From: Rhizobium sp.
GTDB lineage: Bacteria > Pseudomonadota > Gammaproteobacteria > Burkholderiales > Thiobacillaceae
Reading direction: 5' to 3'
NCBI GenBank assembly: GCA_019459285.1
Contig: JAIBEL010000030.1
Span: 1 to 64,000 of the forward strand
Length of the DNA stretch: 64,000 nucleotides
A model generated the notes under the pieces. The model was not told the origin of the DNA and did no database searches. It saw only the letters and a program-made list of their open reading frames with translations. Shown here piece after piece: positions 1-64,000 of this stretch (position 1 is the stretch's first letter; each line of letters begins with the position of its first letter). The position numbers and the translations under genes are program-made.

Positions 1-1
1 C

Positions 2-364
2 CTGATCGAATCCCCCTTTCACCCCGATTTCAGTGCCTTGTATCAGAAGCTCGGCATTGCGGCGCAACGTTTCGACTCGGCCCGCAATCTCCACCGGGCG
101 ATGCAGAAACAGCCGCCGGATTTTTTCGTGGGGGAATTCATCTACGGCTGGGGCAACAATTACGCCGGCGCCAACGTCTCCAATCTGGATGTCACGCTCC
201 GGTCCCTGCAACGCTTTGCGCCGCAGGCGAAGATGATCGTGTTCCTGCATCCGCGTGAAGAAGACCACATCGGCAAGCTGCTGGAACTGTTTCCCATCCA
301 CGCCGTGCTGACCTACCCGGTGAGCGAACAGGCGATGCAGGCAGCATTGCAACCCCCGGCGTAA
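2..364 (+). CDS. Hypothetical protein, 5' end outside the window
   Basis: An open frame runs in from the left edge and stops at 362-364. At least 120 residues are present, and the true start may lie upstream. The visible part is soluble, with no signal peptide or membrane segment; it includes GEFIYGWGNNYAGANVSNLD followed by an alternating beta/alpha pattern (AKMIVFLHPREE, then FPIHAVLTYPV). This pattern resembles the second half of a receiver-like fold, but no phosphoacceptor context is visible, so I do not assign a family. It is tail-to-tail with the DUF2173 cluster on the other strand. Coding character is good; function is unknown. Confidence 0.6.
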   Translation: MIESPFHPDFSALYQKLGIAAQRFDSARNLHRAMQKQPPDFFVGEFIYGWGNNYAGANVSNLDVTLRSLQRFAPQAKMIVFLHPREEDHIGKLLELFPIHAVLTYPVSEQAMQAALQPPA

Positions 365-406
365 ATGCGTTATCTGCCATGCATTCAGCAGCTAAAAAGG
401 GGGCGC

Positions 407-742
407 CTATTTTTGGGAAAGTTCGGCCAGGCTGCGAAACACATCGTTGAAAGACGCCTCGCGATTACGTACGAAACAGGCCACTTCTGCTACGGCACAA
501 ACGGACAGTTCATTCCCCATCATCATCCAGCCCCGAGGCGGCCAGCCCCCCGTGCCGGAAAGGGTCATGAGAACATCGCTGCCATGGTGCATGATGCGGC
601 CATTCGCGTAACACAACTCGGCTGCCAGTTGCATGTCCAGCTGATCCAACTGCCCTGCAGCCTCTGCGAGGGTTCCATCGTCATAGAAACGCAATGTGGC
701 CACGACACCCTTGAGTCCGGACAGGCTCTCTAAATCCGACAT
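407..742 (-). CDS. DUF2173-like protein, paralogue 1 (third gene of operon)
   Basis: 111 residues, starting MSDLESLSGLKGVV. I placed the start at 742 because AAGGAG lies about 8 nt upstream; an in-frame ATG at 766 has no such site. The N-terminal pattern (short helix, LPGVxxxxxF, a short acidic stretch) and the C-terminal pattern (W-x-P-x-G-W, then a beta strand, then a cysteine-containing strand and SFNDVF) recur in the two genes upstream, so the three are paralogues. From memory they match DUF2173, small soluble proteins of unknown function seen mainly in proteobacteria including sulfur oxidisers. This is the last gene of the three-gene unit, with a 29-nt gap to its neighbour. Confidence 0.7.
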   Translation of the reverse strand: MSDLESLSGLKGVVATLRFYDDGTLAEAAGQLDQLDMQLAAELCYANGRIMHHGSDVLMTLSGTGGWPPRGWMMMGNELSVCAVAEVACFVRNREASFNDVFRSLAELSQK

Positions 743-771
743 GGTGCAATCTCCTTTTACAGGCACCGAAT

Positions 772-1104
772 TCAGACGGTGGCATTGAATCTCTGGTAAG
801 CCGCGTCGTAATCGAAATCCTTGCTGTGCGCCAGAATCGCATTGCCGTTCATGCCCATCACCACGTTATCCAGGGTCACGAAGGCAAAACCGCGTTCGGG
901 CAGAAACCCTTGCTGACCTGTCAGCTTTGTCCATCCCAAGGCCTGCATACGGTAAATCGCCATGTTGGCGGCACACATCTGCGCAATAAGCTCTGCAAAA
1001 TCACGTTCCAGTTCACCGCGTATCTGGCCCAGCTCGCCCGTGCAAGAAAACTCGATCGCACCATATACCCCGGGCAAAGACATCAATTCATCCAATGTTG
1101 GCAT
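772..1104 (-). CDS. DUF2173-like protein, paralogue 2 (middle gene of operon)
   Basis: 110 residues starting MPTLDELMSLPGV. The start at 1104 is chosen because AGGAG lies 6 nt upstream; the ATG at 1122 lies inside the upstream gene and lacks a site. It shares the framework of its neighbours: MCAAN in the central helix (compare LCYAN and LCAAI) and DYDAAYQRFN near the end (compare SFNDVFRSLA and SFNRVIKAMT). Its 5' end overlaps the 3' end of the upstream gene by 17 nt, so its ribosome-binding site lies in that gene and translation is probably coupled. Family identification is by recall and the function is unknown. Confidence 0.7.
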   Translation of the reverse strand: MPTLDELMSLPGVYGAIEFSCTGELGQIRGELERDFAELIAQMCAANMAIYRMQALGWTKLTGQQGFLPERGFAFVTLDNVVMGMNGNAILAHSKDFDYDAAYQRFNATV

Positions 1105-1474
1105 TTGGCTCTCCTTTTCCACCCGGTTTGATGGGTTCAGTGCCAGCCGACTCTGTCATGGCCTTGATCACCCGATTGAATGAGGTTTGCCGCCCCTGCA
1201 CGATGCACATACTGTCGTGAATCGTGACGATGGACTTTTCCGGCCCCCACGTCATCCAGCCATAAAAGCTATCCCATCCCGATTGATCGGCCATGCGGCC
1301 CAACAGGCGACCCTGCATTTCCATGGTCATCGTGATGGCTGCGCACAGGTGCACCATTTCTCCAGCCTCGGCTTCGGTCAACGCCCCTTCGAACTCTTCC
1401 AGGAACCCCTTTCTGGAAAAAAGGCCGGCGGCCACAGTGCCAGGCAATTTCACCAACTCAGATGCTCTTGACAT
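1088..1474 (-). CDS. DUF2173-like protein, paralogue 3 (first gene of operon)
   Basis: 128 residues, starting MSRASELVKLPGTVAAGLF after GGAGG about 4 nt upstream. This is the first gene of the three-gene unit and the longest, with an extra 15-20 residue hydrophilic tail rich in Gly, Lys and Pro that covers the overlap with the next gene. Shared features are the LPGT/LPGV start, AEAGEMVHLCAAIT in the central helix and SFNRVIKAM near the end. Three unequal copies in tandem suggest old duplication with specialisation. A possible -10 (TATACT) lies about 50 nt upstream, without a convincing -35. Confidence 0.7.
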   Translation of the reverse strand: MSRASELVKLPGTVAAGLFSRKGFLEEFEGALTEAEAGEMVHLCAAITMTMEMQGRLLGRMADQSGWDSFYGWMTWGPEKSIVTIHDSMCIVQGRQTSFNRVIKAMTESAGTEPIKPGGKGEPNANIG

Positions 1475-1602
1475 GACACCTCCACAAAATAGCCAGACCA
1501 GAAAACCAGTATAGGAAGAAATAAGCCTTTTCCCCTGATGAGACCATCGACCTTACCCCCAGCAGGCGATGCAGGCGGCACGCAACCCGCGACCTGAATC
1601 CG

Positions 1603-1633
1603 CCAGGAAAACACGGGGTCAGTTCCGCCCCGT
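1603..1633 (-). terminator. Possible terminator of the ferritin-like gene
   Basis: Reading the minus strand, ACGGGG and CCCCGT form a 6-bp stem with a 9-nt loop right after the stop codon of the upstream gene, followed by TGTTTTCC. The stem is short and the T-run is interrupted, so this is a weak candidate. Confidence 0.35.
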
Positions 1634-2469
1634 TACGGCGCCACCACGCGCCGCGCATGACGCACCAGCAGCGGAAGTGCCATGCGGTTAACCAGGCCCG
1701 GCAGGCGCAGCGGCTTGACCAGCATTTTCACCGTCATCTCGTAAGGATAGTGGGCGCGTGCCCAGTGCCCTGCCGTATGTTGAAAGCGCTGAAAGTCCAG
1801 GGGGCTGAATGTCTGTCCGGGGTGACGCACGGCATGGGCGTTTTTCAAAGCCAGGTAGGCGTCCTCCTGACCGATTTCCCCGAGTCGCTGCCGAATGACG
1901 CGGGCCACTTGCCAGCGTGACGGGCGTTCCAGTTCGCGATAACGCAGGAAGGCATGATAGAAATACTTGTAGTGCCCCACTTCGTCGTCACGGATATGGC
2001 CCACCAGTGTGGCAAGCACCGGCTCCGGACTGATTTGCTGCAACAAACCATACAGGCCCGAGGTGCCGGTTTCCACGACACAGCGTGCAACCATCTCCAG
2101 CGCACGCGTGGGCTCCAGCAGTTCCGCCTTGCAATACGGGCGATAGTCCGTGCAGAACCCGTCAAACGCCGTCTGCCAGTCAAATGCGGGCCACACTGTC
2201 TCCACATAGCGTCGCAGTGCGCGTCCGTGCTGCAGTTCCTCCGGTTCCCATCGCTCACGCAGCCACTGGCTGGCTTCGGCATCGCCTGCCATGTGGTCCA
2301 GCAGGTTGTGTGTGTACAAATCCGCCAGGCTCTCCACAAACGAGGCCGCTGCGAGTACATGGAACCACGTCTCTTCGTGGACGATGCGTTCATGCGCAAT
2401 GCGGTCGAACGCAATCTGCTCGATCGACCAGGGATGCGGCGCGACGAAGGCGGGGTGGGGATCGGGCAT
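1633..2469 (-). CDS. Ferritin-like diiron protein resembling acyl-ACP desaturases
   Basis: 278 residues, all helical in character, no signal peptide. Two carboxylate/histidine motifs of the ferritin-like superfamily are visible: EELQH (residues about 76-80, inside WEPEELQHGRALRRYVE) and DDEVGH (about 160-165, inside IRDDEVGHYKYF), with additional glutamates in HEETWF near residue 33 and ETGTSGLYG near 133. The first motif and its tryptophan context are like those of plant-type stearoyl-ACP desaturases, so a diiron oxidase or desaturase acting on a fatty chain is a reasonable inference. The substrate cannot be read from the sequence. The gene stands alone, upstream of the DUF2173 operon on the same strand and divergent from the DUF3943 gene. 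Confidence 0.75.
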   Translation of the reverse strand: MPDPHPAFVAPHPWSIEQIAFDRIAHERIVHEETWFHVLAAASFVESLADLYTHNLLDHMAGDAEASQWLRERWEPEELQHGRALRRYVETVWPAFDWQTAFDGFCTDYRPYCKAELLEPTRALEMVARCVVETGTSGLYGLLQQISPEPVLATLVGHIRDDEVGHYKYFYHAFLRYRELERPSRWQVARVIRQRLGEIGQEDAYLALKNAHAVRHPGQTFSPLDFQRFQHTAGHWARAHYPYEMTVKMLVKPLRLPGLVNRMALPLLVRHARRVVAP

Positions 2470-2619
2470 ATCAACTCATCTGCTTGCGGTCCTGGTCAGA
2501 CTCATAGGGGCGACTGCGGTTCATTGCACGAATTAAAGACGCAAGACCGGACTTAATCCAGTCGCAACAAGGGTATAAAGTGTATTTGCACGATTCGTTT
2601 CAGACCGAAAGGGGGAGTC

Positions 2620-4305
2620 ATGCAATCAAAAACACATGGCGCGGCGTCTGCTGGACCGATATGTTCCTCTGCCCCAACGACGCTCAAGACCCCGGCCGCC
2701 AGCCCACGGGGCACCGATCGATCGATGCACCGCATGGCGTTCAGGATGCTGTTCATGGGATCGGTTTTCGCTTGTGCGCTCGCGAGCCCGGGCCCGGCTC
2801 CTGCCGCGGAAGCCGAGGCGAACACCCCTGAACGCATGCTCGCCCCGTTTAATCCTGGCTGGCAACTCACATCCAATCGTTTCGCCCCATTCCTGCTTGC
2901 GCAAGATCTCGCCAGCACGACGGATGCTTCGTCCCCGGTCGCATCCCCACCCTCCGATACTCCTGTCGCGCCATCCGGACGCTTCGGAAAAAGTGAGGAT
3001 CGCCCCAACTATCTCATTCCGGCCGCGGAGATTATCGGATTCAACATCCTGCTCAACCGGTTCAACTACTACTTCATCGACAAACCGGTCTACGACACCA
3101 GCCTGCAAACGATCCGGGACAATTTGAGCGCCAAATGGGTGGTCGACACCGATCCGTTCGCGGTGAACCAGTTCATGCATCCGTATCAGGGCTCCGTTTA
3201 TTTCGGACTCGCACGCTCGTCCGGACTCGACTACTGGAAGTCGCTTGGGTATACGTTCGGCGGCAGTCTGCTCTGGGAGATCGCCGGCGAGACGGGGCCG
3301 CCTTCCATCAACGACCTCGTCACCACCGGCCTCGGCGGGACGTTTCTCGGCGAACCGCTGTTCCGCATGGCGAACCTGCTACTGGAACGCGGCGGTGAAA
3401 CGCCCGGGTTCTGGCGTGAAACGGGGGCGGCGGCGATCTCTCCGCCGCTGGGCTTCAACCGGCTCGCCTTCGGTGACCGCTTCCGCGCGGTGTTTCAGAG
3501 CCACAACCCGGCCACCTACAGCTATGTCCGTATCGGCTGGAACAAGATCGATGACGCATTCGATGGCATCGTGGGCCAGGCGGTGAAACGCGATACGGCC
3601 ACCGCGGACTTCCACATGTCCTATGGGCTGCCCGGGAAGAACGGCTATCGCTATACGCGCCCGTTCGACTACTTCGATTTCGAATTCACCGCGACGACCG
3701 CCAACGTGTTCGAGAACATCATGAGCCGCGGCCTCCTCATCGGAAAGGAATACGCGGCGGGCGACAACTACCGCGGCATCTGGGGCCTCTACGGCAGCTA
3801 CGACTACCTGTCGCCGCAGACGTTTCGCGTCTCGAGCACCGCGGTGTCGTTCGGCACGACCGCGCAATGGTGGATTGCGGACAATGTGGCGCTGCAGGGC
3901 ACCGCCCTCGCGGGTGTGGGCTACGGTGCCGCCGGGACCATACATGGCCCGGGGGAGCGCGATTACCATTACGGCGCCACGCCGCAGGCGCTCCTGTCGC
4001 TGCGCCTGCTATTGGGTGAGCGCGTCAACGTCGACCTGACGGCACGCTCCTACTACGTCAGTGATGTGGCCTCGACCGAGGACCGGGGCACCGAGCGCAT
4101 CTTCCGGGGAGATGCGGCGTTTACCATGCGCATCCACGGCCCCCACGCCATCACGCTCAAGTACAACGCCTCGCGACGGGATGCGCGCTACCCCGATATC
4201 CCCAACACCCTGCAGACCGTGAGAACCGTGAGCCTGCTCTACACCTACTATTTCGGCGATGCCAGGTTCGGCGCGGTCGAGTGGCGGGAGGCGGGCGAAC
4301 GCTGA
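2620..4305 (+). CDS. DUF3943 outer-membrane protein
   Basis: 561 residues. The start at 2620 has a purine-rich site (AGGGGGAG) immediately upstream. A second ATG at 2725 (MHRMAFRMLFMGSVFACA) would place the hydrophobic signal segment directly at the N-terminus and is a good alternative start. The mature region has the DUF3943 pattern: an NYLIPAAEIIGFNILLNRF segment, then FAVNQFMHPYQGSVYFGLAR and WEIAGETGPPSINDLVTT, followed by many alternating aromatic strands ending in YTYYFGD. This is typical of a beta-barrel outer-membrane protein of unknown function. The gene is monocistronic. TATAAA at about 2574 may be its -10. Confidence 0.8.
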   Translation: MQSKTHGAASAGPICSSAPTTLKTPAASPRGTDRSMHRMAFRMLFMGSVFACALASPGPAPAAEAEANTPERMLAPFNPGWQLTSNRFAPFLLAQDLASTTDASSPVASPPSDTPVAPSGRFGKSEDRPNYLIPAAEIIGFNILLNRFNYYFIDKPVYDTSLQTIRDNLSAKWVVDTDPFAVNQFMHPYQGSVYFGLARSSGLDYWKSLGYTFGGSLLWEIAGETGPPSINDLVTTGLGGTFLGEPLFRMANLLLERGGETPGFWRETGAAAISPPLGFNRLAFGDRFRAVFQSHNPATYSYVRIGWNKIDDAFDGIVGQAVKRDTATADFHMSYGLPGKNGYRYTRPFDYFDFEFTATTANVFENIMSRGLLIGKEYAAGDNYRGIWGLYGSYDYLSPQTFRVSSTAVSFGTTAQWWIADNVALQGTALAGVGYGAAGTIHGPGERDYHYGATPQALLSLRLLLGERVNVDLTARSYYVSDVASTEDRGTERIFRGDAAFTMRIHGPHAITLKYNASRRDARYPDIPNTLQTVRTVSLLYTYYFGDARFGAVEWREAGER

Positions 4306-4402
4306 AGGGGGTATCGGCGACGCGCGGGTGCAACCACGTCGTACGCTTAAGTTCGCAGGTGCCGGCGTAAGTCGATTGGCTGGTAACAGACTGGTTGGCA
4401 GC

Positions 4403-4431
4403 TTGAATGTGTGTAAACCATGGTTTACTAT
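4403..4431 (+). promoter_or_regulatory. Toxin-antitoxin promoter with a perfect palindromic operator
   Basis: TTGAAT (4403-4408) and TACTAT (4426-4431) are separated by exactly 17 nt, a good sigma-70 promoter. The spacer and -10 are covered by the perfect 16-bp palindrome GTAAACCATGGTTTAC (4413-4428). It ends 9 nt before the ATG of the toxin remnant. An autoregulatory operator bound by the antitoxin is the normal arrangement for this family, so the site probably still serves the surviving antitoxin. Confidence 0.7.
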
Positions 4432-4437
4432 CCAGCC

Positions 4438-4558
4438 ATGATCGAAATCCTTAAAAGCGCGACTTTACAGCGCGCGCCCGGATCGAGGCGCGTGGTGTCA
4501 GGATGGCCCTGGGCAACCCTGTGGATGTGAAGCCGCTACGGAATGGCCTCCATGAAAT
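4438..4558 (+). pseudogene. Remnant of a RelE/HI1419-type toxin gene
   Basis: The ATG at 4438 begins MIEILKSATLQ, the usual start of HI1419-like (phage Gp49-like, RelE superfamily) toxins. The frame then changes: from 4473, two frames along, the sequence reads RARIEARGVRMALGNP and VDVKPLRNGLHEIR, the central conserved block of the same family (usually ARARI...R...GNxGDxKPVGxGVxELR). About ten residues between the two blocks are missing. The C-terminal part, normally a GPGYRVYF strand and a GGDK motif, is also gone; the sequence runs straight into the antitoxin start. Two lesions make a working toxin impossible. Confidence 0.8.
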
Positions 4559-4570
4559 ACGGGGTGAAGC

Positions 4571-4858
4571 ATGGCCGAGAAGTTTTCCCGCTGGGATGTA
4601 GCGGACTATCTCGATACGGAAGAGGATATGGCGCTGTATCTGGATGCCTGCCTCGAGGACGATCCCGGCGACGGGAGCCTGATCCGTACCGCCCTGGGTG
4701 ACATTGCCCGCGCGCGCGGCATGACGCAGCTTGCGCACGACACCGGTCTGACGCGCGAAGGCCTCTACAAGGCGCTTTCCACGGAAGGCAATCCCGCCTT
4801 TTCCACCATCTTCAAGGTGATCCGCGCCCTCGGCGTCAAGCTTCATGCAACGCCCTGA
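4571..4858 (+). CDS. Antitoxin of the HI1420 family (probable addiction module antidote)
   Basis: 95 residues, the usual length for the family. The N-terminus (FSRWDVADYLDTEEDMALYLDA) and the helix-turn-helix region (GMTQLAHDTGLTREGLYKAL, then GNPAFSTIFKVIRALGVKL) are diagnostic of the downstream antidote component of HI1419/HI1420-type modules, which binds DNA through the HTH. The reading frame is intact while the toxin gene upstream is destroyed, so this is an orphan antitoxin. It may persist as a repressor of its own promoter or as protection against related toxins. A weak ribosome-binding site (GGGGTG) precedes the ATG. Confidence 0.85.
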   Translation: MAEKFSRWDVADYLDTEEDMALYLDACLEDDPGDGSLIRTALGDIARARGMTQLAHDTGLTREGLYKALSTEGNPAFSTIFKVIRALGVKLHATP

Positions 4859-4902
4859 TGGGCTTTCCGAATTCCGGCCCATGAATTTCCTGGCCTCGGC
4901 GA

Positions 4903-5295
4903 TCAGCGCCGATTGACGCTGATCCTTCCGGGCCCCATGAGTAGCACCGCGATCGCGGTGAACAAGAACATGCCCTGCAGTTCCAGCGCCCAGCCGCCCT
5001 GCTCGTTGAGGCTCGTGAGTTGTGCGACGTGGGCAAGTGCGAACGCAAAGAGCATGTTGGCGGCGATGAGCGCGGCGCCGATGCGCGCATAGAAGCCGGC
5101 GATGAGCAGGAGCGGGCCGAGCACTTCGCCGACGTACACGCCGTAGGCGAAGAAGGCGGGCATGCCCATGCCGGTCACCATGCCCTCGATCGGGGCGATG
5201 CCGTGCCGGAGCTTGGCTATGCCGTGCAGCAGAATCAGGATGCCGAGGGTGAGACGCAAGACCAGCTTGCCGACATCGTCCAGATTGTTTTTCAT
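4903..5295 (-). CDS. DoxX-family membrane protein
   Basis: 130 residues with four predicted transmembrane segments. The N-terminal helix has the DoxX signature LRLTLGILILLHGIAKL, followed by GMPAFFAYGVYVGEVLGPLLL and a last helix FLFTAIAVLLMGPGRIS. The start at 5295 (MKNNLDD) is preferred over the ATG two codons upstream because GGGAG sits 7 nt before it. DoxX proteins are small inner-membrane proteins; some are subunits of thiosulfate:quinone oxidoreductase, while most, like this single one, have no assigned function. An AraC-type regulator fragment lies directly upstream on the same strand, so this gene has probably lost its regulator. Confidence 0.85.
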   Translation of the reverse strand: MKNNLDDVGKLVLRLTLGILILLHGIAKLRHGIAPIEGMVTGMGMPAFFAYGVYVGEVLGPLLLIAGFYARIGAALIAANMLFAFALAHVAQLTSLNEQGGWALELQGMFLFTAIAVLLMGPGRISVNRR

Positions 5296-5433
5296 CGTCA
5301 TGCTCCCGGTTGTGGATACGGTGTGAGAACCATCGTGTCCTGGCGTGCTTTCACCTTAAGGCATTGGCTTCAAGGCGCAAGTCGGATATCTGTCGTCCCC
5401 ATAACCCTGCCCCCATCGCCTACCGGCTGGCCT

Positions 5434-5550
5434 GCGCCCGCTTCCAGGCGGCTGGCCGACCATGCGCTTGAACGCGGGCGAGAACGCGACTTCGGATTCG
5501 TAGCCCCCTTCCAGGGCGACGGTCGCCACGGTGCGATTCGATTCCCGCGA
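5434..5550 (-). pseudogene. C-terminal fragment of an AraC-family regulator
   Basis: About 33 codons read TVATVALEGGYESEVAFSP followed by AFKRMVGQPPGSGRR. This is the second helix-turn-helix of AraC/XylS regulators (normally VAxVAxxxGYxSExAFxRAFKRxxGxxPxxWR). No first HTH or effector domain precedes it: upstream the frame runs into unrelated sequence and the terminator at 5604. Only a fragment of a former regulator remains, probably of the adjacent doxX. Confidence 0.75.
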
Positions 5551-5600
5551 CGCCTCGCCGCTTGTCTGTTCCCGGCGAATGCAAAAAACACTAGAACGAC

Positions 5601-5632
5601 AAAAGGGCCAGCCCTGTCTGGCCCTATTTGTT
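5601..5632. terminator. Bidirectional intrinsic terminator
   Basis: AGGGCCAG (5604-5611) and CTGGCCCT (5618-5625) form a perfect 8-bp stem with a 6-nt loop. The plus strand continues ATTTGTTTG and the minus strand TTTTGTCG, so it could act in both directions. It separates the decayed AraC/doxX side from the autotransporter gene. Confidence 0.65.
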
Positions 5633-5746
5633 TGGGCGTATCTCAAGTACATCCGGATTGACGCGTTATAACAGGTGACCGCAGCGAAGCCACCCTCACA
5701 CGGCCTCGCGACTCCGGAAGTGCTTCCCCTCAAGCCAAGGAAACCC

Positions 5747-7801
5747 ATGCAACGCGCCCGTGCCATCCGATTGGCTTTCCCATTCCATCCAAACTTCAAA
5801 ATGCCCGGATTGCAGGCCGCACTGTATGCGGCCTGCCTCGCCCCGCTGGCGACCGGCGCAGCGGAGTTCACGCCGCTGGACGATCTGACAGGCGGGGGAT
5901 TTGCAAGTTATGCCACGGGCGTGAGCGATGACGGCTCGGTCGTGGTGGGACGCAGCATCGGCGCCAGCGGCTACGAGGCGTTCCGCTGGACACAGGCCGG
6001 GGGGATGGTGGGCCTGGGCGATCTGCCGGGTGGGATGTTCGAGAGCCTGGCCAACGGCGTGAGCGGCGATGGCGCAGTGGTGGTGGGACGCGGCCGCAAC
6101 GCGAGCAGCCAGTTCGAGGCGTTCCGCTGGACGCAGGCAGGCGGCATCGTGGGCCTCGGCGATCTGCCGGGCGGGCAATTCGAAAGTGAGGCGTTCGCCA
6201 CGAACGGCGATGGTTCGGTCGTGGTGGGATATGGCAAAAATTCCAGCTTCAGTTATGAGGCGTTTCGCTGGACGCAGGCGGGAGGCATGGTGGGCCTCGG
6301 CGATCTCGCAGGCGGGAGCGCTTACAGCGTCGGTCTCGACGTAAGCGATGATGGCTCGGTCGTGGTAGGAATGGGCAACAGTGCCAGCGGTTATGAGGCA
6401 TTCCGCTGGACGCAAGCGGGCGGGATGGTGGGGCTCGGCGACCTGGCAGGCGGCAGTTTTTTCAGCGAAGCCTACGGCGTGAGCGGCGACGGCTCGGTGG
6501 TGGTGGGATACAGCACGAGCGCCAACGGCCAGGAGGCGTTCCGCTGGACGCAGGCCGGCGGGATGGCGGGCCTCGGCGACCTGCCGGGTGGGATGTTCGA
6601 CAGCGTGGCCTATGCGACGAATCGCGACGGTTCGGTGGTGGTGGGACGCGGCGTGAACGCCAGCAACTATCAGGAGGCGTTCCGCTGGACGCAAGCGGGC
6701 GGGATGCAAAGCGTGACGGACTGGCTGGCCGCCGCCGGCGTGACCGTCGCGTCGGGCTATCTGCTGGGCAGCGCCACCGGGGTGTCGGCGGACGGCAGTA
6801 CGGTGGTCGGGCAGGCCTACGGCCCCTCCGGAGACGAAGCCTATCTGGCGCGCGTGTCGGCTGCGGGCAGCGGTTCGGTCAGCCTCGCCGATTTGCAGCA
6901 CAGCCTGCTGGAAGCCAGCCGCGCGGGCGACATGACGCAGGGCATGAGCAATCTGGTGATGCATGGCGAACATAGCCGTCCGCTGTCGCGCCGGGTGGCC
7001 GCCGGCCGGAAGGCCTTGTGGGTATCGGGGGACTGGGGCACGGACAACCACGACACGCGCGACGGCAATCTGGGTGCGGCCGAGCTCGGCGGCGGCATCA
7101 ACCTGGGCAGCGCGCAGCTCAATCTGGCGCTGGGGCAAGCCTGGGCCAGGCAAAACCTCACGCTGGGCGGCGCAGCCCGATCCGATGGCACCTATTTGAT
7201 GGCCGAGACCTTGCTGCCCTTACCCGACACGCTGTGGGCGACCCTGGATGCCTACGGCATGTGGGGCGAGGCAGATGTGCGTCGCGGCTATCTGAATGCG
7301 GGGCTGCCGACCACGTCCAATGGCCAGGCCGACACGTACACTTGGGGGCTGCGCGCGCGGGTCGACTGGGATCACGCGCTGTCGCTCGGCCAGTTCGATC
7401 TCACGCCTTATGCCGATCTGAGCCATACCAGCACGCGCACGGACGCCTACACCGAAGCCGGCGGCGGTTTTCCGGTGGCGTACGACGCACGCACGACCAA
7501 GGGGACCGAATTGCGTATCGGTGCCAACGCCAGTCGCCCGCTTGCCGGCACCCTGCGCTTGATCGGCACGCTCGAAGTCGCCCACCTGTTCCAGGCGCGC
7601 CAGGCCGACACGCGCGGCCAGGTGGTGGGACTGTTCGGCTTCGATGTTCCCGGCACCGACAACAAGCAAACCTGGCTGCGCGCAGGCGGCGGCGTGGAAG
7701 GCAGGCTGGGGGGCGGCACGGCGTCGCTCATGCTGAACGTCACGACCGAGGGGGCCGCACCCAATATGTGGCTGGCAACGGCTTACCGTATGGCGTTCTG
7801 A
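5747..7801 (+). CDS. HAF-repeat autotransporter
   Basis: 684 residues. The start at 5747 is chosen because AAGGA lies 6 nt upstream and a signal peptide follows (positive N-terminus, hydrophobic LQAALYAACLAPLATGAA); an in-frame GTG at 5675 would add 24 residues without a site. Residues about 45-330 consist of six copies of a 46-49 residue HAF-type repeat with the core EAFRWTQAGGMVGLGDLPGG and DGSVVVG, likely a surface beta-propeller-like passenger. The last 250 residues alternate aromatic strands and end YRMAF, the typical terminal Phe of an autotransporter barrel. The protein is probably exported by Sec and displayed at the surface by a type V mechanism. The passenger ligand is unknown. Confidence 0.85.
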   Translation: MQRARAIRLAFPFHPNFKMPGLQAALYAACLAPLATGAAEFTPLDDLTGGGFASYATGVSDDGSVVVGRSIGASGYEAFRWTQAGGMVGLGDLPGGMFESLANGVSGDGAVVVGRGRNASSQFEAFRWTQAGGIVGLGDLPGGQFESEAFATNGDGSVVVGYGKNSSFSYEAFRWTQAGGMVGLGDLAGGSAYSVGLDVSDDGSVVVGMGNSASGYEAFRWTQAGGMVGLGDLAGGSFFSEAYGVSGDGSVVVGYSTSANGQEAFRWTQAGGMAGLGDLPGGMFDSVAYATNRDGSVVVGRGVNASNYQEAFRWTQAGGMQSVTDWLAAAGVTVASGYLLGSATGVSADGSTVVGQAYGPSGDEAYLARVSAAGSGSVSLADLQHSLLEASRAGDMTQGMSNLVMHGEHSRPLSRRVAAGRKALWVSGDWGTDNHDTRDGNLGAAELGGGINLGSAQLNLALGQAWARQNLTLGGAARSDGTYLMAETLLPLPDTLWATLDAYGMWGEADVRRGYLNAGLPTTSNGQADTYTWGLRARVDWDHALSLGQFDLTPYADLSHTSTRTDAYTEAGGGFPVAYDARTTKGTELRIGANASRPLAGTLRLIGTLEVAHLFQARQADTRGQVVGLFGFDVPGTDNKQTWLRAGGGVEGRLGGGTASLMLNVTTEGAAPNMWLATAYRMAF
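5889..6715 (+). repeat. Six tandem coding repeats of the HAF type
   Basis: The codons for FRWTQAGG recur near 5980, 6121, 6265, 6400, 6538 and 6685, a period of about 135-147 nt. Each unit ends with GDLPGG or GDLAGG and the next begins with a variable 10-residue stretch before DGSVVVG. Nucleotide similarity between units is high, suggesting recent duplication or gene conversion. Confidence 0.85.
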
Positions 7802-7877
7802 GTACTCCGTCGGGCCGTGAACGGGTCAGGTGCCCGGCGACTTTGATGACGGCCCCTTTGATGGGTACCCTGTCGCG

Positions 7878-9098
7878 ATGGATTCCCTGATCGCCGCTGC
7901 CGCGCGCGCGCTCGTTGCCGGCGACGCGCTTGGAGCCCTCAAGCGCGTCGCGTTGCGCGACGACCCGCCGGCGCTCGCCCTGCGCGGTACCGCCATGGCC
8001 CAGCTCGGCGAATACTCGCGTGCCCGCGAACTGCTACGGCGCGCCGCCCGCGGCTTTGGCGCCCGCGAGGAAGTGGCGCACGCACGCTGCGTGGTCGCAG
8101 AAGCGGAGGTGGCGCTGGCGATGCGCGACCTCCTCGGGTCGCCGCGAACGCTGGCAACCGCGGCGGCCACACTCGAGAAGCGAGCCGATCGCGCCAATGC
8201 GCTGCACGCACGTCTGATCCTGGTGCGCCGGCTGCTCCTGCTCGGTCGCCTCGACGAGGCTGCGTCCGTCCTGTCCACGCTCGATACGCAGGGCGTGCCG
8301 CCGTCGCTGCAGGCAATCGCCGAGATGGCCGCGGCCGAGGTGGCATTGCGCTCGCTGCGCACGGCAGTAGCGCAGGCTGCACTCATGCGCGCCCTGGATG
8401 CGGCCAAACGCGCGGGCGTACCTGCACTCCTCGCCGAAGTGGCCGAGGTGCGCGCCGCGCTCGATCGTCCCGCCGCCCGGCGCGTCCACGCGGACCACGA
8501 GCATCCCCTGCGCCTCGACGAGGTGGAAGCCCTGTTCGCCTCGGGCGCGCTGGTGGTCGACGCCTGCCGCCACGGCCTGCGCACCGGCGCGACCTGGCGG
8601 CCGCTGGCGCGCCGGCCGGTGCTGTTCGCGCTGGCACGTGCGCTCGCCGAGGCGTGGCCTGGCGATGTGAGCCGGGACACCCTGATCGCACGCGCGTTCC
8701 ACACGCGCCGGCCCGACGAGACGCACCGTGCGCGCCTGCGAGTGGAGATCGGCCGCCTGCGCGCGGTGGCCGCGCCGCTGGCGCATATCGAGGCCACCGC
8801 GCGCGGCTTCGCGCTCACGCCGGGCGGCGAGCACGCCGTAGTCGTCCTGGTGCCCCCAATCGAGGGCGACCAGGCATCGTTACTGGCGCTACTTGCCGAC
8901 GGTACGGCCTGGTCGACTTCGGCCCTCGCGCTGGCGCTCGGGGCCAGCCAGCGTTCGGTGCAGCGTGCGCTCGTCGAACTGGAGGCAGCGGGACGGGTGC
9001 GTTCGATCGGGCGTACGCGCACGCAGCGCTGGCTGGCGCCGCCACTGGCCGGATTCACGACGATCTTGTTACTCCCCGCTACGCAGCCGCTCGGTTAG
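7878..9098 (+). CDS. Predicted transcriptional regulator with TPR-like and HTH regions
   Basis: 406 residues from the ATG at 7878 (MDSLIAAAARALVAGDALG); an upstream ATG at 7830 is also in frame, and neither has a strong ribosome-binding site. Residues 1-200 are Ala/Leu/Arg-rich helical repeats of TPR character (LALRGTAMAQLGEYSRARELL). The middle holds a possible winged-helix segment, and the last 70 residues contain a clear winged HTH: WSTSALALALGASQRSVQRA followed by LVELEAAGRVRSIG. It lies 44 nt upstream of a beta-propeller gene on the same strand and could regulate it. Function is inferred from architecture only. Codon bias is extreme (GCG/CGC), producing long shadow frames on the other strand. 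Confidence 0.6.
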   Translation: MDSLIAAAARALVAGDALGALKRVALRDDPPALALRGTAMAQLGEYSRARELLRRAARGFGAREEVAHARCVVAEAEVALAMRDLLGSPRTLATAAATLEKRADRANALHARLILVRRLLLLGRLDEAASVLSTLDTQGVPPSLQAIAEMAAAEVALRSLRTAVAQAALMRALDAAKRAGVPALLAEVAEVRAALDRPAARRVHADHEHPLRLDEVEALFASGALVVDACRHGLRTGATWRPLARRPVLFALARALAEAWPGDVSRDTLIARAFHTRRPDETHRARLRVEIGRLRAVAAPLAHIEATARGFALTPGGEHAVVVLVPPIEGDQASLLALLADGTAWSTSALALALGASQRSVQRALVELEAAGRVRSIGRTRTQRWLAPPLAGFTTILLLPATQPLG

Positions 9099-9142
9099 AT
9101 TGACCTCACGGCGCCATTCCGGCGCGCCAACAGGAGCAAACG

Positions 9143-9829
9143 ATGACCACACCCCAAACCAAGACAGTCGAAACGAACCCCCAGCCGCCGGCGCGCGCCG
9201 CCGAGATCGTGCGTGAATACGGCCCCATCGCCGGCGCCGAGCACATTCACGGCGTCACCCACGACGGCCGCCGCGTCTGGGCCGCCACCGGACCCAGGCT
9301 GGTCGCCTTCGACCCCGACAGCGGCCAGCTCGCACATACGCTCGATTGCGCCGGCGACGCCGGCACCGCCTTCGACGGCACGCACCTCTACCAGATCGCC
9401 GACGCACGCATCGACAAGATCGATCCCGCCACGGGCGATGTCGTGGCGTCGATCCCGGCGCCTGGCCACGGCAGCGACTCGGGCCTCGCCTGGGCCGAAG
9501 GCAGCCTGTGGGTGGGGCAGTACCGCGACCGCAAGATCCACCAGATCGACCCGGCCACGGGCGACATCCTGCGCACCATCGAATCCAACCGCTTCGTCAC
9601 CGGCGTGACCTGGGTCGACGGCGAGCTGTGGCACGGCACCTGGGAAGACGACGGCAGCGAACTCCGCCGCATCGACCCGGAGAACGGCACAGTGCTCGAA
9701 CGGCTCGAAATGCCGCCCGGCGTCGGTGTCAGCGGGCTCGAGTCCGACGGCGCAAACCTGTTTTATTGCGGCGGCGGACCGAGCGGCAAGGTCCGTGCCG
9801 TGCGGCGCCCGAAACGGACGCAGGCGTGA
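9143..9829 (+). CDS. Beta-propeller protein resembling glutaminyl cyclases / Vgb-type lyases
   Basis: 228 residues after a good AGGAG 7 nt upstream. It has repeated blades of the pattern IDPATGDV and IDPATGDI with W-V-G-Q or W-x-G-T strands (LWVGQYRDRKIHQIDPATG; TWVDGELWHGTWEDDG). There is no signal peptide, so it is cytoplasmic. Similar blades occur in glutamine cyclotransferases, SMP-30 proteins and streptogramin lyases. The catalytic set of any one of these cannot be confirmed here, so the enzyme class is open. It is likely cotranscribed with the regulator upstream. Confidence 0.65.
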   Translation: MTTPQTKTVETNPQPPARAAEIVREYGPIAGAEHIHGVTHDGRRVWAATGPRLVAFDPDSGQLAHTLDCAGDAGTAFDGTHLYQIADARIDKIDPATGDVVASIPAPGHGSDSGLAWAEGSLWVGQYRDRKIHQIDPATGDILRTIESNRFVTGVTWVDGELWHGTWEDDGSELRRIDPENGTVLERLEMPPGVGVSGLESDGANLFYCGGGPSGKVRAVRRPKRTQA

Positions 9830-9914
9830 ACGGCTGCACACGCGGCCGTACCCGACAAATGGCTGTGCGGCTGACGTGCTTTGAATGGGACCTGGGGGAA
9901 ACAGTCTCGGCGAG

Positions 9915-9958
9915 TGAATCTGCGACAAGTGAGGCAGTCTCCACTTGCTTCAGATTCA
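9915..9958. repeat. 44-nt two-tier inverted repeat
   Basis: TGAATCTG (9915-9922) pairs with CAGATTCA (9951-9958), and inside it CAAGTG (9926-9931) pairs with CACTTG (9942-9947). The two stems are separated by a symmetric 3x3 internal loop, with a 10-nt apical loop. No T-run follows on either strand, so a simple terminator is unlikely. It could be a REP-like element or a regulatory hairpin between the propeller gene and the SnoaL-like gene. Confidence 0.6.
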
Positions 9959-10001
9959 TCTATCTGAGTAAGCTTCACGGCAACCAACGATAGGAAAAGC
10001 C

Positions 10002-10412
10002 ATGTCGGTCGAGGAGGAAGCCAAGCAGGTCGTTCGCCGCTCTGTCGAAGCGTTCAATCGCGGCGATATGAACACGTTGAGGGCCTTACTTGCAGAGGAA
10101 GCCGAGATTCAAGGTGTCTTTGGCAAGGGGCTGTTCGAGAAGATCGAGCCCATCTGGCGCCAGCTGATCGAGGGCTACACCATGCAACTCGATATCCAGA
10201 GCCTGGTTGCGGAAGGCAACGTCGTGGCGGCAAGGCACGTCGAATCAGGAAGCTTTCGTGCGCCCGCATTTGGCCATCAACCAACCGGTAAATCTTACGA
10301 ACGGGTGGGGATTGAGTGGTTCGAGATCGAAGGCGGAAAGATCAAGCGTCGCTGGGGTGCAAGGGACTCGACAGCGCAGGCCCGGCAGTTGGGAATTCCA
10401 CTGAGCGCATGA
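10002..10412 (+). CDS. SnoaL-like / NTF2-fold protein
   Basis: 136 residues with AGGA 7 nt before the ATG. The sequence has the SnoaL-like layout: N-terminal helix (AKQVVRRSVEAFNRGDMNTL), LLAEEAEI strand, central helix, then VVAARHVESGSFRAP and a final strand GIEWFEIEGGKIKRRWGARD. This cone-shaped fold is used by polyketide cyclases, ketosteroid isomerases and many uncharacterised ester cyclase proteins. No specific catalytic set can be assigned. It is a stand-alone gene with no biosynthetic cluster around it. Confidence 0.75.
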   Translation: MSVEEEAKQVVRRSVEAFNRGDMNTLRALLAEEAEIQGVFGKGLFEKIEPIWRQLIEGYTMQLDIQSLVAEGNVVAARHVESGSFRAPAFGHQPTGKSYERVGIEWFEIEGGKIKRRWGARDSTAQARQLGIPLSA

Positions 10413-10462
10413 CCCTGACGGTATCTGACTGACATAGGGCGACAGCCCATTCGCTATAGCCG

Positions 10463-10966
10463 ATGCACGCCCAAGGCTTCCCGCCCATCGCCGACGCGCA
10501 CGCGCGAATCCTGATCCTCGGCAGCCTGCCCGGCCAGGTGTCGCTCCAGCGGCAGCAGTACTACGCGCAGCCGCAGAATGCGTTCTGGAAAATCATGGGC
10601 CGTCTCTTCGGTGCGGGCCCCGAGTTGCCCTACGAGGACCGCGCGCAAGACCTGGTTCGGAACAGGATTGCGCTGTGGGACGTATGCGCCGCAGCACAGC
10701 GGCCGGGCAGCCTGGACGCCGCGATCGTGCATTCGAGCGTGGTGCCGAACGACTTCGCCGCATTCATCGCAACCCATCCCCATGTCGAGCTGATCTGCTT
10801 CAACGGCGGCAAGGCGGCCGAACTCTACCGCCGGCTCGTGCTGCCCGGCCTGCCCAACACGCGCCGCGCCATCCGATACGCAACGCTGCCCTCGACCAGC
10901 CCGGCCCATGCGGCCATGCCGTTCGAAGAAAAACTGACGCGCTGGGCGGCGGTGCTGCAGAATTGA
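10463..10966 (+). CDS. DNA-deoxyinosine (hypoxanthine) glycosylase, UDG superfamily
   Basis: 167 residues. It shows the UDG-superfamily variant motif 1 GSLPGQVSLQRQQYYAQPQN followed by FWKIMG, and motif 2 LPSTSPAHA near the C-terminus, with a central ELICFNGGKA strand. This combination is characteristic of the family annotated as DNA-deoxyinosine glycosylase, which excises deaminated adenine during base-excision repair. The length matches the family. No clear ribosome-binding site is visible before the ATG. Confidence 0.85.
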   Translation: MHAQGFPPIADAHARILILGSLPGQVSLQRQQYYAQPQNAFWKIMGRLFGAGPELPYEDRAQDLVRNRIALWDVCAAAQRPGSLDAAIVHSSVVPNDFAAFIATHPHVELICFNGGKAAELYRRLVLPGLPNTRRAIRYATLPSTSPAHAAMPFEEKLTRWAAVLQN

Positions 10967-11026
10967 CGCGTCCAACGGGCTGCATCGCTTGATGCGGCCG
11001 CGAGTCTTCCCTTCCTACACGCCGCC

Positions 11027-11857
11027 ATGCCCGCTAGCCATTCCGTCATCGTCCGCAACCTGCTCCCCCTTGCCGCTTCCGTCCTGCTGGCCATCGTGTG
11101 GTCCGGAATGGCACGTGCGGCAGAACCATCGATCGATATTGCAGTGGGCGCACAGCCGCACCGGTTCACTCGCACCGAACTGCTGAGACACCCCGCGCTT
11201 CGCAGTATCGAGATTCGGAACGATGTGGCCTACCACCGCACGATGCGCTACCAGGCGATACCGCTCTCCGCGTTGATCGCGTCATTGCCGCACGTCGAGT
11301 CGCTGCAATTCACCGCGCGCGATGGCTTTGTCGCCAATATCCCGGGCGGCCTGCTTGCCGGCGAGGCGCAGCCCTGGCTGGCCATCGAACCGGCGGATGA
11401 CGCGTGGCCGGCGCTCAAGCCGGGAAGCGGCAGTGCCGGGCCTTTCTACCTGGTGTGGCGGGCGCCGGAAAAAGCCGGCATCTCGCCCGAGCAATGGCCT
11501 TACCAGATTGCCAGGATTGCGGACGCGGCGCCGCTGGAAACGCGCTATCCGCAAATCCGGCCCAGGACGGCCGCGAACAGTGCGGAACGACGGGGGATGC
11601 AGACATTCGTGACCCACTGTGCGGCCTGCCACACCATCGATGGCGGCGGCGATGCGGCGGTGGGCCCTGACCTGAACCGGCCGTTCAACCCGACCGAATA
11701 CTTCAACGAGCCGTTCCTGCGCAAGCTGATCCGCGACCCGGCCTCGGTTCGCAATTGGGGACGGCGCAACATGCCGGGCTTCGCGCCGGCGGTGCTGAGC
11801 GAGGCGCAACTGGACGATCTGCTGGCCTATCTGCGCCAGATGGCGATGCAGCGCTGA
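11027..11857 (+). CDS. Periplasmic monohaem cytochrome c with N-terminal domain of molybdopterin-oxidoreductase type
   Basis: 276 residues. A signal peptide ends at ARAAEP near residue 33. Residues about 35-165 resemble the small oxidoreductase molybdopterin-binding-like fold (TRTELLRHPALRSIEI, GIPL-like loop, FYLVWRAPEKAG). A haem c site CAACH is at 198-202, and Met249 in NMPGF is a likely sixth ligand; the end, LSEAQLDDLLAYLRQM, is the typical last helix of class I cytochromes c. The protein is probably a periplasmic electron carrier or a redox partner of a molybdoenzyme. No partner is encoded adjacent. Confidence 0.8.
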   Translation: MPASHSVIVRNLLPLAASVLLAIVWSGMARAAEPSIDIAVGAQPHRFTRTELLRHPALRSIEIRNDVAYHRTMRYQAIPLSALIASLPHVESLQFTARDGFVANIPGGLLAGEAQPWLAIEPADDAWPALKPGSGSAGPFYLVWRAPEKAGISPEQWPYQIARIADAAPLETRYPQIRPRTAANSAERRGMQTFVTHCAACHTIDGGGDAAVGPDLNRPFNPTEYFNEPFLRKLIRDPASVRNWGRRNMPGFAPAVLSEAQLDDLLAYLRQMAMQR

Positions 11858-11951
11858 TACGCCATTCGGGCCAGGGCAATTAGAATAGCCCTATCTACCG
11901 TCCGGCTTTGCCCAGCATCGCCCCCTGCCAACTGACGCCGCTTCCCGCACC

Positions 11952-12599
11952 ATGACGACACGCCCGACTCCACTCGACGCCGCCCACTTCGACGCCAAAG
12001 CCCGCCAATGGGACGACAACCCAGTGTTCCAGGAACGCGGACTGAAGATTGCGCAGGCCATCCGGCAGGCCGTCGCCTTGAACAAACGCATGAGCGCGCT
12101 CGACTACGGCTGCGGCACGGGCCTGCTGTCCTTTCCGCTGAAGGACGAGCTCGGCGCGATCCTGATGGCGGACAGTTCGAGCGGGATGCTCGAGGTGGTG
12201 GCGGGAAAGATCGCCGCGCAGGGCGTGCCCAACATGACGCCGATGAAGCTGGATCTGCTCGCCGACCCGGCTCCGACCCGGAAATTCGACCTGATCGTCA
12301 CATCGATGACGTTGCACCATGTGCCCGACACCGGCCATATCCTGCGCATCTTCCACGATCTGCTGCATCCCGGTGGCACCCTGTGCATTGCCGACCTGGA
12401 CCAGGAGGATGGCAGCTTCCACGGAATCGGGGTCGAGGTGCATCATGGTTTTGACCGCGCCGACCTGGGGCGGCGCGCCACGCAGACGGGATTTGCCGAT
12501 GTGCGGTTCCAGACCGTGTTCAGCATTGCCAAGGCACGCGAGACCGGGACGCAGGACTATCCGGTGTTTTTGATGACCGCGCGGCGCGCGGGCGCATAG
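11952..12599 (+). CDS. Class I SAM-dependent methyltransferase
   Basis: 215 residues. SAM-binding motif I is SALDYGCGTGLLS (about 48-60). Motif II (ILMADSSSGMLEVV), the post-II region (KFDLIVTSMTLHHVPD) and motif III (LLHPGGTLCIADLD) follow at the usual spacing. The methyl acceptor is unknown. The next gene starts 15 nt downstream, so the two are probably cotranscribed. Confidence 0.85.
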   Translation: MTTRPTPLDAAHFDAKARQWDDNPVFQERGLKIAQAIRQAVALNKRMSALDYGCGTGLLSFPLKDELGAILMADSSSGMLEVVAGKIAAQGVPNMTPMKLDLLADPAPTRKFDLIVTSMTLHHVPDTGHILRIFHDLLHPGGTLCIADLDQEDGSFHGIGVEVHHGFDRADLGRRATQTGFADVRFQTVFSIAKARETGTQDYPVFLMTARRAGA

Positions 12600-12614
12600 C
12601 GAAAGGACGACGAA

Positions 12615-13031
12615 ATGGGTTTCGAATACATGTTTTTCGACGAGGTGCTACGCGACCGTTTCGTGGCGTTTGCCGCGGGGCACGGCATCGCGAGCACGAT
12701 GCGGCAGGACGAGATCGATGGCTTTGTCATCGAACTGCCGGATGGGCTTGACGACGATCTGCAGGACGCGCTCGAGGCCGAGTACGACGCGATCATGGAC
12801 GCACAGATGCTGCTCGCCGAATCGGACGAGGATCTGGTCAGCCACGCCGTCGCCGGCGTCACCGTGACGCTGTCGGACGGCACGACCCGCGCCGTCCGCA
12901 TTCCGCCCCCGATCGCCCGCCGCCTCTTCGAGCACTTCACGCCCGAGGAAGTCCACGAGATCGCCACCGCGATCGCCGAGAGCGTGGAAAATCCGATCGA
13001 CGGTCCGATCTGCCACAAACCGCCCCAATAA
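12615..13031 (+). CDS. Hypothetical acidic protein
   Basis: 138 residues with AAGGA upstream of the ATG. It is soluble and acidic (ELPDGLDDDLQDALEAEYDA), with a mixed alpha/beta N-terminal part and a C-terminal helix FTPEEVHEIATAIAESVENP. I recognise no family. The 15-nt distance from the methyltransferase gene suggests a shared transcript. Confidence 0.7.
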   Translation: MGFEYMFFDEVLRDRFVAFAAGHGIASTMRQDEIDGFVIELPDGLDDDLQDALEAEYDAIMDAQMLLAESDEDLVSHAVAGVTVTLSDGTTRAVRIPPPIARRLFEHFTPEEVHEIATAIAESVENPIDGPICHKPPQ

Positions 13032-13150
13032 ATGTCCCTCGGGGCACCCGGAAAAATCGCCCCGATCCGGCCATGATCGATGGCTGAAATGGCGCGATAC
13101 GCTAGACTGTGCCCGATAGCTGCACGACCAGAACATACGCTGTCCCCTAG

Positions 13151-14287
13151 ATGAACCCCTCGTTGCTCATTTTCATTATTTCCTTCTTCGTGGCACTGGC
13201 CATGAGCGGGATCCTGCTGATCATTGCGCAGACCTATCCCAAAACCATTCGGGGCCTGCGCGAATGGAGTCTGGCTGCGCTGGCCATCGCGCTGTGTTTT
13301 CCGCTCTTCATCGCACGGGACCATATCCCGGACATGCTGAGCATCATCCTGGCCAACCTGACGCTGTTGCTCGCCTTCATGGCGATGAACATCGGCACCC
13401 GGAAGTTCGCCGGCACGCCGCCGAAGTACAACCGGGTACTGCTGGCCCTGTTCGTGCTGCTGTTCATGGGGCTGTTTGTCTGGTTCACGTATGTCCAGCC
13501 CGACATCCGGATGCGCGTCGGAACCATGGTCCTCTTCACGCTCATCGTCGTTCTGGATCAGCTCTTACTCGTGCTGCGCGCCTTGCCCAGAACGATGGGG
13601 CGCCATATCCTGGTCTCGTCGCTGGCGATCATGATCGTTTCGCGGCTGATCCGTCTTGGCGCCCTGCTCATCGGTTTCGCCCCCCCGACCGGGGTGTTTG
13701 ACGCGTCGGCCTCGCAGCTTGTCTATATCGCGATCCCTGCCCTCACGATTCCGCTCGGCACGATCAGCCTGATCATGCTCGCGTCGGAAAAGCTGCGGCA
13801 CGACCTGGAGTTCATCAGCCGCCACGACGGCCTGACCAAATGCCTCAACAAGAATGCGGCGATGGAAGCGCTCGAGCGGGAGATCGCCCATAGCCGGCGT
13901 CATGGCAACAAGCTGGCGATCATGCTGTTCGATCTGGACAACTTCAAGGATATCAACGACACGCATGGCCACCTCGAAGGCGACAGGATCCTGGTCGAGT
14001 TCGCAAAAAAGGTCAAAGCTTCGCTTCGGGCGTCGGACCAGCTCACGCGTTTCGGGGGAGATGAATTCATGGCCATTCTCCCTGACGCCGATCTCGAACA
14101 GGCCCGGCTTGTTGCCAATCGATTTCAGGAGGCTGGAAGGGAAAGCCAGCCCATCGCCTGGTCGGTCAGTATCGGCATTTCGGCATGGCTGGATCCGGAC
14201 GACTCCCTGGATGCCTTGCTGACCCGTGCCGACAAAGCCCTGTACAAATCCAAGGCGCTTGGGCGGAATCAGACGCAATCCATCTGA
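13151..14287 (+). CDS. Membrane-anchored diguanylate cyclase
   Basis: 378 residues. About six transmembrane helices occupy residues 1-210, in the style of a small integral-membrane sensor. A GGDEF domain follows: DGLTKCLNKNAAMEALEREI at its start, FDLDNFKDINDTHGH in the substrate-binding strand and the intact catalytic motif GGDEF at 302-306. RASD, five residues before the GGDEF, is a canonical inhibitory I-site (RxxD). It is therefore expected to make c-di-GMP from GTP, with product feedback. The N-terminal sensor lacks a recognisable named domain. The gene appears monocistronic. Confidence 0.9.
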   Translation: MNPSLLIFIISFFVALAMSGILLIIAQTYPKTIRGLREWSLAALAIALCFPLFIARDHIPDMLSIILANLTLLLAFMAMNIGTRKFAGTPPKYNRVLLALFVLLFMGLFVWFTYVQPDIRMRVGTMVLFTLIVVLDQLLLVLRALPRTMGRHILVSSLAIMIVSRLIRLGALLIGFAPPTGVFDASASQLVYIAIPALTIPLGTISLIMLASEKLRHDLEFISRHDGLTKCLNKNAAMEALEREIAHSRRHGNKLAIMLFDLDNFKDINDTHGHLEGDRILVEFAKKVKASLRASDQLTRFGGDEFMAILPDADLEQARLVANRFQEAGRESQPIAWSVSIGISAWLDPDDSLDALLTRADKALYKSKALGRNQTQSI

Positions 14288-14478
14288 AGCGCCACCCGAT
14301 GGGGCCACGGACCCACCTGATTGCAAAAGAACGCCCTATGTTCGCCAACGTACAGAGGGGGGCAACGCTTTGGCCTATCCTTAATTGTCGGCTTAGCGAA
14401 GCATCCCGGAAAACAAGCATTCTGCTTTCAGGGTACGCCATCAGCTTTGCTCGAACTCACATTAATAGGAGATCAAAC

Positions 14479-15135
14479 ATGCGTACAACCCCTTTACTTG
14501 TTAGCACCCTCGGAGCAATCCTGATGTCTGCCGGGGTTGTGACTGCATACGCAGCAGAAGGCGTTTTCTACGATCCGTCCAATGCCGCCAGCCCGACCGG
14601 AAAAACGATCGGCTATGAGCTATACAGGACGATCGGCTGTCCGGGCCGGCAGCTTTTGGATACCCCCTGCCCGGTGCCTGCACCGCCTGCGGCGGTCACT
14701 GCAGCGGCCGAACCCGCGCCTGCGCCCGAGCCGGCTTATGTCGCACCGCCCACGCCTGCGCCGGCCGCCTATGTCGCCCCCGTGCCCATGCCGCCGCAGA
14801 AACTCGTGCTGGAAGGCGTGAATTTTGATTTCGACAAGGCCACGCTGCGACAGGAAGATATCGCCATCATCGACAAGGATGTCACCGGTCTGGACAAATG
14901 GGGCAATGTGAACATCGAAGTTGCCGGCCACACGGACAGCCGAGGCAGTGACAAATACAACATGAAGCTGTCCCAGCGGCGCGCAGAAGCCGTTCGCAAC
15001 TACTTAATCAGCAAAGGCATCGCCGCAGACCGGCTGACCGCCAAGGGCTACGGGGAGTCCCAGCCGATTGCCGACAATGCCACGGACGAGGGGCGCTTCA
15101 AGAACCGTCGTGTCGAACTGATAGAACAACGCTGA
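14479..15135 (+). CDS. OmpA-family outer-membrane lipoprotein-like protein
   Basis: 218 residues from the ATG at 14479, which has AGGAG 7 nt upstream. Layout: signal peptide ending at AYAAEG; a short region with two cysteines (IGCPGRQLLDTPCPV) that may form a disulfide; a flexible Pro/Ala linker (residues about 65-110); and a C-terminal OmpA domain with NFDFDKATLR, VAGHTDSRGSDKYNMKLSQR and the final FKNRRVELIEQ. The OmpA domain anchors proteins to peptidoglycan. There is no barrel, so the N-terminal part is periplasmic. Confidence 0.88.
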   Translation: MRTTPLLVSTLGAILMSAGVVTAYAAEGVFYDPSNAASPTGKTIGYELYRTIGCPGRQLLDTPCPVPAPPAAVTAAAEPAPAPEPAYVAPPTPAPAAYVAPVPMPPQKLVLEGVNFDFDKATLRQEDIAIIDKDVTGLDKWGNVNIEVAGHTDSRGSDKYNMKLSQRRAEAVRNYLISKGIAADRLTAKGYGESQPIADNATDEGRFKNRRVELIEQR

Positions 15136-15159
15136 TTGATTCGTTTCAGTTGACGCGTC

Positions 15160-15187
15160 TGCGGGGATTTCGGTCCCCGCATTATTT
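15160..15187 (+). terminator. Intrinsic terminator of the ompA-like gene
   Basis: TGCGGGGA and TCCCCGCA form a perfect 8-bp stem with loop TTTCGG, followed by TTATTT. It lies 25 nt after the stop codon. Confidence 0.85.
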
Positions 15188-15533
15188 GGTGTGGGCCGAT
15201 CGCATGCAGGTACACGATGCCCGTACAGGCCTCCCGGCCCATAGTGGAATTGATCTCGAATCCGCCCGTGCAAATCGTGACCATGGTTGTCGACGTTTCG
15301 TGAACAAACAGGAGCGCTCCCGGTCGAATTTGCCTGAATTCGGATCGCCGACTCGACACCGTCCGCATCTGGGCTATCTTGGGTGAAAGAAGGACTCAAC
15401 CCCACCTAGTAGTACAAATAAACCTGTCTATAGTGGTACAGACGTTAAAGTTTGTTCCGCACCAGCCGTAATCATCAGGCCAGTCAGCCCCCGCCGTGCG
15501 CCGCTGGCCATCTCGATAACCAGGAGATATGCC
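15188..15533. other. Intergenic region without a gene
   Basis: 346 nt between the ompA terminator and the next gene. No ORF with coding character is visible. The last 150 nt are less GC-rich and contain CCTAGTAGTAC and CTGTCTATAGTGGTACAGAC, the latter with a short inverted repeat CTGT/ACAG. This probably carries the promoter and an operator for the gene at 15534, but I cannot assign a factor. Confidence 0.4.
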
Positions 15534-16010
15534 ATGCGCAACATGCAATATCTGACTTCCAAACATCGGATCGGTGTCACGACACCGGCCAGGCTGGAAC
15601 AGCGGGCGGATACATCCGAGGATCTGGTTGCAGCGGCAGTGGACGCACTGAACGAGATGGGAAACATCACGGCCCATCAATGTTTTACTCATCCCGAGAC
15701 CTTGACCGAAGACAGGATCACGGCCTATGCTCTGGCGCTGATGCGCCTGCGCGAATGCGCCAGCACGGCAGGTTTCGATCGCCTGGTGAATGCCTGTGAC
15801 GCGCTCGCGGTGACGGTATCCCGCCTGATCGAGGATCGAAGCTGCATCTGCCGCGACAAATGCGAGGCGCTGACGCGCTTTGTCGGGCACGCGAAAACGA
15901 TGATCCAGATGTCCATTGAACGCGCCAAACGTTGCACGCTGCCCGTTCCTGAAATCCCCACGCCTTCCGACAGAGTGAACGTCGAGCGCAACGTGCGCGC
16001 CTCGCTCTAA
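15534..16010 (+). CDS. Hypothetical cysteine-containing helical protein
   Basis: 158 residues with AGGAG 7 nt before the ATG. The protein is mainly helical and soluble. Its middle holds the cluster SCICRDKCEALTRF, three cysteines in a C-x-C-x(3)-C arrangement, with another cysteine in KRCTLP further on and two earlier (ALRECAST-like and VNACDAL contexts). This could bind a metal or form disulfides, though no signal peptide is present. I recognise no family. It is convergent with the LysR gene, 7 nt away. Confidence 0.65.
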   Translation: MRNMQYLTSKHRIGVTTPARLEQRADTSEDLVAAAVDALNEMGNITAHQCFTHPETLTEDRITAYALALMRLRECASTAGFDRLVNACDALAVTVSRLIEDRSCICRDKCEALTRFVGHAKTMIQMSIERAKRCTLPVPEIPTPSDRVNVERNVRASL

Positions 16011-16017
16011 GCGCAGA

Positions 16018-16953
16018 TCAGCGCGGCCCGGCGCCGTCCTGTCTGGCTCGTTTCGATTGCCCGCCTGTTTCCGCCGAGACGGGCATCAGCGATACCACAT
16101 CCTCCATCGCATCGACGACAAGACCCTGCAGCATCAGATCCAGGTCCTCGCGCCATTCAAGCCCGATGGTTCTCGCCACGTTCAACCCCGAGACCGGCAC
16201 GGCCACCAGGTCGTCCGGCACCAGGCTGCGCGGCGCCAGGGTCATTCCCTTCCCATTTCGTATCAGCCGGAAAGCCAGTTCATCACGTTCGGCACGCACG
16301 GTCACACGCAACGTCATGCCGGCGGCCTTCAACTGCGCGCGGCCAACAGCATCCAGCTCGCAGCTTGATCGGTGTACAAACGGATACGTCCCCAAATCCC
16401 GAACCGAAATGGGGCCGGCCGCCTGCGCGAGCGGATGATCCGGCGTCACCACGGCAACCAGGGGTTCTCGCCACAATACGCGCGCGTTGGCGACGAGATC
16501 GCTGACGTTCGTCCAGGCGAGGTCGATCCGTGCCTGTGCGAGCCATCCGGCCACACGATCGGCAGAGGCTTCCCAAACCTCCAGGTGCACGTTCGGCGCC
16601 TGTTTTGCCACCACGTGAACCAGCGCGGCAATCGCCTCGTGCGGCAAGGTATTGAGAACGCCCACGCGAATCCGGCGTTGTTCCCCGGCCTCGCCCAGAA
16701 AATCGGCACGCGCCGCATCGCATTGTCTGAGGATCTCTTGCGCATGCCGGTAAAAGCGGCGGCCAGCCGGCGTCAGGCGAAGCGGCCGGTTGGCCGGGAT
16801 GGAGCGGTCGAAGAGCGGCCGGCCCAAGGTCAGCTCCAGCGCCTTGAGGCCGGCTGACACGGAGGGCTGCGAAAGATGCAGCCGCTCGGCCGCCTTGATC
16901 ACGCCGCCATACTCCACCACCGCTGCCAGGAAACGGAGATGCTGGATTTTCAT
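16018..16953 (-). CDS. LysR-family transcriptional regulator
   Basis: 311 residues. An N-terminal winged HTH (FLAAVVEYGGVIKAAERLHL, SQPSVSAGLKALELTLGRPL) and a periplasmic-binding-protein-like effector domain with the usual V-T-P-D-H-P-L hinge (VVTPDHPLAQ) are complete. It is divergently transcribed from a PaaI-type thioesterase gene 120 nt away, the arrangement typical for a LysR regulator and its target, so control of that thioesterase is a reasonable inference. The inducer is unknown. Confidence 0.9.
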   Translation of the reverse strand: MKIQHLRFLAAVVEYGGVIKAAERLHLSQPSVSAGLKALELTLGRPLFDRSIPANRPLRLTPAGRRFYRHAQEILRQCDAARADFLGEAGEQRRIRVGVLNTLPHEAIAALVHVVAKQAPNVHLEVWEASADRVAGWLAQARIDLAWTNVSDLVANARVLWREPLVAVVTPDHPLAQAAGPISVRDLGTYPFVHRSSCELDAVGRAQLKAAGMTLRVTVRAERDELAFRLIRNGKGMTLAPRSLVPDDLVAVPVSGLNVARTIGLEWREDLDLMLQGLVVDAMEDVVSLMPVSAETGGQSKRARQDGAGPR

Positions 16954-16970
16954 AATAGGTTTCTCCTATT
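16954..16970 (-). promoter_or_regulatory. Hairpin covering the ribosome-binding site of the LysR gene
   Basis: On the minus strand AATAGG and CCTATT flank the five bases AGAAA and directly precede the ATG, so the AGGAG ribosome-binding site lies in the stem and loop. The stem is AT-rich and only 6 bp, so any effect on translation would be modest. Confidence 0.4.
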
Positions 16971-17072
16971 ATTTTCAATAACAACAATCGATTATAAATA
17001 TTTAGAACGCGACCGTAGACTAGCCGCCGAGATCCGCATGAACGGTTCATGGGGTCATTCATCGGAGGATGC

Positions 17073-17549
17073 ATGAACAGCAAACTGTCTACGCTCGCCT
17101 TTCTGCGACAGCAACTCGATGGCAGCCTGCCTGCCGACGCCACCACGGAGATGCGTTACCCCACTGCAATCTCGAAGCTTCTGGGGTTCAGGATTACGGA
17201 TGTCGACGTGGGGTATGCGCAAGTCGAACTGGATGCGGATGCAGCCATCCATGGCAACCAGCAGGGCACGGTGCACGGCGGCATATTGTGCGAACTGGCC
17301 GACGCCACCATCGGAACCGCACACTCGACCGCCATCGCGGAGGGCGAAACCTTCGCCAGCATCGACCTCAGGATCAGCTTCTTCCGTCCCGTGTGGCGAT
17401 CGGTGCTGACCGCTACCGCACGGCAGGTCCAGCACGGGAAGACGCTGACACACTACGAATGCAAAATCATCCGGGACGACGGCAAGCCGGTCGCGCTCGC
17501 AACGAGTACGGTCATGACCCTTCGGGGGGATGCTGCGAACGGACGGTAA
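17073..17549 (+). CDS. PaaI-type hotdog-fold thioesterase
   Basis: 158 residues from the ATG at 17073, preceded by GGAGG. An in-frame ATG at 17049 is possible but less well placed. The hotdog signature GTVHGGILCELADATIGTA contains the HGG loop and the acidic residue of the central helix, followed by strands ITTIDLRISF-like (FASIDLRISFFRPV). PaaI-type enzymes hydrolyse acyl-CoA, often aromatic acyl-CoA. The substrate is not readable here. The neighbouring divergent LysR gene is the likely regulator. Confidence 0.85.
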   Translation: MNSKLSTLAFLRQQLDGSLPADATTEMRYPTAISKLLGFRITDVDVGYAQVELDADAAIHGNQQGTVHGGILCELADATIGTAHSTAIAEGETFASIDLRISFFRPVWRSVLTATARQVQHGKTLTHYECKIIRDDGKPVALATSTVMTLRGDAANGR

Positions 17550-17673
17550 TGCCCACTACCGCCGCGTGGCCTGGCAACAGAAAGGACCGAGCGCAGCGGT
17601 GAAATTGCGCTTACATCCGGGCCTGCCTAGCGGCTCTGGCAAGCCGATATCATGCGGAATCCCTGATGCCCCC

Positions 17674-17703
17674 TGCCCGGATGAATCGGCCGGGCATCCT
17701 ATT
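17674..17703 (+). terminator. Possible terminator after the thioesterase gene
   Basis: TGCCCGG (17674-17680) and CCGGGCA (17690-17696) form a 7-bp stem with a 9-nt loop, followed by TCCTATT. The T-run is weak. The remaining gap 17550-17780 shows no gene. Confidence 0.4.
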
Positions 17704-17780
17704 CAGGCCCGGCGAGAACCCACCTCCGCCCATTTGCGTTATCGTCAGCTTTTCTCCAAGGCCATTTCCTCCTTCCAACC

Positions 17781-18575
17781 ATGAGCAAGCCCATCATTTA
17801 CCACATCCCCGTCTGCCCGTTCTGCCAGCGGCTGGACATCCTGCTGACGTTGAAGGGCCGCCGCGACGAAATCGACTTCCAGGTGATCGACATCACCCGG
17901 CCGCGCCCCGACTGGCTGCTGAAAAAGACCCGCGGCACCACGGCGTTTCCGGTGCTGGAAACGGCCGACGGACACATCATCAAGGAAAGCCTGGTCATCC
18001 TGCAGTACCTCGAGGACATCTATCCAGAACATCCGGTCGCCCAGCGCGATCCCTACCGGCGTGCGGTGGAAAACATGCTGACGCGGATGGATGCCGATTT
18101 TTTCAGCCAGGGCTACACGTGGCTGATGAACCAGGACCCCGCGCGCTGTGCGGTCCTGCGGGAAGACATGCTGAAGCAATATGCCCAGCTGAACGATTTC
18201 CTGCTGGAACACGCGCCGTCCGGCCCCTTCCTGTTCGAAACATTCGGTTGGGCGGAGACCGTGTTCACGCCGTTCTTCGAGCGTTTCTGGTTTCTGGAAT
18301 ATTACGAAGACTTCACGCTGCCCGGTGACGATCGCTACGCGCGCGTGCGCGCGTGGGTCGACGCCTGCATTTCGCACCCGGCCGCCCAGCAGACGACCTT
18401 GGAGGAAGTGGTCAAGCTCTATTACGACTATTCGAAGGGAGCCGGGAACGGCGCCTTGCCGCCCGGTCGAACGAAGTCGTCCCTGTCGCCGGCACCTGAC
18501 TGGCGTGCCCGCCCCTGGCCGCCGCGAAACAAGTATGCGCACAACGCGACCGACGCGGAACTGGGATTGCTGTAA
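17781..18575 (+). CDS. Glutathione S-transferase family protein
   Basis: 264 residues. An N-terminal thioredoxin fold carries CPFC at residues 12-15, a cis-proline segment TAFPVLET and the glutathione-binding ESLVILQYLED. The C-terminal all-helical domain follows. The vicinal cysteine pair suggests an omega- or glutaredoxin-like GST rather than a Tyr/Ser-type transferase, so thiol transfer or reduction is possible. The last 40 residues are an unstructured, Pro/Arg-rich tail not usual for the family. The gene converges with cfa, 6 nt away. Confidence 0.85.
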   Translation: MSKPIIYHIPVCPFCQRLDILLTLKGRRDEIDFQVIDITRPRPDWLLKKTRGTTAFPVLETADGHIIKESLVILQYLEDIYPEHPVAQRDPYRRAVENMLTRMDADFFSQGYTWLMNQDPARCAVLREDMLKQYAQLNDFLLEHAPSGPFLFETFGWAETVFTPFFERFWFLEYYEDFTLPGDDRYARVRAWVDACISHPAAQQTTLEEVVKLYYDYSKGAGNGALPPGRTKSSLSPAPDWRARPWPPRNKYAHNATDAELGLL

Positions 18576-18581
18576 AGCACG

Positions 18582-19754
18582 TTACCGTACCGAGCGATAG
18601 ACGCCCCCCCTGTCCGGCTTGCTCAGAACCAACTGCCAGAGCTGACCCTGGCGGGAGCGGAAAAAGCCCGCGCAGCTCATCAGATAATATTTCCACATGC
18701 GATAGAAACGCTTGCCGTACTTGGCTTCCAGGAAAGGCCAGGCGATGTCGAAGTTTTCCCACCAGGCCATCAGGGTATGGTCGTAATCCTGACCAAAGTT
18801 GTGCCAGTCCTCGATCAGGAAGCGGCCTTCCAGGGTTGATGCGATCTCTTTGGCCGATGGCAGCTTGCCATTGGGAAAGATGTATTTGTCGATCCAGGCA
18901 TCGGTCTTCGGCGAGGTGACGGAATTACCGATGGTATGCAGCAGGAACAATCCGTCGTCCTTGAGCGCGCGATGCGCCGTGTCGAAATAGATGGCGTAGT
19001 TTTTCGGGCCGACATGCTCGAACATGCCCACCGAAACGATCTTGTCGTATTGTTCGGTGAGGTCCCGATAGTCCATCAGCTCGATCGATACCGGCAGACC
19101 CTCGCAGCGCGCCCGCGCCAGCTTCTGCTGCTCTTTCGAGATGGTGATGCCGACCACCTCGACGCCGTAGTGTTCTGCCGCATAGCGGGCCAGCCCACCC
19201 CATCCGCAACCGATTTCGAGCATGCGTTCGCCGGGCTTCAGCTCCAGCTTGCGGCAGATCATGTCGAGTTTTTTCAGTTGCGCGTCCCGCAGCCCGGCCG
19301 CGTTGTGCCAGTAGGCGCAGGAGTAGCTCATGGTCGGGTCGAGCATGGCCTCGAATACGTCGTTGCCGATGTCGTAGTGCTGCTCGCCCACCTGGAAGGC
19401 GCGTCGGCTGGATTGAAGGTTGAACAGGCTATGGCGCAGGATCTCGCCCAGCAGGCGCAACTGCGACCAGTTGTCGATTTTTTCCTCGACCTGGGCGCTC
19501 AGAAGACGGTGGAAAAGCTGGTCCAGCCGCTCGCATTCCCACATCCCGTCCATATAGGCCTCACCGAAACCGAGCGAACCCTTCGTCAAGACGAGTTGGT
19601 AGGCGCGTTCGTCGAGTATCCGGATATCCCAGGGCGCGTCGCCGTTGATCGTGACGCCGGCATCGCCGGCAAGCTCACGGATGATGACAGGGGGAGGTGG
19701 GGGCGTCGAAGCATTCCCGGCAGGGTCAAGAACGAGCGCGTCTTCCGTTTGCAT
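18582..19754 (-). CDS. cfa: Cyclopropane-fatty-acyl-phospholipid synthase
   Basis: 390 residues from the ATG at 19754, close to the 382 of the E. coli enzyme; a farther ATG at 19817 lacks a site, while AGGGA precedes 19754. The N-terminal lipid-contact domain includes GSLGFGEAYMDGMWE. The SAM site is MLEIGCGWGGLARYAAEHYG, and the active-site region contains HYDIGNDVFEAML, YSCAYW and SVGMFEHVG. The enzyme methylenates cis double bonds of membrane phospholipid acyl chains using SAM, usually in stationary phase or under acid stress. Confidence 0.93.
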   Translation of the reverse strand: MQTEDALVLDPAGNASTPPPPPVIIRELAGDAGVTINGDAPWDIRILDERAYQLVLTKGSLGFGEAYMDGMWECERLDQLFHRLLSAQVEEKIDNWSQLRLLGEILRHSLFNLQSSRRAFQVGEQHYDIGNDVFEAMLDPTMSYSCAYWHNAAGLRDAQLKKLDMICRKLELKPGERMLEIGCGWGGLARYAAEHYGVEVVGITISKEQQKLARARCEGLPVSIELMDYRDLTEQYDKIVSVGMFEHVGPKNYAIYFDTAHRALKDDGLFLLHTIGNSVTSPKTDAWIDKYIFPNGKLPSAKEIASTLEGRFLIEDWHNFGQDYDHTLMAWWENFDIAWPFLEAKYGKRFYRMWKYYLMSCAGFFRSRQGQLWQLVLSKPDRGGVYRSVR

Positions 19755-20061
19755 CGAGGGTTCCCTTTCTAAAAACCTTGAGGCGCCCAGAGTAGATTTT
19801 CGATAACTATTTAACAAACGAATTTTTTATATCTTATCTATCGTATATGCCGATATATATGCTTCGCGTTGCCAGCTTCATGATGCCAAACCGGTTGGAT
19901 TTCCAGGACCCAAGACACAAAATTCCCCGAGCGGATTGCGGCTGGTCGTGCGTTTATAAGATATATTTTTGTGATTATTTCAGACCAACACGACCGGCCA
20001 CGCTTCAGCTTGTAAGGCCCGTTCGCCCCATGCGACCCAGAGACTTCCGACGGGATATCTC
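19755..20061. other. AT-rich intergenic region between cfa and the DUF1223 remnant
   Basis: No gene is visible. On the minus strand TTGTTA and TACTCT with 17 nt between them lie about 35-65 nt before cfa and may be its promoter. The centre is unusually AT-rich for this window (runs of TATAT near 19840-19860 and 19960-19980), as expected for divergent promoters. Confidence 0.4.
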
Positions 20062-20565
20062 ATGCGTATCGTCCTGCTGTTCAGTTGTGTCCTGGCCATC
20101 CCTGCTGCGGATGCTGCCACCTGCACAATGCCGTCAGCGGCGCTTAGCGCAACAGCCTGCTCGAACTGTATACCTCGGAAGGTTGCAGCTCCTGCCCGCC
20201 GGCCGACCGCGCCCGCGTCCGCGCCGGTCCGTCTGGCGCTCACGCTGACCCAAACGGCCGACCGCATGGAAGTCCTGGCCGACAGCCGCTTCGACGACCC
20301 AGTTGCCGGACATGACGCGCAACTGTATCTGGCCCTGACAGAAAACAGCCTGAACTCGGATGTCACTGCAGGGGAAAATGCCCGGCGGGCCCTGCATCAC
20401 GACCATGTCGTGCGCCAACTGGCCGGACCGCTCGATCCGCACCATGCCAGCCAGCGCTTCAGCCTACAACCCGGTTGGAAAGCCGCCGATCTGGGCGTGA
20501 CGGCGTTCGTGCTCGATGCACGCGGGGCGACCTTGCAGGCGCTGGCAATGCCGGGATGTCCCTAG
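20062..20565 (+). pseudogene. DUF1223 protein gene with frameshift and internal deletion
   Basis: A single frame of 167 codons stays open, but it joins parts that do not belong together. It begins with a signal peptide (MRIVLLFSCVLAIPAADAAT). From 20157, in another frame, the DNA encodes LLELYTSEGCSSCPPADRAR, the conserved redox-type N-terminal motif of DUF1223 proteins. From about 20215 the first frame resumes with the C-terminal part of that family (AQLYLALTENSLNSDVTAGE ... HDHVVRQLAGPL ... LGVTAFVLDARGA). Roughly 80-100 residues between the two blocks are missing. A stop codon precedes the motif in its own frame, so the motif is not translated. Confidence 0.8.
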
Positions 20566-20589
20566 CCGAGACCGATGCGCAAACCTGTT

Positions 20590-22074
20590 CTAGGCGAACG
20601 GATACTTGATTCCCACCGCCTGCCAGTGTGCCGCCTCCTCCTCCAGCGCACGCTGGGTGAGCGGTCGGCTTTCCAGCCAGCCTTCGGGCAGGGTCAGGCG
20701 GAAACGTTTGTTGCTGGCGTCCACCTTCACCTCGGGCAGGTGGGGCTCGGCGCGGTTGCGGCAGAGGATGACCGCCTGGCGCAACACCCACACCAGAAAA
20801 CGGTCGTTATCCGACACCGTACCGGCAGCGAATGCCGGCAGCTTCGTCAGCGCGCCGCGCTGGGCTCGCGCCAATAGCGCCAGGCGCGCCTGGTCGGTCC
20901 GCGAGAAACCGGGCATGTCGGCGTTTTCCAGGATGTAGCCGGAATGGCGGTGGTAGCCGCCGTGCGACACCATGAGCCCGATTTCGTGCAGGCGCGCGGC
21001 CCAGTCGAGAAAGCGCACGTCATTGTCGTCGCCGTCGTCACTGCCGCCCTGGGCGGCCAGCAGCTTCATCGCCACCTGCCTGACGCGCGCGGCCTGGTGG
21101 GTGTCGATGTGGTAACGGCGCATGAACTCGTCCACTGTCGCCTCGCGCATGTCGTGCTGGTGGAAACGTCCCAGCAGATCGTAGAGGATGCCTTCGCGCA
21201 TGGCGGTCTCGGCGACGTCCATCTGCTCGATCTGGAGTTCGGCAAACAGGCCGGCCATGATGGCGAAGCCGCCGGCGATGACCGGGCGGCGCTCGCGCGT
21301 CAGGCCGGGCAGTTCGAGCGCGTCGAGGTGGCCGGCCCGGACGAACTGGGCCCGCAGCTGGGCGAGTCCGTCGGCAGTGATGCCGTGTGCCGACCAGCCG
21401 CTCTGTTCGAGGATCTCACGCAGCGCGCGAGCGGTGCCGCTTGAGCCCACCGCCTGTTGCCAGTTACCGCGGGAAAATTCTTTCGCGATACGCTCGACTT
21501 CGACGCGGGCCGCGGTCTCGGCGGCTTTCAGCGCAGCCTTGTCGACGACCCCGTCGGCAAAGAAGCGCGTGGAGAAATTGACGCAGCCCATGTGCAGGCT
21601 TTCGCGCTCGTGCGGCTTCAGTCCATGACCGATTATTAATTCGGTGGAGCCGCCGCCAATGTCGACGACCAGACGCCGGTCGGGCGACGCCGGCAGCGAA
21701 TGCGCGACGCCCAGATAGATGAGCCGCGCCTCTTCGCGTCCAGCGACGATCTCGATCGGATGTCCGAGCGCGGCTTCGGCCTTGGGAATGAATTCCCCGG
21801 CATTCTTGGCGACGCGCAGCGCCGACGTGCCGACGCAGCGTATCGCTTCCGGCGACAGGCCGCGCAGGCGCTCGCCGAAGCGCTGCAGGCAGTCCAGCGC
21901 ACGCGCCTGCGTGGCGTCGTCAAGTCGCTTGTCGGCGCCGAGCCCACCGGCCAGGCGCACGGTTTCCTTCAAGGAATCGAGCGGATAGAGCTGGTCGCCG
22001 GCGACCCGTGCCACTTCCAGGCGGAAGGAGTTGGAGCCAAGGTCGACGGCGGCAAGGGTGTCGTAGGTTTTCAT
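20590..22074 (-). CDS. ppx: Ppx/GppA exopolyphosphatase-type phosphatase
   Basis: 494 residues from the ATG at 22074, which overlaps the stop of the upstream gene in ATGA. ASKHA-fold motifs are clear: AAVDLGSNSFRLEVAR (phosphate 1), VVDIGGGSTELIIG (phosphate 2), AVGSSGTARAL and GLTRERRPVIAGG. A C-terminal HD-like helical domain follows (WAARLHEIGLMVSHGGYHRH). The length fits Ppx rather than a short GppA. It releases phosphate from polyphosphate or converts pppGpp to ppGpp. Its coupling to a nucleoside-recognition membrane protein upstream is notable. Confidence 0.9.
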   Translation of the reverse strand: MKTYDTLAAVDLGSNSFRLEVARVAGDQLYPLDSLKETVRLAGGLGADKRLDDATQARALDCLQRFGERLRGLSPEAIRCVGTSALRVAKNAGEFIPKAEAALGHPIEIVAGREEARLIYLGVAHSLPASPDRRLVVDIGGGSTELIIGHGLKPHERESLHMGCVNFSTRFFADGVVDKAALKAAETAARVEVERIAKEFSRGNWQQAVGSSGTARALREILEQSGWSAHGITADGLAQLRAQFVRAGHLDALELPGLTRERRPVIAGGFAIMAGLFAELQIEQMDVAETAMREGILYDLLGRFHQHDMREATVDEFMRRYHIDTHQAARVRQVAMKLLAAQGGSDDGDDNDVRFLDWAARLHEIGLMVSHGGYHRHSGYILENADMPGFSRTDQARLALLARAQRGALTKLPAFAAGTVSDNDRFLVWVLRQAVILCRNRAEPHLPEVKVDASNKRFRLTLPEGWLESRPLTQRALEEEAAHWQAVGIKYPFA

Positions 22075-23309
22075 GCGGACTTGCCAAAAAAGAGATAGGC
22101 CATGCCGATGGCGGCCAGGATGCCGGCAATGTCGGCAATCAACCCGCAGGTGACAGCATGACGCACCCGCTTGATGCCGACCGCGCCGAAGTACACGGCC
22201 AGCACGTAGAACGTCGTCTCGGTGCTGCCCTGTACGATGGAGGCGAGCCGTCCGGCGAAGGAATCCGCGCCGTGTGCCTGCATGGTATCGATCATCATGG
22301 CACGCGCGCCACTGCCTGAGAATGGCTTCATCAATGCGGTGGGCAAGGCGTCGACCCAGCGCGCGTCGAAGCCCAGCGCCAGCACGCCGCCGCGCACGCC
22401 GTTCATCAGCAGGTCGAGCGCGCCGCTCGCACGGAACACACCGATCGCCACCAGCATGGCGACAAGATACGGGATGATGGTGACAGCCGTGTTGAACCCT
22501 TCCTTGGCACCCTCGACAAATGCTTCGTAGGCATTGACGCGACGCCATACCGCCATCAGCAGGAAGGTCACGATGAGGCCGGACAGCACGACGTTGCTGA
22601 GGATGGCCGATTGCCGCGTCATCTCGGCTGCATCAAGACTGGAAAAGTAGGCGACCAGTCCGCCGATCAGCGCGGTGGCGCCGCCCAGATACGCCATCGT
22701 GACGCGGTTCCACAGGTGCAGGCGCTGGAACAGGCCGGTGACCAGAATGCCGGTCAGGGTGCCGATGTAGGTGGTGATGAGCAGCGGCACGAAGACGTCG
22801 GTGGGATCGGCGGCGCCAAGCTGCGCGCGGAAGGTGAAGATGGTGACCGGCAGCAGGGTCACCGACGCGGTATTGATCACCAGAAACAGGATTTGCGCAT
22901 CGCTGGCGGTGTCGGGCGAGGGGTTGAGCTTCTGCAGTTCCTGCATCGCCTTGATGCCGAGCGGGGTCGCAGCGTTGTCGAGCCCCAGCATGTTGGCACC
23001 CATGTTCATGGTCATCGCGCCAAGCGCGGGATGGTTGGGCGGCACGTCGGGAAACAGGCGGCGGAACAGCGGCGCCAGGCCGCGCGTCAGCACATCGAGC
23101 ATGCCGGCGCGCTCGCCGACTTTCATCACCCCCAGCCACAGCGCCATCACGCCGGTGAGGCCCAGCGCGATTTCGAACGCGGTCTTGCTGCTGTCGAACA
23201 GCGCCTTGACCAGGGCGGCGAACACGCCGGCATCGCCGAGGAAAACCAGTTTGAACAGCGCAATCAGGAAGGCGACCAGGAAAAAGCCGACCCACAGCGC
23301 GTTGAGCAT
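22071..23309 (-). CDS. Nucleoside-recognition (Gate) domain membrane protein, SpmA-SpmB fusion type
   Basis: 412 residues with about ten transmembrane segments. The two halves correspond to SpmA- and SpmB-like proteins: the first contains NMGANMLGLDNAATPLGIKA and the second ALMKPFSGSGARAMMIDTM and IVQGSTETTFYVLAVYFGAV, both hallmark Gate motifs. Such fused proteins are widespread in proteobacteria that do not sporulate, and their transport substrate is unknown. The stop overlaps the ppx start, suggesting translational coupling. The cobD-like gene lies 6 nt upstream. Confidence 0.88.
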   Translation of the reverse strand: MLNALWVGFFLVAFLIALFKLVFLGDAGVFAALVKALFDSSKTAFEIALGLTGVMALWLGVMKVGERAGMLDVLTRGLAPLFRRLFPDVPPNHPALGAMTMNMGANMLGLDNAATPLGIKAMQELQKLNPSPDTASDAQILFLVINTASVTLLPVTIFTFRAQLGAADPTDVFVPLLITTYIGTLTGILVTGLFQRLHLWNRVTMAYLGGATALIGGLVAYFSSLDAAEMTRQSAILSNVVLSGLIVTFLLMAVWRRVNAYEAFVEGAKEGFNTAVTIIPYLVAMLVAIGVFRASGALDLLMNGVRGGVLALGFDARWVDALPTALMKPFSGSGARAMMIDTMQAHGADSFAGRLASIVQGSTETTFYVLAVYFGAVGIKRVRHAVTCGLIADIAGILAAIGMAYLFFGKSA

Positions 23310-23315
23310 GGGGCC

Positions 23316-24233
23316 TTAGGAAATCCAGCCGGCGACGACGACCAGCAGCCCGGCCACCAGCCAGATCACCAGCCCGCGCCAGATCATGCTGATGGCGCTG
23401 TCGATACAGTCGGCGTCGGGCGCCTGGCCGGTGCCCAGTTCGGGTCGCCACACGGTTTCGTCTCCCACGTCGAGGCTCTGGCCCAGGCGCACGCCCATGG
23501 CACCGGCACCGGCAGCAAGCACCACGCCGTCTTCAGGCTCCGGCCAGCCTGGCGCCTGGGTACGCCAGCAGTAGGTGGCGTCCTCGAAGTTGCCAGCAAT
23601 GGCATAGGTCAGCGCAGTGAGCCGGGCGGGCAGCCAGTTGACGACATGAAAGGCCCGCAGGGCAAACAGGCCAAACCGGCCCTGGGTACTCGCCCAGCGG
23701 CGTGCCAGGATCGAAGCGGTGCGGAACAGCACGGCCCCAACCGGCCCCAGCGGCGCCAGCAGCACGAACCAGAGCAGCACGCCGAACATCTGGCGCTGGC
23801 TCGCCGCCATCACCTGTTCGATGGTGACGCGCGCGATGTCGTCCGCGCTGAACGCGCTGGCATCGCCGCCACGCCATGCGCCAAGCTGCGCCCGCGCCGC
23901 ATCGAGCTCACCGGCCCGCAATAGGCGCGCAATACGCTCGGCGTCGTCACTGAAATATTTGAAACCCAGGGTGACATACAGTACGCCCACATTCCACATC
24001 CACCCGAGAAACGGGCTGATGCCACTGAGCAGAAGAAAAACCAGCCATACGCCCAACAGCACCGGCAGGACCGCCAGCGTCCAGGCAATCGCCCCGTGGC
24101 TGAATTCGCCGGCATTGAGCTTGCGCTGGAGCCACTGGATGAACAGGGTGTAGCGCTGGTAATGCGGCAACGGCTGCCGCAACGGGCGCACGTGCTCGAG
24201 CACGATGGCGGCGAAGACGGAGAAGAACGCCAT
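23316..24233 (-). CDS. CobD/CbiB (AmpE-like) family membrane protein
   Basis: 305 residues with four to five transmembrane helices and short conserved loops (LEHVRPLRQP at the start; RLLRAGELDAARAQLGAWRG; YAIAGNFEDATYCWRTQA). This is the variant of the CobD/CbiB-AmpE superfamily found as a single gene in betaproteobacteria without a cobalamin cluster. The reading frame shares one base with the stop of the upstream gene. Its job is not established; a cobalamin role is unlikely because no other cob genes are nearby. Confidence 0.75.
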   Translation of the reverse strand: MAFFSVFAAIVLEHVRPLRQPLPHYQRYTLFIQWLQRKLNAGEFSHGAIAWTLAVLPVLLGVWLVFLLLSGISPFLGWMWNVGVLYVTLGFKYFSDDAERIARLLRAGELDAARAQLGAWRGGDASAFSADDIARVTIEQVMAASQRQMFGVLLWFVLLAPLGPVGAVLFRTASILARRWASTQGRFGLFALRAFHVVNWLPARLTALTYAIAGNFEDATYCWRTQAPGWPEPEDGVVLAAGAGAMGVRLGQSLDVGDETVWRPELGTGQAPDADCIDSAISMIWRGLVIWLVAGLLVVVAGWIS

Positions 24234-24760
24234 CAGCGGTTCATTTCCAGGGTAAAGACGCCGATCCGGTCGGCCTGGCCTGCCGGACGGTACAGCTCCA
24301 CCGTCGGCATGACGATGCCCTTGCCATGCGCTTCCAGCCTGTCGTCCAGCGCCTGGTAGGCCTTGGACGGCGCCAGCAGCACTGCCGCCTGAACACGCGC
24401 CATGTAGACCGGACGCCGCTCGATTCGACCTTCCTTCAGGCCGGCGGGGACCGGGGCGTCATCGGCCAGGGTATAGCCCAGTTGCGCGCGCACCTTGCCG
24501 TTGTCGGCACGCGGATCGGTGAGGATGACGCTGATCGTGTCGCCTGCCGCCACCCGGGCCTCGGTAAACCGGTCCAGCACGGCATTCTGCGATTTGCGCA
24601 TGTTGCTGATCGGGCCTTCGTAATCGAGATAGGCATAACGATGCGGCCCGGCCAGAGTTTCGGTCACGCTGACCGAGTTGAACCCGCCCCACCACCAGAA
24701 AACTGCGACGATCGGCAATACGAACGCCAGCACAAACGCCGGCCATTGTTTCTTGAACAC
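24233..24760 (-). CDS. Membrane-anchored GyrI-like domain protein
   Basis: 175 residues. One N-terminal transmembrane segment (FVLAFVLPIVAVFWWWGGF) is followed by a GyrI-like/SOUL-type small-molecule-binding domain (YAYLDYEGPISNMRKSQNAV; ISVILTDPRADNGKVRAQLG). It is the first gene of a four-gene operon (this gene, cobD-like, Gate protein, ppx) joined by one- to six-base junctions. Its role is unknown. Confidence 0.75.
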   Translation of the reverse strand: MFKKQWPAFVLAFVLPIVAVFWWWGGFNSVSVTETLAGPHRYAYLDYEGPISNMRKSQNAVLDRFTEARVAAGDTISVILTDPRADNGKVRAQLGYTLADDAPVPAGLKEGRIERRPVYMARVQAAVLLAPSKAYQALDDRLEAHGKGIVMPTVELYRPAGQADRIGVFTLEMNR

Positions 24761-24978
24761 GGATGCAACCCCCTTCTACAACGCGAGAAGATACCACAGC
24801 CTCGTGCCACGCCCGATACGCGCCATTCCGACGGCCTGTCTTCAAGTTCGGCCATAAAATGGACGTAAACTTAGGCATACGCTGCCGCCCTGACTCGCCA
24901 TGCACGCACCGACCGGATCGAACCGACCCATGCGACGATATCCCGCATGCGTATTCGCCGTCTCCAGGCCAGGAAGCC

Positions 24979-27900
24979 ATGTCTAGTCTCGACGTCGTGG
25001 ACGCCCCTCCGCATCCGCTTGCCGACGAGCATAGCGGTCTCCAGCAACTTGCGCTGCTGGAAGCGAGCGTAGCCCGCCTGAACGACATCGTGCTCATCAC
25101 GGAAGCCGACCCCTGTAACGAACCGGGACCGCGCATCGTGTTCGTCAATGATGCATTCGAACGACTCACCGGCTATCGGCGCGAAGAGGTATTGGGGAAA
25201 TCGCCTCGTTTCCTGCAAGGCCCCCTGACCGACCGCAACGAACTCGATCGCATCCGCATCGCACTGGAAGCCCGGCAGCCGGTACGCAGCGAGCTTATCA
25301 ATTACACCAAGACGGGCGAACCCATCTGGCTCGATCTCGACATCGTCCCGGTCACCGATGCGTCGGGCCGACACACCCACTTCGTGGCGGTGCAACGCGA
25401 CATCACCGAGCGCAAACAGGTCCTGCAGGCACTGCGCGAAAGCGAGGCACGCTTCAAGACTGTCGCACGCGTCATCTCCGATACCATCTGGGACTGGGAT
25501 CTGGTTCTGGACTGCATCTGGTGGAACGAGGGCATGCAAAGCACATTCGGCCATACGCCGGCCGACCTGCCCCCCGACAGCAGTTCATGGACCCGGCATC
25601 TCCACCCCGACGATCATGGCCGGGTACTGGAAAGCATCCGCCAGGTCATCGACAACGGCGGGACGAACTGGGCGGCCGAATACCGCTTCCGGTGCAAGGA
25701 CGGCCGCTACGCCTACGTGCTTGATCGCGGGTCGGTGATCCGCGACGAGAGCGGGCGTGCCCTCCGCATGGTCGGCGGCATGACCGACCTCACCAACCGC
25801 AATGACGCAGAACTTGAACTGGCTCGTCTCAACCGCGCCCTGCGTATGCGAAGCGCCTGCAACGAAGCCGTGATCCACACGACAGACGAGAAGGGATTGC
25901 TGAACAAGATCTGCCACATCGCCGTCGACGTGGGTGGATATCGCATGGCCTGGATCGGCTATACCCAGGGCGACATCGAACAATCGGTAGTGCCCATCGC
26001 CTGGGCAGGCATGGGCACAGGCTCTCTGCAGGACTTTTCGTTCAGCCGGTCCGGCGACAAGGCCATGGACTATGGACCGTTCGGACGGGCATTGCGCAGC
26101 AACCAGGTGGTGACGGTCGAGGATCTGCAGTCCGACCCCAACTTCGAGCCCTGGCTCGAGGCCGCCCTGCACCACGGTTATCGCAGCCTGGTCGTGCTGC
26201 CCTTGCACGACGGTCAGCATGCCTATGGAGCATTTTCCCTGTTCTCGTCCAGGGCGCGCCACTTCGGTGCAGGGGAAATTCGTCTGCTGCAGGAACTGAC
26301 CGACGACCTGGCATTCGCCATCGCCACGCTGCGCAACCGCATCGAGCAGGACCGAATCCAGGCCGCCGTACTGAAAATCGCCGCCGGCGTATCCGCCAAT
26401 TCAGGCAATGCCTTCTTCGAAGAACTGGTGGGCAACATGACCGAAGCACTCGGCGCCAGTGCAGGGTTCATTGCACGCATCCAGCCCGGCGAACCGGCCT
26501 CTGCACGCACCGAGGTGGCCTACATCGACGGTCGGCTGATCCCCAATTTCGAATATCCGCTCGCTGGCACGCCTTGCCAGCACCTCAGCGACACGCTCAA
26601 TTACGTGATTCCCGCCCGCGTCAGCGAGTTGTTCCCCTGCACCGCGGAACTTAGCGCGCACCGCGCCCAGGCCTACGTGGGACACCGGCTGGACAATTCG
26701 GCCGGCCAGCCGATCGGGCAGCTGTTCGTACTGTTCGACCATCCGCTGCAGGACACGGCCTTCACTACGTCCACACTGCAGATCTTCGCCACCCGCGTGG
26801 CCTCGGAGCTCGAACGCCAGGCTGCCGACGCCCATATCCGGCAACAGGCCTCGCTGCTCGACAAGGCACAGGATGCCATCGTGGTCCGTGGCCTCGACCA
26901 CGTCATCCGCTACTGGAACAAGGGGGCCGAACGCCTGTATGGCTGGACCCGGGACGAAGCGATCGGCCAGTCGGCAGACACGTTGGTGTATGCCGATCCG
27001 GCCGATTTCCACCAAAGCACGCGCGAGGTACGGGAACAGGGCGAATGGAACGGCGAAATCATGCAACGGCGCAAGGACGGCAGCACGCTCATCGTCGAAG
27101 CCCACTGGACCCTGCTGCGCGACGAACAACACATGCCGGATGCCATCCTGGGGATCAATACCGACATCACAGAACGCAAGGCTGCCGAGCGCGAGATCCA
27201 GTACCTGGCGTTTTATGACCACCTCACCGGTTTGCCCAACCGCCAATTGCTGCGTGATCGCCTGAGCCATGCGCTGGCGATCGATGCACGCCTGTCACAG
27301 GTAGGGGCCCTCCTATTCATCGACGTCGACAATTTCAAAGCCCTGAACGATACGCTGGGCCATGCCATCGGCGACCTGTTCCTGCAACAACTTGCTCAGC
27401 GCCTGCAAGCCTGTCTGCGCGAGGGCGATACGCTGGCACGGCTCGGTGGCGACGAATTCGTGATCGTGCTGGAAAATCTGGCAGCCGCCCCACATGAAGC
27501 CGCTGCCCTGGCGATGGTGGTAGGCGAAAAAGTGCTGGCCAGCTTCGCCCCCCCCTTCTTGCTGTCCGAGTATGTGCACCACAGCACCTCGAGCATCGGC
27601 GTCACGCTCTTCAACGACCAGCCGGCCACCCAGGACGAATTGCTGCAGCGCGCCGATCTCGCCATGTACCAGGCCAAGGCGCAAGGCCGCAATACCCTGC
27701 GCTTTTTCGATCCGGCCATGCAGGCGGTCGCTGCCGCTCGTGCCGAACTGGAAGCCGATCTGCGCCACGCTTTGCTGAATCATGCCTTCGAACTGCATTA
27801 TCAGGCGCAGGTCGACAGCCTGGGGCGTCTCTGCGGGGCCGAGGCACTGCTGCGCTGGCATCACTCCGAACGCGGCTGGATCGCGCCGGCCACCTTCATC

Positions 27901-28542
27901 CCGCTGGCCGAGGAAACCGGCCTCATCCTGCCGATCGGACTGCGTGTGCTGGAAACTGCCTGCCTGCAACTGGTAGCCTGGGCCACCCAGCCGCACATGG
28001 CGTCGCTGACTCTGGCGGTGAATGTCAGCGCGCGCCAGTTCCGCCAACCGGATTTCGTGTCCCAGGTACTGGACGTCATCGACCGCAGCGGTGCCAATCC
28101 ACACCGGCTAAAACTGGAACTGACCGAGAGCCTGCTGGTGGACAACATGGAAGAAACCATCGTCAAGATGAGTGCACTCAAGGCACGCGGCATCGGCTTT
28201 TCGCTCGACGATTTCGGTACCGGTTATTCGTCCCTGGCGTATTTGAAGCGGTTGCCGCTGGACGAAATCAAGATCGACCAGTCGTTCGTACGCGACGTGC
28301 TGAGCGACCCCAACGATGCGTCCATTGCGCACAGCATCCTGGCCCTGGGACAGAGCCTCAATCTGGACGTGGTGGCCGAGGGCGTGGAAACCGAGGCCCA
28401 ACACGTCTTTCTCGCCGATCGCGGTTGTCAGACCTACCAGGGCTATCTGTTCAACCGTCCCCAGCCGCCCGCCGTTTTCGAAGCGTGGGCGCATACGCAA
28501 CGGGTGCGCACGAAGCCGTCCACCGAAGTCCCGCGACTATAA
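24979..28542 (+). CDS. PAS-PAS-GAF-GAF-PAS-GGDEF-EAL c-di-GMP turnover protein
   Basis: 1187 residues from the ATG at 24979 (AGGA 5 nt upstream). There is no transmembrane segment, so it is cytoplasmic. PAS 1 (about 30-145) has GKSPRFLQG where LOV domains have a flavin-binding Cys, so it is not a LOV. PAS 2 (about 155-270), GAF-like regions (about 290-450 and 460-610) and PAS 3 (about 620-735) follow. The GGDEF domain has an intact GGDEF. The EAL domain has EALLRW, ELTESLLV, DDFGTGYSSL and AEGVETE, so it looks competent as a phosphodiesterase. Both synthesis and degradation of c-di-GMP are possible. The many input domains suggest integration of redox or small-ligand signals. Confidence 0.92.
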   Translation: MSSLDVVDAPPHPLADEHSGLQQLALLEASVARLNDIVLITEADPCNEPGPRIVFVNDAFERLTGYRREEVLGKSPRFLQGPLTDRNELDRIRIALEARQPVRSELINYTKTGEPIWLDLDIVPVTDASGRHTHFVAVQRDITERKQVLQALRESEARFKTVARVISDTIWDWDLVLDCIWWNEGMQSTFGHTPADLPPDSSSWTRHLHPDDHGRVLESIRQVIDNGGTNWAAEYRFRCKDGRYAYVLDRGSVIRDESGRALRMVGGMTDLTNRNDAELELARLNRALRMRSACNEAVIHTTDEKGLLNKICHIAVDVGGYRMAWIGYTQGDIEQSVVPIAWAGMGTGSLQDFSFSRSGDKAMDYGPFGRALRSNQVVTVEDLQSDPNFEPWLEAALHHGYRSLVVLPLHDGQHAYGAFSLFSSRARHFGAGEIRLLQELTDDLAFAIATLRNRIEQDRIQAAVLKIAAGVSANSGNAFFEELVGNMTEALGASAGFIARIQPGEPASARTEVAYIDGRLIPNFEYPLAGTPCQHLSDTLNYVIPARVSELFPCTAELSAHRAQAYVGHRLDNSAGQPIGQLFVLFDHPLQDTAFTTSTLQIFATRVASELERQAADAHIRQQASLLDKAQDAIVVRGLDHVIRYWNKGAERLYGWTRDEAIGQSADTLVYADPADFHQSTREVREQGEWNGEIMQRRKDGSTLIVEAHWTLLRDEQHMPDAILGINTDITERKAAEREIQYLAFYDHLTGLPNRQLLRDRLSHALAIDARLSQVGALLFIDVDNFKALNDTLGHAIGDLFLQQLAQRLQACLREGDTLARLGGDEFVIVLENLAAAPHEAAALAMVVGEKVLASFAPPFLLSEYVHHSTSSIGVTLFNDQPATQDELLQRADLAMYQAKAQGRNTLRFFDPAMQAVAAARAELEADLRHALLNHAFELHYQAQVDSLGRLCGAEALLRWHHSERGWIAPATFIPLAEETGLILPIGLRVLETACLQLVAWATQPHMASLTLAVNVSARQFRQPDFVSQVLDVIDRSGANPHRLKLELTESLLVDNMEETIVKMSALKARGIGFSLDDFGTGYSSLAYLKRLPLDEIKIDQSFVRDVLSDPNDASIAHSILALGQSLNLDVVAEGVETEAQHVFLADRGCQTYQGYLFNRPQPPAVFEAWAHTQRVRTKPSTEVPRL

Positions 28543-28572
28543 TACCGCCTGCTATCAGGAGGGACCCGCATC

Positions 28573-29523
28573 ATGATTCGCCTGTTGTTCGCCTTGCTGC
28601 TGCTCAATCTGTTTCCGCTGGCTCACGCCACCGTCAACGATGTCACCGTGCCGATGAAGCTGGTGCGTCTGGGCGCCCACAGCTATTTCGTCCAGGGCCA
28701 GTCGGGGGCGGCCTCCAGCGAAAACCAGGGCTTCATGTCCAACGCCGGGTTCGTGGTCACCCGCGACGGCGTGGTTGTCTTCGACGCCCTTGCCTCGCCC
28801 CCGCTGGCCGAGAAACTGCTTGGTCTGATCCGTACGGTCACCAAACAACCGATCAAACGGGTCATTGTCAGCCATTACCACGCCGACCACTTCTATGGCC
28901 TTCAGGTCTTCAAGGCGCAAGGGGCCGAAATCTGGGCGCAGCGCGCCGCCGAAGGCGCCACCCGCACCGAGGACGCAGCCCTACGCCTGGCCCAACGCAA
29001 GGAGGCGCTCTTCCCCTGGGTGGATGACGATACCCGCTTGCTGGAGGCGGACCATTTCGTCGAGGGCGACACCGAGTTCGAGATGGGCGGCCTTCATTTC
29101 ATCCTGCGTCACGTCGGCCCCGCCCATTCCAGCGAGGATCTCGCGATGCTGGTCAAGGAAGATGGCGTGCTCTATGCCGGCGACGTGGTGTTTCGCGGCC
29201 GCGTGCCGTTTGTCGGCGACGCCGACAGCCGTGCCTGGATCGCCGCGCTCGACAAACTGATTGCCGTTCATCCCAGGATTCTGGTTCCCGGCCATGGCGC
29301 GCCCTCACGGACACCACGTGCCGATCTGGTCTTCACGCGCGACTACCTGAGCTATCTGCGCAGCAGCATGGGTGAGGCGGCCCGTAATCTGGTTCCTTTC
29401 GACGAAGCCTACGAAAAAACCGACTGGTCGAAATATCGCGCCATGCCGGCATTCAACGAAGCCAATCGGGTCAATGCCTACAACCAGTATCTGCGGCTGG
29501 AAACGGAAGATACCGGCGAATAG
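28573..29523 (+). CDS. Periplasmic metallo-beta-lactamase-fold hydrolase
   Basis: 316 residues with a signal peptide (LLFALLLLNLFPLAHA). The zinc-binding motif HYHADH (residues 101-106), a later His in HVGPAHSSED and Asp in YAGDVVF, and the C-terminal PGHG are all present, so two metals should bind. The sequence is of the type found as SoxH-like or quinoprotein-relay metallohydrolases in methylotrophs and sulfur oxidisers, but no such cluster is adjacent. A good GGAGG lies about 10 nt upstream. The substrate is unknown. Confidence 0.85.
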   Translation: MIRLLFALLLLNLFPLAHATVNDVTVPMKLVRLGAHSYFVQGQSGAASSENQGFMSNAGFVVTRDGVVVFDALASPPLAEKLLGLIRTVTKQPIKRVIVSHYHADHFYGLQVFKAQGAEIWAQRAAEGATRTEDAALRLAQRKEALFPWVDDDTRLLEADHFVEGDTEFEMGGLHFILRHVGPAHSSEDLAMLVKEDGVLYAGDVVFRGRVPFVGDADSRAWIAALDKLIAVHPRILVPGHGAPSRTPRADLVFTRDYLSYLRSSMGEAARNLVPFDEAYEKTDWSKYRAMPAFNEANRVNAYNQYLRLETEDTGE

Positions 29524-29604
29524 CCGCGCAGCGAATGGCGCAGCCTCTGCGCTGTATCGAAATCACCTGCGGAGCAATCTTCTGTCGCCGGACTTACGCT
29601 GTCA

Positions 29605-29634
29605 TTGACTAAAGCACCCCATAAAGCGTAATAA
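29605..29634 (+). promoter_or_regulatory. Predicted sigma-70 promoter of the receiver-GGDEF gene
   Basis: TTGACT (29605-29610), an 18-nt spacer and TAATAA (29629-29634) lie 39 nt before the start codon in an AT-rich stretch. Confidence 0.55.
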
Positions 29635-29672
29635 TCCGGTTTCATAAGAAAATAGTATAAAACTTATCGTCA

Positions 29673-31277
29673 ATGCTTTGCCCCCCCGAAGAGCTCCTGC
29701 AGAAAAATCAGGCCGTGTCGAACTCGTGGCATCGATATCGCGCAGAACCGAGCTTTGAAAGCTTCGTGGAACTAGCGGTTTCCATCAACAGCTTCACCGA
29801 ATTCCTGATCGACAAAGGCATCGCGGCCTTGCACCACGCCAGCCATCAGCTCGAACAGGTGACGCTCGCATTGTTCAACCGGGAAGTCGTGCACCCGCTG
29901 CCACAGACTGCGCTGGACGATCTGAGCGAGCGCGTCGGCGCGCTTGCACGCATGACCCACGCCCACGCCACGGCCACGGCCGGGCTGATCGAGCACTGCC
30001 AAGACACTCAGCACGCCTCGCCCGCATCCGTACGCGTCGGTCAGACCTGGCTGATCGCGCAGGACCGGGCCGATTGGGCCGGCCTGGAGGCACAGCTCGG
30101 CTATTTCGGCATGGCGGCCGGATTCATCACCTGGGACCAGGATTTGCCGGACAGCGCAGGCGTCGCTCCCCTCCTGCTGCTCGACATGGGCAGCCTGCCC
30201 GAAACCGAGTGGCGCGCCCGTATCCAGTCGCTGCGACAGCGATTTGGAATGGGACAACTGATCTGTCTCGGCGTACGGTCCGACTTCGAACAGCTGCAAC
30301 AGGCATTGAGCGGCGGCTGCGACAGTTGCCTGCTGGAAGGCACGCCCCCGCATGCCATCATCGAGCACATCATGGAACTGAACGAGCGGCACGAGCAGGA
30401 GGCATACCGCGTGCTGATCGTGGAGGATTCCAAGACCGCCAGCCACCTCATCCGCCGCACGCTGCAGGAAAACCAGATCGTGTCGGAGATCGTCAACGAC
30501 CCGCGCCAGACGCTGAACGCGCTCAAGCAGTTCAATCCGGACCTGATCCTGATGGACATGTACATGCCCAACTGCACGGGCGTCGAGGTCGCGCGCATCA
30601 TCCGCCAGCACAACGAATTCCTCAGCATGCCCATCGTCTACCTGTCGGGCGAGACCAACGTCGCCCTGCAAGTCGACGCCATGCGGCTGGGCGGCGACCA
30701 TTTCCTCACCAAGCCGTTCAATCCGGTATTCCTGAACACCATCGTCATGAGCAAGATCGAGCGCTACCGCGCACTGCGCCGCTCGATGTACCACGACAGC
30801 CTGACCGGCCTGCTCAACCATTCCAGTGGCAAGAACACCCTCGACATGCTGCTGTCAGGCGTCACGCACGAAGGCGGGTTCCTGTCGGTGGTGATGATGG
30901 ATATCGACCATTTCAAGCTGGTCAACGATACCTACGGCCACCCTGTCGGCGACCAGGTCATCCGCAGCCTGTCCTGGCTGCTCAAGCAGCGTCTGCGCAA
31001 GCACGACATTCTCTGTCGCTACGGCGGCGAGGAATTTCTCATTGGCCTGCCGCACACCGATGCCGAAGAGGCCTACGCCATCGTGGACCGCATCCGCCGC
31101 GATTTCGCGCTGATCAAGCATCCCTACCGCGACACCCATTTTCTGGCCACCGCCAGCGGCGGCATCGCCACCTATCCGCTCCATCAGACCGGCGACGCGC
31201 TGATCAAGGCCGCAGACGAGGCGCTCTACCGGGCCAAACGCGGCGGCCGCAACCGCATCCACAGCAGCGACGATTAG
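29673..31277 (+). CDS. Response regulator with GGDEF output (PleD-like)
   Basis: 534 residues, cytoplasmic. The N-terminal 110 residues are helical and Hpt-like in appearance. Residues about 120-235 look like a degenerate receiver, and a complete receiver follows (VLIVEDSKTASHLIRRTL; LILMDMYMPNCTGVEVARI; LSGETN; FLTKPFN). A GGDEF domain ends the protein with the active variant GGEEF at 451-455 and an I-site RKHD five residues before it. Phosphorylation of the receiver should drive c-di-GMP synthesis. No cognate kinase is adjacent. Confidence 0.9.
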   Translation: MLCPPEELLQKNQAVSNSWHRYRAEPSFESFVELAVSINSFTEFLIDKGIAALHHASHQLEQVTLALFNREVVHPLPQTALDDLSERVGALARMTHAHATATAGLIEHCQDTQHASPASVRVGQTWLIAQDRADWAGLEAQLGYFGMAAGFITWDQDLPDSAGVAPLLLLDMGSLPETEWRARIQSLRQRFGMGQLICLGVRSDFEQLQQALSGGCDSCLLEGTPPHAIIEHIMELNERHEQEAYRVLIVEDSKTASHLIRRTLQENQIVSEIVNDPRQTLNALKQFNPDLILMDMYMPNCTGVEVARIIRQHNEFLSMPIVYLSGETNVALQVDAMRLGGDHFLTKPFNPVFLNTIVMSKIERYRALRRSMYHDSLTGLLNHSSGKNTLDMLLSGVTHEGGFLSVVMMDIDHFKLVNDTYGHPVGDQVIRSLSWLLKQRLRKHDILCRYGGEEFLIGLPHTDAEEAYAIVDRIRRDFALIKHPYRDTHFLATASGGIATYPLHQTGDALIKAADEALYRAKRGGRNRIHSSDD

Positions 31278-31280
31278 GCC

Positions 31281-32012
31281 CTAGCCCAGGATCAGTTTCA
31301 GGCCGATCAGGATCGTCACGATCTCGAACGAACGCTTGATCCACAGATTGCCCTTCCTGATGGCCATGTGGCTGCCGAGGTAGCCGCCCAGGATCGAGCC
31401 GGCCAACAGCGCCGGCATCCATGCCCACGCCACGGTGCCGATCACGCCCAGCACCAATGCGCCGGCGCCGTTCCATACCAACCCGCAGAGGATCAGCGTA
31501 TAGGCCACCGCGCGGGTGTAGTCGAGGCCGAACCAGCGGATCAGCCAGATGGTGAGAAACAGCCCGGTGCCGCTGGTGATCGAGCCGTTGAGGAAACCAA
31601 CGAAGAAGAGCCCCGCCATGCCGCCGGCGAGCGCAGCGCCCTGCCGGTTCCTGGGCTGGTGTGCCATGCCGAGGCTCGGTTTGAATACCGAATACAGGCC
31701 GAGGCCGAGCGTCAGCAACCCGAGCGCCAGGGTGGCGGCCCGCTCGGGAACATGCAGGATCGTCAGTGCACCCAACACCACGCCCGGCAGCCCCGCGCCC
31801 AGAATGATCAGCGAGAAGCGGCGTTCGAGATGCGATTCCTTCAGATGCCGAAGGGTGGCGCCGAGTCCGAGCGCCACGCTGGCGATCTTGTGCGTGGCCA
31901 ATGCCACACCGAAAGGCAGCCCCAGAAAGATGAGAACGGGAAACTGGATCAGACCGGCCCCGCCGCCGGACAGCGCCGAGAAAAAATTCGCCGCCAGTGA
32001 AGCGACGAACAA
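31281..32012 (-). CDS. TauE/SafE-family sulfite/organosulfur exporter
   Basis: 243 residues with about eight transmembrane helices. The TauE signature is visible in both halves: GGGAGLIQFPVLIFLGLPFG near the N-terminus and GSITSGTGLFLTIWLIRWFG in the second half. Members export sulfite, sulfoacetate or other small anions. The gene is convergent with the receiver-GGDEF gene and lies upstream of nothing that would reveal its substrate. Confidence 0.88.
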   Translation of the reverse strand: MFVASLAANFFSALSGGGAGLIQFPVLIFLGLPFGVALATHKIASVALGLGATLRHLKESHLERRFSLIILGAGLPGVVLGALTILHVPERAATLALGLLTLGLGLYSVFKPSLGMAHQPRNRQGAALAGGMAGLFFVGFLNGSITSGTGLFLTIWLIRWFGLDYTRAVAYTLILCGLVWNGAGALVLGVIGTVAWAWMPALLAGSILGGYLGSHMAIRKGNLWIKRSFEIVTILIGLKLILG

Positions 32013-32032
32013 AACCAGCTGGTCGAGCGCGC

Positions 32033-32347
32033 TTATTGGACCGTGACCCCGATTTCAGCCGGCAGCTTGGCGTAAACCAGCGTCAATCCCGCGTCGGCGA
32101 TACGCTTCAGCAACTGGTCGGCCATCGCCGTCTCGACGAAGAACTCCACCACCACCGGCAACTCGCCCGCCAGTTCGAAAAATCCCGCATCGTGCCGGCC
32201 ATGGCGGCCGAAACCGGCCAGCGCGCCAAATGCCGATCCGCCGGCAATGCCGAGCTCCTGTGCGGCATCGAGCAGCCATTCATAGGTCAGTTTTCCATGA
32301 TGACGGCTGGATTCGGACACAAACACCTGCAGGCAGACTGTGTTCAT
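32033..32347 (-). CDS. DUF190 protein (CrcB partner)
   Basis: 104 residues of ferredoxin-like alternating strands and helices ([34 protein letters not shown]-like [31 protein letters not shown]). DUF190 proteins have a PII-like fold and often accompany crcB. Its start overlaps the crcB stop in ATGA, so the two are translationally coupled. A regulatory or nucleotide-sensing role next to the fluoride channel is inferred. Confidence 0.85.
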
Positions 32348-32718
32348 TTGAAAAACCTCATCGAATAAAACCCCAATCCGGTGGCTAGGAAGGAGCCGAT
32401 CATATGGGTCAAGGCAATCAGACTACCGGTCAGCCAGAATCCCCGCATCAGCGTAGTGACCACTTCGGCGGAGAACGTGGAAAACGTGGTGAGTCCGCCG
32501 AGCAGGCCGGTAATCAGAAACAGCCGGGCTTCCGGCGGCAGGCCGGGATGTTCGGTAAACCATGCGATGGACAGGCCAATGACATAGCCGCCGATCAGGT
32601 TCGCGGCCAGCGTGCCCAGCGGCATCGGTTGAAACAGAGGATTGAGCCAGAGTCCCAGACCCCAGCGTAGCCACGCACCGATGGCCGCGCCCAAACCGAT
32701 GGCGAGAAAGGCGATCAT
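32344..32718 (-). CDS. crcB: Fluoride channel CrcB/Fluc
   Basis: 124 residues, four transmembrane helices. The family motifs [21 protein letters not shown] and [15 protein letters not shown] (the pore TTFSTF) are intact. As a dual-topology dimer it expels fluoride passively. No fluoride riboswitch could be recognised in the 50 nt upstream. Confidence 0.93.
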
Positions 32719-32770
32719 GGCCGGGACGGATGGCAGGGACGGGTCATACCGCCATTCTAATGCAGACGTT

Positions 32771-33267
32771 TCAATTCACATCCGCCATCCAGATCATGCC
32801 CGTCTCGCCGAAATCGGCGCCGAGCTGGCTCAGCAGGGTTGTTATCTGACCGCGATAGTGCGTCTGATGATGGAACACGTGCGTGAGCAAGGTACCGAGT
32901 TGGAGCGATTTAAGCTGACCCGTCATCAGGCTGATGTAGTCGATGCGGGGAGTGAATCGTGCGCCGTCAGCGCACGGACCCGGTGCAGCAGATCGGCATC
33001 GGTTTCGCGCTGCTGCGTGCGCAGTTGCTCGAAATCCCGATACAGCTCCTGGTCCAGCGAATCGAAATGGCAGGGATGATCTGTCATGCGACCGATCCAC
33101 AGCCGGTCGACCAGCAGGATGTGATTGAACGTGCCATGCAGGGGTTTGAAGAATGCGCCCAGATCACGACGGCGCACCGCTTCTGCGAGGGACGCGGTCA
33201 CCGCATACAGGCGTTCGTCCATCCATTGGTTGTAGCGTGCCTGCAGGCACAATCGCCCGGTGCTCAT
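32771..33267 (-). pseudogene. DinB-family protein gene with a single frameshift
   Basis: From the ATG at 33267 the frame encodes the N-terminal two thirds of a DinB-like four-helix protein (ARYNQWMDERLYAVTASLAE; LHGTFNHILLVDRLWIGRM) and would stop near 32926. The C-terminal part, including the metal-binding HVFHHQTHYRGQITTLLSQL, lies in the neighbouring frame from about 32965 to the stop at 32771. One lost base near 32965-32975 (or a -1 shift) explains the break. No slippery heptamer is visible, so programmed frameshifting is unlikely. A sequencing error cannot be excluded. Confidence 0.8.
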
Positions 33268-33456
33268 ACTTGCTTGCCTCTGTTTCTGTCGGGATGCAGG
33301 CCTGAAATGCGAGATTGTGTCGCTGGAAGACTGGGCCGGGCATACACGCAGCACACAGGCGTCGATATCTGCCACGTACCGGCCAGGAAGCATTCTCGGC
33401 CGCATCGCGCATCGAACGCGCGCGGGCGACGCTCGCACGTCTGCTCTGACGCTGCC

Positions 33457-33915
33457 TTACATCGCGTCCTTGATGATGCCAGTCAGCAGGTCTTCCACCT
33501 CGCCCAGCGCCTTCTTCAGCGCCGGATTCGAAGTGGGGCCGGGTTTGCGGTATGCCATGTAGACATGCTTGTCGTTCGGGATCGTGTACACCGACACGAT
33601 GTACGGGCACATCACCATTGCATGCGGATCGGCTTCCATCATCTGCCGCGAAATGGTGGCGCTGCAGAACTCGAACTGCTCCCCCTCCACATACACCTGC
33701 TTGGTCGCACCGACTTCCGGGCCGGTGCGCGCCAGCATTTCGGCGATCTTGTTGGTGTGGTTGATCTTGAGGCCCTTGCCCTCGATCGAGAATTGAAGCG
33801 CATCGCGTACATCCTGGAAGGTGCCCTGGGTTTTGAACAGGACCGTGTAGCCTTCGGACGCCATCGCGGAAAGCGGCAGGCACAAGATCGCACATACAGC
33901 GAGGATTTTCTTCAT
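33457..33915 (-). CDS. DUF302 periplasmic protein
   Basis: 152 residues with a signal peptide (MKKILAVCAILCLPLSAMAS) and a DUF302 core (FQDVRDALQFSIEGKGLKI; EFCSATISRQMMEADPHAMV; MCPYIVSVYTI). AGGAG lies 6 nt before the ATG. DUF302 proteins occur with thiosulfate, nitrate and copper genes, but their role is unknown. Two cysteines in the mature part could form a disulfide. It is divergent from the ModE-like gene. Confidence 0.82.
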   Translation of the reverse strand: MKKILAVCAILCLPLSAMASEGYTVLFKTQGTFQDVRDALQFSIEGKGLKINHTNKIAEMLARTGPEVGATKQVYVEGEQFEFCSATISRQMMEADPHAMVMCPYIVSVYTIPNDKHVYMAYRKPGPTSNPALKKALGEVEDLLTGIIKDAM

Positions 33916-34003
33916 GGCACTCTCCTGAATATTTCAATATTTCAGATCGTGATTTTCTGTCGTGCACGATCGAACTGCAATGGTCGTTTGCTACACTCGC
34001 CGC

Positions 34004-34339
34004 ATGAACACGCAACTCAGGGCAGACGGCCGTTTCTGGCTGACGCTGGACGGCAAGAACTTTCTCGGCCGGGGCCGGGTCGAGCTGCTGCAGCGCATCC
34101 GCGAAACCGGTTCCATCTCCAAAGCCGCCAAGACGATGAAGATGAGCTACAAGGCCGCGTGGGATGCCGTGGATACGATGAACACGGCCTGGGACACGCC
34201 CCTGGTTGAAAGCGGCCCGGCCGGCAGCCGGCTCACACCCGATGCCGAGCGGCTCATCGCCGCATATCAACAGGCCGAGGCGCGACACGCGGCCTTCATG
34301 CTGAAACTGGCGCAGAGCTTGCCCGGGCCCGGCGCATAG
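34004..34339 (+). CDS. ModE-type N-terminal DNA-binding protein
   Basis: 111 residues from the ATG at 34004. It matches the ModE/LysR-like winged helix: RVELLQRIRETGSISKAAKT, MKMSYKAAWDAVDTMNTAWD and ESGPAGSRLTPDAERLIAAY. Full ModE (about 260 residues) adds two molybdate-binding (MOP) domains, which are absent here, so this is the stand-alone DNA-binding version. It is likely to act on molybdenum or related genes, and a ModE-like box is present upstream of moaA at 44616. Confidence 0.85.
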   Translation: MNTQLRADGRFWLTLDGKNFLGRGRVELLQRIRETGSISKAAKTMKMSYKAAWDAVDTMNTAWDTPLVESGPAGSRLTPDAERLIAAYQQAEARHAAFMLKLAQSLPGPGA

Positions 34340-34352
34340 TCAACCGGCCGTC

Positions 34353-35720
34353 TTATTTGGAAGACGATTCCTCGTTCCGCCGGGCCTTCAGTTTTCGCCA
34401 CAATGAAGCCCGGTTGATGCCGAGGATCTGCGCCGCTGCCGTCTGGTTGCCCTGCACCTCATCCAGCACCTGGGTGATATAGCTTTGCTCCTGTTCCTCC
34501 AGGGTAGGCAGGCGGCCTCCCATCCTGCGGAAGTCGACGCTCTCCCTTTTCTGCAAGGCTTCAGGCAGATGCGCCACCTCGATGGTGTCGCCTTGCGCCA
34601 TGGCCGTGCCGCGCTCGATCAGGTTTTCCAGCTCGCGGACATTGCCGGGGAACGGATAATCCACCAGCAATGCCATCACCTCGCTGGAAATCCGGGTCAC
34701 CGGTTTCCTCATCCGGCTGGCGTACTTGAGCAGGAAATGTTGCGCGAGCAAGGGGATATCGCCTTTTCGCTGCGCAAGCGGAGGAATATTCAGATTCACC
34801 ACATTCAGCCGGAAGTAGAGGTCTTCACGAAAGTGCCCCTCCTTCACCGCCTCACCGACGTCGCGATTGGTCGCTGCCAGCACCCGCACGTCGCACTTCA
34901 CCGGCCGCGTCCCGCCCACCCGCAACACTTCCCTTTCCTGTAGTACGCGTAGCAGCTTGACCTGCATGGACGGCGCCATTTCTGTGACCTCGTCGAGAAA
35001 CAGCGTGCCACCGGAACTCACTTCGATCAGGCCTTTCTTCAATGCCGATGCGCCTGTGAACGCGCCTTTCTCGTGGCCGAATAATTCATTGGCCAGCAAT
35101 TGCTCGCTGAATGCGCCGCAGTTGATTGCGACATAGGGACCATCGGTCCGCGTACTGTGTTTGTGAAGGTATTTCGCGAAGAGTTCCTTGCCGGTTCCAC
35201 TCTCGCCCGTGATGAGCACACTGCAGTCTGTCGGCGCGATCTGCCGTGCGATCTCCAGCAGGCGCTGCATGTCGACATCCTGGGTGACGATGCCTTCGCC
35301 TTCCCGGTAGCCCTCGACTTCACGACGCAATGCGTCGTTCTCCCGGCGCAGGCGCACCTTTTCAAGCGCTTCGGCCACCACCTTGCGCACTTCGTCGAGG
35401 CGGAATGGTTTGGCGATGTAGTAGAACGCCCCGTGCTTCAACGCCTGTACGGCGGATTCCGCCGTCGCGTAGCCGGTGATGAAGATGACTTCCGCCTCCG
35501 GCTGCAGTTCGCGGCTTGTCTTCAACACATCCATGCCGTCCACGCCTTCCATGCGCAGATCGGTGAGCACCACGTCGAAACGCCGCGACGCCAGCAGCGT
35601 GACCGCGGTGGCCCCGCTCTGGGTGGCGGTGACCTGGTAACCCGCTTTCTCCATCACATGCTGGAGATTGCGCAGTGCGATCTCCTCGTCGTCCACAATC
35701 AGCAGGCTTGCTTCCATCAT
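34353..35720 (-). CDS. Sigma-54-dependent response regulator (NtrC family)
   Basis: 455 residues. Receiver domain with Asp10/Asp11, phosphoacceptor Asp54 (VVLTDLRM) and Lys in IAKPF. AAA+ domain with Walker A GESGTGKE, GAFTGA (the sigma-54 contact loop), Walker B GTLFLDEV and the R-finger region. The C-terminal Fis-type HTH is QGNQTAAAQILGINRASLWR. The start overlaps the kinase stop by four bases. The likely targets are the two GTTGC-N5-GCAAC palindromes and the sigma-54 promoter 1.7 kb away, in the intergenic region in front of this operon. Confidence 0.95.
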   Translation of the reverse strand: MMEASLLIVDDEEIALRNLQHVMEKAGYQVTATQSGATAVTLLASRRFDVVLTDLRMEGVDGMDVLKTSRELQPEAEVIFITGYATAESAVQALKHGAFYYIAKPFRLDEVRKVVAEALEKVRLRRENDALRREVEGYREGEGIVTQDVDMQRLLEIARQIAPTDCSVLITGESGTGKELFAKYLHKHSTRTDGPYVAINCGAFSEQLLANELFGHEKGAFTGASALKKGLIEVSSGGTLFLDEVTEMAPSMQVKLLRVLQEREVLRVGGTRPVKCDVRVLAATNRDVGEAVKEGHFREDLYFRLNVVNLNIPPLAQRKGDIPLLAQHFLLKYASRMRKPVTRISSEVMALLVDYPFPGNVRELENLIERGTAMAQGDTIEVAHLPEALQKRESVDFRRMGGRLPTLEEQEQSYITQVLDEVQGNQTAAAQILGINRASLWRKLKARRNEESSSK

Positions 35721-37237
35721 TGCGCTCCCTTGTTGTCGTCACCGACGGTTGCCGCAGGCTGTCCGTCCGCATCCTCCAGCGGCAAGCGGATACAGAACGT
35801 GGCCCCCTCGCCGGGCGCGCTACGTACGGCGATGCAGCCACCATGCTCATCGACGATTTCGTACACCACGAACAGCCCCAATCCCATGCCGTGGCCAACG
35901 TCCTTGGTGGTAAAGAATGGATCGAAAATACGCGGCAGGATGTCCGCTGCGATACCCGGCCCGTTGTCCGCAACGATGATTTCCACCATCTCGCCCTTCG
36001 TCCCGCATCCCTCGCCCAGCGCAGTACCTGCAGGCGGTTCGCTGGCATGCACGATCTGCGCGGAAATATCGATTCGTCCCTGCGGGCCCAGTCCTTCCAT
36101 GGCATTGCGAATCAGGTTCACGAACACCTGCTGCAGGCGCTGCGCATCGGCCGCCACGTGCAGATCTTCGGGAATGGCCAAACGCACGACCGATTTGGCC
36201 GATACCTCGCCACGCACGAAACCGACCGTCTGTGCAACCAGCGGCTTGAGCTGGACGCGCTCTTTCCTGAACGCCCGTTCGCGGGAAAAGTCGAGCAGGG
36301 AGCGGACGATATGGCGTGCGCGCTCCGTCTGCTGATCGATCTGTTCCAGGTACAGCTTCTGCATCGCCACATCGCAGTTACCGGCCTCTTCCTGCAGAAT
36401 CTGGCAAGAGGTCGAGATATTCGACAGCGGGTTGTTCAGTTCATGGGCCACGCCGGACAACATGGTGCCGAGCGACGCCAGCCGTTCCGAGCGCATCAGC
36501 GATTTCTGCCGCAGGTCCAGTTCCTTCAGCATGTGATTGAAGGCCGCGATGATGGAAATGATCTCGCGATCGTTCGAGGGAGCCGACAGGCTTTCGCGCC
36601 GGTTGGCGGAAATCGCCGCCACGCTGGCTTCCATCTCCTTCAACGGCCGTACGACGCGCTGCGACAGCGCACGACCGATCACCACGATCAAGAAGGCCAT
36701 CGTCAGAATGACCCCCAGCAGCAGCGTACGGAACGAAGCCAGGGTCGTCTGGATCTGGCGCCGCTCCGCACGTGCCATGTCCTCGGCGATCGCCACCAGC
36801 TCCTGGCCCAATGCACGCACGCGTGGTTCCTGTTCCAGAGACGCCTGATCGGCGGCAGTGAAAGCCGACATCCGGTACTGATATTCGCCGAGGAGCGTGT
36901 GCAGTTCCTCCAGGCGCGCTTGCGTGACGATGGCCGAGAAATCTGCCCGGTTGGCCGTCAGCATCGACTGGGCCAGCTTGATATACGCCGCGTTTTCTTC
37001 AAGATCCGCAACCTGGTGATGGAGGAAGTAATTACGCTCGAAACGGCGTATCTCCAGCACGGTATTGAACAGATCGGTGGCGCGCTGCCCCAGGACCACC
37101 CGCGCCTCCAGCGTGCGCAGTTCCCCCACGAAAAAAAGGGACGCCACCAGAATGATCGCTGCCACCGCGTAATACCCCAGCGTGATTTTCCCCCGCAGGG
37201 AATGACGCAGTACTGCGCCTCGAATAGCCGGTATCAC
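35717..37237 (-). CDS. Sensor histidine kinase, partner of the sigma-54 activator
   Basis: 506 residues from a GTG at 37237, chosen because GGAGG lies 8 nt upstream; an ATG at 37306 lies inside the regulatory region and has no site. Layout: transmembrane helix 1 (YYAVAAIILVASLFFV), a helical extracytoplasmic domain of about 150 residues, transmembrane helix 2 (LLGVILTMAFLIVVIGRAL), HAMP, then dimerisation domain with phosphoacceptor His in GVAHELNNPLSNI and the ATPase domain with NLIRNAMEGL, VADNGPGIAADI and GMGLGLFVVYEIVDEHGG. The signal is unknown; the extracytoplasmic part is like four-helix-bundle ligand sensors. Confidence 0.92.
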   Translation of the reverse strand: MIPAIRGAVLRHSLRGKITLGYYAVAAIILVASLFFVGELRTLEARVVLGQRATDLFNTVLEIRRFERNYFLHHQVADLEENAAYIKLAQSMLTANRADFSAIVTQARLEELHTLLGEYQYRMSAFTAADQASLEQEPRVRALGQELVAIAEDMARAERRQIQTTLASFRTLLLGVILTMAFLIVVIGRALSQRVVRPLKEMEASVAAISANRRESLSAPSNDREIISIIAAFNHMLKELDLRQKSLMRSERLASLGTMLSGVAHELNNPLSNISTSCQILQEEAGNCDVAMQKLYLEQIDQQTERARHIVRSLLDFSRERAFRKERVQLKPLVAQTVGFVRGEVSAKSVVRLAIPEDLHVAADAQRLQQVFVNLIRNAMEGLGPQGRIDISAQIVHASEPPAGTALGEGCGTKGEMVEIIVADNGPGIAADILPRIFDPFFTTKDVGHGMGLGLFVVYEIVDEHGGCIAVRSAPGEGATFCIRLPLEDADGQPAATVGDDNKGAQ

Positions 37238-37280
37238 GGTTCCGTCCTCCAGCTCCTCAATCGCCAACACGCCCAGTATA

Positions 37281-37295
37281 GTTGCAATTTGCAAC
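37281..37295. promoter_or_regulatory. Palindrome 1, probable binding site of the sigma-54 activator
   Basis: GTTGC-AATTT-GCAAC. The arms are perfect, and 7-bp arms result if the central T is taken as the axis. It lies 44 nt before the kinase start and about 200 nt upstream of the predicted start of the divergent sigma-54 transcript, so it could serve both activation and autoregulation. Confidence 0.6.
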
Positions 37296-37381
37296 AAATT
37301 AAACAAGGTGCAACAGCCAAGATAGACTCCATATTTTTATCTTTAACTACAGCATCTTGAACAATAAAAATCAGGATGGAT

Positions 37382-37398
37382 TGTTGCATTAGGCAACA
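37382..37398. promoter_or_regulatory. Palindrome 2, probable binding site of the sigma-54 activator
   Basis: TGTTGC-ATTAG-GCAACA repeats the arms and spacing of the site at 37281-37295. The centres are 102 bp apart, close to ten helical turns. It lies about 100 nt upstream of the predicted transcript start, the usual distance for an enhancer-type site. A half site GGTGCAAC lies between at 37308. Confidence 0.65.
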
Positions 37399-37462
37399 CC
37401 CCAACATACCAAGCACGTGGCCTAGAATTATTTTATTGTTAATAAACAATTAGTTATAAAAA

Positions 37463-37478
37463 TGGCACGCAATATGCA
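37463..37478 (+). promoter_or_regulatory. Sigma-54 promoter
   Basis: TGGCACGCAATATGCA matches the sigma-54 consensus TGGCACG-N4-TTGCW at all fixed positions except one T; GG (37464-37465) and GC (37476-37477) have the required spacing. An AT-rich stretch with ATTGTT-AATA-AACAAT (37435-37450) between it and palindrome 2 could bend, perhaps with IHF. Transcription should begin near 37489 and run into the short ORF and the DUF599 gene. Confidence 0.8.
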
Positions 37479-37516
37479 ACAAAAGGAGCGACCTAACAAC
37501 AAATTGCGAGAAAACC

Positions 37517-37714
37517 ATGAACGTCATATCCCGAATCATCAATGCCCTGGCCTTCGCCAACGTCGGCAACCAGAATGAATTCAACGTCCTGCTCCGTCAG
37601 GTGGAACCGTCGTCTACTTCCAAGCTGGATGCGACCCCGTGCGGCCCGGTTTCCGCACGTGCCGACGCGTCCTCTGCTGCGCCGAGCATCCGGCATGCTC
37701 AGAGCGCACTGTGA
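37517..37714 (+). CDS. Short ORF behind the sigma-54 promoter
   Basis: 65 residues, beginning MNVISRIINALAFANVGNQN, then EFNVLLRQVEP and a low-complexity Ser/Ala tail. The first 30 residues could form an amphipathic helix. A GAGA sequence about 7 nt upstream is a weak ribosome-binding site. It is the first ORF on the predicted sigma-54 transcript, 57 nt before the DUF599 gene. No family is recognised. It could be a small protein, or its translation could serve regulation. Confidence 0.5.
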   Translation: MNVISRIINALAFANVGNQNEFNVLLRQVEPSSTSKLDATPCGPVSARADASSAAPSIRHAQSAL

Positions 37715-37771
37715 GCGCTATACCCCGCACACATGGGCCGATGAATTGACCTGGAAACCGAGAGGATAGAA

Positions 37772-38512
37772 TTGTTAACAGAATTGGAAACCGATATTGT
37801 GGCGCTTGTACTCAGCGTACTGTGTGTTGTCGCGTACTATCTTTTCCTCAGCATGAAAGTGCGGGAAAACCCCACCTATAGTATCCACGGCGTCAACGCC
37901 CTGTCACGCAGGCTGTGGGTCGAACACGTCATGCGCAGCAACTCTGCCAAGGACATCATGGCGGTGCAGACGCTGCGCAACTTCATCATGGCTCCCTCGC
38001 TCATGGCCTCCACCGCGGCGCTGCTCATCATCGGCACGCTGACCCTCTCCGGTCAGGCGGAAAACATCTCGCACAGTTGGCACGTCCTGAGCACCGGCGG
38101 TTCGCATGCCACCGAGATGTGGATCCTGAAGGTCATGCTGTTGCTGGTGGACTTCATCGTCGCCTTCTTCGCCTTCGCCATGTCCGTCCGACTGGCCAAC
38201 CATGTGCTTTTCATGGTGAATGTGCCGGAACACGGCACGCATCACGCGCTCTCTCCACGGGCGGTTGCCCACCGCCTGAATCGCGCCGGCAACATGTTCG
38301 CAATCGGCATGCGGGCCTTCTTTTTCGCCATCCCCCTGGTGTTCTGGCTGTTCGGCCCCTACTTCCTGCTGATTTCGTCGATCGGCCTGGTGCTTGCCCT
38401 CTACCGGCTCGACCGCAGTGAATGCCAGGAAATATGCGAATCCGGATCCGAATCGGCCGTGCCCTCACAAAACGCGCCGGTCGTTTCCATGCACGCCAAG
38501 TACGCCAAGTAA
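37772..38512 (+). CDS. DUF599 membrane protein
   Basis: 246 residues starting with TTG at 37772, chosen because GAGG lies 6 nt upstream and the first helix follows at once. Four transmembrane helices are predicted (DIVALVLSVLCVVAYYLFLS; LMASTAALLIIGTLTLSG; MLLLVDFIVAFFAFAMSVRL; FFFAIPLVFWLFGPYFLLIS) with conserved RRLWVEHVMR and QTLRNFIMAPS loops, the DUF599 pattern. Function is unknown. Predicted sigma-54 control by the adjacent two-component system is the best clue to its role. Confidence 0.88.
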   Translation: MLTELETDIVALVLSVLCVVAYYLFLSMKVRENPTYSIHGVNALSRRLWVEHVMRSNSAKDIMAVQTLRNFIMAPSLMASTAALLIIGTLTLSGQAENISHSWHVLSTGGSHATEMWILKVMLLLVDFIVAFFAFAMSVRLANHVLFMVNVPEHGTHHALSPRAVAHRLNRAGNMFAIGMRAFFFAIPLVFWLFGPYFLLISSIGLVLALYRLDRSECQEICESGSESAVPSQNAPVVSMHAKYAK

Positions 38513-38514
38513 AG

Positions 38515-38572
38515 CCTGAACGGCAGGTCGGTTCATCGAATCGCCTGCCTCGTTCGAAGCGGACCGTTCAGG
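38515..38572. terminator. Inverted repeat between convergent genes
   Basis: CCTGAACGG (38515-38523) and CCGTTCAGG (38564-38572) are perfect 9-bp arms, with GGCAGG/CCTGCC nested inside. It lies between the DUF599 gene and rlhA, which converge, and extends over the rlhA stop. It probably ends transcription from both sides, although no T-run is present. Confidence 0.5.
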
Positions 38573-40535
38573 GCCGCGTCTTGTAGAACGTCAACTGCGC
38601 GCTGCTTTTTGCGACCGCCGCCGGTTTCAGTTTCCCCACCACATGCATTTCACACGGCTTGCACTCGAAACGCAGGGTTAGTTTCTCGCTGCCGTTGATC
38701 AGCGTCAGTGGCGCCGCACGCACCGTACCCTGCACGCCAGTGACACCCTTGGCCTGCTTGGGGCACAGGGAAAGTGAATAGCGCACGCAGTGCTTGGTGA
38801 TCATCAGCGAGACCTCGCCGGTTTCCTCGTGGCTCTCGTAAGCGGCCGCGATGAGCTGCACGCCGTGTTTCGCGTAGAAGTCGCGCGCCTTGTGGTTGTA
38901 GACGTTGGCCAGATAACTCAGCGTGTCCTCGGGGTAGATCGCCAGCGGCTCGACTGCCTGCATGCGTGGCGGGCGGCAATACGCCGCCGATCGAGCGGCG
39001 TCCAGTGCGGCCACCGCATCGCGGCGCAGGGCATTGAGGAAGGACGCTGGAACGAACCAGGCTTGCGCCAGGTCCAGCGCGATGCCCATCTGCGCAAAGT
39101 GCGTGGCCCCGAACTTTCCCAGATGCTCGCGCAAGGTGGCCTCAGCCTTGGCGGCCTCCCTGGCCGGCTCCTTGGCGTGCGCTGCGTTCACTGTTGCGCT
39201 GTGGCCATCCTCGTCGGTCAGTGTCAGTGAAAACCCCAGAGGGGTTTCAGACAGCTTCAGCCACACGCCGATCCGGCGCTCGCTAGATGGTTTGTCCAGC
39301 ATGCGCATCCAGTTCATGTCCCGATTGCGGTTGACCAGCGTGCCGGCGCGCAAGTCCTTGAAGCTCGCCAGCGGATCCTTCGGAAACACGCGCCACACGC
39401 CCTCGCCCACCTTCTCGGCACGATTGATCGCGAGGCCGGCCAGGTCTTTCTGCAAGGTGTAGTAGCAGAGGCCGTCACCATTGTTGAGCACGGTATCGGG
39501 CGAATCGGTTTCCAGTTCCACCCATTTGTCGCCGACCTTGCGCACATGGCCGACCGGCAGTCCGGGATTCTTGGGTGTGTCGAACGCGCCGATATCGTCC
39601 TTGCGACCGCCGACGAAGTAGTCGGTGAATTCGCGGTTGAAGTTCTGGTTGGGGTCGGGTGTAAAGCCGAAGGTGGTGCGGCCTGAGGACGCACGTGCGA
39701 ATTCCGGACGGCGTTCGATAATGTCGTCGAGCAGCGTGCTGTAGTGGGCGGTGATGTTCTTCACGTAGCCCATGTCCTTGTAGCGGCCCTCGATCTTGAA
39801 GCTGCGGATACCCGCATCGACCAGCGCCTCGAGGTTGCCGCTCTGGTTGTTGTCCTTCATCGACAGCACGTGCTTGTCGTGCGCGACGATGCGGCCTTCC
39901 ATGTCGGTGACCTGATACGGCAGGCGGCAGGCCTGCGAGCAGTCGCCGCGGTTGGCGCTGCGTCCGGTATGGGCGTGGCTGATGTAGCACTGTCCGCTGT
40001 AGGCGACGCACAGTGCGCCGTGTACGAAGAATTCCAGTGTGGTATCGGGCCGCAGGGCGCCACGGATCGCAGCGATCTGTTTCAGGTCGAGTTCGCGCGC
40101 CAGCACGATTTGACTCAATCCCACGTCCTGCAGGAAACGGGCCTTGTCCGGCGTGCGGATGTCGGTCTGGGTGCTGGCGTGCAACTGGATCGGCGGCAGG
40201 TCGAGTTCCAGCAGCCCCATGTCCTGGATAATCAGCGCGTCGACCCCGGCGTCGTAGAGTTGCCAGACCTGCTGGCGCGCCGGTTCCAGCTCGTCGTCGC
40301 GCAGGATGGTGTTGAGGGTGACGAACACGCGCGCATTGAAACGGTGGGCATGCGCCGCCAGCCGCGCGATATCGACTATCTCGTTGGATGCCGCCGCGCG
40401 CGCGCCGAACGACGGTCCGCCGATATACACCGCATCGGCGCCGTGATTGACGGCTTCGATGCCGATGTCGGCATCGCGCGCAGGTGCGAGCAGTTCGAGT
40501 TGATGGGGTTCCACGGGCGGCGTTCCGGACAGCAA
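38568..40535 (-). CDS. rlhA: 23S rRNA C2501 hydroxylation protein (U32 peptidase family)
   Basis: 655 residues, almost the same length as E. coli RlhA (YdcP). Peptidase U32 features are clear: LELLAPARDADIGIEAVNHG, GADAVYIGGPSFGAR, FVHGALCVAYSGQCYISHAH and NRGDCSQACRLPYQVTD, with the conserved cysteine pattern of the family. RlhA hydroxylates C2501 of 23S rRNA together with iron-sulfur and prephenate-derived cofactors. The long C-terminal extension separates it from the shorter TrhP and UbiU/V relatives. It lies 13 nt downstream of yceI. Confidence 0.85.
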   Translation of the reverse strand: MLSGTPPVEPHQLELLAPARDADIGIEAVNHGADAVYIGGPSFGARAAASNEIVDIARLAAHAHRFNARVFVTLNTILRDDELEPARQQVWQLYDAGVDALIIQDMGLLELDLPPIQLHASTQTDIRTPDKARFLQDVGLSQIVLARELDLKQIAAIRGALRPDTTLEFFVHGALCVAYSGQCYISHAHTGRSANRGDCSQACRLPYQVTDMEGRIVAHDKHVLSMKDNNQSGNLEALVDAGIRSFKIEGRYKDMGYVKNITAHYSTLLDDIIERRPEFARASSGRTTFGFTPDPNQNFNREFTDYFVGGRKDDIGAFDTPKNPGLPVGHVRKVGDKWVELETDSPDTVLNNGDGLCYYTLQKDLAGLAINRAEKVGEGVWRVFPKDPLASFKDLRAGTLVNRNRDMNWMRMLDKPSSERRIGVWLKLSETPLGFSLTLTDEDGHSATVNAAHAKEPAREAAKAEATLREHLGKFGATHFAQMGIALDLAQAWFVPASFLNALRRDAVAALDAARSAAYCRPPRMQAVEPLAIYPEDTLSYLANVYNHKARDFYAKHGVQLIAAAYESHEETGEVSLMITKHCVRYSLSLCPKQAKGVTGVQGTVRAAPLTLINGSEKLTLRFECKPCEMHVVGKLKPAAVAKSSAQLTFYKTRP

Positions 40536-40548
40536 AACGCCATTTTAC

Positions 40549-41151
40549 TTACTTGTCAGGGTCGCGGCTCGCCAACTGCAGATACGATTGCGCCTTGACT
40601 GCCTTGAAGGCCAGGTTCAGCGTGATGTCGTTGCCGGCAAGGAAGGCATACTTGCCCATGTTGAAGTCCGAGCGCCTGAGCGTGAGGGTCGCATTGGCGC
40701 CGCAAGTCTCCACCCTGGACTCGGGATCCTGCATGCACTGAAAATGCGTCACGGCAAGCGTCACCGGCCGGGTCACCCCCTTGATCGTGAGATCGCCCGA
40801 CAGGCTCGACGATTCGCCGTTCAGGCTCATCTTGCCTGACTTGAAGGTAATGACCGGATAGTTGGCGGTATCGAAGAAATCCGCCGCTTTCATTTGCGTA
40901 TCCAGCAAGGCCTGCCCGGTGCTGACCGAGGTGGCGTCTATGGTCACCTCGGCCGATCCTGACTGGCTGTCGCGGTCGAACACCACCGTGCCGCTGATCT
41001 TTTCGAAGCGATTGGTCTGGCTCGATAGCCCCAGATAGCGATAACTGAACTGCGAGGATGTGCGGCTGCTGTCGATCACATAGGTTTCGGGCGCAGCCCA
41101 GGCTGAAGTTGCACTGGCAACAAGCGCGGTCAACAAGACAAAACGTTTCAT
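40549..41151 (-). CDS. YceI-family periplasmic lipid-binding protein
   Basis: 200 residues from the ATG at 41151 (AGGAG 6 nt upstream). Signal peptide FVLLTALVASATSAWA. The YceI lipocalin-like barrel is visible: YVIDSSRTSSQFSYRYLGLS, VTIDATSVSTG, KAADFFDTANYPVITFKS, GDLTIKGVTRPVTLAV and a Cys pair. YceI proteins bind isoprenoid quinones or lipids and often accompany a cytochrome b561, which is encoded 380 nt upstream on the same strand. Confidence 0.92.
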   Translation of the reverse strand: MKRFVLLTALVASATSAWAAPETYVIDSSRTSSQFSYRYLGLSSQTNRFEKISGTVVFDRDSQSGSAEVTIDATSVSTGQALLDTQMKAADFFDTANYPVITFKSGKMSLNGESSSLSGDLTIKGVTRPVTLAVTHFQCMQDPESRVETCGANATLTLRRSDFNMGKYAFLAGNDITLNLAFKAVKAQSYLQLASRDPDK

Positions 41152-41532
41152 CAGATGCTCCTGCGAAAGGTGGACATCGGGACCCATTTGCCCGGCGGCC
41201 ATGCCGCCCGACCGCTCCCGGTCGTCGTTTCATCCGGGAGCCTCGCAGGTGTTGCAACGCTTGTGCCCGCTGCCGGGCGCTGAAGCCGATCAAATTAAAA
41301 CAAACAAAATCAGTATGTTATGTTTTTACGCTCCATACGGGCTCACCGCGAATGACCACCAAATGACGGAAATCCCACACGCAGCGTCGAACCGGGGACA
41401 ACACCAAGCCCGCACGGGAACGCGCAGGCCAAGATGGAGGGGGTGGGAATCGACAGCCTGCCGGCGGCAGGCATAGACACGCGTGGCCGGCGCCACACAT
41501 GCACATCAAGTGGAGAGATGCAGGTTTGCCGC
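41152..41532. other. Intergenic region between cytochrome b561 and yceI genes
   Basis: 381 nt, no gene. On either strand GCCTGCC-GGC-GGCAGGC near 41456-41474 forms a 7-bp hairpin, without a T-run, downstream of the cytochrome gene. The AT-rich part near 41290-41330 is where a yceI promoter would be expected. Confidence 0.4.
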
Positions 41533-42072
41533 TTAAGTCCTGTTCCAGCCCATGCGCTGCAAAAACGGCTGGCGTTCGATGAAGTGATGCTGCAGGGCGC
41601 CGGCCACATGCAGGACGACCAAGGCAAGCAGGGTGTAATTCAACGTTTCGTGTACTGTCTCGAGCAGATGACCCAGGGCCTTGTCCTTGCCGATCAGGTC
41701 AGGCAACGGCAACACGCCGAACCACGCGGTCTGGACGCCCTTGGCAGAGCTCATCAGCCAACCCGAAATCGGAATCACCAGGATCAGCAAATACAGCAAG
41801 CCATGCGCGACGGCACTCGCACGGCGCTGCCAACCGGCCACGCTGGCGGGCAGCGGGGGCGGCGTATGCGTCAGCCGCCACACCACCCGCAGTCCCGCCA
41901 GCATGAACACGGTGACGCCGATCCACTTGTGGTAGCTGAAAAGCTTGAGTTTCTCGGGTGACAGCGGCAGGTCGGCCATATACAGACCGAGCGGGAACGC
42001 CACGAAAATCAGCAGGGCAACCAGCCAGTGCAGCACGATCGCAGGGGTGGAATAACGCATTGCGGAAGTCAT
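41533..42072 (-). CDS. Cytochrome b561-type diheme membrane protein
   Basis: 179 residues from the ATG at 42072 (GGAGA upstream). Four transmembrane helices carry the haem-ligand histidines in the usual positions: VLHWLVALLIF (helix 1), FSYHKWIGVTVFMLAGLRVV (helix 2) and two histidines in the last helices (ETVHETLNYTL, VVLHVAGALQHHF). It probably transfers electrons between the quinone pool and a periplasmic partner. It lies upstream of yceI on the same strand. Confidence 0.9.
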   Translation of the reverse strand: MTSAMRYSTPAIVLHWLVALLIFVAFPLGLYMADLPLSPEKLKLFSYHKWIGVTVFMLAGLRVVWRLTHTPPPLPASVAGWQRRASAVAHGLLYLLILVIPISGWLMSSAKGVQTAWFGVLPLPDLIGKDKALGHLLETVHETLNYTLLALVVLHVAGALQHHFIERQPFLQRMGWNRT

Positions 42073-42193
42073 GCAATCTCCATCGTCGAAACTGTTTCGA
42101 GGGCAAAAAACGGTCAATCAGGACGGGAACCCCGTCAGCCAACCAGCAGAGGGAATCCTACTCGGTTTCCGCGGTGACGGACGGCACATAAAC

Positions 42194-42649
42194 TCAGGTT
42201 TTTCCCCAGCGCATGGCAGCCGCATCGTCGCTGGCGCGTGCCTCAACCCAGCGTTCGCCTTCCGGAGTCTCCTCCTTCTTCCAGAACGGCGCACGGGTTT
42301 TCAGATAATCCATGATGAATTCACAGGCAGCAAACGCCTCGCCGCGATGGCTGCCCGCCACGACAACCAGCACGATGGGATCGCCCGGCAGCAAGCGGCC
42401 CACCCGATGGATCAGCGTGACGTCGAGCAGAGTCCAGCGCGATTGCGCGTCCTCGACCAGCGCGGCCAGCGCCTTTTCGGTCATGCCCGGATAGTGTTCC
42501 AGCGTCATCGCGGCGACGTCGCTGCCATCGTTCATGTCACGTGCCAGACCGACGAAGCTGGCGATGGCGCCGATGTCGGTGCGGCCACGTCGCAAGGCAT
42601 CGACTTCCGCACCCAACTCGAAGGCTTCGCTCTGCACCACTATCTTCAT
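42194..42649 (-). CDS. moaE: Molybdopterin synthase catalytic subunit
   Basis: 151 residues, standard length. Characteristic blocks: GAIASFVGLARDMNDG, LEHYPGMTEKAL, LIHRVGRLLPGDPIVLVVV and SHRGEAFAACEFIMDYLKTR with APFWKKEE (active-site Lys). With MoaD it converts cyclic pyranopterin monophosphate to molybdopterin. It is the last gene of the operon mobB-moeA-moaD-moaE. Confidence 0.95.
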   Translation of the reverse strand: MKIVVQSEAFELGAEVDALRRGRTDIGAIASFVGLARDMNDGSDVAAMTLEHYPGMTEKALAALVEDAQSRWTLLDVTLIHRVGRLLPGDPIVLVVVAGSHRGEAFAACEFIMDYLKTRAPFWKKEETPEGERWVEARASDDAAAMRWGKT

Positions 42650-42653
42650 CGTC

Positions 42654-42905
42654 TCAGCCTCCGGTGACCGGCGGGAAAATCGCGACTTCGGCGTTCTCGG
42701 TCAAAGCCGCATCGAGCGCGACGATGTCCTGATTGACCGCCACCCGGTATGCCCGGCCCGTAGCCAGTTCTTCCGCCCACACGCCCCCGCGGGCTTGCAA
42801 CAGGGAAACCAGATCCGCGACGGTGCTGCCAGCGCAATCCAGAGTTTCCTCCGCGCATCCGAGGCGCTCACGCAGGCGGGCGAAATAGAGTACGCGCAGT
42901 TTCAT
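42654..42905 (-). CDS. moaD: Molybdopterin synthase sulfur carrier subunit
   Basis: 83 residues with a ubiquitin-like fold ending in the required Gly-Gly (FPPVTGG), which carries the thiocarboxylate. The ATG at 42905 overlaps the moeA stop in ATGA, and the moaE start follows 4 nt after its stop, so all three are coupled. Confidence 0.95.
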   Translation of the reverse strand: MKLRVLYFARLRERLGCAEETLDCAGSTVADLVSLLQARGGVWAEELATGRAYRVAVNQDIVALDAALTENAEVAIFPPVTGG

Positions 42906-44095
42906 GCCAGCAGTTCCGCAAGGGGAATGAAGCGCACCCAGTCGCCCGGTTGCACGGTCTGGCCAATCTCGATATCGACAAGTCCATCGGCCCACGCGCA
43001 CGAGGTCAGAACACCCGAACTTTGGTTGGGATAGATTGCCGCGCGGCCGTTTTCCTGCATGCGGGCGCGCAGGAATTCGCGCCGCACACCGGGCTTGGTC
43101 CAGGCAAAATCCGCCTTGACCGGAAACGCCCGATACAGCACATCGCGAACCCCCATGCGCTTCAAGAGGAAGGGCCGCACGAACAGGCAGAACGTGACGA
43201 AGGCCGACACCGGATTACCCGGCAGGCCGATGAAGTCGGCCTCATCCACGCGTCCGTAGACAAGCGGCTTGCCCGGTTTCATTGCGACTTTCCACATCTC
43301 GACGCGTCCCAGTTTTTCGACTGCGGCCTTCACGTAATCGGCCTCGCCCACCGACACGCCGCCACTGGTGATGACGACGTCGGCCACACTGGCGGCACCT
43401 GCCAGCGCGGCCTCGGTCGCTTCCAGCGAGTCGGGCACGATGCCGAGATCGATCAATTCGCAGCCGAGACCGTTCACCAGCCCCGTCAAGGTATAGCGGT
43501 TGGAGTTGTAGATCTGGCCCGGCCCCAGGGACGTGCCCGGCGTCACCAGTTCGTCGCCGGTGAAGAAGCACGCGACCTTCAGCCGCCGGAACACCGGCAA
43601 CCCGGCCAGTCCGACCGACGCTGCGAGTCCCATCTCGGCTGCGCCGATGCGGGTGCCGGCGGCGAGCACCTGCGAGCCGGTTTCGATGTCTTCGCCGGCA
43701 CGGCGGGTATTCTCGCCCCGTCGGGGCAATGCGTTGATCACGACGCCGTCTCCTTCGGTGTAACAGTATTCCTGCATCAGCACGGCATCGGCACCTGGCG
43801 GGATAGGTGCGCCGGTAAAGATGCGCGCAGCGGTGCCCGGCTGTAGGGGCTCGCCCACCGCACCGGCAAGAATGCGCTGCGAAACCGGCAGTCGGGTGCC
43901 GGCCGCCGCCCCGTCGACAACGCGTACGGCATAGCCGTCCATCGCGCTGTTGTCGAGCGGCGGCACGGTGATGGCGGAAGTCTGCGGTGTGGCCAGCACG
44001 CGACCGAGCGTGGCGGTCACTGCAACGGTTTCGGTTTCGCTTGCCCCGCGTGCGCGTTCAAGCAAGGCATCAAGCAGTTGGTTGGCTGTGAGCAT
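42902..44095 (-). CDS. moeA: Molybdopterin molybdenumtransferase
   Basis: 397 residues. MoeA motifs: PPLDNSAMDGYAVR, IFTGAPIPPGADAV, SNRYTLTGLVNGLGCEL, TSGGVSVGEADYVK, KPGKPLVYG and GLPGNPVSAFVTFCLFVRPF. It inserts molybdate into adenylylated molybdopterin. Its start overlaps mobB by 26 nt. Confidence 0.95.
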   Translation of the reverse strand: MLTANQLLDALLERARGASETETVAVTATLGRVLATPQTSAITVPPLDNSAMDGYAVRVVDGAAAGTRLPVSQRILAGAVGEPLQPGTAARIFTGAPIPPGADAVLMQEYCYTEGDGVVINALPRRGENTRRAGEDIETGSQVLAAGTRIGAAEMGLAASVGLAGLPVFRRLKVACFFTGDELVTPGTSLGPGQIYNSNRYTLTGLVNGLGCELIDLGIVPDSLEATEAALAGAASVADVVITSGGVSVGEADYVKAAVEKLGRVEMWKVAMKPGKPLVYGRVDEADFIGLPGNPVSAFVTFCLFVRPFLLKRMGVRDVLYRAFPVKADFAWTKPGVRREFLRARMQENGRAAIYPNQSSGVLTSCAWADGLVDIEIGQTVQPGDWVRFIPLAELLA

Positions 44096-44570
44096 GGTTC
44101 AGGATGAAGTCGGTAATGGATTGAACGGCATCAAGGTCGATGCGGGGAAATCCGTCGGGCGGCGCGACGTCCGACGCCACGGCCAGGATATTCGGGTCGT
44201 CGGGAAACAGCCAGGGCTTGGCGGTCTCGGCGCGATGGACTTCCAGCTTGGGGATGGCTTCGCGCTTGTATCCCTCGACCAGCACCAGGTCGCAAGGCGG
44301 CAACTTATTCAATAAGTCATCCAGCCGTGGCGGCGTGTCGCGGTGCTCCGTCAGTACCGCCGTGCGGTGATCCGATGCCAGCAGCACTGCCGTCGCACCG
44401 GCCTCGCGTACGCGCCAGCTGTCCTTGCCGGGACGGTCGATGTCGAAATCGTGGTGGGTATGCTTGATCACCGCCACTTTGAGGCCGCGCGCAGCCAGTT
44501 GCGGCAGTACCCGCTCGATGAGCATGGTCTTGCCGCTGCCGCTGTATCCGGCGATGCCAAAGATTTTCAT
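44070..44570 (-). CDS. mobB: Molybdopterin-guanine dinucleotide biosynthesis adaptor
   Basis: 166 residues with Walker A GYSGSGKT at the N-terminus and the family block HTHHDFDIDRPGKDSWR. MobB assists MobA in attaching GMP to molybdopterin. It is the first gene of the minus-strand cofactor operon. Its divergent neighbour is moaA, and the ModE-like box sits between them. Confidence 0.93.
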   Translation of the reverse strand: MKIFGIAGYSGSGKTMLIERVLPQLAARGLKVAVIKHTHHDFDIDRPGKDSWRVREAGATAVLLASDHRTAVLTEHRDTPPRLDDLLNKLPPCDLVLVEGYKREAIPKLEVHRAETAKPWLFPDDPNILAVASDVAPPDGFPRIDLDAVQSITDFILNHAHSQPTA

Positions 44571-44615
44571 GGTGGCACCTTCATTGTCAGTCGGGCCGTG
44601 TCAGGCTATATTTGA

Positions 44616-44639
44616 GGCTATATTTTTTCATATATAACC
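44616..44639. promoter_or_regulatory. ModE-like operator between mobB and moaA
   Basis: A 24-nt element with left arm GGCTATAT and right arm ATATAACC. This spacing and TATAT/ATATAAC core match the ModE box (E. coli form begins CGTTATAT and ends ATAACG). A second partial copy GGCTATATTT starts at 44604. It lies directly before moaA and about 45 nt upstream of mobB, so it could repress both when molybdate is sufficient. Confidence 0.5.
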
Positions 44640-44660
44640 CATTCCTGCCAACCCGTCCTC

Positions 44661-45662
44661 ATGAACACCCTTGTTTCAACCGATCAGCCGGGCCTCATCG
44701 ATCAATTCGGCCGCCGTATCGACTACGTAAGGCTGTCGGTGACGGACCGTTGCGACCTGCGCTGCAGCTATTGCATGCCGGAAGGCTTCAAGGGCTTCGA
44801 GGAACCTGAACACTGGCTCAACTTCGACGAGATCGAACGCCTGATCAGCGCGTTTGCGCGGCTTGGCGTGCGCCGCATCCGCCTGACCGGCGGCGAGCCG
44901 CTGCTGCGGCGCAACATTTCGGAGCTGGCCGGGCGCATCGCCGCCCTGCCCGGCATCGAGGACCTGTCGCTGTCCACCAACGCCACCCAGCTCGACAAGC
45001 ACGCGCAGGCGCTGAAGGCCGCCGGGGTAACGCGGCTCAACGTCAGTCTCGATTCGCTACAGCAGGCACGGGTGGAAAAGATCAACGGCCGCGACGTGCT
45101 CACCAGGGTCATGACCGGACTCGCCGCGGCACAGGATGCCGGCTTCGCGCCGATCAAGCTCAACATGGTGGCCCTGCGCGGCACCAACGACGACGAAATC
45201 GACGAGATGGTCGCCTTCTGCATGGAACGCGGGTTCGTGCTGCGGCTGATCGAGGCGATGCCGATGGGCGACACCGGACGCAACGCCGAGTACCTCGACC
45301 TGCAGCCGGTAAAGGAGCGCCTGCGTACACAGTTCGGCCTGGTCGAGACCGCCCTGTCCGGTGGCGGTCCTGCACGCTATCTCGGCACTCCGGACGGTCA
45401 CTTCAATGTCGGCTTCATCACGCCGATCTCGCAGCATTTCTGCGAAACCTGCAACCGCATCCGCATCGCCGTCGATGGCACGGCCTACATGTGCCTGGGG
45501 CAGGAAGAGAAATTCGAATTCCGTCCGCTGCTGCGCGGGGGTTGCAGCGACGCCGAACTGGAAGCCGCCATCCTGCACGCGATCGATCTCAAGCCGGAAC
45601 GTCACGAATTCCGCGAAGCACCCCACAAGATCCTGCGCTTCATGTCGATGACCGGCGGCTGA
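44661..45662 (+). CDS. moaA: GTP 3',8-cyclase
   Basis: 333 residues, standard length. The N-terminal radical-SAM cluster is CDLRCSYC, the SAM-binding block is LTGGEPLLRR, and the second [4Fe-4S] cluster is in CETCNRIRIAVDG with a later Cys in AYMCLG. The C-terminus ends in GG, as required for activity. It catalyses the first step of molybdenum cofactor synthesis. Confidence 0.96.
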   Translation: MNTLVSTDQPGLIDQFGRRIDYVRLSVTDRCDLRCSYCMPEGFKGFEEPEHWLNFDEIERLISAFARLGVRRIRLTGGEPLLRRNISELAGRIAALPGIEDLSLSTNATQLDKHAQALKAAGVTRLNVSLDSLQQARVEKINGRDVLTRVMTGLAAAQDAGFAPIKLNMVALRGTNDDEIDEMVAFCMERGFVLRLIEAMPMGDTGRNAEYLDLQPVKERLRTQFGLVETALSGGGPARYLGTPDGHFNVGFITPISQHFCETCNRIRIAVDGTAYMCLGQEEKFEFRPLLRGGCSDAELEAAILHAIDLKPERHEFREAPHKILRFMSMTGG

Positions 45663-45669
45663 AGCCGCC

Positions 45670-46827
45670 TCAATCCGCGTTCACGGTACGAAAACCGGCG
45701 AAGGGATCGCGCCGGTCGGGCAGATAGAAATTGCGGAAGCCCGACCGCTTGAAGACAGCCGCGGTGACCGGGCCCCCGCCACGCAATTCCCCGTGCGTGT
45801 GGAACCAGGGTTGCGAATAATCGCGGTAGGGATCGGGGGTGAAGCCCGGATAAGGCACAAACGGATCGCGCAGCCACTCCCACGCCTTGCCCCATTGAAA
45901 TTCCGGTCGCGCCGTCGCGCGTAGCCACTGTGCTGAAGAAGGCAGACGCCGGCCCAGCCATGCGGCAAACGCCTCGGCCTCGTAACGGTTCACGTGCAGC
46001 ATGGGAACCGCTTCGCCGAGCGGCTGCCAGCAGTCGAAGCGGCGTACCTGCCAGCGACCCTTTTCCTGCCGCCAGTACACAGGATGGCAAGCGTCGCAGG
46101 CGAGACGCCAGGCCCAGCCGGCCTCCGACCACCCCGCTTTGCGTCGATAGCCACCCGCATCGACAAATTCGGCGAAGGCCGTCTCCGACACCGGACTCGC
46201 ATCGATATCGAAGGCCTCGACCTGCACCAGATGGCGCCATTTCTCATTATCGAAGATGAAGCCTGTGTCGGGTCCGCTACCGAGCTCGACCTCTCCCGCA
46301 ATAAGCGACAATTGCTGCGCAGGCAGCGTGCCGACGACGTCAGGGTGTTGAGGCGGCGCGTAGCCGAGATCCTGGAACGCCATCCACCATGCCTCGATGT
46401 GCATCAGTTCATGATAAAGACACAATTCGGCGAAGTAGGCGAGGTCAGTGTCGAACCCGCTGCGCAGACGGGCGGCCACGGCGGCAGCAACCTCGTCCGC
46501 GTAGCCGTCGACTGCTGCCGGTTGCAGCAAGGGCAGGTCCCAACGAACGTCGTGCGGCACGCTGGAGGAATCGTAAAGGGCGTCGGCACCACTCAACAAG
46601 CTGGGACCGCAGGTGCCGTCGGGCCGTTCGCGCAGGCACCAGCGTTCCTGGAACCAGACGATATGCCCGTATTCCCACAGCGGCGGATTCAGATGGCCAG
46701 CACGCGGCCCCAGCCAGCCGTCGGCCGGTAGGTAGTCGATCAGCGCGCGCAGCCGCCTGCGCGCCTCTGCCAGCCTATCGATGAGCTGGTTCGCACTGTA
46801 ACCACTGACGGGGCGGGTTCGGTTCAT
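45670..46827 (-). CDS. senA: EgtB-like iron enzyme, probable selenoneine synthase SenA
   Basis: 385 residues. An N-terminal DinB-like helical domain carries the iron ligands His55 (WEYGHIVWFQERW), His139 and His143 (YHELMHIEAWW), and a C-terminal formylglycine-generating-enzyme-like domain follows (EVELGSGPDTGFIFDNEK; VNRYEAEAFAAWLGRRLPSS; RSGFRNFYLPDRR). Such enzymes form the C-S bond of ergothioneine (EgtB) or the C-Se bond of selenoneine (SenA). The neighbouring selD-egtD pair favours selenium. No SenB glycosyltransferase or EgtA/C/E gene is in this window, so the substrate is inferred. A -10 TAGAAT lies upstream. Confidence 0.75.
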   Translation of the reverse strand: MNRTRPVSGYSANQLIDRLAEARRRLRALIDYLPADGWLGPRAGHLNPPLWEYGHIVWFQERWCLRERPDGTCGPSLLSGADALYDSSSVPHDVRWDLPLLQPAAVDGYADEVAAAVAARLRSGFDTDLAYFAELCLYHELMHIEAWWMAFQDLGYAPPQHPDVVGTLPAQQLSLIAGEVELGSGPDTGFIFDNEKWRHLVQVEAFDIDASPVSETAFAEFVDAGGYRRKAGWSEAGWAWRLACDACHPVYWRQEKGRWQVRRFDCWQPLGEAVPMLHVNRYEAEAFAAWLGRRLPSSAQWLRATARPEFQWGKAWEWLRDPFVPYPGFTPDPYRDYSQPWFHTHGELRGGGPVTAAVFKRSGFRNFYLPDRRDPFAGFRTVNAD

Positions 46828-46890
46828 GTTATAAAAAGCACTGTAGCCACTTCATTCTAGGCGCCCACTCTCGACAGGCGAAATCGGACC

Positions 46891-47961
46891 ATGAGCAACC
46901 CCACTCCCAACGACCCCATCCGGTTGACCCAGTTCTCCCACGGCGGCGGCTGCGGCTGCAAGATCGCCCCCTCTGTCCTGCGCGACATTCTCGCCGACAC
47001 GCCCTTCGCCTCGAATGTGGCGGCGGCGTTTCCCGATCTTTTGGTGGGCATCGAGCACGGCGACGACGCCGCCGTCTACCGGCTGAACGACGAGCAGGCA
47101 ATCGTGGCGACCACCGACTTCTTCATGCCCATCGTCGACGATCCCTTCGAATTCGGTCGCATCGCCGCGACCAATGCGCTGTCCGACGTCTACGCCATGG
47201 GCGGGCGGCCGCTCTTCGCACTGGCCATCGTCGGCATGCCGATCGGCAAGCTGCCCAACGATGTCATCCGGCAGATCCTCGCCGGCGGCGAATCGGTGTG
47301 CAAGGCAGCCGGGATCCCCATCGCCGGTGGCCATTCGATCGACGCGCCGGAGCCGATCTACGGCCTCGTCGGCATCGGCGTGGTGAACCCGCGCAAGGTC
47401 AAGCAGAACAGCGGCGGCCAGGCCGGCGACCACCTCATCCTCGGCAAGCCGCTGGGCGTGGGCATCTACAGTGCGGCGCTGAAAAAGGGCCTGCTGAGCG
47501 CCGACCAGTACGCATCGATGATCGCCGCCACGACCCAGCTCAATACCGCGGGTGCCGACCTGGCCGATACCGCGGGCGTGCACGCGATGACAGACATCAC
47601 CGGCTTTGGCCTGCTCGGCCATCTGCTCGAGATCACCCGCGCATCGAAGGTGTCGGCCCAGGTCGAACTGGGCCGGCTGCCATTGCTGCCCGGCGTGAGT
47701 GAACTGGCGCAGGGTGGGCATATCACCGGCGCCAGCGAACGCAACTGGGCGAGCTACGGCAGCGAAGTACTGCTCGCCGACGGCATCGCCGACTGGCAGC
47801 GCGCGCTGCTGACCGACCCGCAGACCAGCGGCGGGTTGCTGGTGAGCTGCGCGCCGGAAGCCCGAGGCGCGGTGCTCGACGCCTTCCGCCGCCACGGTTT
47901 CGCACACGCGATGGAAATCGGCCGGCTGCAGGCCGGCAGCCACGTTGCGGTAGTGGCCTGA
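46891..47961 (+). CDS. selD: Selenophosphate synthetase
   Basis: 356 residues. The N-terminal catalytic loop HGGGCGCKIAP has Cys21 and Lys24 at the positions of the essential Cys and Lys of E. coli SelD. The ATP-binding region follows (GDDAAVYRLNDEQ, TTDFFMPIVDDPFEFGRIAA, NALSDVYAMGG). It makes selenophosphate from selenide and ATP. The egtD GTG follows directly after its stop and the SenA-like gene is divergent, so its product probably feeds selenoneine synthesis (a SenC-like role), in addition to or instead of selenocysteine and 2-selenouridine. Confidence 0.92.
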   Translation: MSNPTPNDPIRLTQFSHGGGCGCKIAPSVLRDILADTPFASNVAAAFPDLLVGIEHGDDAAVYRLNDEQAIVATTDFFMPIVDDPFEFGRIAATNALSDVYAMGGRPLFALAIVGMPIGKLPNDVIRQILAGGESVCKAAGIPIAGGHSIDAPEPIYGLVGIGVVNPRKVKQNSGGQAGDHLILGKPLGVGIYSAALKKGLLSADQYASMIAATTQLNTAGADLADTAGVHAMTDITGFGLLGHLLEITRASKVSAQVELGRLPLLPGVSELAQGGHITGASERNWASYGSEVLLADGIADWQRALLTDPQTSGGLLVSCAPEARGAVLDAFRRHGFAHAMEIGRLQAGSHVAVVA

Positions 47962-48903
47962 GTGTCGTTCACCTTCCAGGACTTTCCTGCTGCGCGCGAC
48001 GATTTGCGCGCCGACGTGCTGGCCGGCCTCGCTGCCCACCCCAAGGCCATTCCACCGAAATACTTCTACGACGAGGCGGGCTGCCGGCTGTTCGATGCGA
48101 TCTGCGCGCAGCCCGAATACGCGCTCTGCCGCACCGAACAGACCCTGATGGCGACCCACCTGCCCGACATCGCTGCCACCCTCGGCGAGGTGGACTGTAT
48201 CGTCGAGCCAGGTGCCGGTGACTGTACCAAGGTGCGTCTGCTGCTCGATGCCCTGCGTCCCACCCATCTCACCGTGATCGACATCGCCGGCGGCCCTCTG
48301 GCCGCGGCGGCGCAGGCTGTCTCCCGCGACTACCCACAGCTTGCCGTTGCGGCGTTGGCGATGGACTTTCTGCACGACCTGGAGGCGGCGGACCCCTGTC
48401 TGCCGGCGGGCCGTCGGCTCGTCTACTACCCCGGCTCCAGCATCGGCAATTTCCCGCCCGACGCGGCGACCGCCCTGCTCGCGCGCTTTCGCCGGCTGGC
48501 CGGCGCGGCGGGCCACCTGCTCATCGGTTTCGACCTCAAGAAGGACCCGCAGCGGCTGCACGCCGCCTACAACGACGACGCCGGCGTCACCGCTGCCTTC
48601 AACCTCAATCTGCTCGCCCGGCTCAACCGCGAACTGGGCGCCGACTTCGACCCGGCCCAGTTTCGTCACTACGCCTTCTACAACCCGGTGGCAGGCCGTA
48701 TCGAAATGCATCTCGTCAGCCTTGCCGAGCAGGACGTACACGTCGCGGGCGAGCGCTTCCATTTCGCGCTCGGCGAGACGCTGCACACCGAACACTCCTA
48801 CAAATTCCGCTGCGACGAATTCAGCGCGCTTGCCCGGACTGCCGGCTGGCAGCTGGCTGGCGAGTGGGAACACAACGGGTTCGCGGTCCAGCTGTTCCGC
48901 TAG
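47962..48903 (+). CDS. egtD: L-histidine N-alpha-methyltransferase
   Basis: 313 residues from a GTG immediately after the selD stop, consistent with coupling. EgtD motifs: PKYFYDEAGCRLFDAICAQP, EPGAGDCTKVRLLLDAL (SAM binding), YYPGSSIGNF, FDLKKDPQRLHAAYND and HSYKFRCDEF. It trimethylates histidine to hercynine, the shared precursor of ergothioneine and selenoneine. Confidence 0.94.
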   Translation: MSFTFQDFPAARDDLRADVLAGLAAHPKAIPPKYFYDEAGCRLFDAICAQPEYALCRTEQTLMATHLPDIAATLGEVDCIVEPGAGDCTKVRLLLDALRPTHLTVIDIAGGPLAAAAQAVSRDYPQLAVAALAMDFLHDLEAADPCLPAGRRLVYYPGSSIGNFPPDAATALLARFRRLAGAAGHLLIGFDLKKDPQRLHAAYNDDAGVTAAFNLNLLARLNRELGADFDPAQFRHYAFYNPVAGRIEMHLVSLAEQDVHVAGERFHFALGETLHTEHSYKFRCDEFSALARTAGWQLAGEWEHNGFAVQLFR

Positions 48904-50270
48904 AAACCAAGCTCGGGCAACGCCTGCTTCAATGCGTCGAGGCATGCGCCGTCGATGGCGGCATCGCGTTCCTTCTCCATCATGGCAATGGCATCGACCA
49001 CCGGAATCGGACCGCGATAGGGCCGGTCGGCCGTAATGGCGTCGAAGATGTCGGCCACCGTGATGATGCGGGTCTCGAGCGGGATGCGGTCGGCCGCGAT
49101 CCCGCGCGGATAGCCCTTGCCGTCGAGCCGCTCGTGGTGCGCCGCGGCGACGAAAGCCAGCTCCGAGAAGATGTTCAGCCGCGACAGGATCTGTTCCGAG
49201 TAGGCGGCATGCGCCTTGACCTGTTCCCACTCGTCCGCCTCCAGTTTCCCCGGCTTGTCGAGCACGGCGTTGCTGACGCCGAGCTTGCCGATGTCGTGCA
49301 GCAGCGCGCCGCGCCGCAACCAGCGTACCCGTTCGTGCGGCAGGCCCAGTTTCGTCGCCACGGCATCGGTATAGGTCGCCACCCGCGCGCTGTGGCCGTA
49401 GGTGTAATGGCTCTTCGCATCGACCACCTGGGCGAAGGCCTCGGCGATGGTGTCCAGCCGCTGCTCGTCGATGCGGATCACTTTCGATGCGGGCTCGATT
49501 TCACCGATGCGCTGCTGCAGCCTGTCGTCGCTCAGTCCCTCCCAAAATCCGGGCTTCCGCTGGGCCTCCAGAAAGGCCCCGACAACGGCGGGATCGAACC
49601 AGGAGCCCGAGCGCTTGCGCACCACTTCCACCACATGCGCCTTTCCCGCAGCCGAATGGAACACCTCCACCACCTGCGACAGCAGCGCGATGCGCGACGC
49701 GAGCGGAATGGCCGTTCCGTCCAGGCGGGCCGGCTTGCCCCGACCATTCCAGTGCTCGTCGAGGCAGCGGATGCCGTCGGCTACTTCCGCGTCGAAGCCG
49801 AGCTGGAGGGAAATGTGCGCGCCGCGTTCGCAGCGCGTGGTGATGAGCTCGGTAGCGAACTCCTCGCCGTTCTGCGCCAGCTTGAGGATGCGGCTGATCC
49901 GCTCGTGCAGAGACTTGCCGACGCCGACGTGCGACAGCACGAAGCGGCCAAGGCGCATCAGGCTGTCGGTGTCGACCTGCTTGAAATCTCGCTTCACCTG
50001 GCGATCGTCGGTGCCGTACAGCTCGAACAGACGCGCGGCATTGCTGCTGCAGCCGGCGTCCTTCAGCAGCAAGGTGTAGTAAAGGTGCGACAGTGCCGCG
50101 CTGTCCATGCCCAACTGCTGCCCGACGTGCATACCCACCCAGCAGCAGCGGAGGCTGTGGCCGGCGGGCAGGCCTTCGGTGAGATCGAGGGCGTAGCTCA
50201 GGGCACCGATGATGGCGGACAGGGAGACTTCCTCCACCACTGCAATGGGCGTGATGTCGAGCGGACTCAT
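48900..50270 (-). CDS. HD-GYP domain c-di-GMP phosphodiesterase-type protein
   Basis: 456 residues, cytoplasmic. A degenerate first HD-like half (residues about 30-200, with HWNGRGKP) is followed by a complete HD-GYP: YGHSARVATYTDAVATKLGL, LLHDIGKLGVSNAVLDKPGK, HHERLDGKGYPRG and VADIFDAITADRPYR. Both the HD and GYP motifs are intact, so it should hydrolyse c-di-GMP. It is tail-to-tail with egtD, overlapping by four bases. Confidence 0.92.
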   Translation of the reverse strand: MSPLDITPIAVVEEVSLSAIIGALSYALDLTEGLPAGHSLRCCWVGMHVGQQLGMDSAALSHLYYTLLLKDAGCSSNAARLFELYGTDDRQVKRDFKQVDTDSLMRLGRFVLSHVGVGKSLHERISRILKLAQNGEEFATELITTRCERGAHISLQLGFDAEVADGIRCLDEHWNGRGKPARLDGTAIPLASRIALLSQVVEVFHSAAGKAHVVEVVRKRSGSWFDPAVVGAFLEAQRKPGFWEGLSDDRLQQRIGEIEPASKVIRIDEQRLDTIAEAFAQVVDAKSHYTYGHSARVATYTDAVATKLGLPHERVRWLRRGALLHDIGKLGVSNAVLDKPGKLEADEWEQVKAHAAYSEQILSRLNIFSELAFVAAAHHERLDGKGYPRGIAADRIPLETRIITVADIFDAITADRPYRGPIPVVDAIAMMEKERDAAIDGACLDALKQALPELGF

Positions 50271-50364
50271 GATTGGCTGTCTCCGGTTGAATGCGGCTGA
50301 CCCGGTCGCGAAACGGACCGGCCCTTAACAGAAGGATCGGCAGCCGGAGGCCTTACTGAACCCT

Positions 50365-50743
50365 TATCGAGACAGGCTCTTGCGCCGATTCAGCGCTTCA
50401 ATGAAACGCCCGCGCAGCCAGTGATCGACCGAGAGCCTGCGTGGGCCCGACAGACCAGCGGAACCAGCATGATCGGGATCAGCAGGCCCACCACCAGCGC
50501 TGCGGCGCCGATGAGTTCGGTCCAGGTTGGAATGAACCCGCTAACGTCCGCCGGCACAAGGCTGAAAGGGAATGGAAAGTCGCCCATGATATTGGCTAAC
50601 CAGTTCTGGCCGTGCAGCTTCTCCGGGTCCGACACGGCGAACTCGTAGGTCAGCATCTGGCGGATGCCTAGCATGCCGATCCAGTGTCCCGCCTCATCGC
50701 TCCAGGAAAATTCGCGCGCGATGCATGCCGATGACGTGTTCAT
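50365..50743 (-). pseudogene. DoxX-family gene with internal deletion and frameshift
   Basis: From the ATG at 50743 (GAGGG upstream) the frame encodes a normal DoxX start (IRQMLTYEFAVSDPEKLHG; NWLANIMGDFPFPFSLVPAD; WTELIGAAALVVGLLIPIML) and then becomes CRAHAGSRSITG with a stop at 50390. In the next frame the DNA reads GPRRLSVDHWLRGRF, the usual C-terminal end of DoxX proteins, to a stop at 50365. The fourth helix is missing and the two parts are out of frame. Confidence 0.75.
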
Positions 50744-50859
50744 GTTGCCCTCGTTTTGTTGAACCTGACTCAACAGTCACGTGGGCTGCAGCAACCTTAC
50801 CCCCTGCAATCGCACATGCCTTCCAGCGGTCGTCTCGTCTTCGACAAGGGTCTTGCACG

Positions 50860-52065
50860 CTATCCGGCGGGCGGGCGCATCGCCTCATCGTAGTGTCCGG
50901 GTTTGAACCGTGCCACCAGCAGCGCCACCACCAGTACCGCGCCGAACTGCGCCAGCCAGCCCGCATGAAAACCGCCTGTGGCCTGGTGCAGCCGCGCCAT
51001 CACCCAGGGCGCCACCGCGGTCAGAATGAATCCGCCGCCCTGCATCAGCGCGTTGAGTGCGCCGGCCTGCAGGGGAGGGTGCAGGTGATCCAACGCCACT
51101 ACCATGAACAGGGCGAAGCAACCGCCGATCCCCACGCCCAGCACCACAGCCGCGGTCATGGGCGCCGCGTCGGGCCGCCAGGCCAGGGCGGCAAAGCCTG
51201 CGGCCTGGCAGGCCAATGTGAGCCAGATCCAGGGTCGGCGATCCAGATGGCGCGCAACCAGCGTCGGGAAGGCGAGCGCCGCCGCCGCCTGCGCCACCGA
51301 CACCACGGCCACGAGCAGCCCGCTGTGCGTCGCACTCCAGCCTCGTTCCTGGTAATACGGCGCAAGCCAGGCCACCATCGCGGCGTAGCCACCGTTCATC
51401 AGGCCGAAGGCCAGCATGAGCAACCAGGTGCGGCGACGGCGCAGCAGCCAGGCCGTATCGCTGCCGGTCTGCCGCGCAGCCGAAGGTAGCGGCATGGCGC
51501 CCAGCGTGGTCCAAGCCAGCCATAGCGCCAGCAGCACCGGCCAGGCCCATAGCGCGAGCGAACCCTGCCAGCTCAGCCCCCATTGCATGGCCAGCGGCGA
51601 GAACTGCGCGCCCAGCGCACCGCCACTCATCAGCGCGGCCGAGTAGACCCCCATCATGGGCGCCACATGGCGCGGTGTGTGGAACTTGATCAAGCCCGGC
51701 AGCATGCCCTGCACCAGCGCCACGCCGACACCGCACAGGGCGGCGGTGGCGATCAGCACGGCGGATACGCTGCCGGCCAGACGGAGTACGCAGCCCAGAG
51801 CGATGAGCGTCAACGCCAGCATCATCGCTGGCCGCACGCCCAGACGGTTCTGCACGGCGGGCGTTAGCCAGGTTCCCGCGCCGATCAGGGCCATAGGCAG
51901 CAACGTGAGCCAGGCCAGCGCCTCCAGGCCCATGCCGGTCTGGGCCCGGATGGCCGGACTCAGCGGGCCGATGGCGGTGAGAAATGGGCGCAGATTCAGC
52001 GTGACCATCACTACCGTGACCAGCCACAGCAGTATGGGCGTGCGGGGACTACGGAGCATCGCCAT
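50860..52065 (-). CDS. MFS transporter of the CynX/NimT type
   Basis: 401 residues from the ATG at 52065, twelve transmembrane helices. The N-terminus NLRPFLTAIGPLSPAIR, VQNRLGVRPAMMLALTLIAL and ALCGVGVALVQGMLPGLIKF are typical of the cyanate permease family. An ATG at 52194 would add a hydrophilic extension without support. The substrate is not predictable. It has no clear operon partners. Confidence 0.85.
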   Translation of the reverse strand: MAMLRSPRTPILLWLVTVVMVTLNLRPFLTAIGPLSPAIRAQTGMGLEALAWLTLLPMALIGAGTWLTPAVQNRLGVRPAMMLALTLIALGCVLRLAGSVSAVLIATAALCGVGVALVQGMLPGLIKFHTPRHVAPMMGVYSAALMSGGALGAQFSPLAMQWGLSWQGSLALWAWPVLLALWLAWTTLGAMPLPSAARQTGSDTAWLLRRRRTWLLMLAFGLMNGGYAAMVAWLAPYYQERGWSATHSGLLVAVVSVAQAAAALAFPTLVARHLDRRPWIWLTLACQAAGFAALAWRPDAAPMTAAVVLGVGIGGCFALFMVVALDHLHPPLQAGALNALMQGGGFILTAVAPWVMARLHQATGGFHAGWLAQFGAVLVVALLVARFKPGHYDEAMRPPAG

Positions 52066-52388
52066 GGAGCCAAACGGGAGCGATGCCGGTGTCCGACCAC
52101 ACCCGGTGCGATGGCGGCGCGGCCAGATATAGCGGTGAGAGGGATTCAGACATGTATGGTCTCGAACAAAATGATTGCCGGCGCGGCCGGCCAAGCTTGC
52201 CGTACGCGGCGCGATCCGGCATGGCCTCGACGGCAGCCGCGCGGAGAGGGAAGCATACCCGCGTGCAAACAGTCAACCCGCATGACGTGCCCGGGGTTAC
52301 AAGCCATGGCGTTTTGCGTGTGTATCCTCCGGGGTAACCATGCGGGCAACCGGGTGGCAGGCGCGCGGCGAGCCTCTACAATCGACGC
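52066..52388. other. Divergent intergenic region between the MFS gene and selO
   Basis: 323 nt without a recognised gene. GGGTTAC near 52291 and GTAACC near 52332 form a loose inverted repeat. No convincing promoter or operator could be assigned. Confidence 0.35.
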
Positions 52389-53915
52389 ATGCCTTCCCAT
52401 CGCGACCTCACCTTCGACAACGGCTTCGCCGCGCTGCCCGACACCTTTTATTCGCGCGTGCAGGCCACGCCCGTGCCCGACCCCTACCTCGTCTGCCACA
52501 GCCCGGATGCGCTCGATCTTCTGGGCCTGGACGCCGACGCCATCCGCCATCCCGAACTGATCGAAACTCTGGCCGGCAACCGCGTGCTACCGGGCATGGA
52601 CCCCGTGGCTGCGCTCTACGCCGGGCACCAGTTCGGCCACTATGTGCCGCAGCTCGGCGACGGCCGCGCGATCCTGCTGGGCGAAGTGCGGAATGCAGCG
52701 GGCGAAGGCTGGGAAGTGCAACTGAAGGGCGCCGGCCGCACCCCCTACTCGCGCGGTGGCGATGGCCGTGCGGTGCTGCGTTCGAGCATCCGCGAATTTC
52801 TCTGTTCCGAAGCCATGCACGCGCTCGGCATCCCCACCACCCGCGCGCTTTGCATCGTCGGTAGCGACCGCCCGGTGTACCGCGAGGACGCGGAGACCGC
52901 CGCGCTGGTGACGCGGCTGGCGCCGAGCTTTGTGCGATTCGGTTCCTTCGAGGTGTTCTACTACCGCAACCAGGTCGAACCGATCAAACACCTGGCCGAT
53001 TACGTCATCGCACGCTATTACCCCGAACTGGCCACGCTGGCCGATCCCTACCCCGAATTCCTGCGTCTGGTCACGCTTCGCACCGCCGAACTAATGGCGC
53101 AATGGCAGGCGGTGGGCTTTTCTCACGGGGTGATGAACACCGATAACATGTCCATCCTCGGCCTCACACTCGACTACGGCCCGTTCGGCTTTCTCGACGC
53201 CTTCGACCCCGGCTACATCTGCAACCATTCCGACACCGGTGGCCGTTACGCCTTCGACCAGCAGCCCGACGTCGCGGCCTGGAACATCACCAAGCTGGCG
53301 CAGGCGCTGGTGCCGCTGATGTCGGTGGAAACCGCATCCGGTGCGATCGGCGAATATCCACAGGTATTCGGCAAGGCCTATCTCGAACGCATGGCCGCCA
53401 AATTCGGCCTGCCGCCAGGAGGCGACACCTCCGGGCTCTACCCGCAAGGGGCAGCAGGCCGTGGTTGTAAAGACACTAAAGTGTCAACAACCACGCTTAT
53501 CATGGAGGCGCTGCAACTACTGGCGCAGAACCGCGTCGACTACACGCTCTTCCTGCGCCGTCTGTGCGACTTCGATAGTTCGACAGGGGCATCCAACACA
53601 CCGCTGCGCGATTGCTTCCTCGACCGTGCGGGCTTCGACGCCTGGGCGTCACGCTATGCCGCCGCCCTGCGCCAGCTGGGCTCCAGCGACGTCGCGCGCC
53701 GCCAGGCGATGCGCGCGGCCAACCCCAAGTACATCCTGCGCAACCACCTGGCCGAGATCGCCATCCGCCGCGCGGCGGACGAGCGTGACTACAGCGAGGT
53801 CAACCGCCTGCACGCGCTGCTGACCCGTCCGTTCGACGAGCAGCCGGAATACGAGGCCTACGCTGCCGAGCCGCCCGATTGGGCGAGGAAGATTGAGGTA
53901 AGCTGCTCGTCGTGA
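52389..53915 (+). CDS. selO: Protein adenylyltransferase SelO (YdiU)
   Basis: 508 residues. Pseudokinase-fold motifs: QFGHYVPQLGDGRAILLGE, VQLKGAGRTPYSRGGDGRAV, LRSSIREFLCSEAMHALGI and HGVMNTDNMSILGLTLDYGP (inverted catalytic site). SelO transfers AMP from ATP to Ser/Thr/Tyr of redox-related proteins. The C-terminus is CSS; the Cys stands where eukaryotic SelO has selenocysteine. An unusual insertion, residues about 347-369, contains an inverted repeat (separate entry) between KFGLPPGGD and LIMEALQLLAQNRVDY, which are normally almost adjacent. Confidence 0.93.
   Translation: MPSHRDLTFDNGFAALPDTFYSRVQATPVPDPYLVCHSPDALDLLGLDADAIRHPELIETLAGNRVLPGMDPVAALYAGHQFGHYVPQLGDGRAILLGEVRNAAGEGWEVQLKGAGRTPYSRGGDGRAVLRSSIREFLCSEAMHALGIPTTRALCIVGSDRPVYREDAETAALVTRLAPSFVRFGSFEVFYYRNQVEPIKHLADYVIARYYPELATLADPYPEFLRLVTLRTAELMAQWQAVGFSHGVMNTDNMSILGLTLDYGPFGFLDAFDPGYICNHSDTGGRYAFDQQPDVAAWNITKLAQALVPLMSVETASGAIGEYPQVFGKAYLERMAAKFGLPPGGDTSGLYPQGAAGRGCKDTKVSTTTLIMEALQLLAQNRVDYTLFLRRLCDFDSSTGASNTPLRDCFLDRAGFDAWASRYAAALRQLGSSDVARRQAMRAANPKYILRNHLAEIAIRRAADERDYSEVNRLHALLTRPFDEQPEYEAYAAEPPDWARKIEVSCSS
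53461..53494 (+). repeat. 34-nt palindromic element inside selO
   Basis: GTGGTTGT pairs with ACAACCAC, and inside it GACACT pairs with AGTGTC around a 2-nt loop. It encodes RGCKDTKVSTTT in the selO frame without a stop, within a stretch absent from usual SelO proteins. This looks like a small palindromic element that inserted in frame. Confidence 0.7.
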
Positions 53916-54634
53916 ACCGTATCGCTGCCCCGTCCGCCTGCCTCTTGACCGCACTCCTGCTCGCCGCCTGCAGCAGTTCGGCCATCCAGCGCAAGGACGG
54001 TAGCAGCAGCGTACGCAGTTTCAGCCTGCACGATCTGGCCAAGAGCGATGTCGACGAGGTCATCGAGATCCATCAGCAGGCCGCCCTGGCCAGCCTCAAG
54101 ACCCTGACCCTCAAACTCTACCGCCGCAATCCGGGCGAATGGCGGAAATCCGGATACGCCAGCGCCGACGAGGCGACCGAAACCTTGTTCAAACCCTTGT
54201 TCCATTGGCACCTGTCCCCGCACAAGGATCTCGACTGGCAGGCCAGCCTGCGCGATGCCTGGCGCGAGGATTACACGGGAGACCGGGTGAAGGCGCTGAT
54301 GGACGGACTGCTGGTGATGCACATGGCGGCGTTCAACCACCGCACCGAGTTTTATCTGCTGAGCGACCTCGACGCACAGAAACTCTACAACGCCGCACGC
54401 AACACCGAGGCCGTGGTCTGGAAACTGGCGACGGACCGGAACGCGCGCAACGCCCCCCTGCTGCTGTCCAACGGTACCGACGGCAACGGCGTGATCAATC
54501 TCAGCTTCGAACGCGAATTCGGCAAACTCATCGGCAACCAGGACACGCTGGCGAGGATCGTCGAGGACAAAAGCAACCGCGCAATCCGCTTCGGCGTCGT
54601 CAACCTCACCAGCATGGTGTTCCTGCCGATCTGA
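53912..54634 (+). CDS. Hypothetical lipoprotein
   Basis: 240 residues starting with GTG that overlaps the selO stop in GTGA. A lipobox LLLAAC ends the signal peptide, so it should be lipid-anchored. The mature part is mostly helical (DVDEVIEIHQQAALASLKTL; LMDGLLVMHMAAFNHRTEFY; LLSDLDAQKLYNAARNTEAV). I recognise no family. The last gene of this strand follows 1 nt after its stop. Confidence 0.78.
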   Translation: MNRIAAPSACLLTALLLAACSSSAIQRKDGSSSVRSFSLHDLAKSDVDEVIEIHQQAALASLKTLTLKLYRRNPGEWRKSGYASADEATETLFKPLFHWHLSPHKDLDWQASLRDAWREDYTGDRVKALMDGLLVMHMAAFNHRTEFYLLSDLDAQKLYNAARNTEAVVWKLATDRNARNAPLLLSNGTDGNGVINLSFEREFGKLIGNQDTLARIVEDKSNRAIRFGVVNLTSMVFLPI

Positions 54635-54635
54635 C

Positions 54636-55322
54636 ATGGGGCCCGATGACTACGCCTATTGCGCCGTCCTGACGCGCGACCAGTGGGCGTGGGAGTTCCT
54701 GCGCCGCAACCCCGACTACCGGTCCGATTACCGCCGCTTCATCACGTTGTGGCACGCGCTCGAAGCCGACTACGGTGCCCCGCCTCATCGCGACTTCTCG
54801 AAGTGGAAGCGCGACCCGCGCGCCTATGGCCCGTTGCCAGGCGATGTTGAACGGGATGCCCCCAGCGGCGAGCTTTGCGTGGGCGAAGACGATCGCGTGC
54901 TGCTCGAATGCTGGATGGGCGCGAAATGGGGCTTCTACAAATTCCCGCTCGATCCCGAGCGCGGCACGCCGCCTGGTTCCGACGAACTGTCGTGGCGTCC
55001 GCCGCCGCAGCCTGCGCCGCACATTGACGATGCCTGTCGGCTGGACGTCAGCTTCGATCTTTCGCTGCCGCTGCCGCCGCAACTGGAAGCGGCCAAATTC
55101 CGCCTCGTCGGCCGCGCCGCCGAATTGCGCCGGCAGGGCATCCGCGCGCCGAAGACGGTGGCGAATCAGTGCGCACGCTGGGTACGCATGCTGCAGGTGC
55201 TGGACGGTGATAGACCGCCGGAAGGGGATCGTGATGGCCTGCTGTGCGAAGCGCAGGCAATGACGCAGCGCGGCTATCTGGACATCCTGAGACTGGCGGA
55301 TGCCGGTACGAACGCAAAATAA
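54636..55322 (+). CDS. Protein with DUF6499-like (transcriptional-regulator-like) N-terminus
   Basis: 228 residues. The N-terminus WAWEFLRRNPDYRSDYRRF is the hallmark of small proteobacterial proteins annotated as transcriptional-regulator-like/DUF6499, followed by a DUF2285-like region (ECWMGAKWGFYKFPLDPERG) and a C-terminal helical part (VGRAAELRRQGIRAPKT) of HTH character. Function is uncertain. It lies 1 nt after the lipoprotein gene and ends at a strong terminator. Confidence 0.6.
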   Translation: MGPDDYAYCAVLTRDQWAWEFLRRNPDYRSDYRRFITLWHALEADYGAPPHRDFSKWKRDPRAYGPLPGDVERDAPSGELCVGEDDRVLLECWMGAKWGFYKFPLDPERGTPPGSDELSWRPPPQPAPHIDDACRLDVSFDLSLPLPPQLEAAKFRLVGRAAELRRQGIRAPKTVANQCARWVRMLQVLDGDRPPEGDRDGLLCEAQAMTQRGYLDILRLADAGTNAK

Positions 55323-55345
55323 AACCGGGGCATGACGCCCCGGTT
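55323..55345. terminator. Bidirectional intrinsic terminator
   Basis: AACCGGGGC (55323-55331) and GCCCCGGTT (55337-55345) form a perfect 9-bp stem with a 5-nt loop. On the minus strand TTTTATTTTG follows, giving strong termination of sodB. On the plus strand CCGATTT follows, giving weaker termination. Confidence 0.9.
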
Positions 55346-55373
55346 CCGATTTGCAGCCTACTACGAAGTTGAC

Positions 55374-55958
55374 TTAGGCAAAGTTCGCTTCCGCAAACTT
55401 CCAGTTCACCAGATTGCCGAGGAAGGTCTCGACGAACTTGGGACGCAGGTTGCGGTAGTCGATGTAGTAGGCATGCTCCCACACGTCGATGCACAGCAGG
55501 GCCTTGTCGCCGGTGGTCAGCGGCGTGCCGGCGGCACCCATGTTGACGATGTCGACCGAACCGTCGGCCTTCTTCACCAGCCAGGTCCAACCGGAACCGA
55601 AGTTGCCCACGGCGCTGGTCTGGAAGGCCTTCTTGAACTCGTCGAACGAGCCCCACTTCTTGTTGATGGCGTCAGCCAGCGCGCCGGCGGGTGCGCCACC
55701 GCCGTTGGGGGTCAGGCAGTTCCAGAAGAAGGTATGGTTCCACACCTGGGCTGCGTTGTTGTAGACGCCGCCGGCGGGCGCGCTCTTGACGATGTCCTCG
55801 AGCGACTTGCTCTCGAAGTCGGTGCCCTTGATCAGGTTGTTGAGGTTGGTCACGTAGGCCTGATGGTGCTTGGCATAGTGGTATTCGAAGGTTTCCTTGG
55901 ACATGTGCGGTGCGAGCGCATCCATGGCAAAGGGCAGTGCGGGCAAGGTGTGTTCCAT
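55374..55958 (-). CDS. sodB: Iron superoxide dismutase
   Basis: 194 residues, standard length, from the ATG at 55958 (AGGAG 6 nt upstream). Metal ligands are His in YHYAKHHQAYV and VWNHTFFWNCL, Asp in LCIDVWEHAYY and the following His. AQVWNHTFFWN with Gln in the first helix and GNFGSGWTWLV fit the Fe rather than the Mn type. It converts superoxide in the cytoplasm. Confidence 0.95.
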   Translation of the reverse strand: MEHTLPALPFAMDALAPHMSKETFEYHYAKHHQAYVTNLNNLIKGTDFESKSLEDIVKSAPAGGVYNNAAQVWNHTFFWNCLTPNGGGAPAGALADAINKKWGSFDEFKKAFQTSAVGNFGSGWTWLVKKADGSVDIVNMGAAGTPLTTGDKALLCIDVWEHAYYIDYRNLRPKFVETFLGNLVNWKFAEANFA

Positions 55959-56092
55959 AGCTTTCTCCTGATATTGAACAAACGGTAAATATAGTGCCTC
56001 TACCGAACATTGCAGATGCCGCAACGACAACAGGGTTTCTGCCGCCGTAAAGAAAAAGGGCCGGCATGACCGACCCCGATTCCTTGATTTGT

Positions 56093-56169
56093 TGGTCGGG
56101 GCGAGAAGATTCGAACTTCCGACCCCCTGCACCCCATGCAGGTGCGCTACCAGGCTGCGCTACGCCCCG
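56093..56169 (-). tRNA. tRNA-Pro (anticodon GGG)
   Basis: 77 nt including an encoded CCA. Acceptor CGGGGCG/CGCCCCG, D-arm with GCCTGGTAGCGC, anticodon stem CCTGC/GCAGG with loop ATGGGGT giving GGG, and T-arm with GTTCGAATC are all visible. Confidence 0.95.
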
Positions 56170-56216
56170 ACGAAGCCCGAGATTCTAACAGAGGTGCGGC
56201 GCGGGGCGGAAGCCCG

Positions 56217-56585
56217 TCAACCCAATATTTTCAGAATAGCGCTGATTTCGGTGCGCAGTCTGCCGACGTCCAGCGAGGGTTCCGGCGAGGAAGCGGTTGC
56301 AGATTCGGTGACCGGATCTGCATCATGCTCCAGGCGCTGTCGTGCACCGCTGATGGTGAAACCCTCTTCGTATAGCAGTTCGCGGATGCGGCGGATCAGC
56401 AGGACTTCATGGTGCTGGTAGTAGCGCCGGTTGCCACGTCGCTTGACCGGACGCAACTGGGTGAATTCCTGTTCCCAGTAGCGCAGCACGTGCGCCTTGA
56501 CGGCACACAGTTCGGATACCTCACCGATGGTGAAATAGCGTTTGGCCGGGATCGGCGGAAGTTCACTCCGCGTTGGGCGTTCCAA
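56217..56585 (-). CDS. MerR-family regulator linked to ihfA
   Basis: 122 residues. N-terminal MerR winged [23 protein letters not shown] and [20 protein letters not shown], then [20 protein letters not shown]. The C-terminal part is short and lacks an obvious metal-binding cysteine cluster. It overlaps ihfA by 23 nt, the conserved arrangement of this locus in proteobacteria; the target is unknown. Confidence 0.92.
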
Positions 56586-56874
56586 TTTGGGCGCCTTCGA
56601 CTTGCGATTTGAGTTTCTGGCTGGCGTGGAAGGTCACCACGCGACGCGCGGAGATCGGCATTTCCTCGCCGGTTTTGGGATTGCGTCCGGGACGCTGCGG
56701 CTTCTCGCGGCACTGGAAGTTGCCGAAACCGGACAGTTTGACGATGTCGCCTTTTTCGAGCGCCAGGCGGATTTCATCGAAAAACGATTCGACGACGTCC
56801 TTCGCCTCGCGTTTGTTCAAACCCACTTTTTCGAACAACAGTTCGGCCAGATCAGCTTTGGTAAGGGTGGTCAT
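56563..56874 (-). CDS. ihfA: Integration host factor subunit alpha
   Basis: 103 residues from the ATG at 56874. DNABII fold: [40 protein letters not shown] and [19 protein letters not shown], with the DNA-bending RNPKTGE arm. It pairs with IhfB, encoded elsewhere, to bend DNA, for example at sigma-54 promoters such as the one at 37463. Confidence 0.95.
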
Positions 56875-56967
56875 ACGTATATGTTTATCTGGGATGTCTG
56901 ATGGAAAATCGCGCCAAGTACGCGCCAACAAGATGGGGCGTCAGACACGCGCAACGACATTTTTGCG

Positions 56968-59313
56968 TCAAGCACGCAATGCGGCATTGCACTGACGAAG
57001 CGCGGCACTGACCAGCTTCTGTACAGCATCCTCCACATCCTGATCCGTCAATGTGCGTTCAGTATCTTGCATAACTACCCGTATAGCAAGGCTTTTTTGG
57101 TTTTCCGCCATGCCCTTCCCGCGGTAATCGTCGAATACATCGATCGATTGCACGCTGCCCGGTGCGACCTCGTGCAAGGCGGTCAGCAATTCGCCCGCCG
57201 GGGTATGGACATCCAGCACGAACGCCAGATCCCGCCGTACCAGCGGGAAGCGCGACAGGCTCGCATGGCGCGGCAGATCGCGCTGGCTGAGCACCTGGCT
57301 GTCGAGCTCGAACAGCATCGGCACCGCAGGCAAATCGAAGGCTTGCACCAGTCGCGGGTGCAGTGCGCCGATCCAGCCGACGGCCCGGCCATCAATCCAT
57401 ATCTCGGCACTCTGCCCCGGGTGCAACGCGGAATGCGTGCCACGCCGAGTATCGAGCGGGTGGCCGAAGAGGCGTTCGAGATCGCCCTTGAGGTCGAAGA
57501 AATCGACCCGGCGCGACGACGCGCCCCATTGTTCGGGCAACCCGTCGCCATAAGCGAGGCCACCCAGCTTCATGGGCTGCTTGGCCTGCGACGTATACAC
57601 CCGCCCAAGTTCAAAGATGCGCACCCGCTCCTGCTGGCGGTTGAGGTTGTGTCGCAAGGTCTCGATCAGGCCGCCCCACAGGGTGGTGCGCATCGCCGAC
57701 AGCTGGCTGGCGATAGGGTTGGCCAGCGGCAGCGGACGGGCATCGGCGTCGAGCGCCGTTTCCCAGGCCGGGTCGACGAAGCTGTAGGTGATGACTTCCT
57801 GGTAATCCAGGTCGACCAGCATCTGACGGAGCGTGTCGTCGGCCAACACGGTTTCGTCCTGCGGCAGCATGCGCGAAGGCGCGGCGGGCGGCTGCGCCGG
57901 AATATTGTCGTAGCCGAACAGGCGCACCGCCTCCTCGATCAGGTCTTCCTCGATCGCGAGGTCGAAGCGGAAGCTCGGCGGAGTGACGATGAGCCGGTCA
58001 TCCTGGCGCTCGACGTGCGCGCCCAGTGCAGCGAGGCCCCGCGCCACCTGATCGGTCTCCATCTCGATGCCGGCCACGCGCTTCAGCCGCGCCAGCCGCA
58101 GCGTGATCGGCTGCCGCTGGGGCAACGCGGCCACCGCCTCGGTAATGGGCCCGGCCTGACCTCCACAGATGTCGACCAGCAACTCGGTCGCACGCTCCAT
58201 CGCCCGGCGGGTCGCGCCGAAATCGACACCGCGTTCGAAGCGGTGCGACGAATCGGTCGACAGGCCCAGCCGGCGCGCACGGCCGGCGATCGCTGTCGGC
58301 GCGAAGAACGCGGCCTCGAGGAAGACATCGACCGTGAATTTCTCGACGCTGGTCGGCAGCCCGCCCATGATGCCGGCCAACGCCACCGGGCCGCTGGCGT
58401 CGGCGATCACCAGCATGTCGGGGGCGAGTTCAGCCGTCTGGCCGTTCAGCAATTCCAGCTGCTCGCCCGCGCGCGCCATGCGCACCTCGATGCCCCCATT
58501 GAGACGCGACAAAGCAAACGCATGCATCGGCTGGCCGAGTTCCAGCAGCACGTAGTTGGTGACGTCGATTGGCGCCAGCAGCGGGCGGATGCCGCTGCGC
58601 TCCAGGCGTTCCGCCATCCAGCGCGGCGTCGGCGCCTGCGCATCGATCCCGCGCACCACCCGCCCCAGATACAGCGGACAGGCTTCGCGGGCCGATACCT
58701 GGATCGGCACCGTGTCCTGGATGCGTGTGTCGACTGCCTGGACCTGGGGCAGGCGTACGTCGGCCCCGGTGATCGCGCCGACTTCCCGCGCCAGGCCCTG
58801 CATCGACAGACAGTCCGCCCGGTTGGGCGTGAGCTTCAGGGTGATGAGCGTGTCGTCGAGATTGAGCCAGGCGCGGAAATCCTCGCCCACCGGTGCGTCG
58901 TCGGGCAGCACCATCAAACCGTCCGCCGCGCCTTCAAGACCCAGCTCCCTGGTCGAGCACAGCATGCCGAACGACTCGACGCCGCGCACCTTGGCGACCT
59001 TGATTTCGATTCCCGGCAGGATCGCCCCGGGCCGGGCGCAGGGCACCTTGAGTCCTGCCGCTGCATTCGGCGCACCGCACACGATGGTCACGGGCGACGC
59101 CTCGCCGACATCGACCTGGCACACGCGCAGGCGGTCGGCATCGGGGTGCTTGTCTGCCGACAGGATTTCAGCCACAACCACGTTGTTGAACGGCGGCGCG
59201 GCCGGCACCATCGCCTCGACTTCCAGCCCGGCCATGGTCAGGGCATGGGCGAGTTGGGACGTGTCGAGTGCGGGATTGACGAGGTTACGCAACCATGATT
59301 CTGGAAATTGCAT
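56968..59313 (-). CDS. pheT: Phenylalanyl-tRNA synthetase beta subunit
   Basis: 781 residues, standard length. N-terminal SWLRNLVNPALDTSQLAHAL and tRNA-binding domain (VVVAEILSADKHPDADRLRV), B3/B4 editing region and C-terminal anticodon-binding domain (RHASLSRFPLVRRDLAFVLD). The gene follows pheS after 16 nt. Confidence 0.96.
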   Translation of the reverse strand: MQFPESWLRNLVNPALDTSQLAHALTMAGLEVEAMVPAAPPFNNVVVAEILSADKHPDADRLRVCQVDVGEASPVTIVCGAPNAAAGLKVPCARPGAILPGIEIKVAKVRGVESFGMLCSTRELGLEGAADGLMVLPDDAPVGEDFRAWLNLDDTLITLKLTPNRADCLSMQGLAREVGAITGADVRLPQVQAVDTRIQDTVPIQVSAREACPLYLGRVVRGIDAQAPTPRWMAERLERSGIRPLLAPIDVTNYVLLELGQPMHAFALSRLNGGIEVRMARAGEQLELLNGQTAELAPDMLVIADASGPVALAGIMGGLPTSVEKFTVDVFLEAAFFAPTAIAGRARRLGLSTDSSHRFERGVDFGATRRAMERATELLVDICGGQAGPITEAVAALPQRQPITLRLARLKRVAGIEMETDQVARGLAALGAHVERQDDRLIVTPPSFRFDLAIEEDLIEEAVRLFGYDNIPAQPPAAPSRMLPQDETVLADDTLRQMLVDLDYQEVITYSFVDPAWETALDADARPLPLANPIASQLSAMRTTLWGGLIETLRHNLNRQQERVRIFELGRVYTSQAKQPMKLGGLAYGDGLPEQWGASSRRVDFFDLKGDLERLFGHPLDTRRGTHSALHPGQSAEIWIDGRAVGWIGALHPRLVQAFDLPAVPMLFELDSQVLSQRDLPRHASLSRFPLVRRDLAFVLDVHTPAGELLTALHEVAPGSVQSIDVFDDYRGKGMAENQKSLAIRVVMQDTERTLTDQDVEDAVQKLVSAALRQCNAALRA

Positions 59314-59329
59314 GATATATGCGCTCTAT

Positions 59330-60450
<1,121 letters not shown>

Positions 60451-60477
60451 CATTTTGCTTTAGGTAGGACAGCACCA

Positions 60478-60502
60478 ACAAAAAAAGGCCTTGCGGCCTT
60501 TT
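60478..60502 (-). terminator. Intrinsic terminator after rplT
   Basis: On the minus strand AAAGGCC and GGCCTTT form a 7-bp stem with loop GCAA, followed by a run of T. It lies about 20 nt after the rplT stop, so pheST may be transcribed partly by read-through or from their own promoter. Confidence 0.8.
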
Positions 60503-60521
60503 CTTGTTGTTTCGGTACCGC

Positions 60522-60881
60522 TTACGCAGCGAGCTTGGCCTTGACCTGATCGACGATCTTGGCAAAGGCATCCTTGTCGAAGATCGCGATGTCGGACAGC
60601 ACCTTGCGGTCGATGCCGATTTCGGCACGGGACAGACCGTTCATGAACACGCTGTAGGTCAGGCCATGCTGACGCGAAGCGGCGTTGATACGGGCGATCC
60701 ACAGTGCGCGGAACTGGCGCTTGCGTTGACGACGGTCGCGGTACTGGTACTGACCGGCCTTCATCACCGCTTCGTTGGCGACGCGGAATACGTTTTTACG
60801 GCGGCCGCGATAGCCTTTGGCGGCATCGAGGACTTTCTTGTGGCTGGCGCGGGCGGTTACACCCCGTTTGACGCGTGGCAT
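60522..60881 (-). CDS. rplT: 50S ribosomal protein L20
   Basis: 119 residues, standard. Starts [20 protein letters not shown], then [20 protein letters not shown] and [18 protein letters not shown]. It binds 23S rRNA early in assembly, and in E. coli represses rpmI translation. Confidence 0.97.
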
Positions 60882-60893
60882 GCTTTCTCTCCT

Positions 60894-61091
60894 TTATGCG
60901 TAGGGCAACATGCGTGCAACGGCTTTGTGGTTGCTGGCATTGACGGTTTCCATGCCGCGCAACTGGCGCTTACGCTTGGTGCTCTTCTTGGTGAGAATGT
61001 GACGCATGAACGCGTGCGAGCGCTTGAACCCGCCGCCGCCCAGCGCGCGGAACCGCTTGGCGGCGCCGCTCTTGCTTTTCATCTTAGGCAT
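60894..61091 (-). CDS. rpmI: 50S ribosomal protein L35
   Basis: 65 residues starting [20 protein letters not shown] and containing [16 protein letters not shown]. It is 12 nt upstream of rplT. Confidence 0.97.
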
Positions 61092-61167
61092 GATGCTTCC
61101 TTTTATTTCATGCGGTCAGGTGACCCCGCGACGCGGAATGCTTCACCTACCCGACTGCACGTATTGT

Positions 61168-61212
61168 GGCGTTTTTGACCACTGGCTTAACCAGCACGGT
61201 CCGAGAAACGCC
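61168..61212 (-). promoter_or_regulatory. Structured leader ahead of rpmI
   Basis: On the minus strand GGCGTTT and AAACGCC form a 7-bp outer stem; GACC/GGTC and CTGG/CCAG form two further helices with a CTTAA-type loop (TTAAG on the RNA). It lies between the infC stop and the rpmI start, where E. coli has the L20-binding regulatory RNA. L20 control here is an inference. Confidence 0.55.
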
Positions 61213-61223
61213 GGTCTCGAAAC

Positions 61224-61748
61224 TCAAATTTTCTTCTTCGGCGCCAGCATCATCACCAGCTGACGGCCTTCCATCTTCGGGAACTGCTCGACCACCGCGA
61301 GTTCGGCCAGGTCGTTCGACACGCGCCGCAACTGGGCCATGCCGATTTCCTGGTGAGCCATCTCACGGCCCCGAAAACGCAATGTAATCTTGGTCTTATC
61401 GCCTTCTTCAAGAAACTTGATGAGGTTGCGAAGCTTGATCTGGTAATCGCCTTCGTCCGTACCCGGGCGGAACTTGATTTCCTTGATCTGGACCTGCTTC
61501 TGCTTCAGCTTGGCTTCGTGCTGCTTCTTGCTTTCCTGGTATTTGAACTTGCCGTAGTCCATGATCTTGGCCACGGGCGGCTGGGCCGTCGGCGCAATTT
61601 CAACCAGATCCAGGTCAGCTTCTTCCGCCTGCCGCAGCGCATCGTAAATTTTCACGATGCCAAGCTGCTCGCCTTCCACACCGACCAACCGCACCTCAGG
61701 GGCTGTAATTTCACCATTGATGCGTGTCTGCTTCTTTTCTGTCGCGAT
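61224..61748 (-). CDS. infC: Translation initiation factor IF-3, ATC start codon
   Basis: 174 residues. The start is ATC at 61748, with GGAGA 7 nt upstream; the ATG at 61805 would add a non-conserved extension. Blocks [56 protein letters not shown] and [21 protein letters not shown] are typical. A non-AUG start is known for infC in other bacteria, where IF-3 discriminates against such codons and so represses itself. Confidence 0.93.
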
Positions 61749-61814
61749 GAGTCGTTCTCCAAATAAAAACCTGACGCCAGGCGCCGAGGCAAAAAGGTCA
61801 AACAATAAATAAAG

Positions 61815-61842
61815 AAGGCGCGGGATAGAACCCCGACGCCTT
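61815..61842 (-). terminator. Hairpin between thrS and infC
   Basis: AAGGCG/CGCCTT and CGGG/CCCG form a two-part stem (one unpaired base between them), followed on the minus strand by CTTTATTTATT. It is terminator-like and could lower infC transcription relative to thrS. Confidence 0.5.
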
Positions 61843-61854
61843 GTTTGACCGCTG

Positions 61855-63768
61855 TTACTGGCGCGCCAGCGTTTCCGCTTTCAGGCGCGCAATCAAGTCA
61901 TTCAAACCGAACTGCCCCAGATCCTGATTACCACGGGCACGGACGGCGACCACTCCGGCCTCCATCTCCTTGTCACCGACGACCACCTGATAAGGCAGCT
62001 TCTGCAAGCTATGTTCCCGAATTTTATAGGTAATCTTGTTATTACTCAAGTCCGACACCGCGCGGATGCCCGCCTCGCGCAGCGCCTGTACGACTTTCCG
62101 GGCATATTCGGCCTGGCGTTCGCTGATATTCAGGACCATCACCTGCACCGGCGCCAGCCACAGCGGGAAGTTTCCGGCGTGGTGCTCGATCAGGATGCCG
62201 ATGAAACGCTCCATCGAACCCAGGATCGCGCGATGCAGCATCACCGGCGGCTTGCGGCTGTTGTCCTCGTCGACGAACTCGGCACCGAGCCGCACTGGCA
62301 GGTTGAAGTCGAGCTGGATGGTGCCGCATTGCCACAGCCGGCCGAGCGTGTCCTTCAGCGTGAATTCGATCTTGGGGCCATAAAAGGCGCCCTCGCCCGG
62401 TTGCAGGTCGAAGGCCAGCTTGTTCTTTTCGAGCGCGGCGGCGAGCGCCGCTTCGGCTTTGTCCCAGCTCTCGTCCGAGCCGACGCGCTTGTCCGGGCGA
62501 GTCGACAGCTTGACCAGCACGTCGTTGAAGCCGAAGTCGGTGTAGACCTTCTGCAGCATGACGATGAAGTCCGCCACTTCCGCCTCGATCTGGTCCTCGG
62601 TGCAGAAGATGTGCGCGTCGTCCTGGGTGAAGCCGCGCACCCGCATGATGCCGTGCAGCGCGCCCGACGGCTCGTTGCGGTGGCAGGAGCCGAACTCGGC
62701 CAGACGCAGCGGCAGATCACGGTAGGAATGCAGGCCGCTGTTGAAGATCTGCACGTGTCCCGGGCAGTTCATCGGCTTGACCGCATAGTCGCGGTTTTCC
62801 GAGGACGTGGTGAACATGTTGTCGCGGTAGTTGTCCCAGTGGCCGGATTTCTCCCACAGGCTGCGGTCCATCACCGCCGGCGTGCGCACTTCCTGGTAGC
62901 CGTATTCGACGAACTTCTGCCGCATGTACTGCTCGATCTGCTGCCACACGATCCAGCCCTTGGGATGCCAGAACACCATGCCCGGCGCCTCGTCCTGCAT
63001 GTGCAAGAGATCGAGCTGCTTGGCGAGCCGGCGGTGATCGCGCTTCTCCGCCTCTTCCAGGCGGTGCAGGTAGGCCTCGAGGTCTTCCTTCTTCGCCCAC
63101 GCGGTGCCGTAGATGCGCTGCAGCATAGGGTTCTTCGAATCGCCGCGCCAGTAGGCGCCGGCCAGCTTCATCAGCTTGAACGCACGCGGCAGCTTGCCTG
63201 TCGACGGCAGGTGCGGGCCGCGACAGACGTCGAACCACTCGCCCTGGCGGTAGATCGAGAGTTCCTCGCCCTTGGGAATCACCTCGTCGATGATCTGCAC
63301 CTTGTAGGTCTCGCCCAGTTCGGCGAACGCGCGCGTGGCGTCCTCGCGCGACCACACCTCGCGCTGGATCGGCAGGTCGCGCTTGACGATTTCCTCCATG
63401 CGTTTTTCGATCGCCACCAAGTCGTCGGGGGTAAACGGCTCCGCGCGCGCGAAGTCGTAGTAGAAGCCGTCCTCGATTGACGGGCCGATGGTCACCTGTG
63501 TGCCCGGATAGAGTTCCTGCACTGCCTGCGCCATCACGTGCGCGGCATCATGGCGGATCAGGTCCAGCGCCTCCGCGTCCTTGGCCGTGACGATGGCGAG
63601 TTGCGCATCCGCATCGATGAGGTGGCTGGTGTCGACCAGCTTGCCGTTCACCCGCCCGGCGAGCGCCGCCTTGGCGAGTCCGGCGCCGATGCTCGCTGCG
63701 ACCTGCGCGACCGTGACCGGCCCCTCGAATGGGCGGACCGAACCATCGGGAAGCGTGACGTTGACCAT
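61855..63768 (-). CDS. thrS: Threonyl-tRNA synthetase
   Basis: 637 residues, standard length. N-terminal TGS domain ([20 protein letters not shown]), editing domain with [14 protein letters not shown] and [13 protein letters not shown]-like ([19 protein letters not shown]), catalytic domain with [30 protein letters not shown] and [20 protein letters not shown], and the anticodon-binding domain at the end. It begins 18 nt after the terminator-like leader described below. Confidence 0.97.
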
Positions 63769-63785
63769 TTTCAGACTCCAGAAAC

Positions 63786-63814
63786 GAAAAAAAGCGCGGA
63801 CCGGCCGCGCTTTC
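63786..63814 (-). terminator. Intrinsic terminator immediately upstream of thrS
   Basis: On the minus strand AAAGCGCGG and CCGCGCTTT form a 9-bp stem with a short loop, followed by seven T. It ends about 17 nt before the thrS ATG and thus lies after the leader ORF and inside the thrS leader. It may terminate the tRNA-Val transcript or act as an attenuator. Confidence 0.8.
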
Positions 63815-63867
63815 AGGTATTACAGATGAAGTTGCAGAAACTCTGCGAACAGCGATGCGCCGGGTTT

Positions 63868-63903
63868 TTATCCAGTGACAGCCTGGCTAGTTCGCGGTGA
63901 CAT
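63868..63903 (-). CDS. Short leader ORF upstream of the thrS terminator
   Basis: Eleven codons, MSPRTSQAVTG, preceded by a perfect GGAGG 7 nt from the ATG. Two of the codons are ACT (Thr), a codon uncommon in this GC-rich genome; TCA, CGA and GGA are also uncommon. The stop lies about 55 nt before the terminator at 63786-63814. The arrangement fits a leader peptide whose translation sets the fate of the terminator. Only two Thr codons makes classic threonine attenuation uncertain. Confidence 0.5.
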   Translation of the reverse strand: MSPRTSQAVTG

Positions 63904-63966
63904 TTCGCAACCTCCGTGGGCAGTTCAGCCCTTCTTGAAACCGGGTCATCCCGACCCCTTAAATAT

Positions 63967-64000
63967 TGGTAGGCGCGATTGGACTCGAACCAACGACCCC
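63967..64000 (-). tRNA. 3' part of a tRNA, probably tRNA-Val (GAC), cut by the window end
   Basis: Read on the minus strand this is the variable region, T-arm GGTTCGAGTCC, acceptor strand and encoded CCA (CGCGCCTACCA). The anticodon lies beyond the window. The assignment to valine rests on my memory of this tRNA and of its place upstream of thrS in betaproteobacteria. Confidence 0.75.

Follow-up and report, generated by a model that had tools for sequence, protein, structure and literature searches.

The divergent arrangement of a gene for an EgtB/SenA-type iron enzyme with the genes for selenophosphate synthetase (SelD) and the hercynine-forming EgtD raises the question of whether this locus of a Thiobacillaceae genome serves the synthesis of selenoneine or of ergothioneine and, in the former case, where the selenosugar synthase SenB is encoded. 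The initial annotation read these as selenoneine genes and left three alternatives: senB lies elsewhere, the selenium donor is formed differently, or the product is ergothioneine and selD is incidental. The window, meaning the whole stretch of 64,000 nucleotides that was analysed, lies on contig C12 of a draft genome of 3.38 Mb in 74 contigs, rated 100% complete. The closest sequences at the senA locus are from Thiobacillus genomes, with SenA identities of up to 84%. The three divergent open reading frames that had been pointed out are present at the following positions, and all score above the NCBIfam cut-offs for SenA, SelD and EgtD, respectively.

45670-46827, minus strand: senA, predicted selenoneine synthase, 385 aa (NCBIfam SenA, Pfam, PDB match, tree, AU test)
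46828-46890, no strand: 63-bp intergenic region separating the start codons of the divergent genes senA and selD (sequence, alignment across loci)
46891-47961, plus strand: selD, selenophosphate synthetase, predicted to play the SenC role (TIGR00476, own-genome search, SelD tree)
47962-48903, plus strand: egtD, predicted histidine N-alpha-trimethyltransferase forming hercynine (TIGR03438, junction sequence)
52389-53915, plus strand: gene of the SelO/YdiU family (NF000658, 585 bits, cut-off 431)

The TGA of selD directly abuts the GTG start codon of egtD. In the intergenic region, a TTTATATAACATG-like stretch adjoining the senA start is conserved across the aligned loci; it is possibly the -10 element of senA, in which case the senA mRNA would be leaderless or nearly so. 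The same organization, in which senA and selD diverge and egtD follows selD, was recovered in 33 of 79 SenA-type loci from public genomes (a count including L035 and L040, where the egtD behind selD is a short 3' remnant only), and senA is divergent from selD in six further loci lacking egtD there, two of which (L038, L051) stop at a contig edge. Therefore, the senA-selD-egtD arrangement is not due to chance. Cultured relatives with this unit include Thiobacillus thioparus DSM 505 (L019), which encodes EgtB as well, and T. denitrificans RG (L017). The SelO/YdiU gene is located 3.5 kb beyond egtD.

The 385-residue protein contains the Pfam domains FGE-sulfatase and DinB_2, and would be a non-haem iron enzyme composed of a DinB-like and an FGE-type domain. 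It scores 433.1 bits with the NCBIfam SenA model (cut-off 420) and approximately 230-240 bits with the EgtB model (cut-off 360); four EgtBs of relatives scanned in the same way reached 544-582 bits with the EgtB model and 338-371 bits with the SenA model. Its best PDB matches are the SenA structures 8ryz and 8k5i (263 bits), followed by OvsA (168 and 159 bits) and EgtB (150 bits). The SenA model alone is not decisive, since the window protein exceeds the cut-off by only 13 bits, which three SenAs among the 44 of our family survey (described below) fail to reach and an OvsA-like protein (G044) passes; because of the latter, SenA was separated from OvsA by means of the tree and the PDB matches. 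In a tree of 93 rows, the window protein branches inside a clade of 53 rows (support 100/100), which groups with another clade of 15 rows containing the SenAs of senB-selD clusters (95/94), and seven EgtBs and two OvoAs stand apart from these SenA clades. The window-type SenAs form a separate clade, with a branch length of 0.5, within the SenA side of the tree. Forcing the window protein to group with the seven EgtBs was 80 log-likelihood units worse (AU test, p-AU 3e-12). Firm grouping with EgtB, which the initial annotation had named as part of the outcome contradicting its reading, was recovered neither in the tree nor in the AU test.

The conserved residues agree with this placement. Eight positions (E52, S87, H92, W96, M142, A146, Y334 and D374) match at least 15 of 17 canonical SenAs, are shared by 42/42 Thiobacillus-type rows and are all different in the seven EgtBs. 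H55, H139 and H143, which we take to be the iron ligands by assignment from EgtB, are conserved in every aligned group. The window SenA departs from the canonical ones at L141 (D in 16/17) and R320 (A in 16/17). By model, tree and residues, the protein is thus a predicted SenA and not an EgtB, and the EgtB-model search of the whole genome retrieved nothing at or above the cut-off, only the window protein itself and a 31-bit match.

Regarding senB, the TIGR04348 model (named by NCBI selenoneine selenosugar synthase SenB) gave a single match above its cut-off in the genome, at C33:56392-57321 (445 bits vs 300), the eight further matches below it reaching at most 49 bits. The gene is indeed absent from the window on C12, as initially annotated, and the alternative that it lies elsewhere proved correct. 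Judging by the contig ends, senA and senB are separated by at least approximately 27 kb, and senA, senB and senC are not clustered here, which bears on the gene arrangement and not on the chemistry. The flanks of senB on C33 encode a TPR protein, a YcaO protein and a RIO kinase, and no recognised selenium-metabolism gene was found in them. The SenB protein (319 aa) matches the PDB entries 8k5u (232 bits), 8jjq and 8fbx (both 215 bits). It retains 10 of the 11 functional residues given in PMC10891094, including the proposed catalytic K158, the sole deviation being N instead of H at position 235. K158 is also kept in 42/42 other aligned SenB rows (some of which represent the same gene twice, and one the window genome's own), and five of the rows (L068, L069, L071, L072 and L080) have a substitution at T23, R61 or T83. 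Since the genome encodes a SenB carrying the published catalytic residues, no other selenium donor would be needed, and the suggestion that the donor is formed differently finds no support. Among the 79 public loci, senB was missing from the flanks of 63, and whole-genome searches for 50 of these recovered it elsewhere in 43, so that a search restricted to linked senABC would miss such genomes. For the other seven (L052, L063, L066, L079, L085, L088 and L092), SenB was not found genome-wide; in the 93-row tree, L088 and L092 belong to the EgtB side.

We surveyed 100 genomes of the family, evenly drawn from a larger group and including the window genome, and found SenB in 70. The SenA-model search (E 1e-30) gave matches in 67 genomes, reduced to 44 with SenA after removing EgtB, OvoA-like and three OvsA-like genomes; 41 of the 44 score above the curated cut-off. 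Among the rejected candidates, apparent second SenAs in G017, G046, G067, G079 and G098 (338-347 bits with the SenA model) are really EgtBs, as called by model scan for L103 and L105 and by tree grouping for L104, L106 and L107. In G009, G044 and G066, the proteins matched are OvsA-like, as called by PDB comparison for L109 and by grouping with L109 in the tree for the other two, and dropping them lowered the SenA count from 47 to 44. SenB is present in 42 of the 44 SenA genomes, the exceptions being G073 (93% complete, 290 contigs) and G098 (79% complete). Considering the 59 high-quality genomes, 31 encode both proteins, one SenA only, 17 SenB only and ten neither, an association with a Fisher p of 0.0015, a value that ignores relatedness. 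Within the genus, 30 of 39 genomes encode SenA and SenB, none of them with both genes within 10 kb on one contig: in three they share a contig at distances of 107, 447 and 966 kb, and in the other 27 they are on different contigs, hence no distance is available. Outside the genus, senA and senB are linked in six of 12 genomes. This single genus offers a clean contrast between genomes with the senA-selD-egtD unit, with SenB only, and with SenA and EgtB.

The selD product scores 434.1 bits with TIGR00476 (cut-off 125) and is the only full SelD found in a search of its own genome. SelA (581 bits) and MnmH/SelU (370 bits) are encoded in the same genome, so SelD alone is no evidence for selenoneine; presumably, one SelD also supplies SelA for selenocysteine and MnmH/SelU for selenouridine. 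Across the family, SelD occurs in 89/100 genomes and shows no association with SenA. In the genus, selD adjoins senA in 31 of the 39 genomes, corresponding to 31 of the 32 that bear SenA. It is found only next to mnmH in G033, G053, G086, G095 and G099, where SenA and EgtD are both absent, G071 has both a senA-linked and an mnmH-linked copy, and no SelD match was obtained in the genus genomes G073, G085 and G094. In a SelD tree of 51 rows (quick method, SH-aLRT support only), 24 senA-linked rows including the window split off with a branch support of 99, and the mnmH-linked SelDs from this genus fall in another part of the tree, together with SelDs from other genera (support 98). The SelDs of L054, G002 and G003 come closest to the senA-linked group, with a weaker support of 83; in L054 and G002 the gene adjoins senB, in G003 it does not. 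An incidental neighbourhood of selD was therefore rejected, as the gene belongs to a senA-linked lineage set apart from the mnmH-linked selD of senA-less relatives. The window SelD may descend from a SenC of the sen pathway that became the general SelD of most genomes of the genus.

The egtD product (371.3 bits with TIGR03438, cut-off 290.9) would be the hercynine source of the sen pathway. EgtD was detected in all 44 SenA genomes of the family survey and in none of the 56 others, and a separate genome search recovered it in 30 of 32 genomes. For L035 and L040, a full-length egtD match is located elsewhere in the genome, the copy in the L040 genome carrying one internal TAA. In Caldimonas manganoxidans (L085), senA is divergent from selD, and neither SenB nor EgtD matches were retrieved from the genome. 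Four Thiobacillus genomes, G017 (L104), G079 (L105), G067 (L106) and G046 (L103), encode SenA and a true EgtB but a single EgtD, which adjoins SenA in G046 and EgtB in the other three. With two synthases and one EgtD, the SenA and EgtB pathways seem to share hercynine in these Thiobacillus.

Together, genes, protein families, phylogeny and conserved residues were computed, and from characterised homologues the catalytic steps and the product can be proposed. In the described pathway, SenC/SelD forms selenophosphate, SenB the selenosugar, and SenA couples the latter to hercynine, the resulting selenoxide giving selenoneine (PMC9814287, PMC10702425, PMC10903977). Here, SelD would convert selenide to selenophosphate, the SenB encoded on C33 would combine selenium with a UDP-sugar into a 1-selenosugar, and EgtD would trimethylate histidine to hercynine. 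The oxygen-using, non-haem iron enzyme SenA would then join selenosugar and hercynine into a selenoxide, whose breakdown would yield selenoneine. The locus thus very probably comprises three genes of the known selenoneine pathway, senA, senC and egtD, with senB elsewhere in the genome. Points weighing against this reading are the unlinked senB and the SenB genomes that lack SenA, the narrow margin above the SenA cut-off, the separate clade of window-type SenAs with its differences at L141 and R320, and the N at position 235 of SenB.

The reading in which the 385-residue protein acts as an EgtB with a sulfur donor to make ergothioneine, and selD is incidental and serves selenocysteine and selenouridine, is very improbable. 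The other clients of SelD encoded in the genome and the wide occurrence of SelD irrespective of SenA would fit it, and some sulfur product is conceivable given that SenB is only 10-20-fold selective against thiophosphate, according to PMC10702425. Nevertheless, the low EgtB-model score (240 bits at most against 360), the lack of another EgtB above the cut-off in the genome and the AU test all oppose it, true EgtB is a separate gene in addition to SenA in five survey genomes of the same genus, and the senA-linked SelD lineage is distinct from the mnmH-linked one. The ergothioneine alternative of the initial annotation therefore fails. Even less probable is that the senB on C33 serves a different pathway and that a second selenium donor of unknown nature feeds senA. 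The separate location of senB and its retention in relatives without SenA could be taken in this sense; it is opposed by the presence of SenB in 42 of 44 SenA genomes, the two lacking it being the less complete G073 and G098, and by its recovery in 43 of the 50 genomes where it is not near senA.

An OvsA-type synthase acting on histidine to give an ovothiol-like selenium compound is the least probable of these readings. OvsA (PDB 8u41, 8ux5) uses a selenosugar, and its product is named ovoselenol. It belongs to the same enzyme superfamily as the window SenA and is a close relative by PDB score (168 bits), and three genomes of the family encode OvsA-like proteins. However, SenA structures match the window protein better, whereas the family protein tested (L109) shows the opposite pattern (OvsA 534 bits, SenA 184). 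Moreover, the three OvsA-like rows group in a clade of their own in the 93-row tree, with the window protein outside, and their genomes lack EgtD, in contrast to all SenA genomes. These three genomes (L108 in G044, L109 in G066, L110 in G009) encode SenB and are candidates for making a selenium analogue of ovothiol.

Compared with described systems, the preferred selenoneine reading involves known chemistry, and the differences lie in gene arrangement and host group. Kayrouz and colleagues reportedly described the senABC selenoneine cluster of Variovorax paradoxus in 2022. As in this cluster (PMC9814287, PMC10702425, PMC10903977), the window genome encodes SelD/SenC, SenB and SenA, the latter two matching solved Variovorax structures. 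In contrast to it, senB lies apart, egtD directly follows selD and senA is divergent from both; the senA-selD-egtD unit and senB can also occur separately in relatives. A Hydrogenophilus-type locus (L054, identical in sequence to G010) contains all four genes of the window genome, with identities of 63% (SenA), 59% (SenB), 75% (SelD) and 65% (EgtD), but there selD adjoins senB and all four lie within approximately 6 kb. The EgtB-EgtD ergothioneine loci of some Thiobacillus (L104, L105, L106) resemble the window in having EgtD beside a related iron enzyme, and G017, G067 and G079 harbour such a locus plus a separate senA-selD locus. They differ in that EgtB reaches 568-582 bits with its own model (L103, L105) and stays below the SenA cut-off, and in lacking SelD. 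Thiobacillus-type sulfur oxidisers can be added to the predicted selenoneine makers. The literature search yielded no account of such genes from Thiobacillus, a weak indication of absence as most subscription literature was outside the search.

SenB has a broader distribution than SenA. No SenA was detected in 28 of the 70 SenB genomes, and 25 of these (25/100 of the family) also lack OvsA. Among the 59 high-quality genomes, SenB occurs without SenA or OvsA in 15, of which seven encode an OvoA-like protein and eight do not; OvoA-like proteins were assigned by score, the one confirmed OvoA (L115 of G044) being outside these 15. The catalytic residues are kept in the five aligned SenBs of this SenA-less kind (L100, L101, L102, L113 and L114). 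The unlinked senB, together with the 28 SenB genomes without SenA, indicates that SenB is not dedicated to SenA. We tentatively suggest that its selenosugar may here be a shared intermediate or an end product that has one or more additional, as yet undescribed uses, although we regard this as rather doubtful. Such a use would account for the separate placement of senB and its retention in relatives that have neither SenA nor OvsA. On this view, selenoneine synthesis would represent a single branch of a broader selenosugar metabolism. The SenB genes lacking a known partner are an immediate starting point for finding other metabolites made from selenosugars. In the complete, single-contig genome G002 (L102, G002:C1:173000-190000), and likewise in G014, G022, G030 and G043, senB and selD lie side by side, with SenA, OvsA and EgtD absent.
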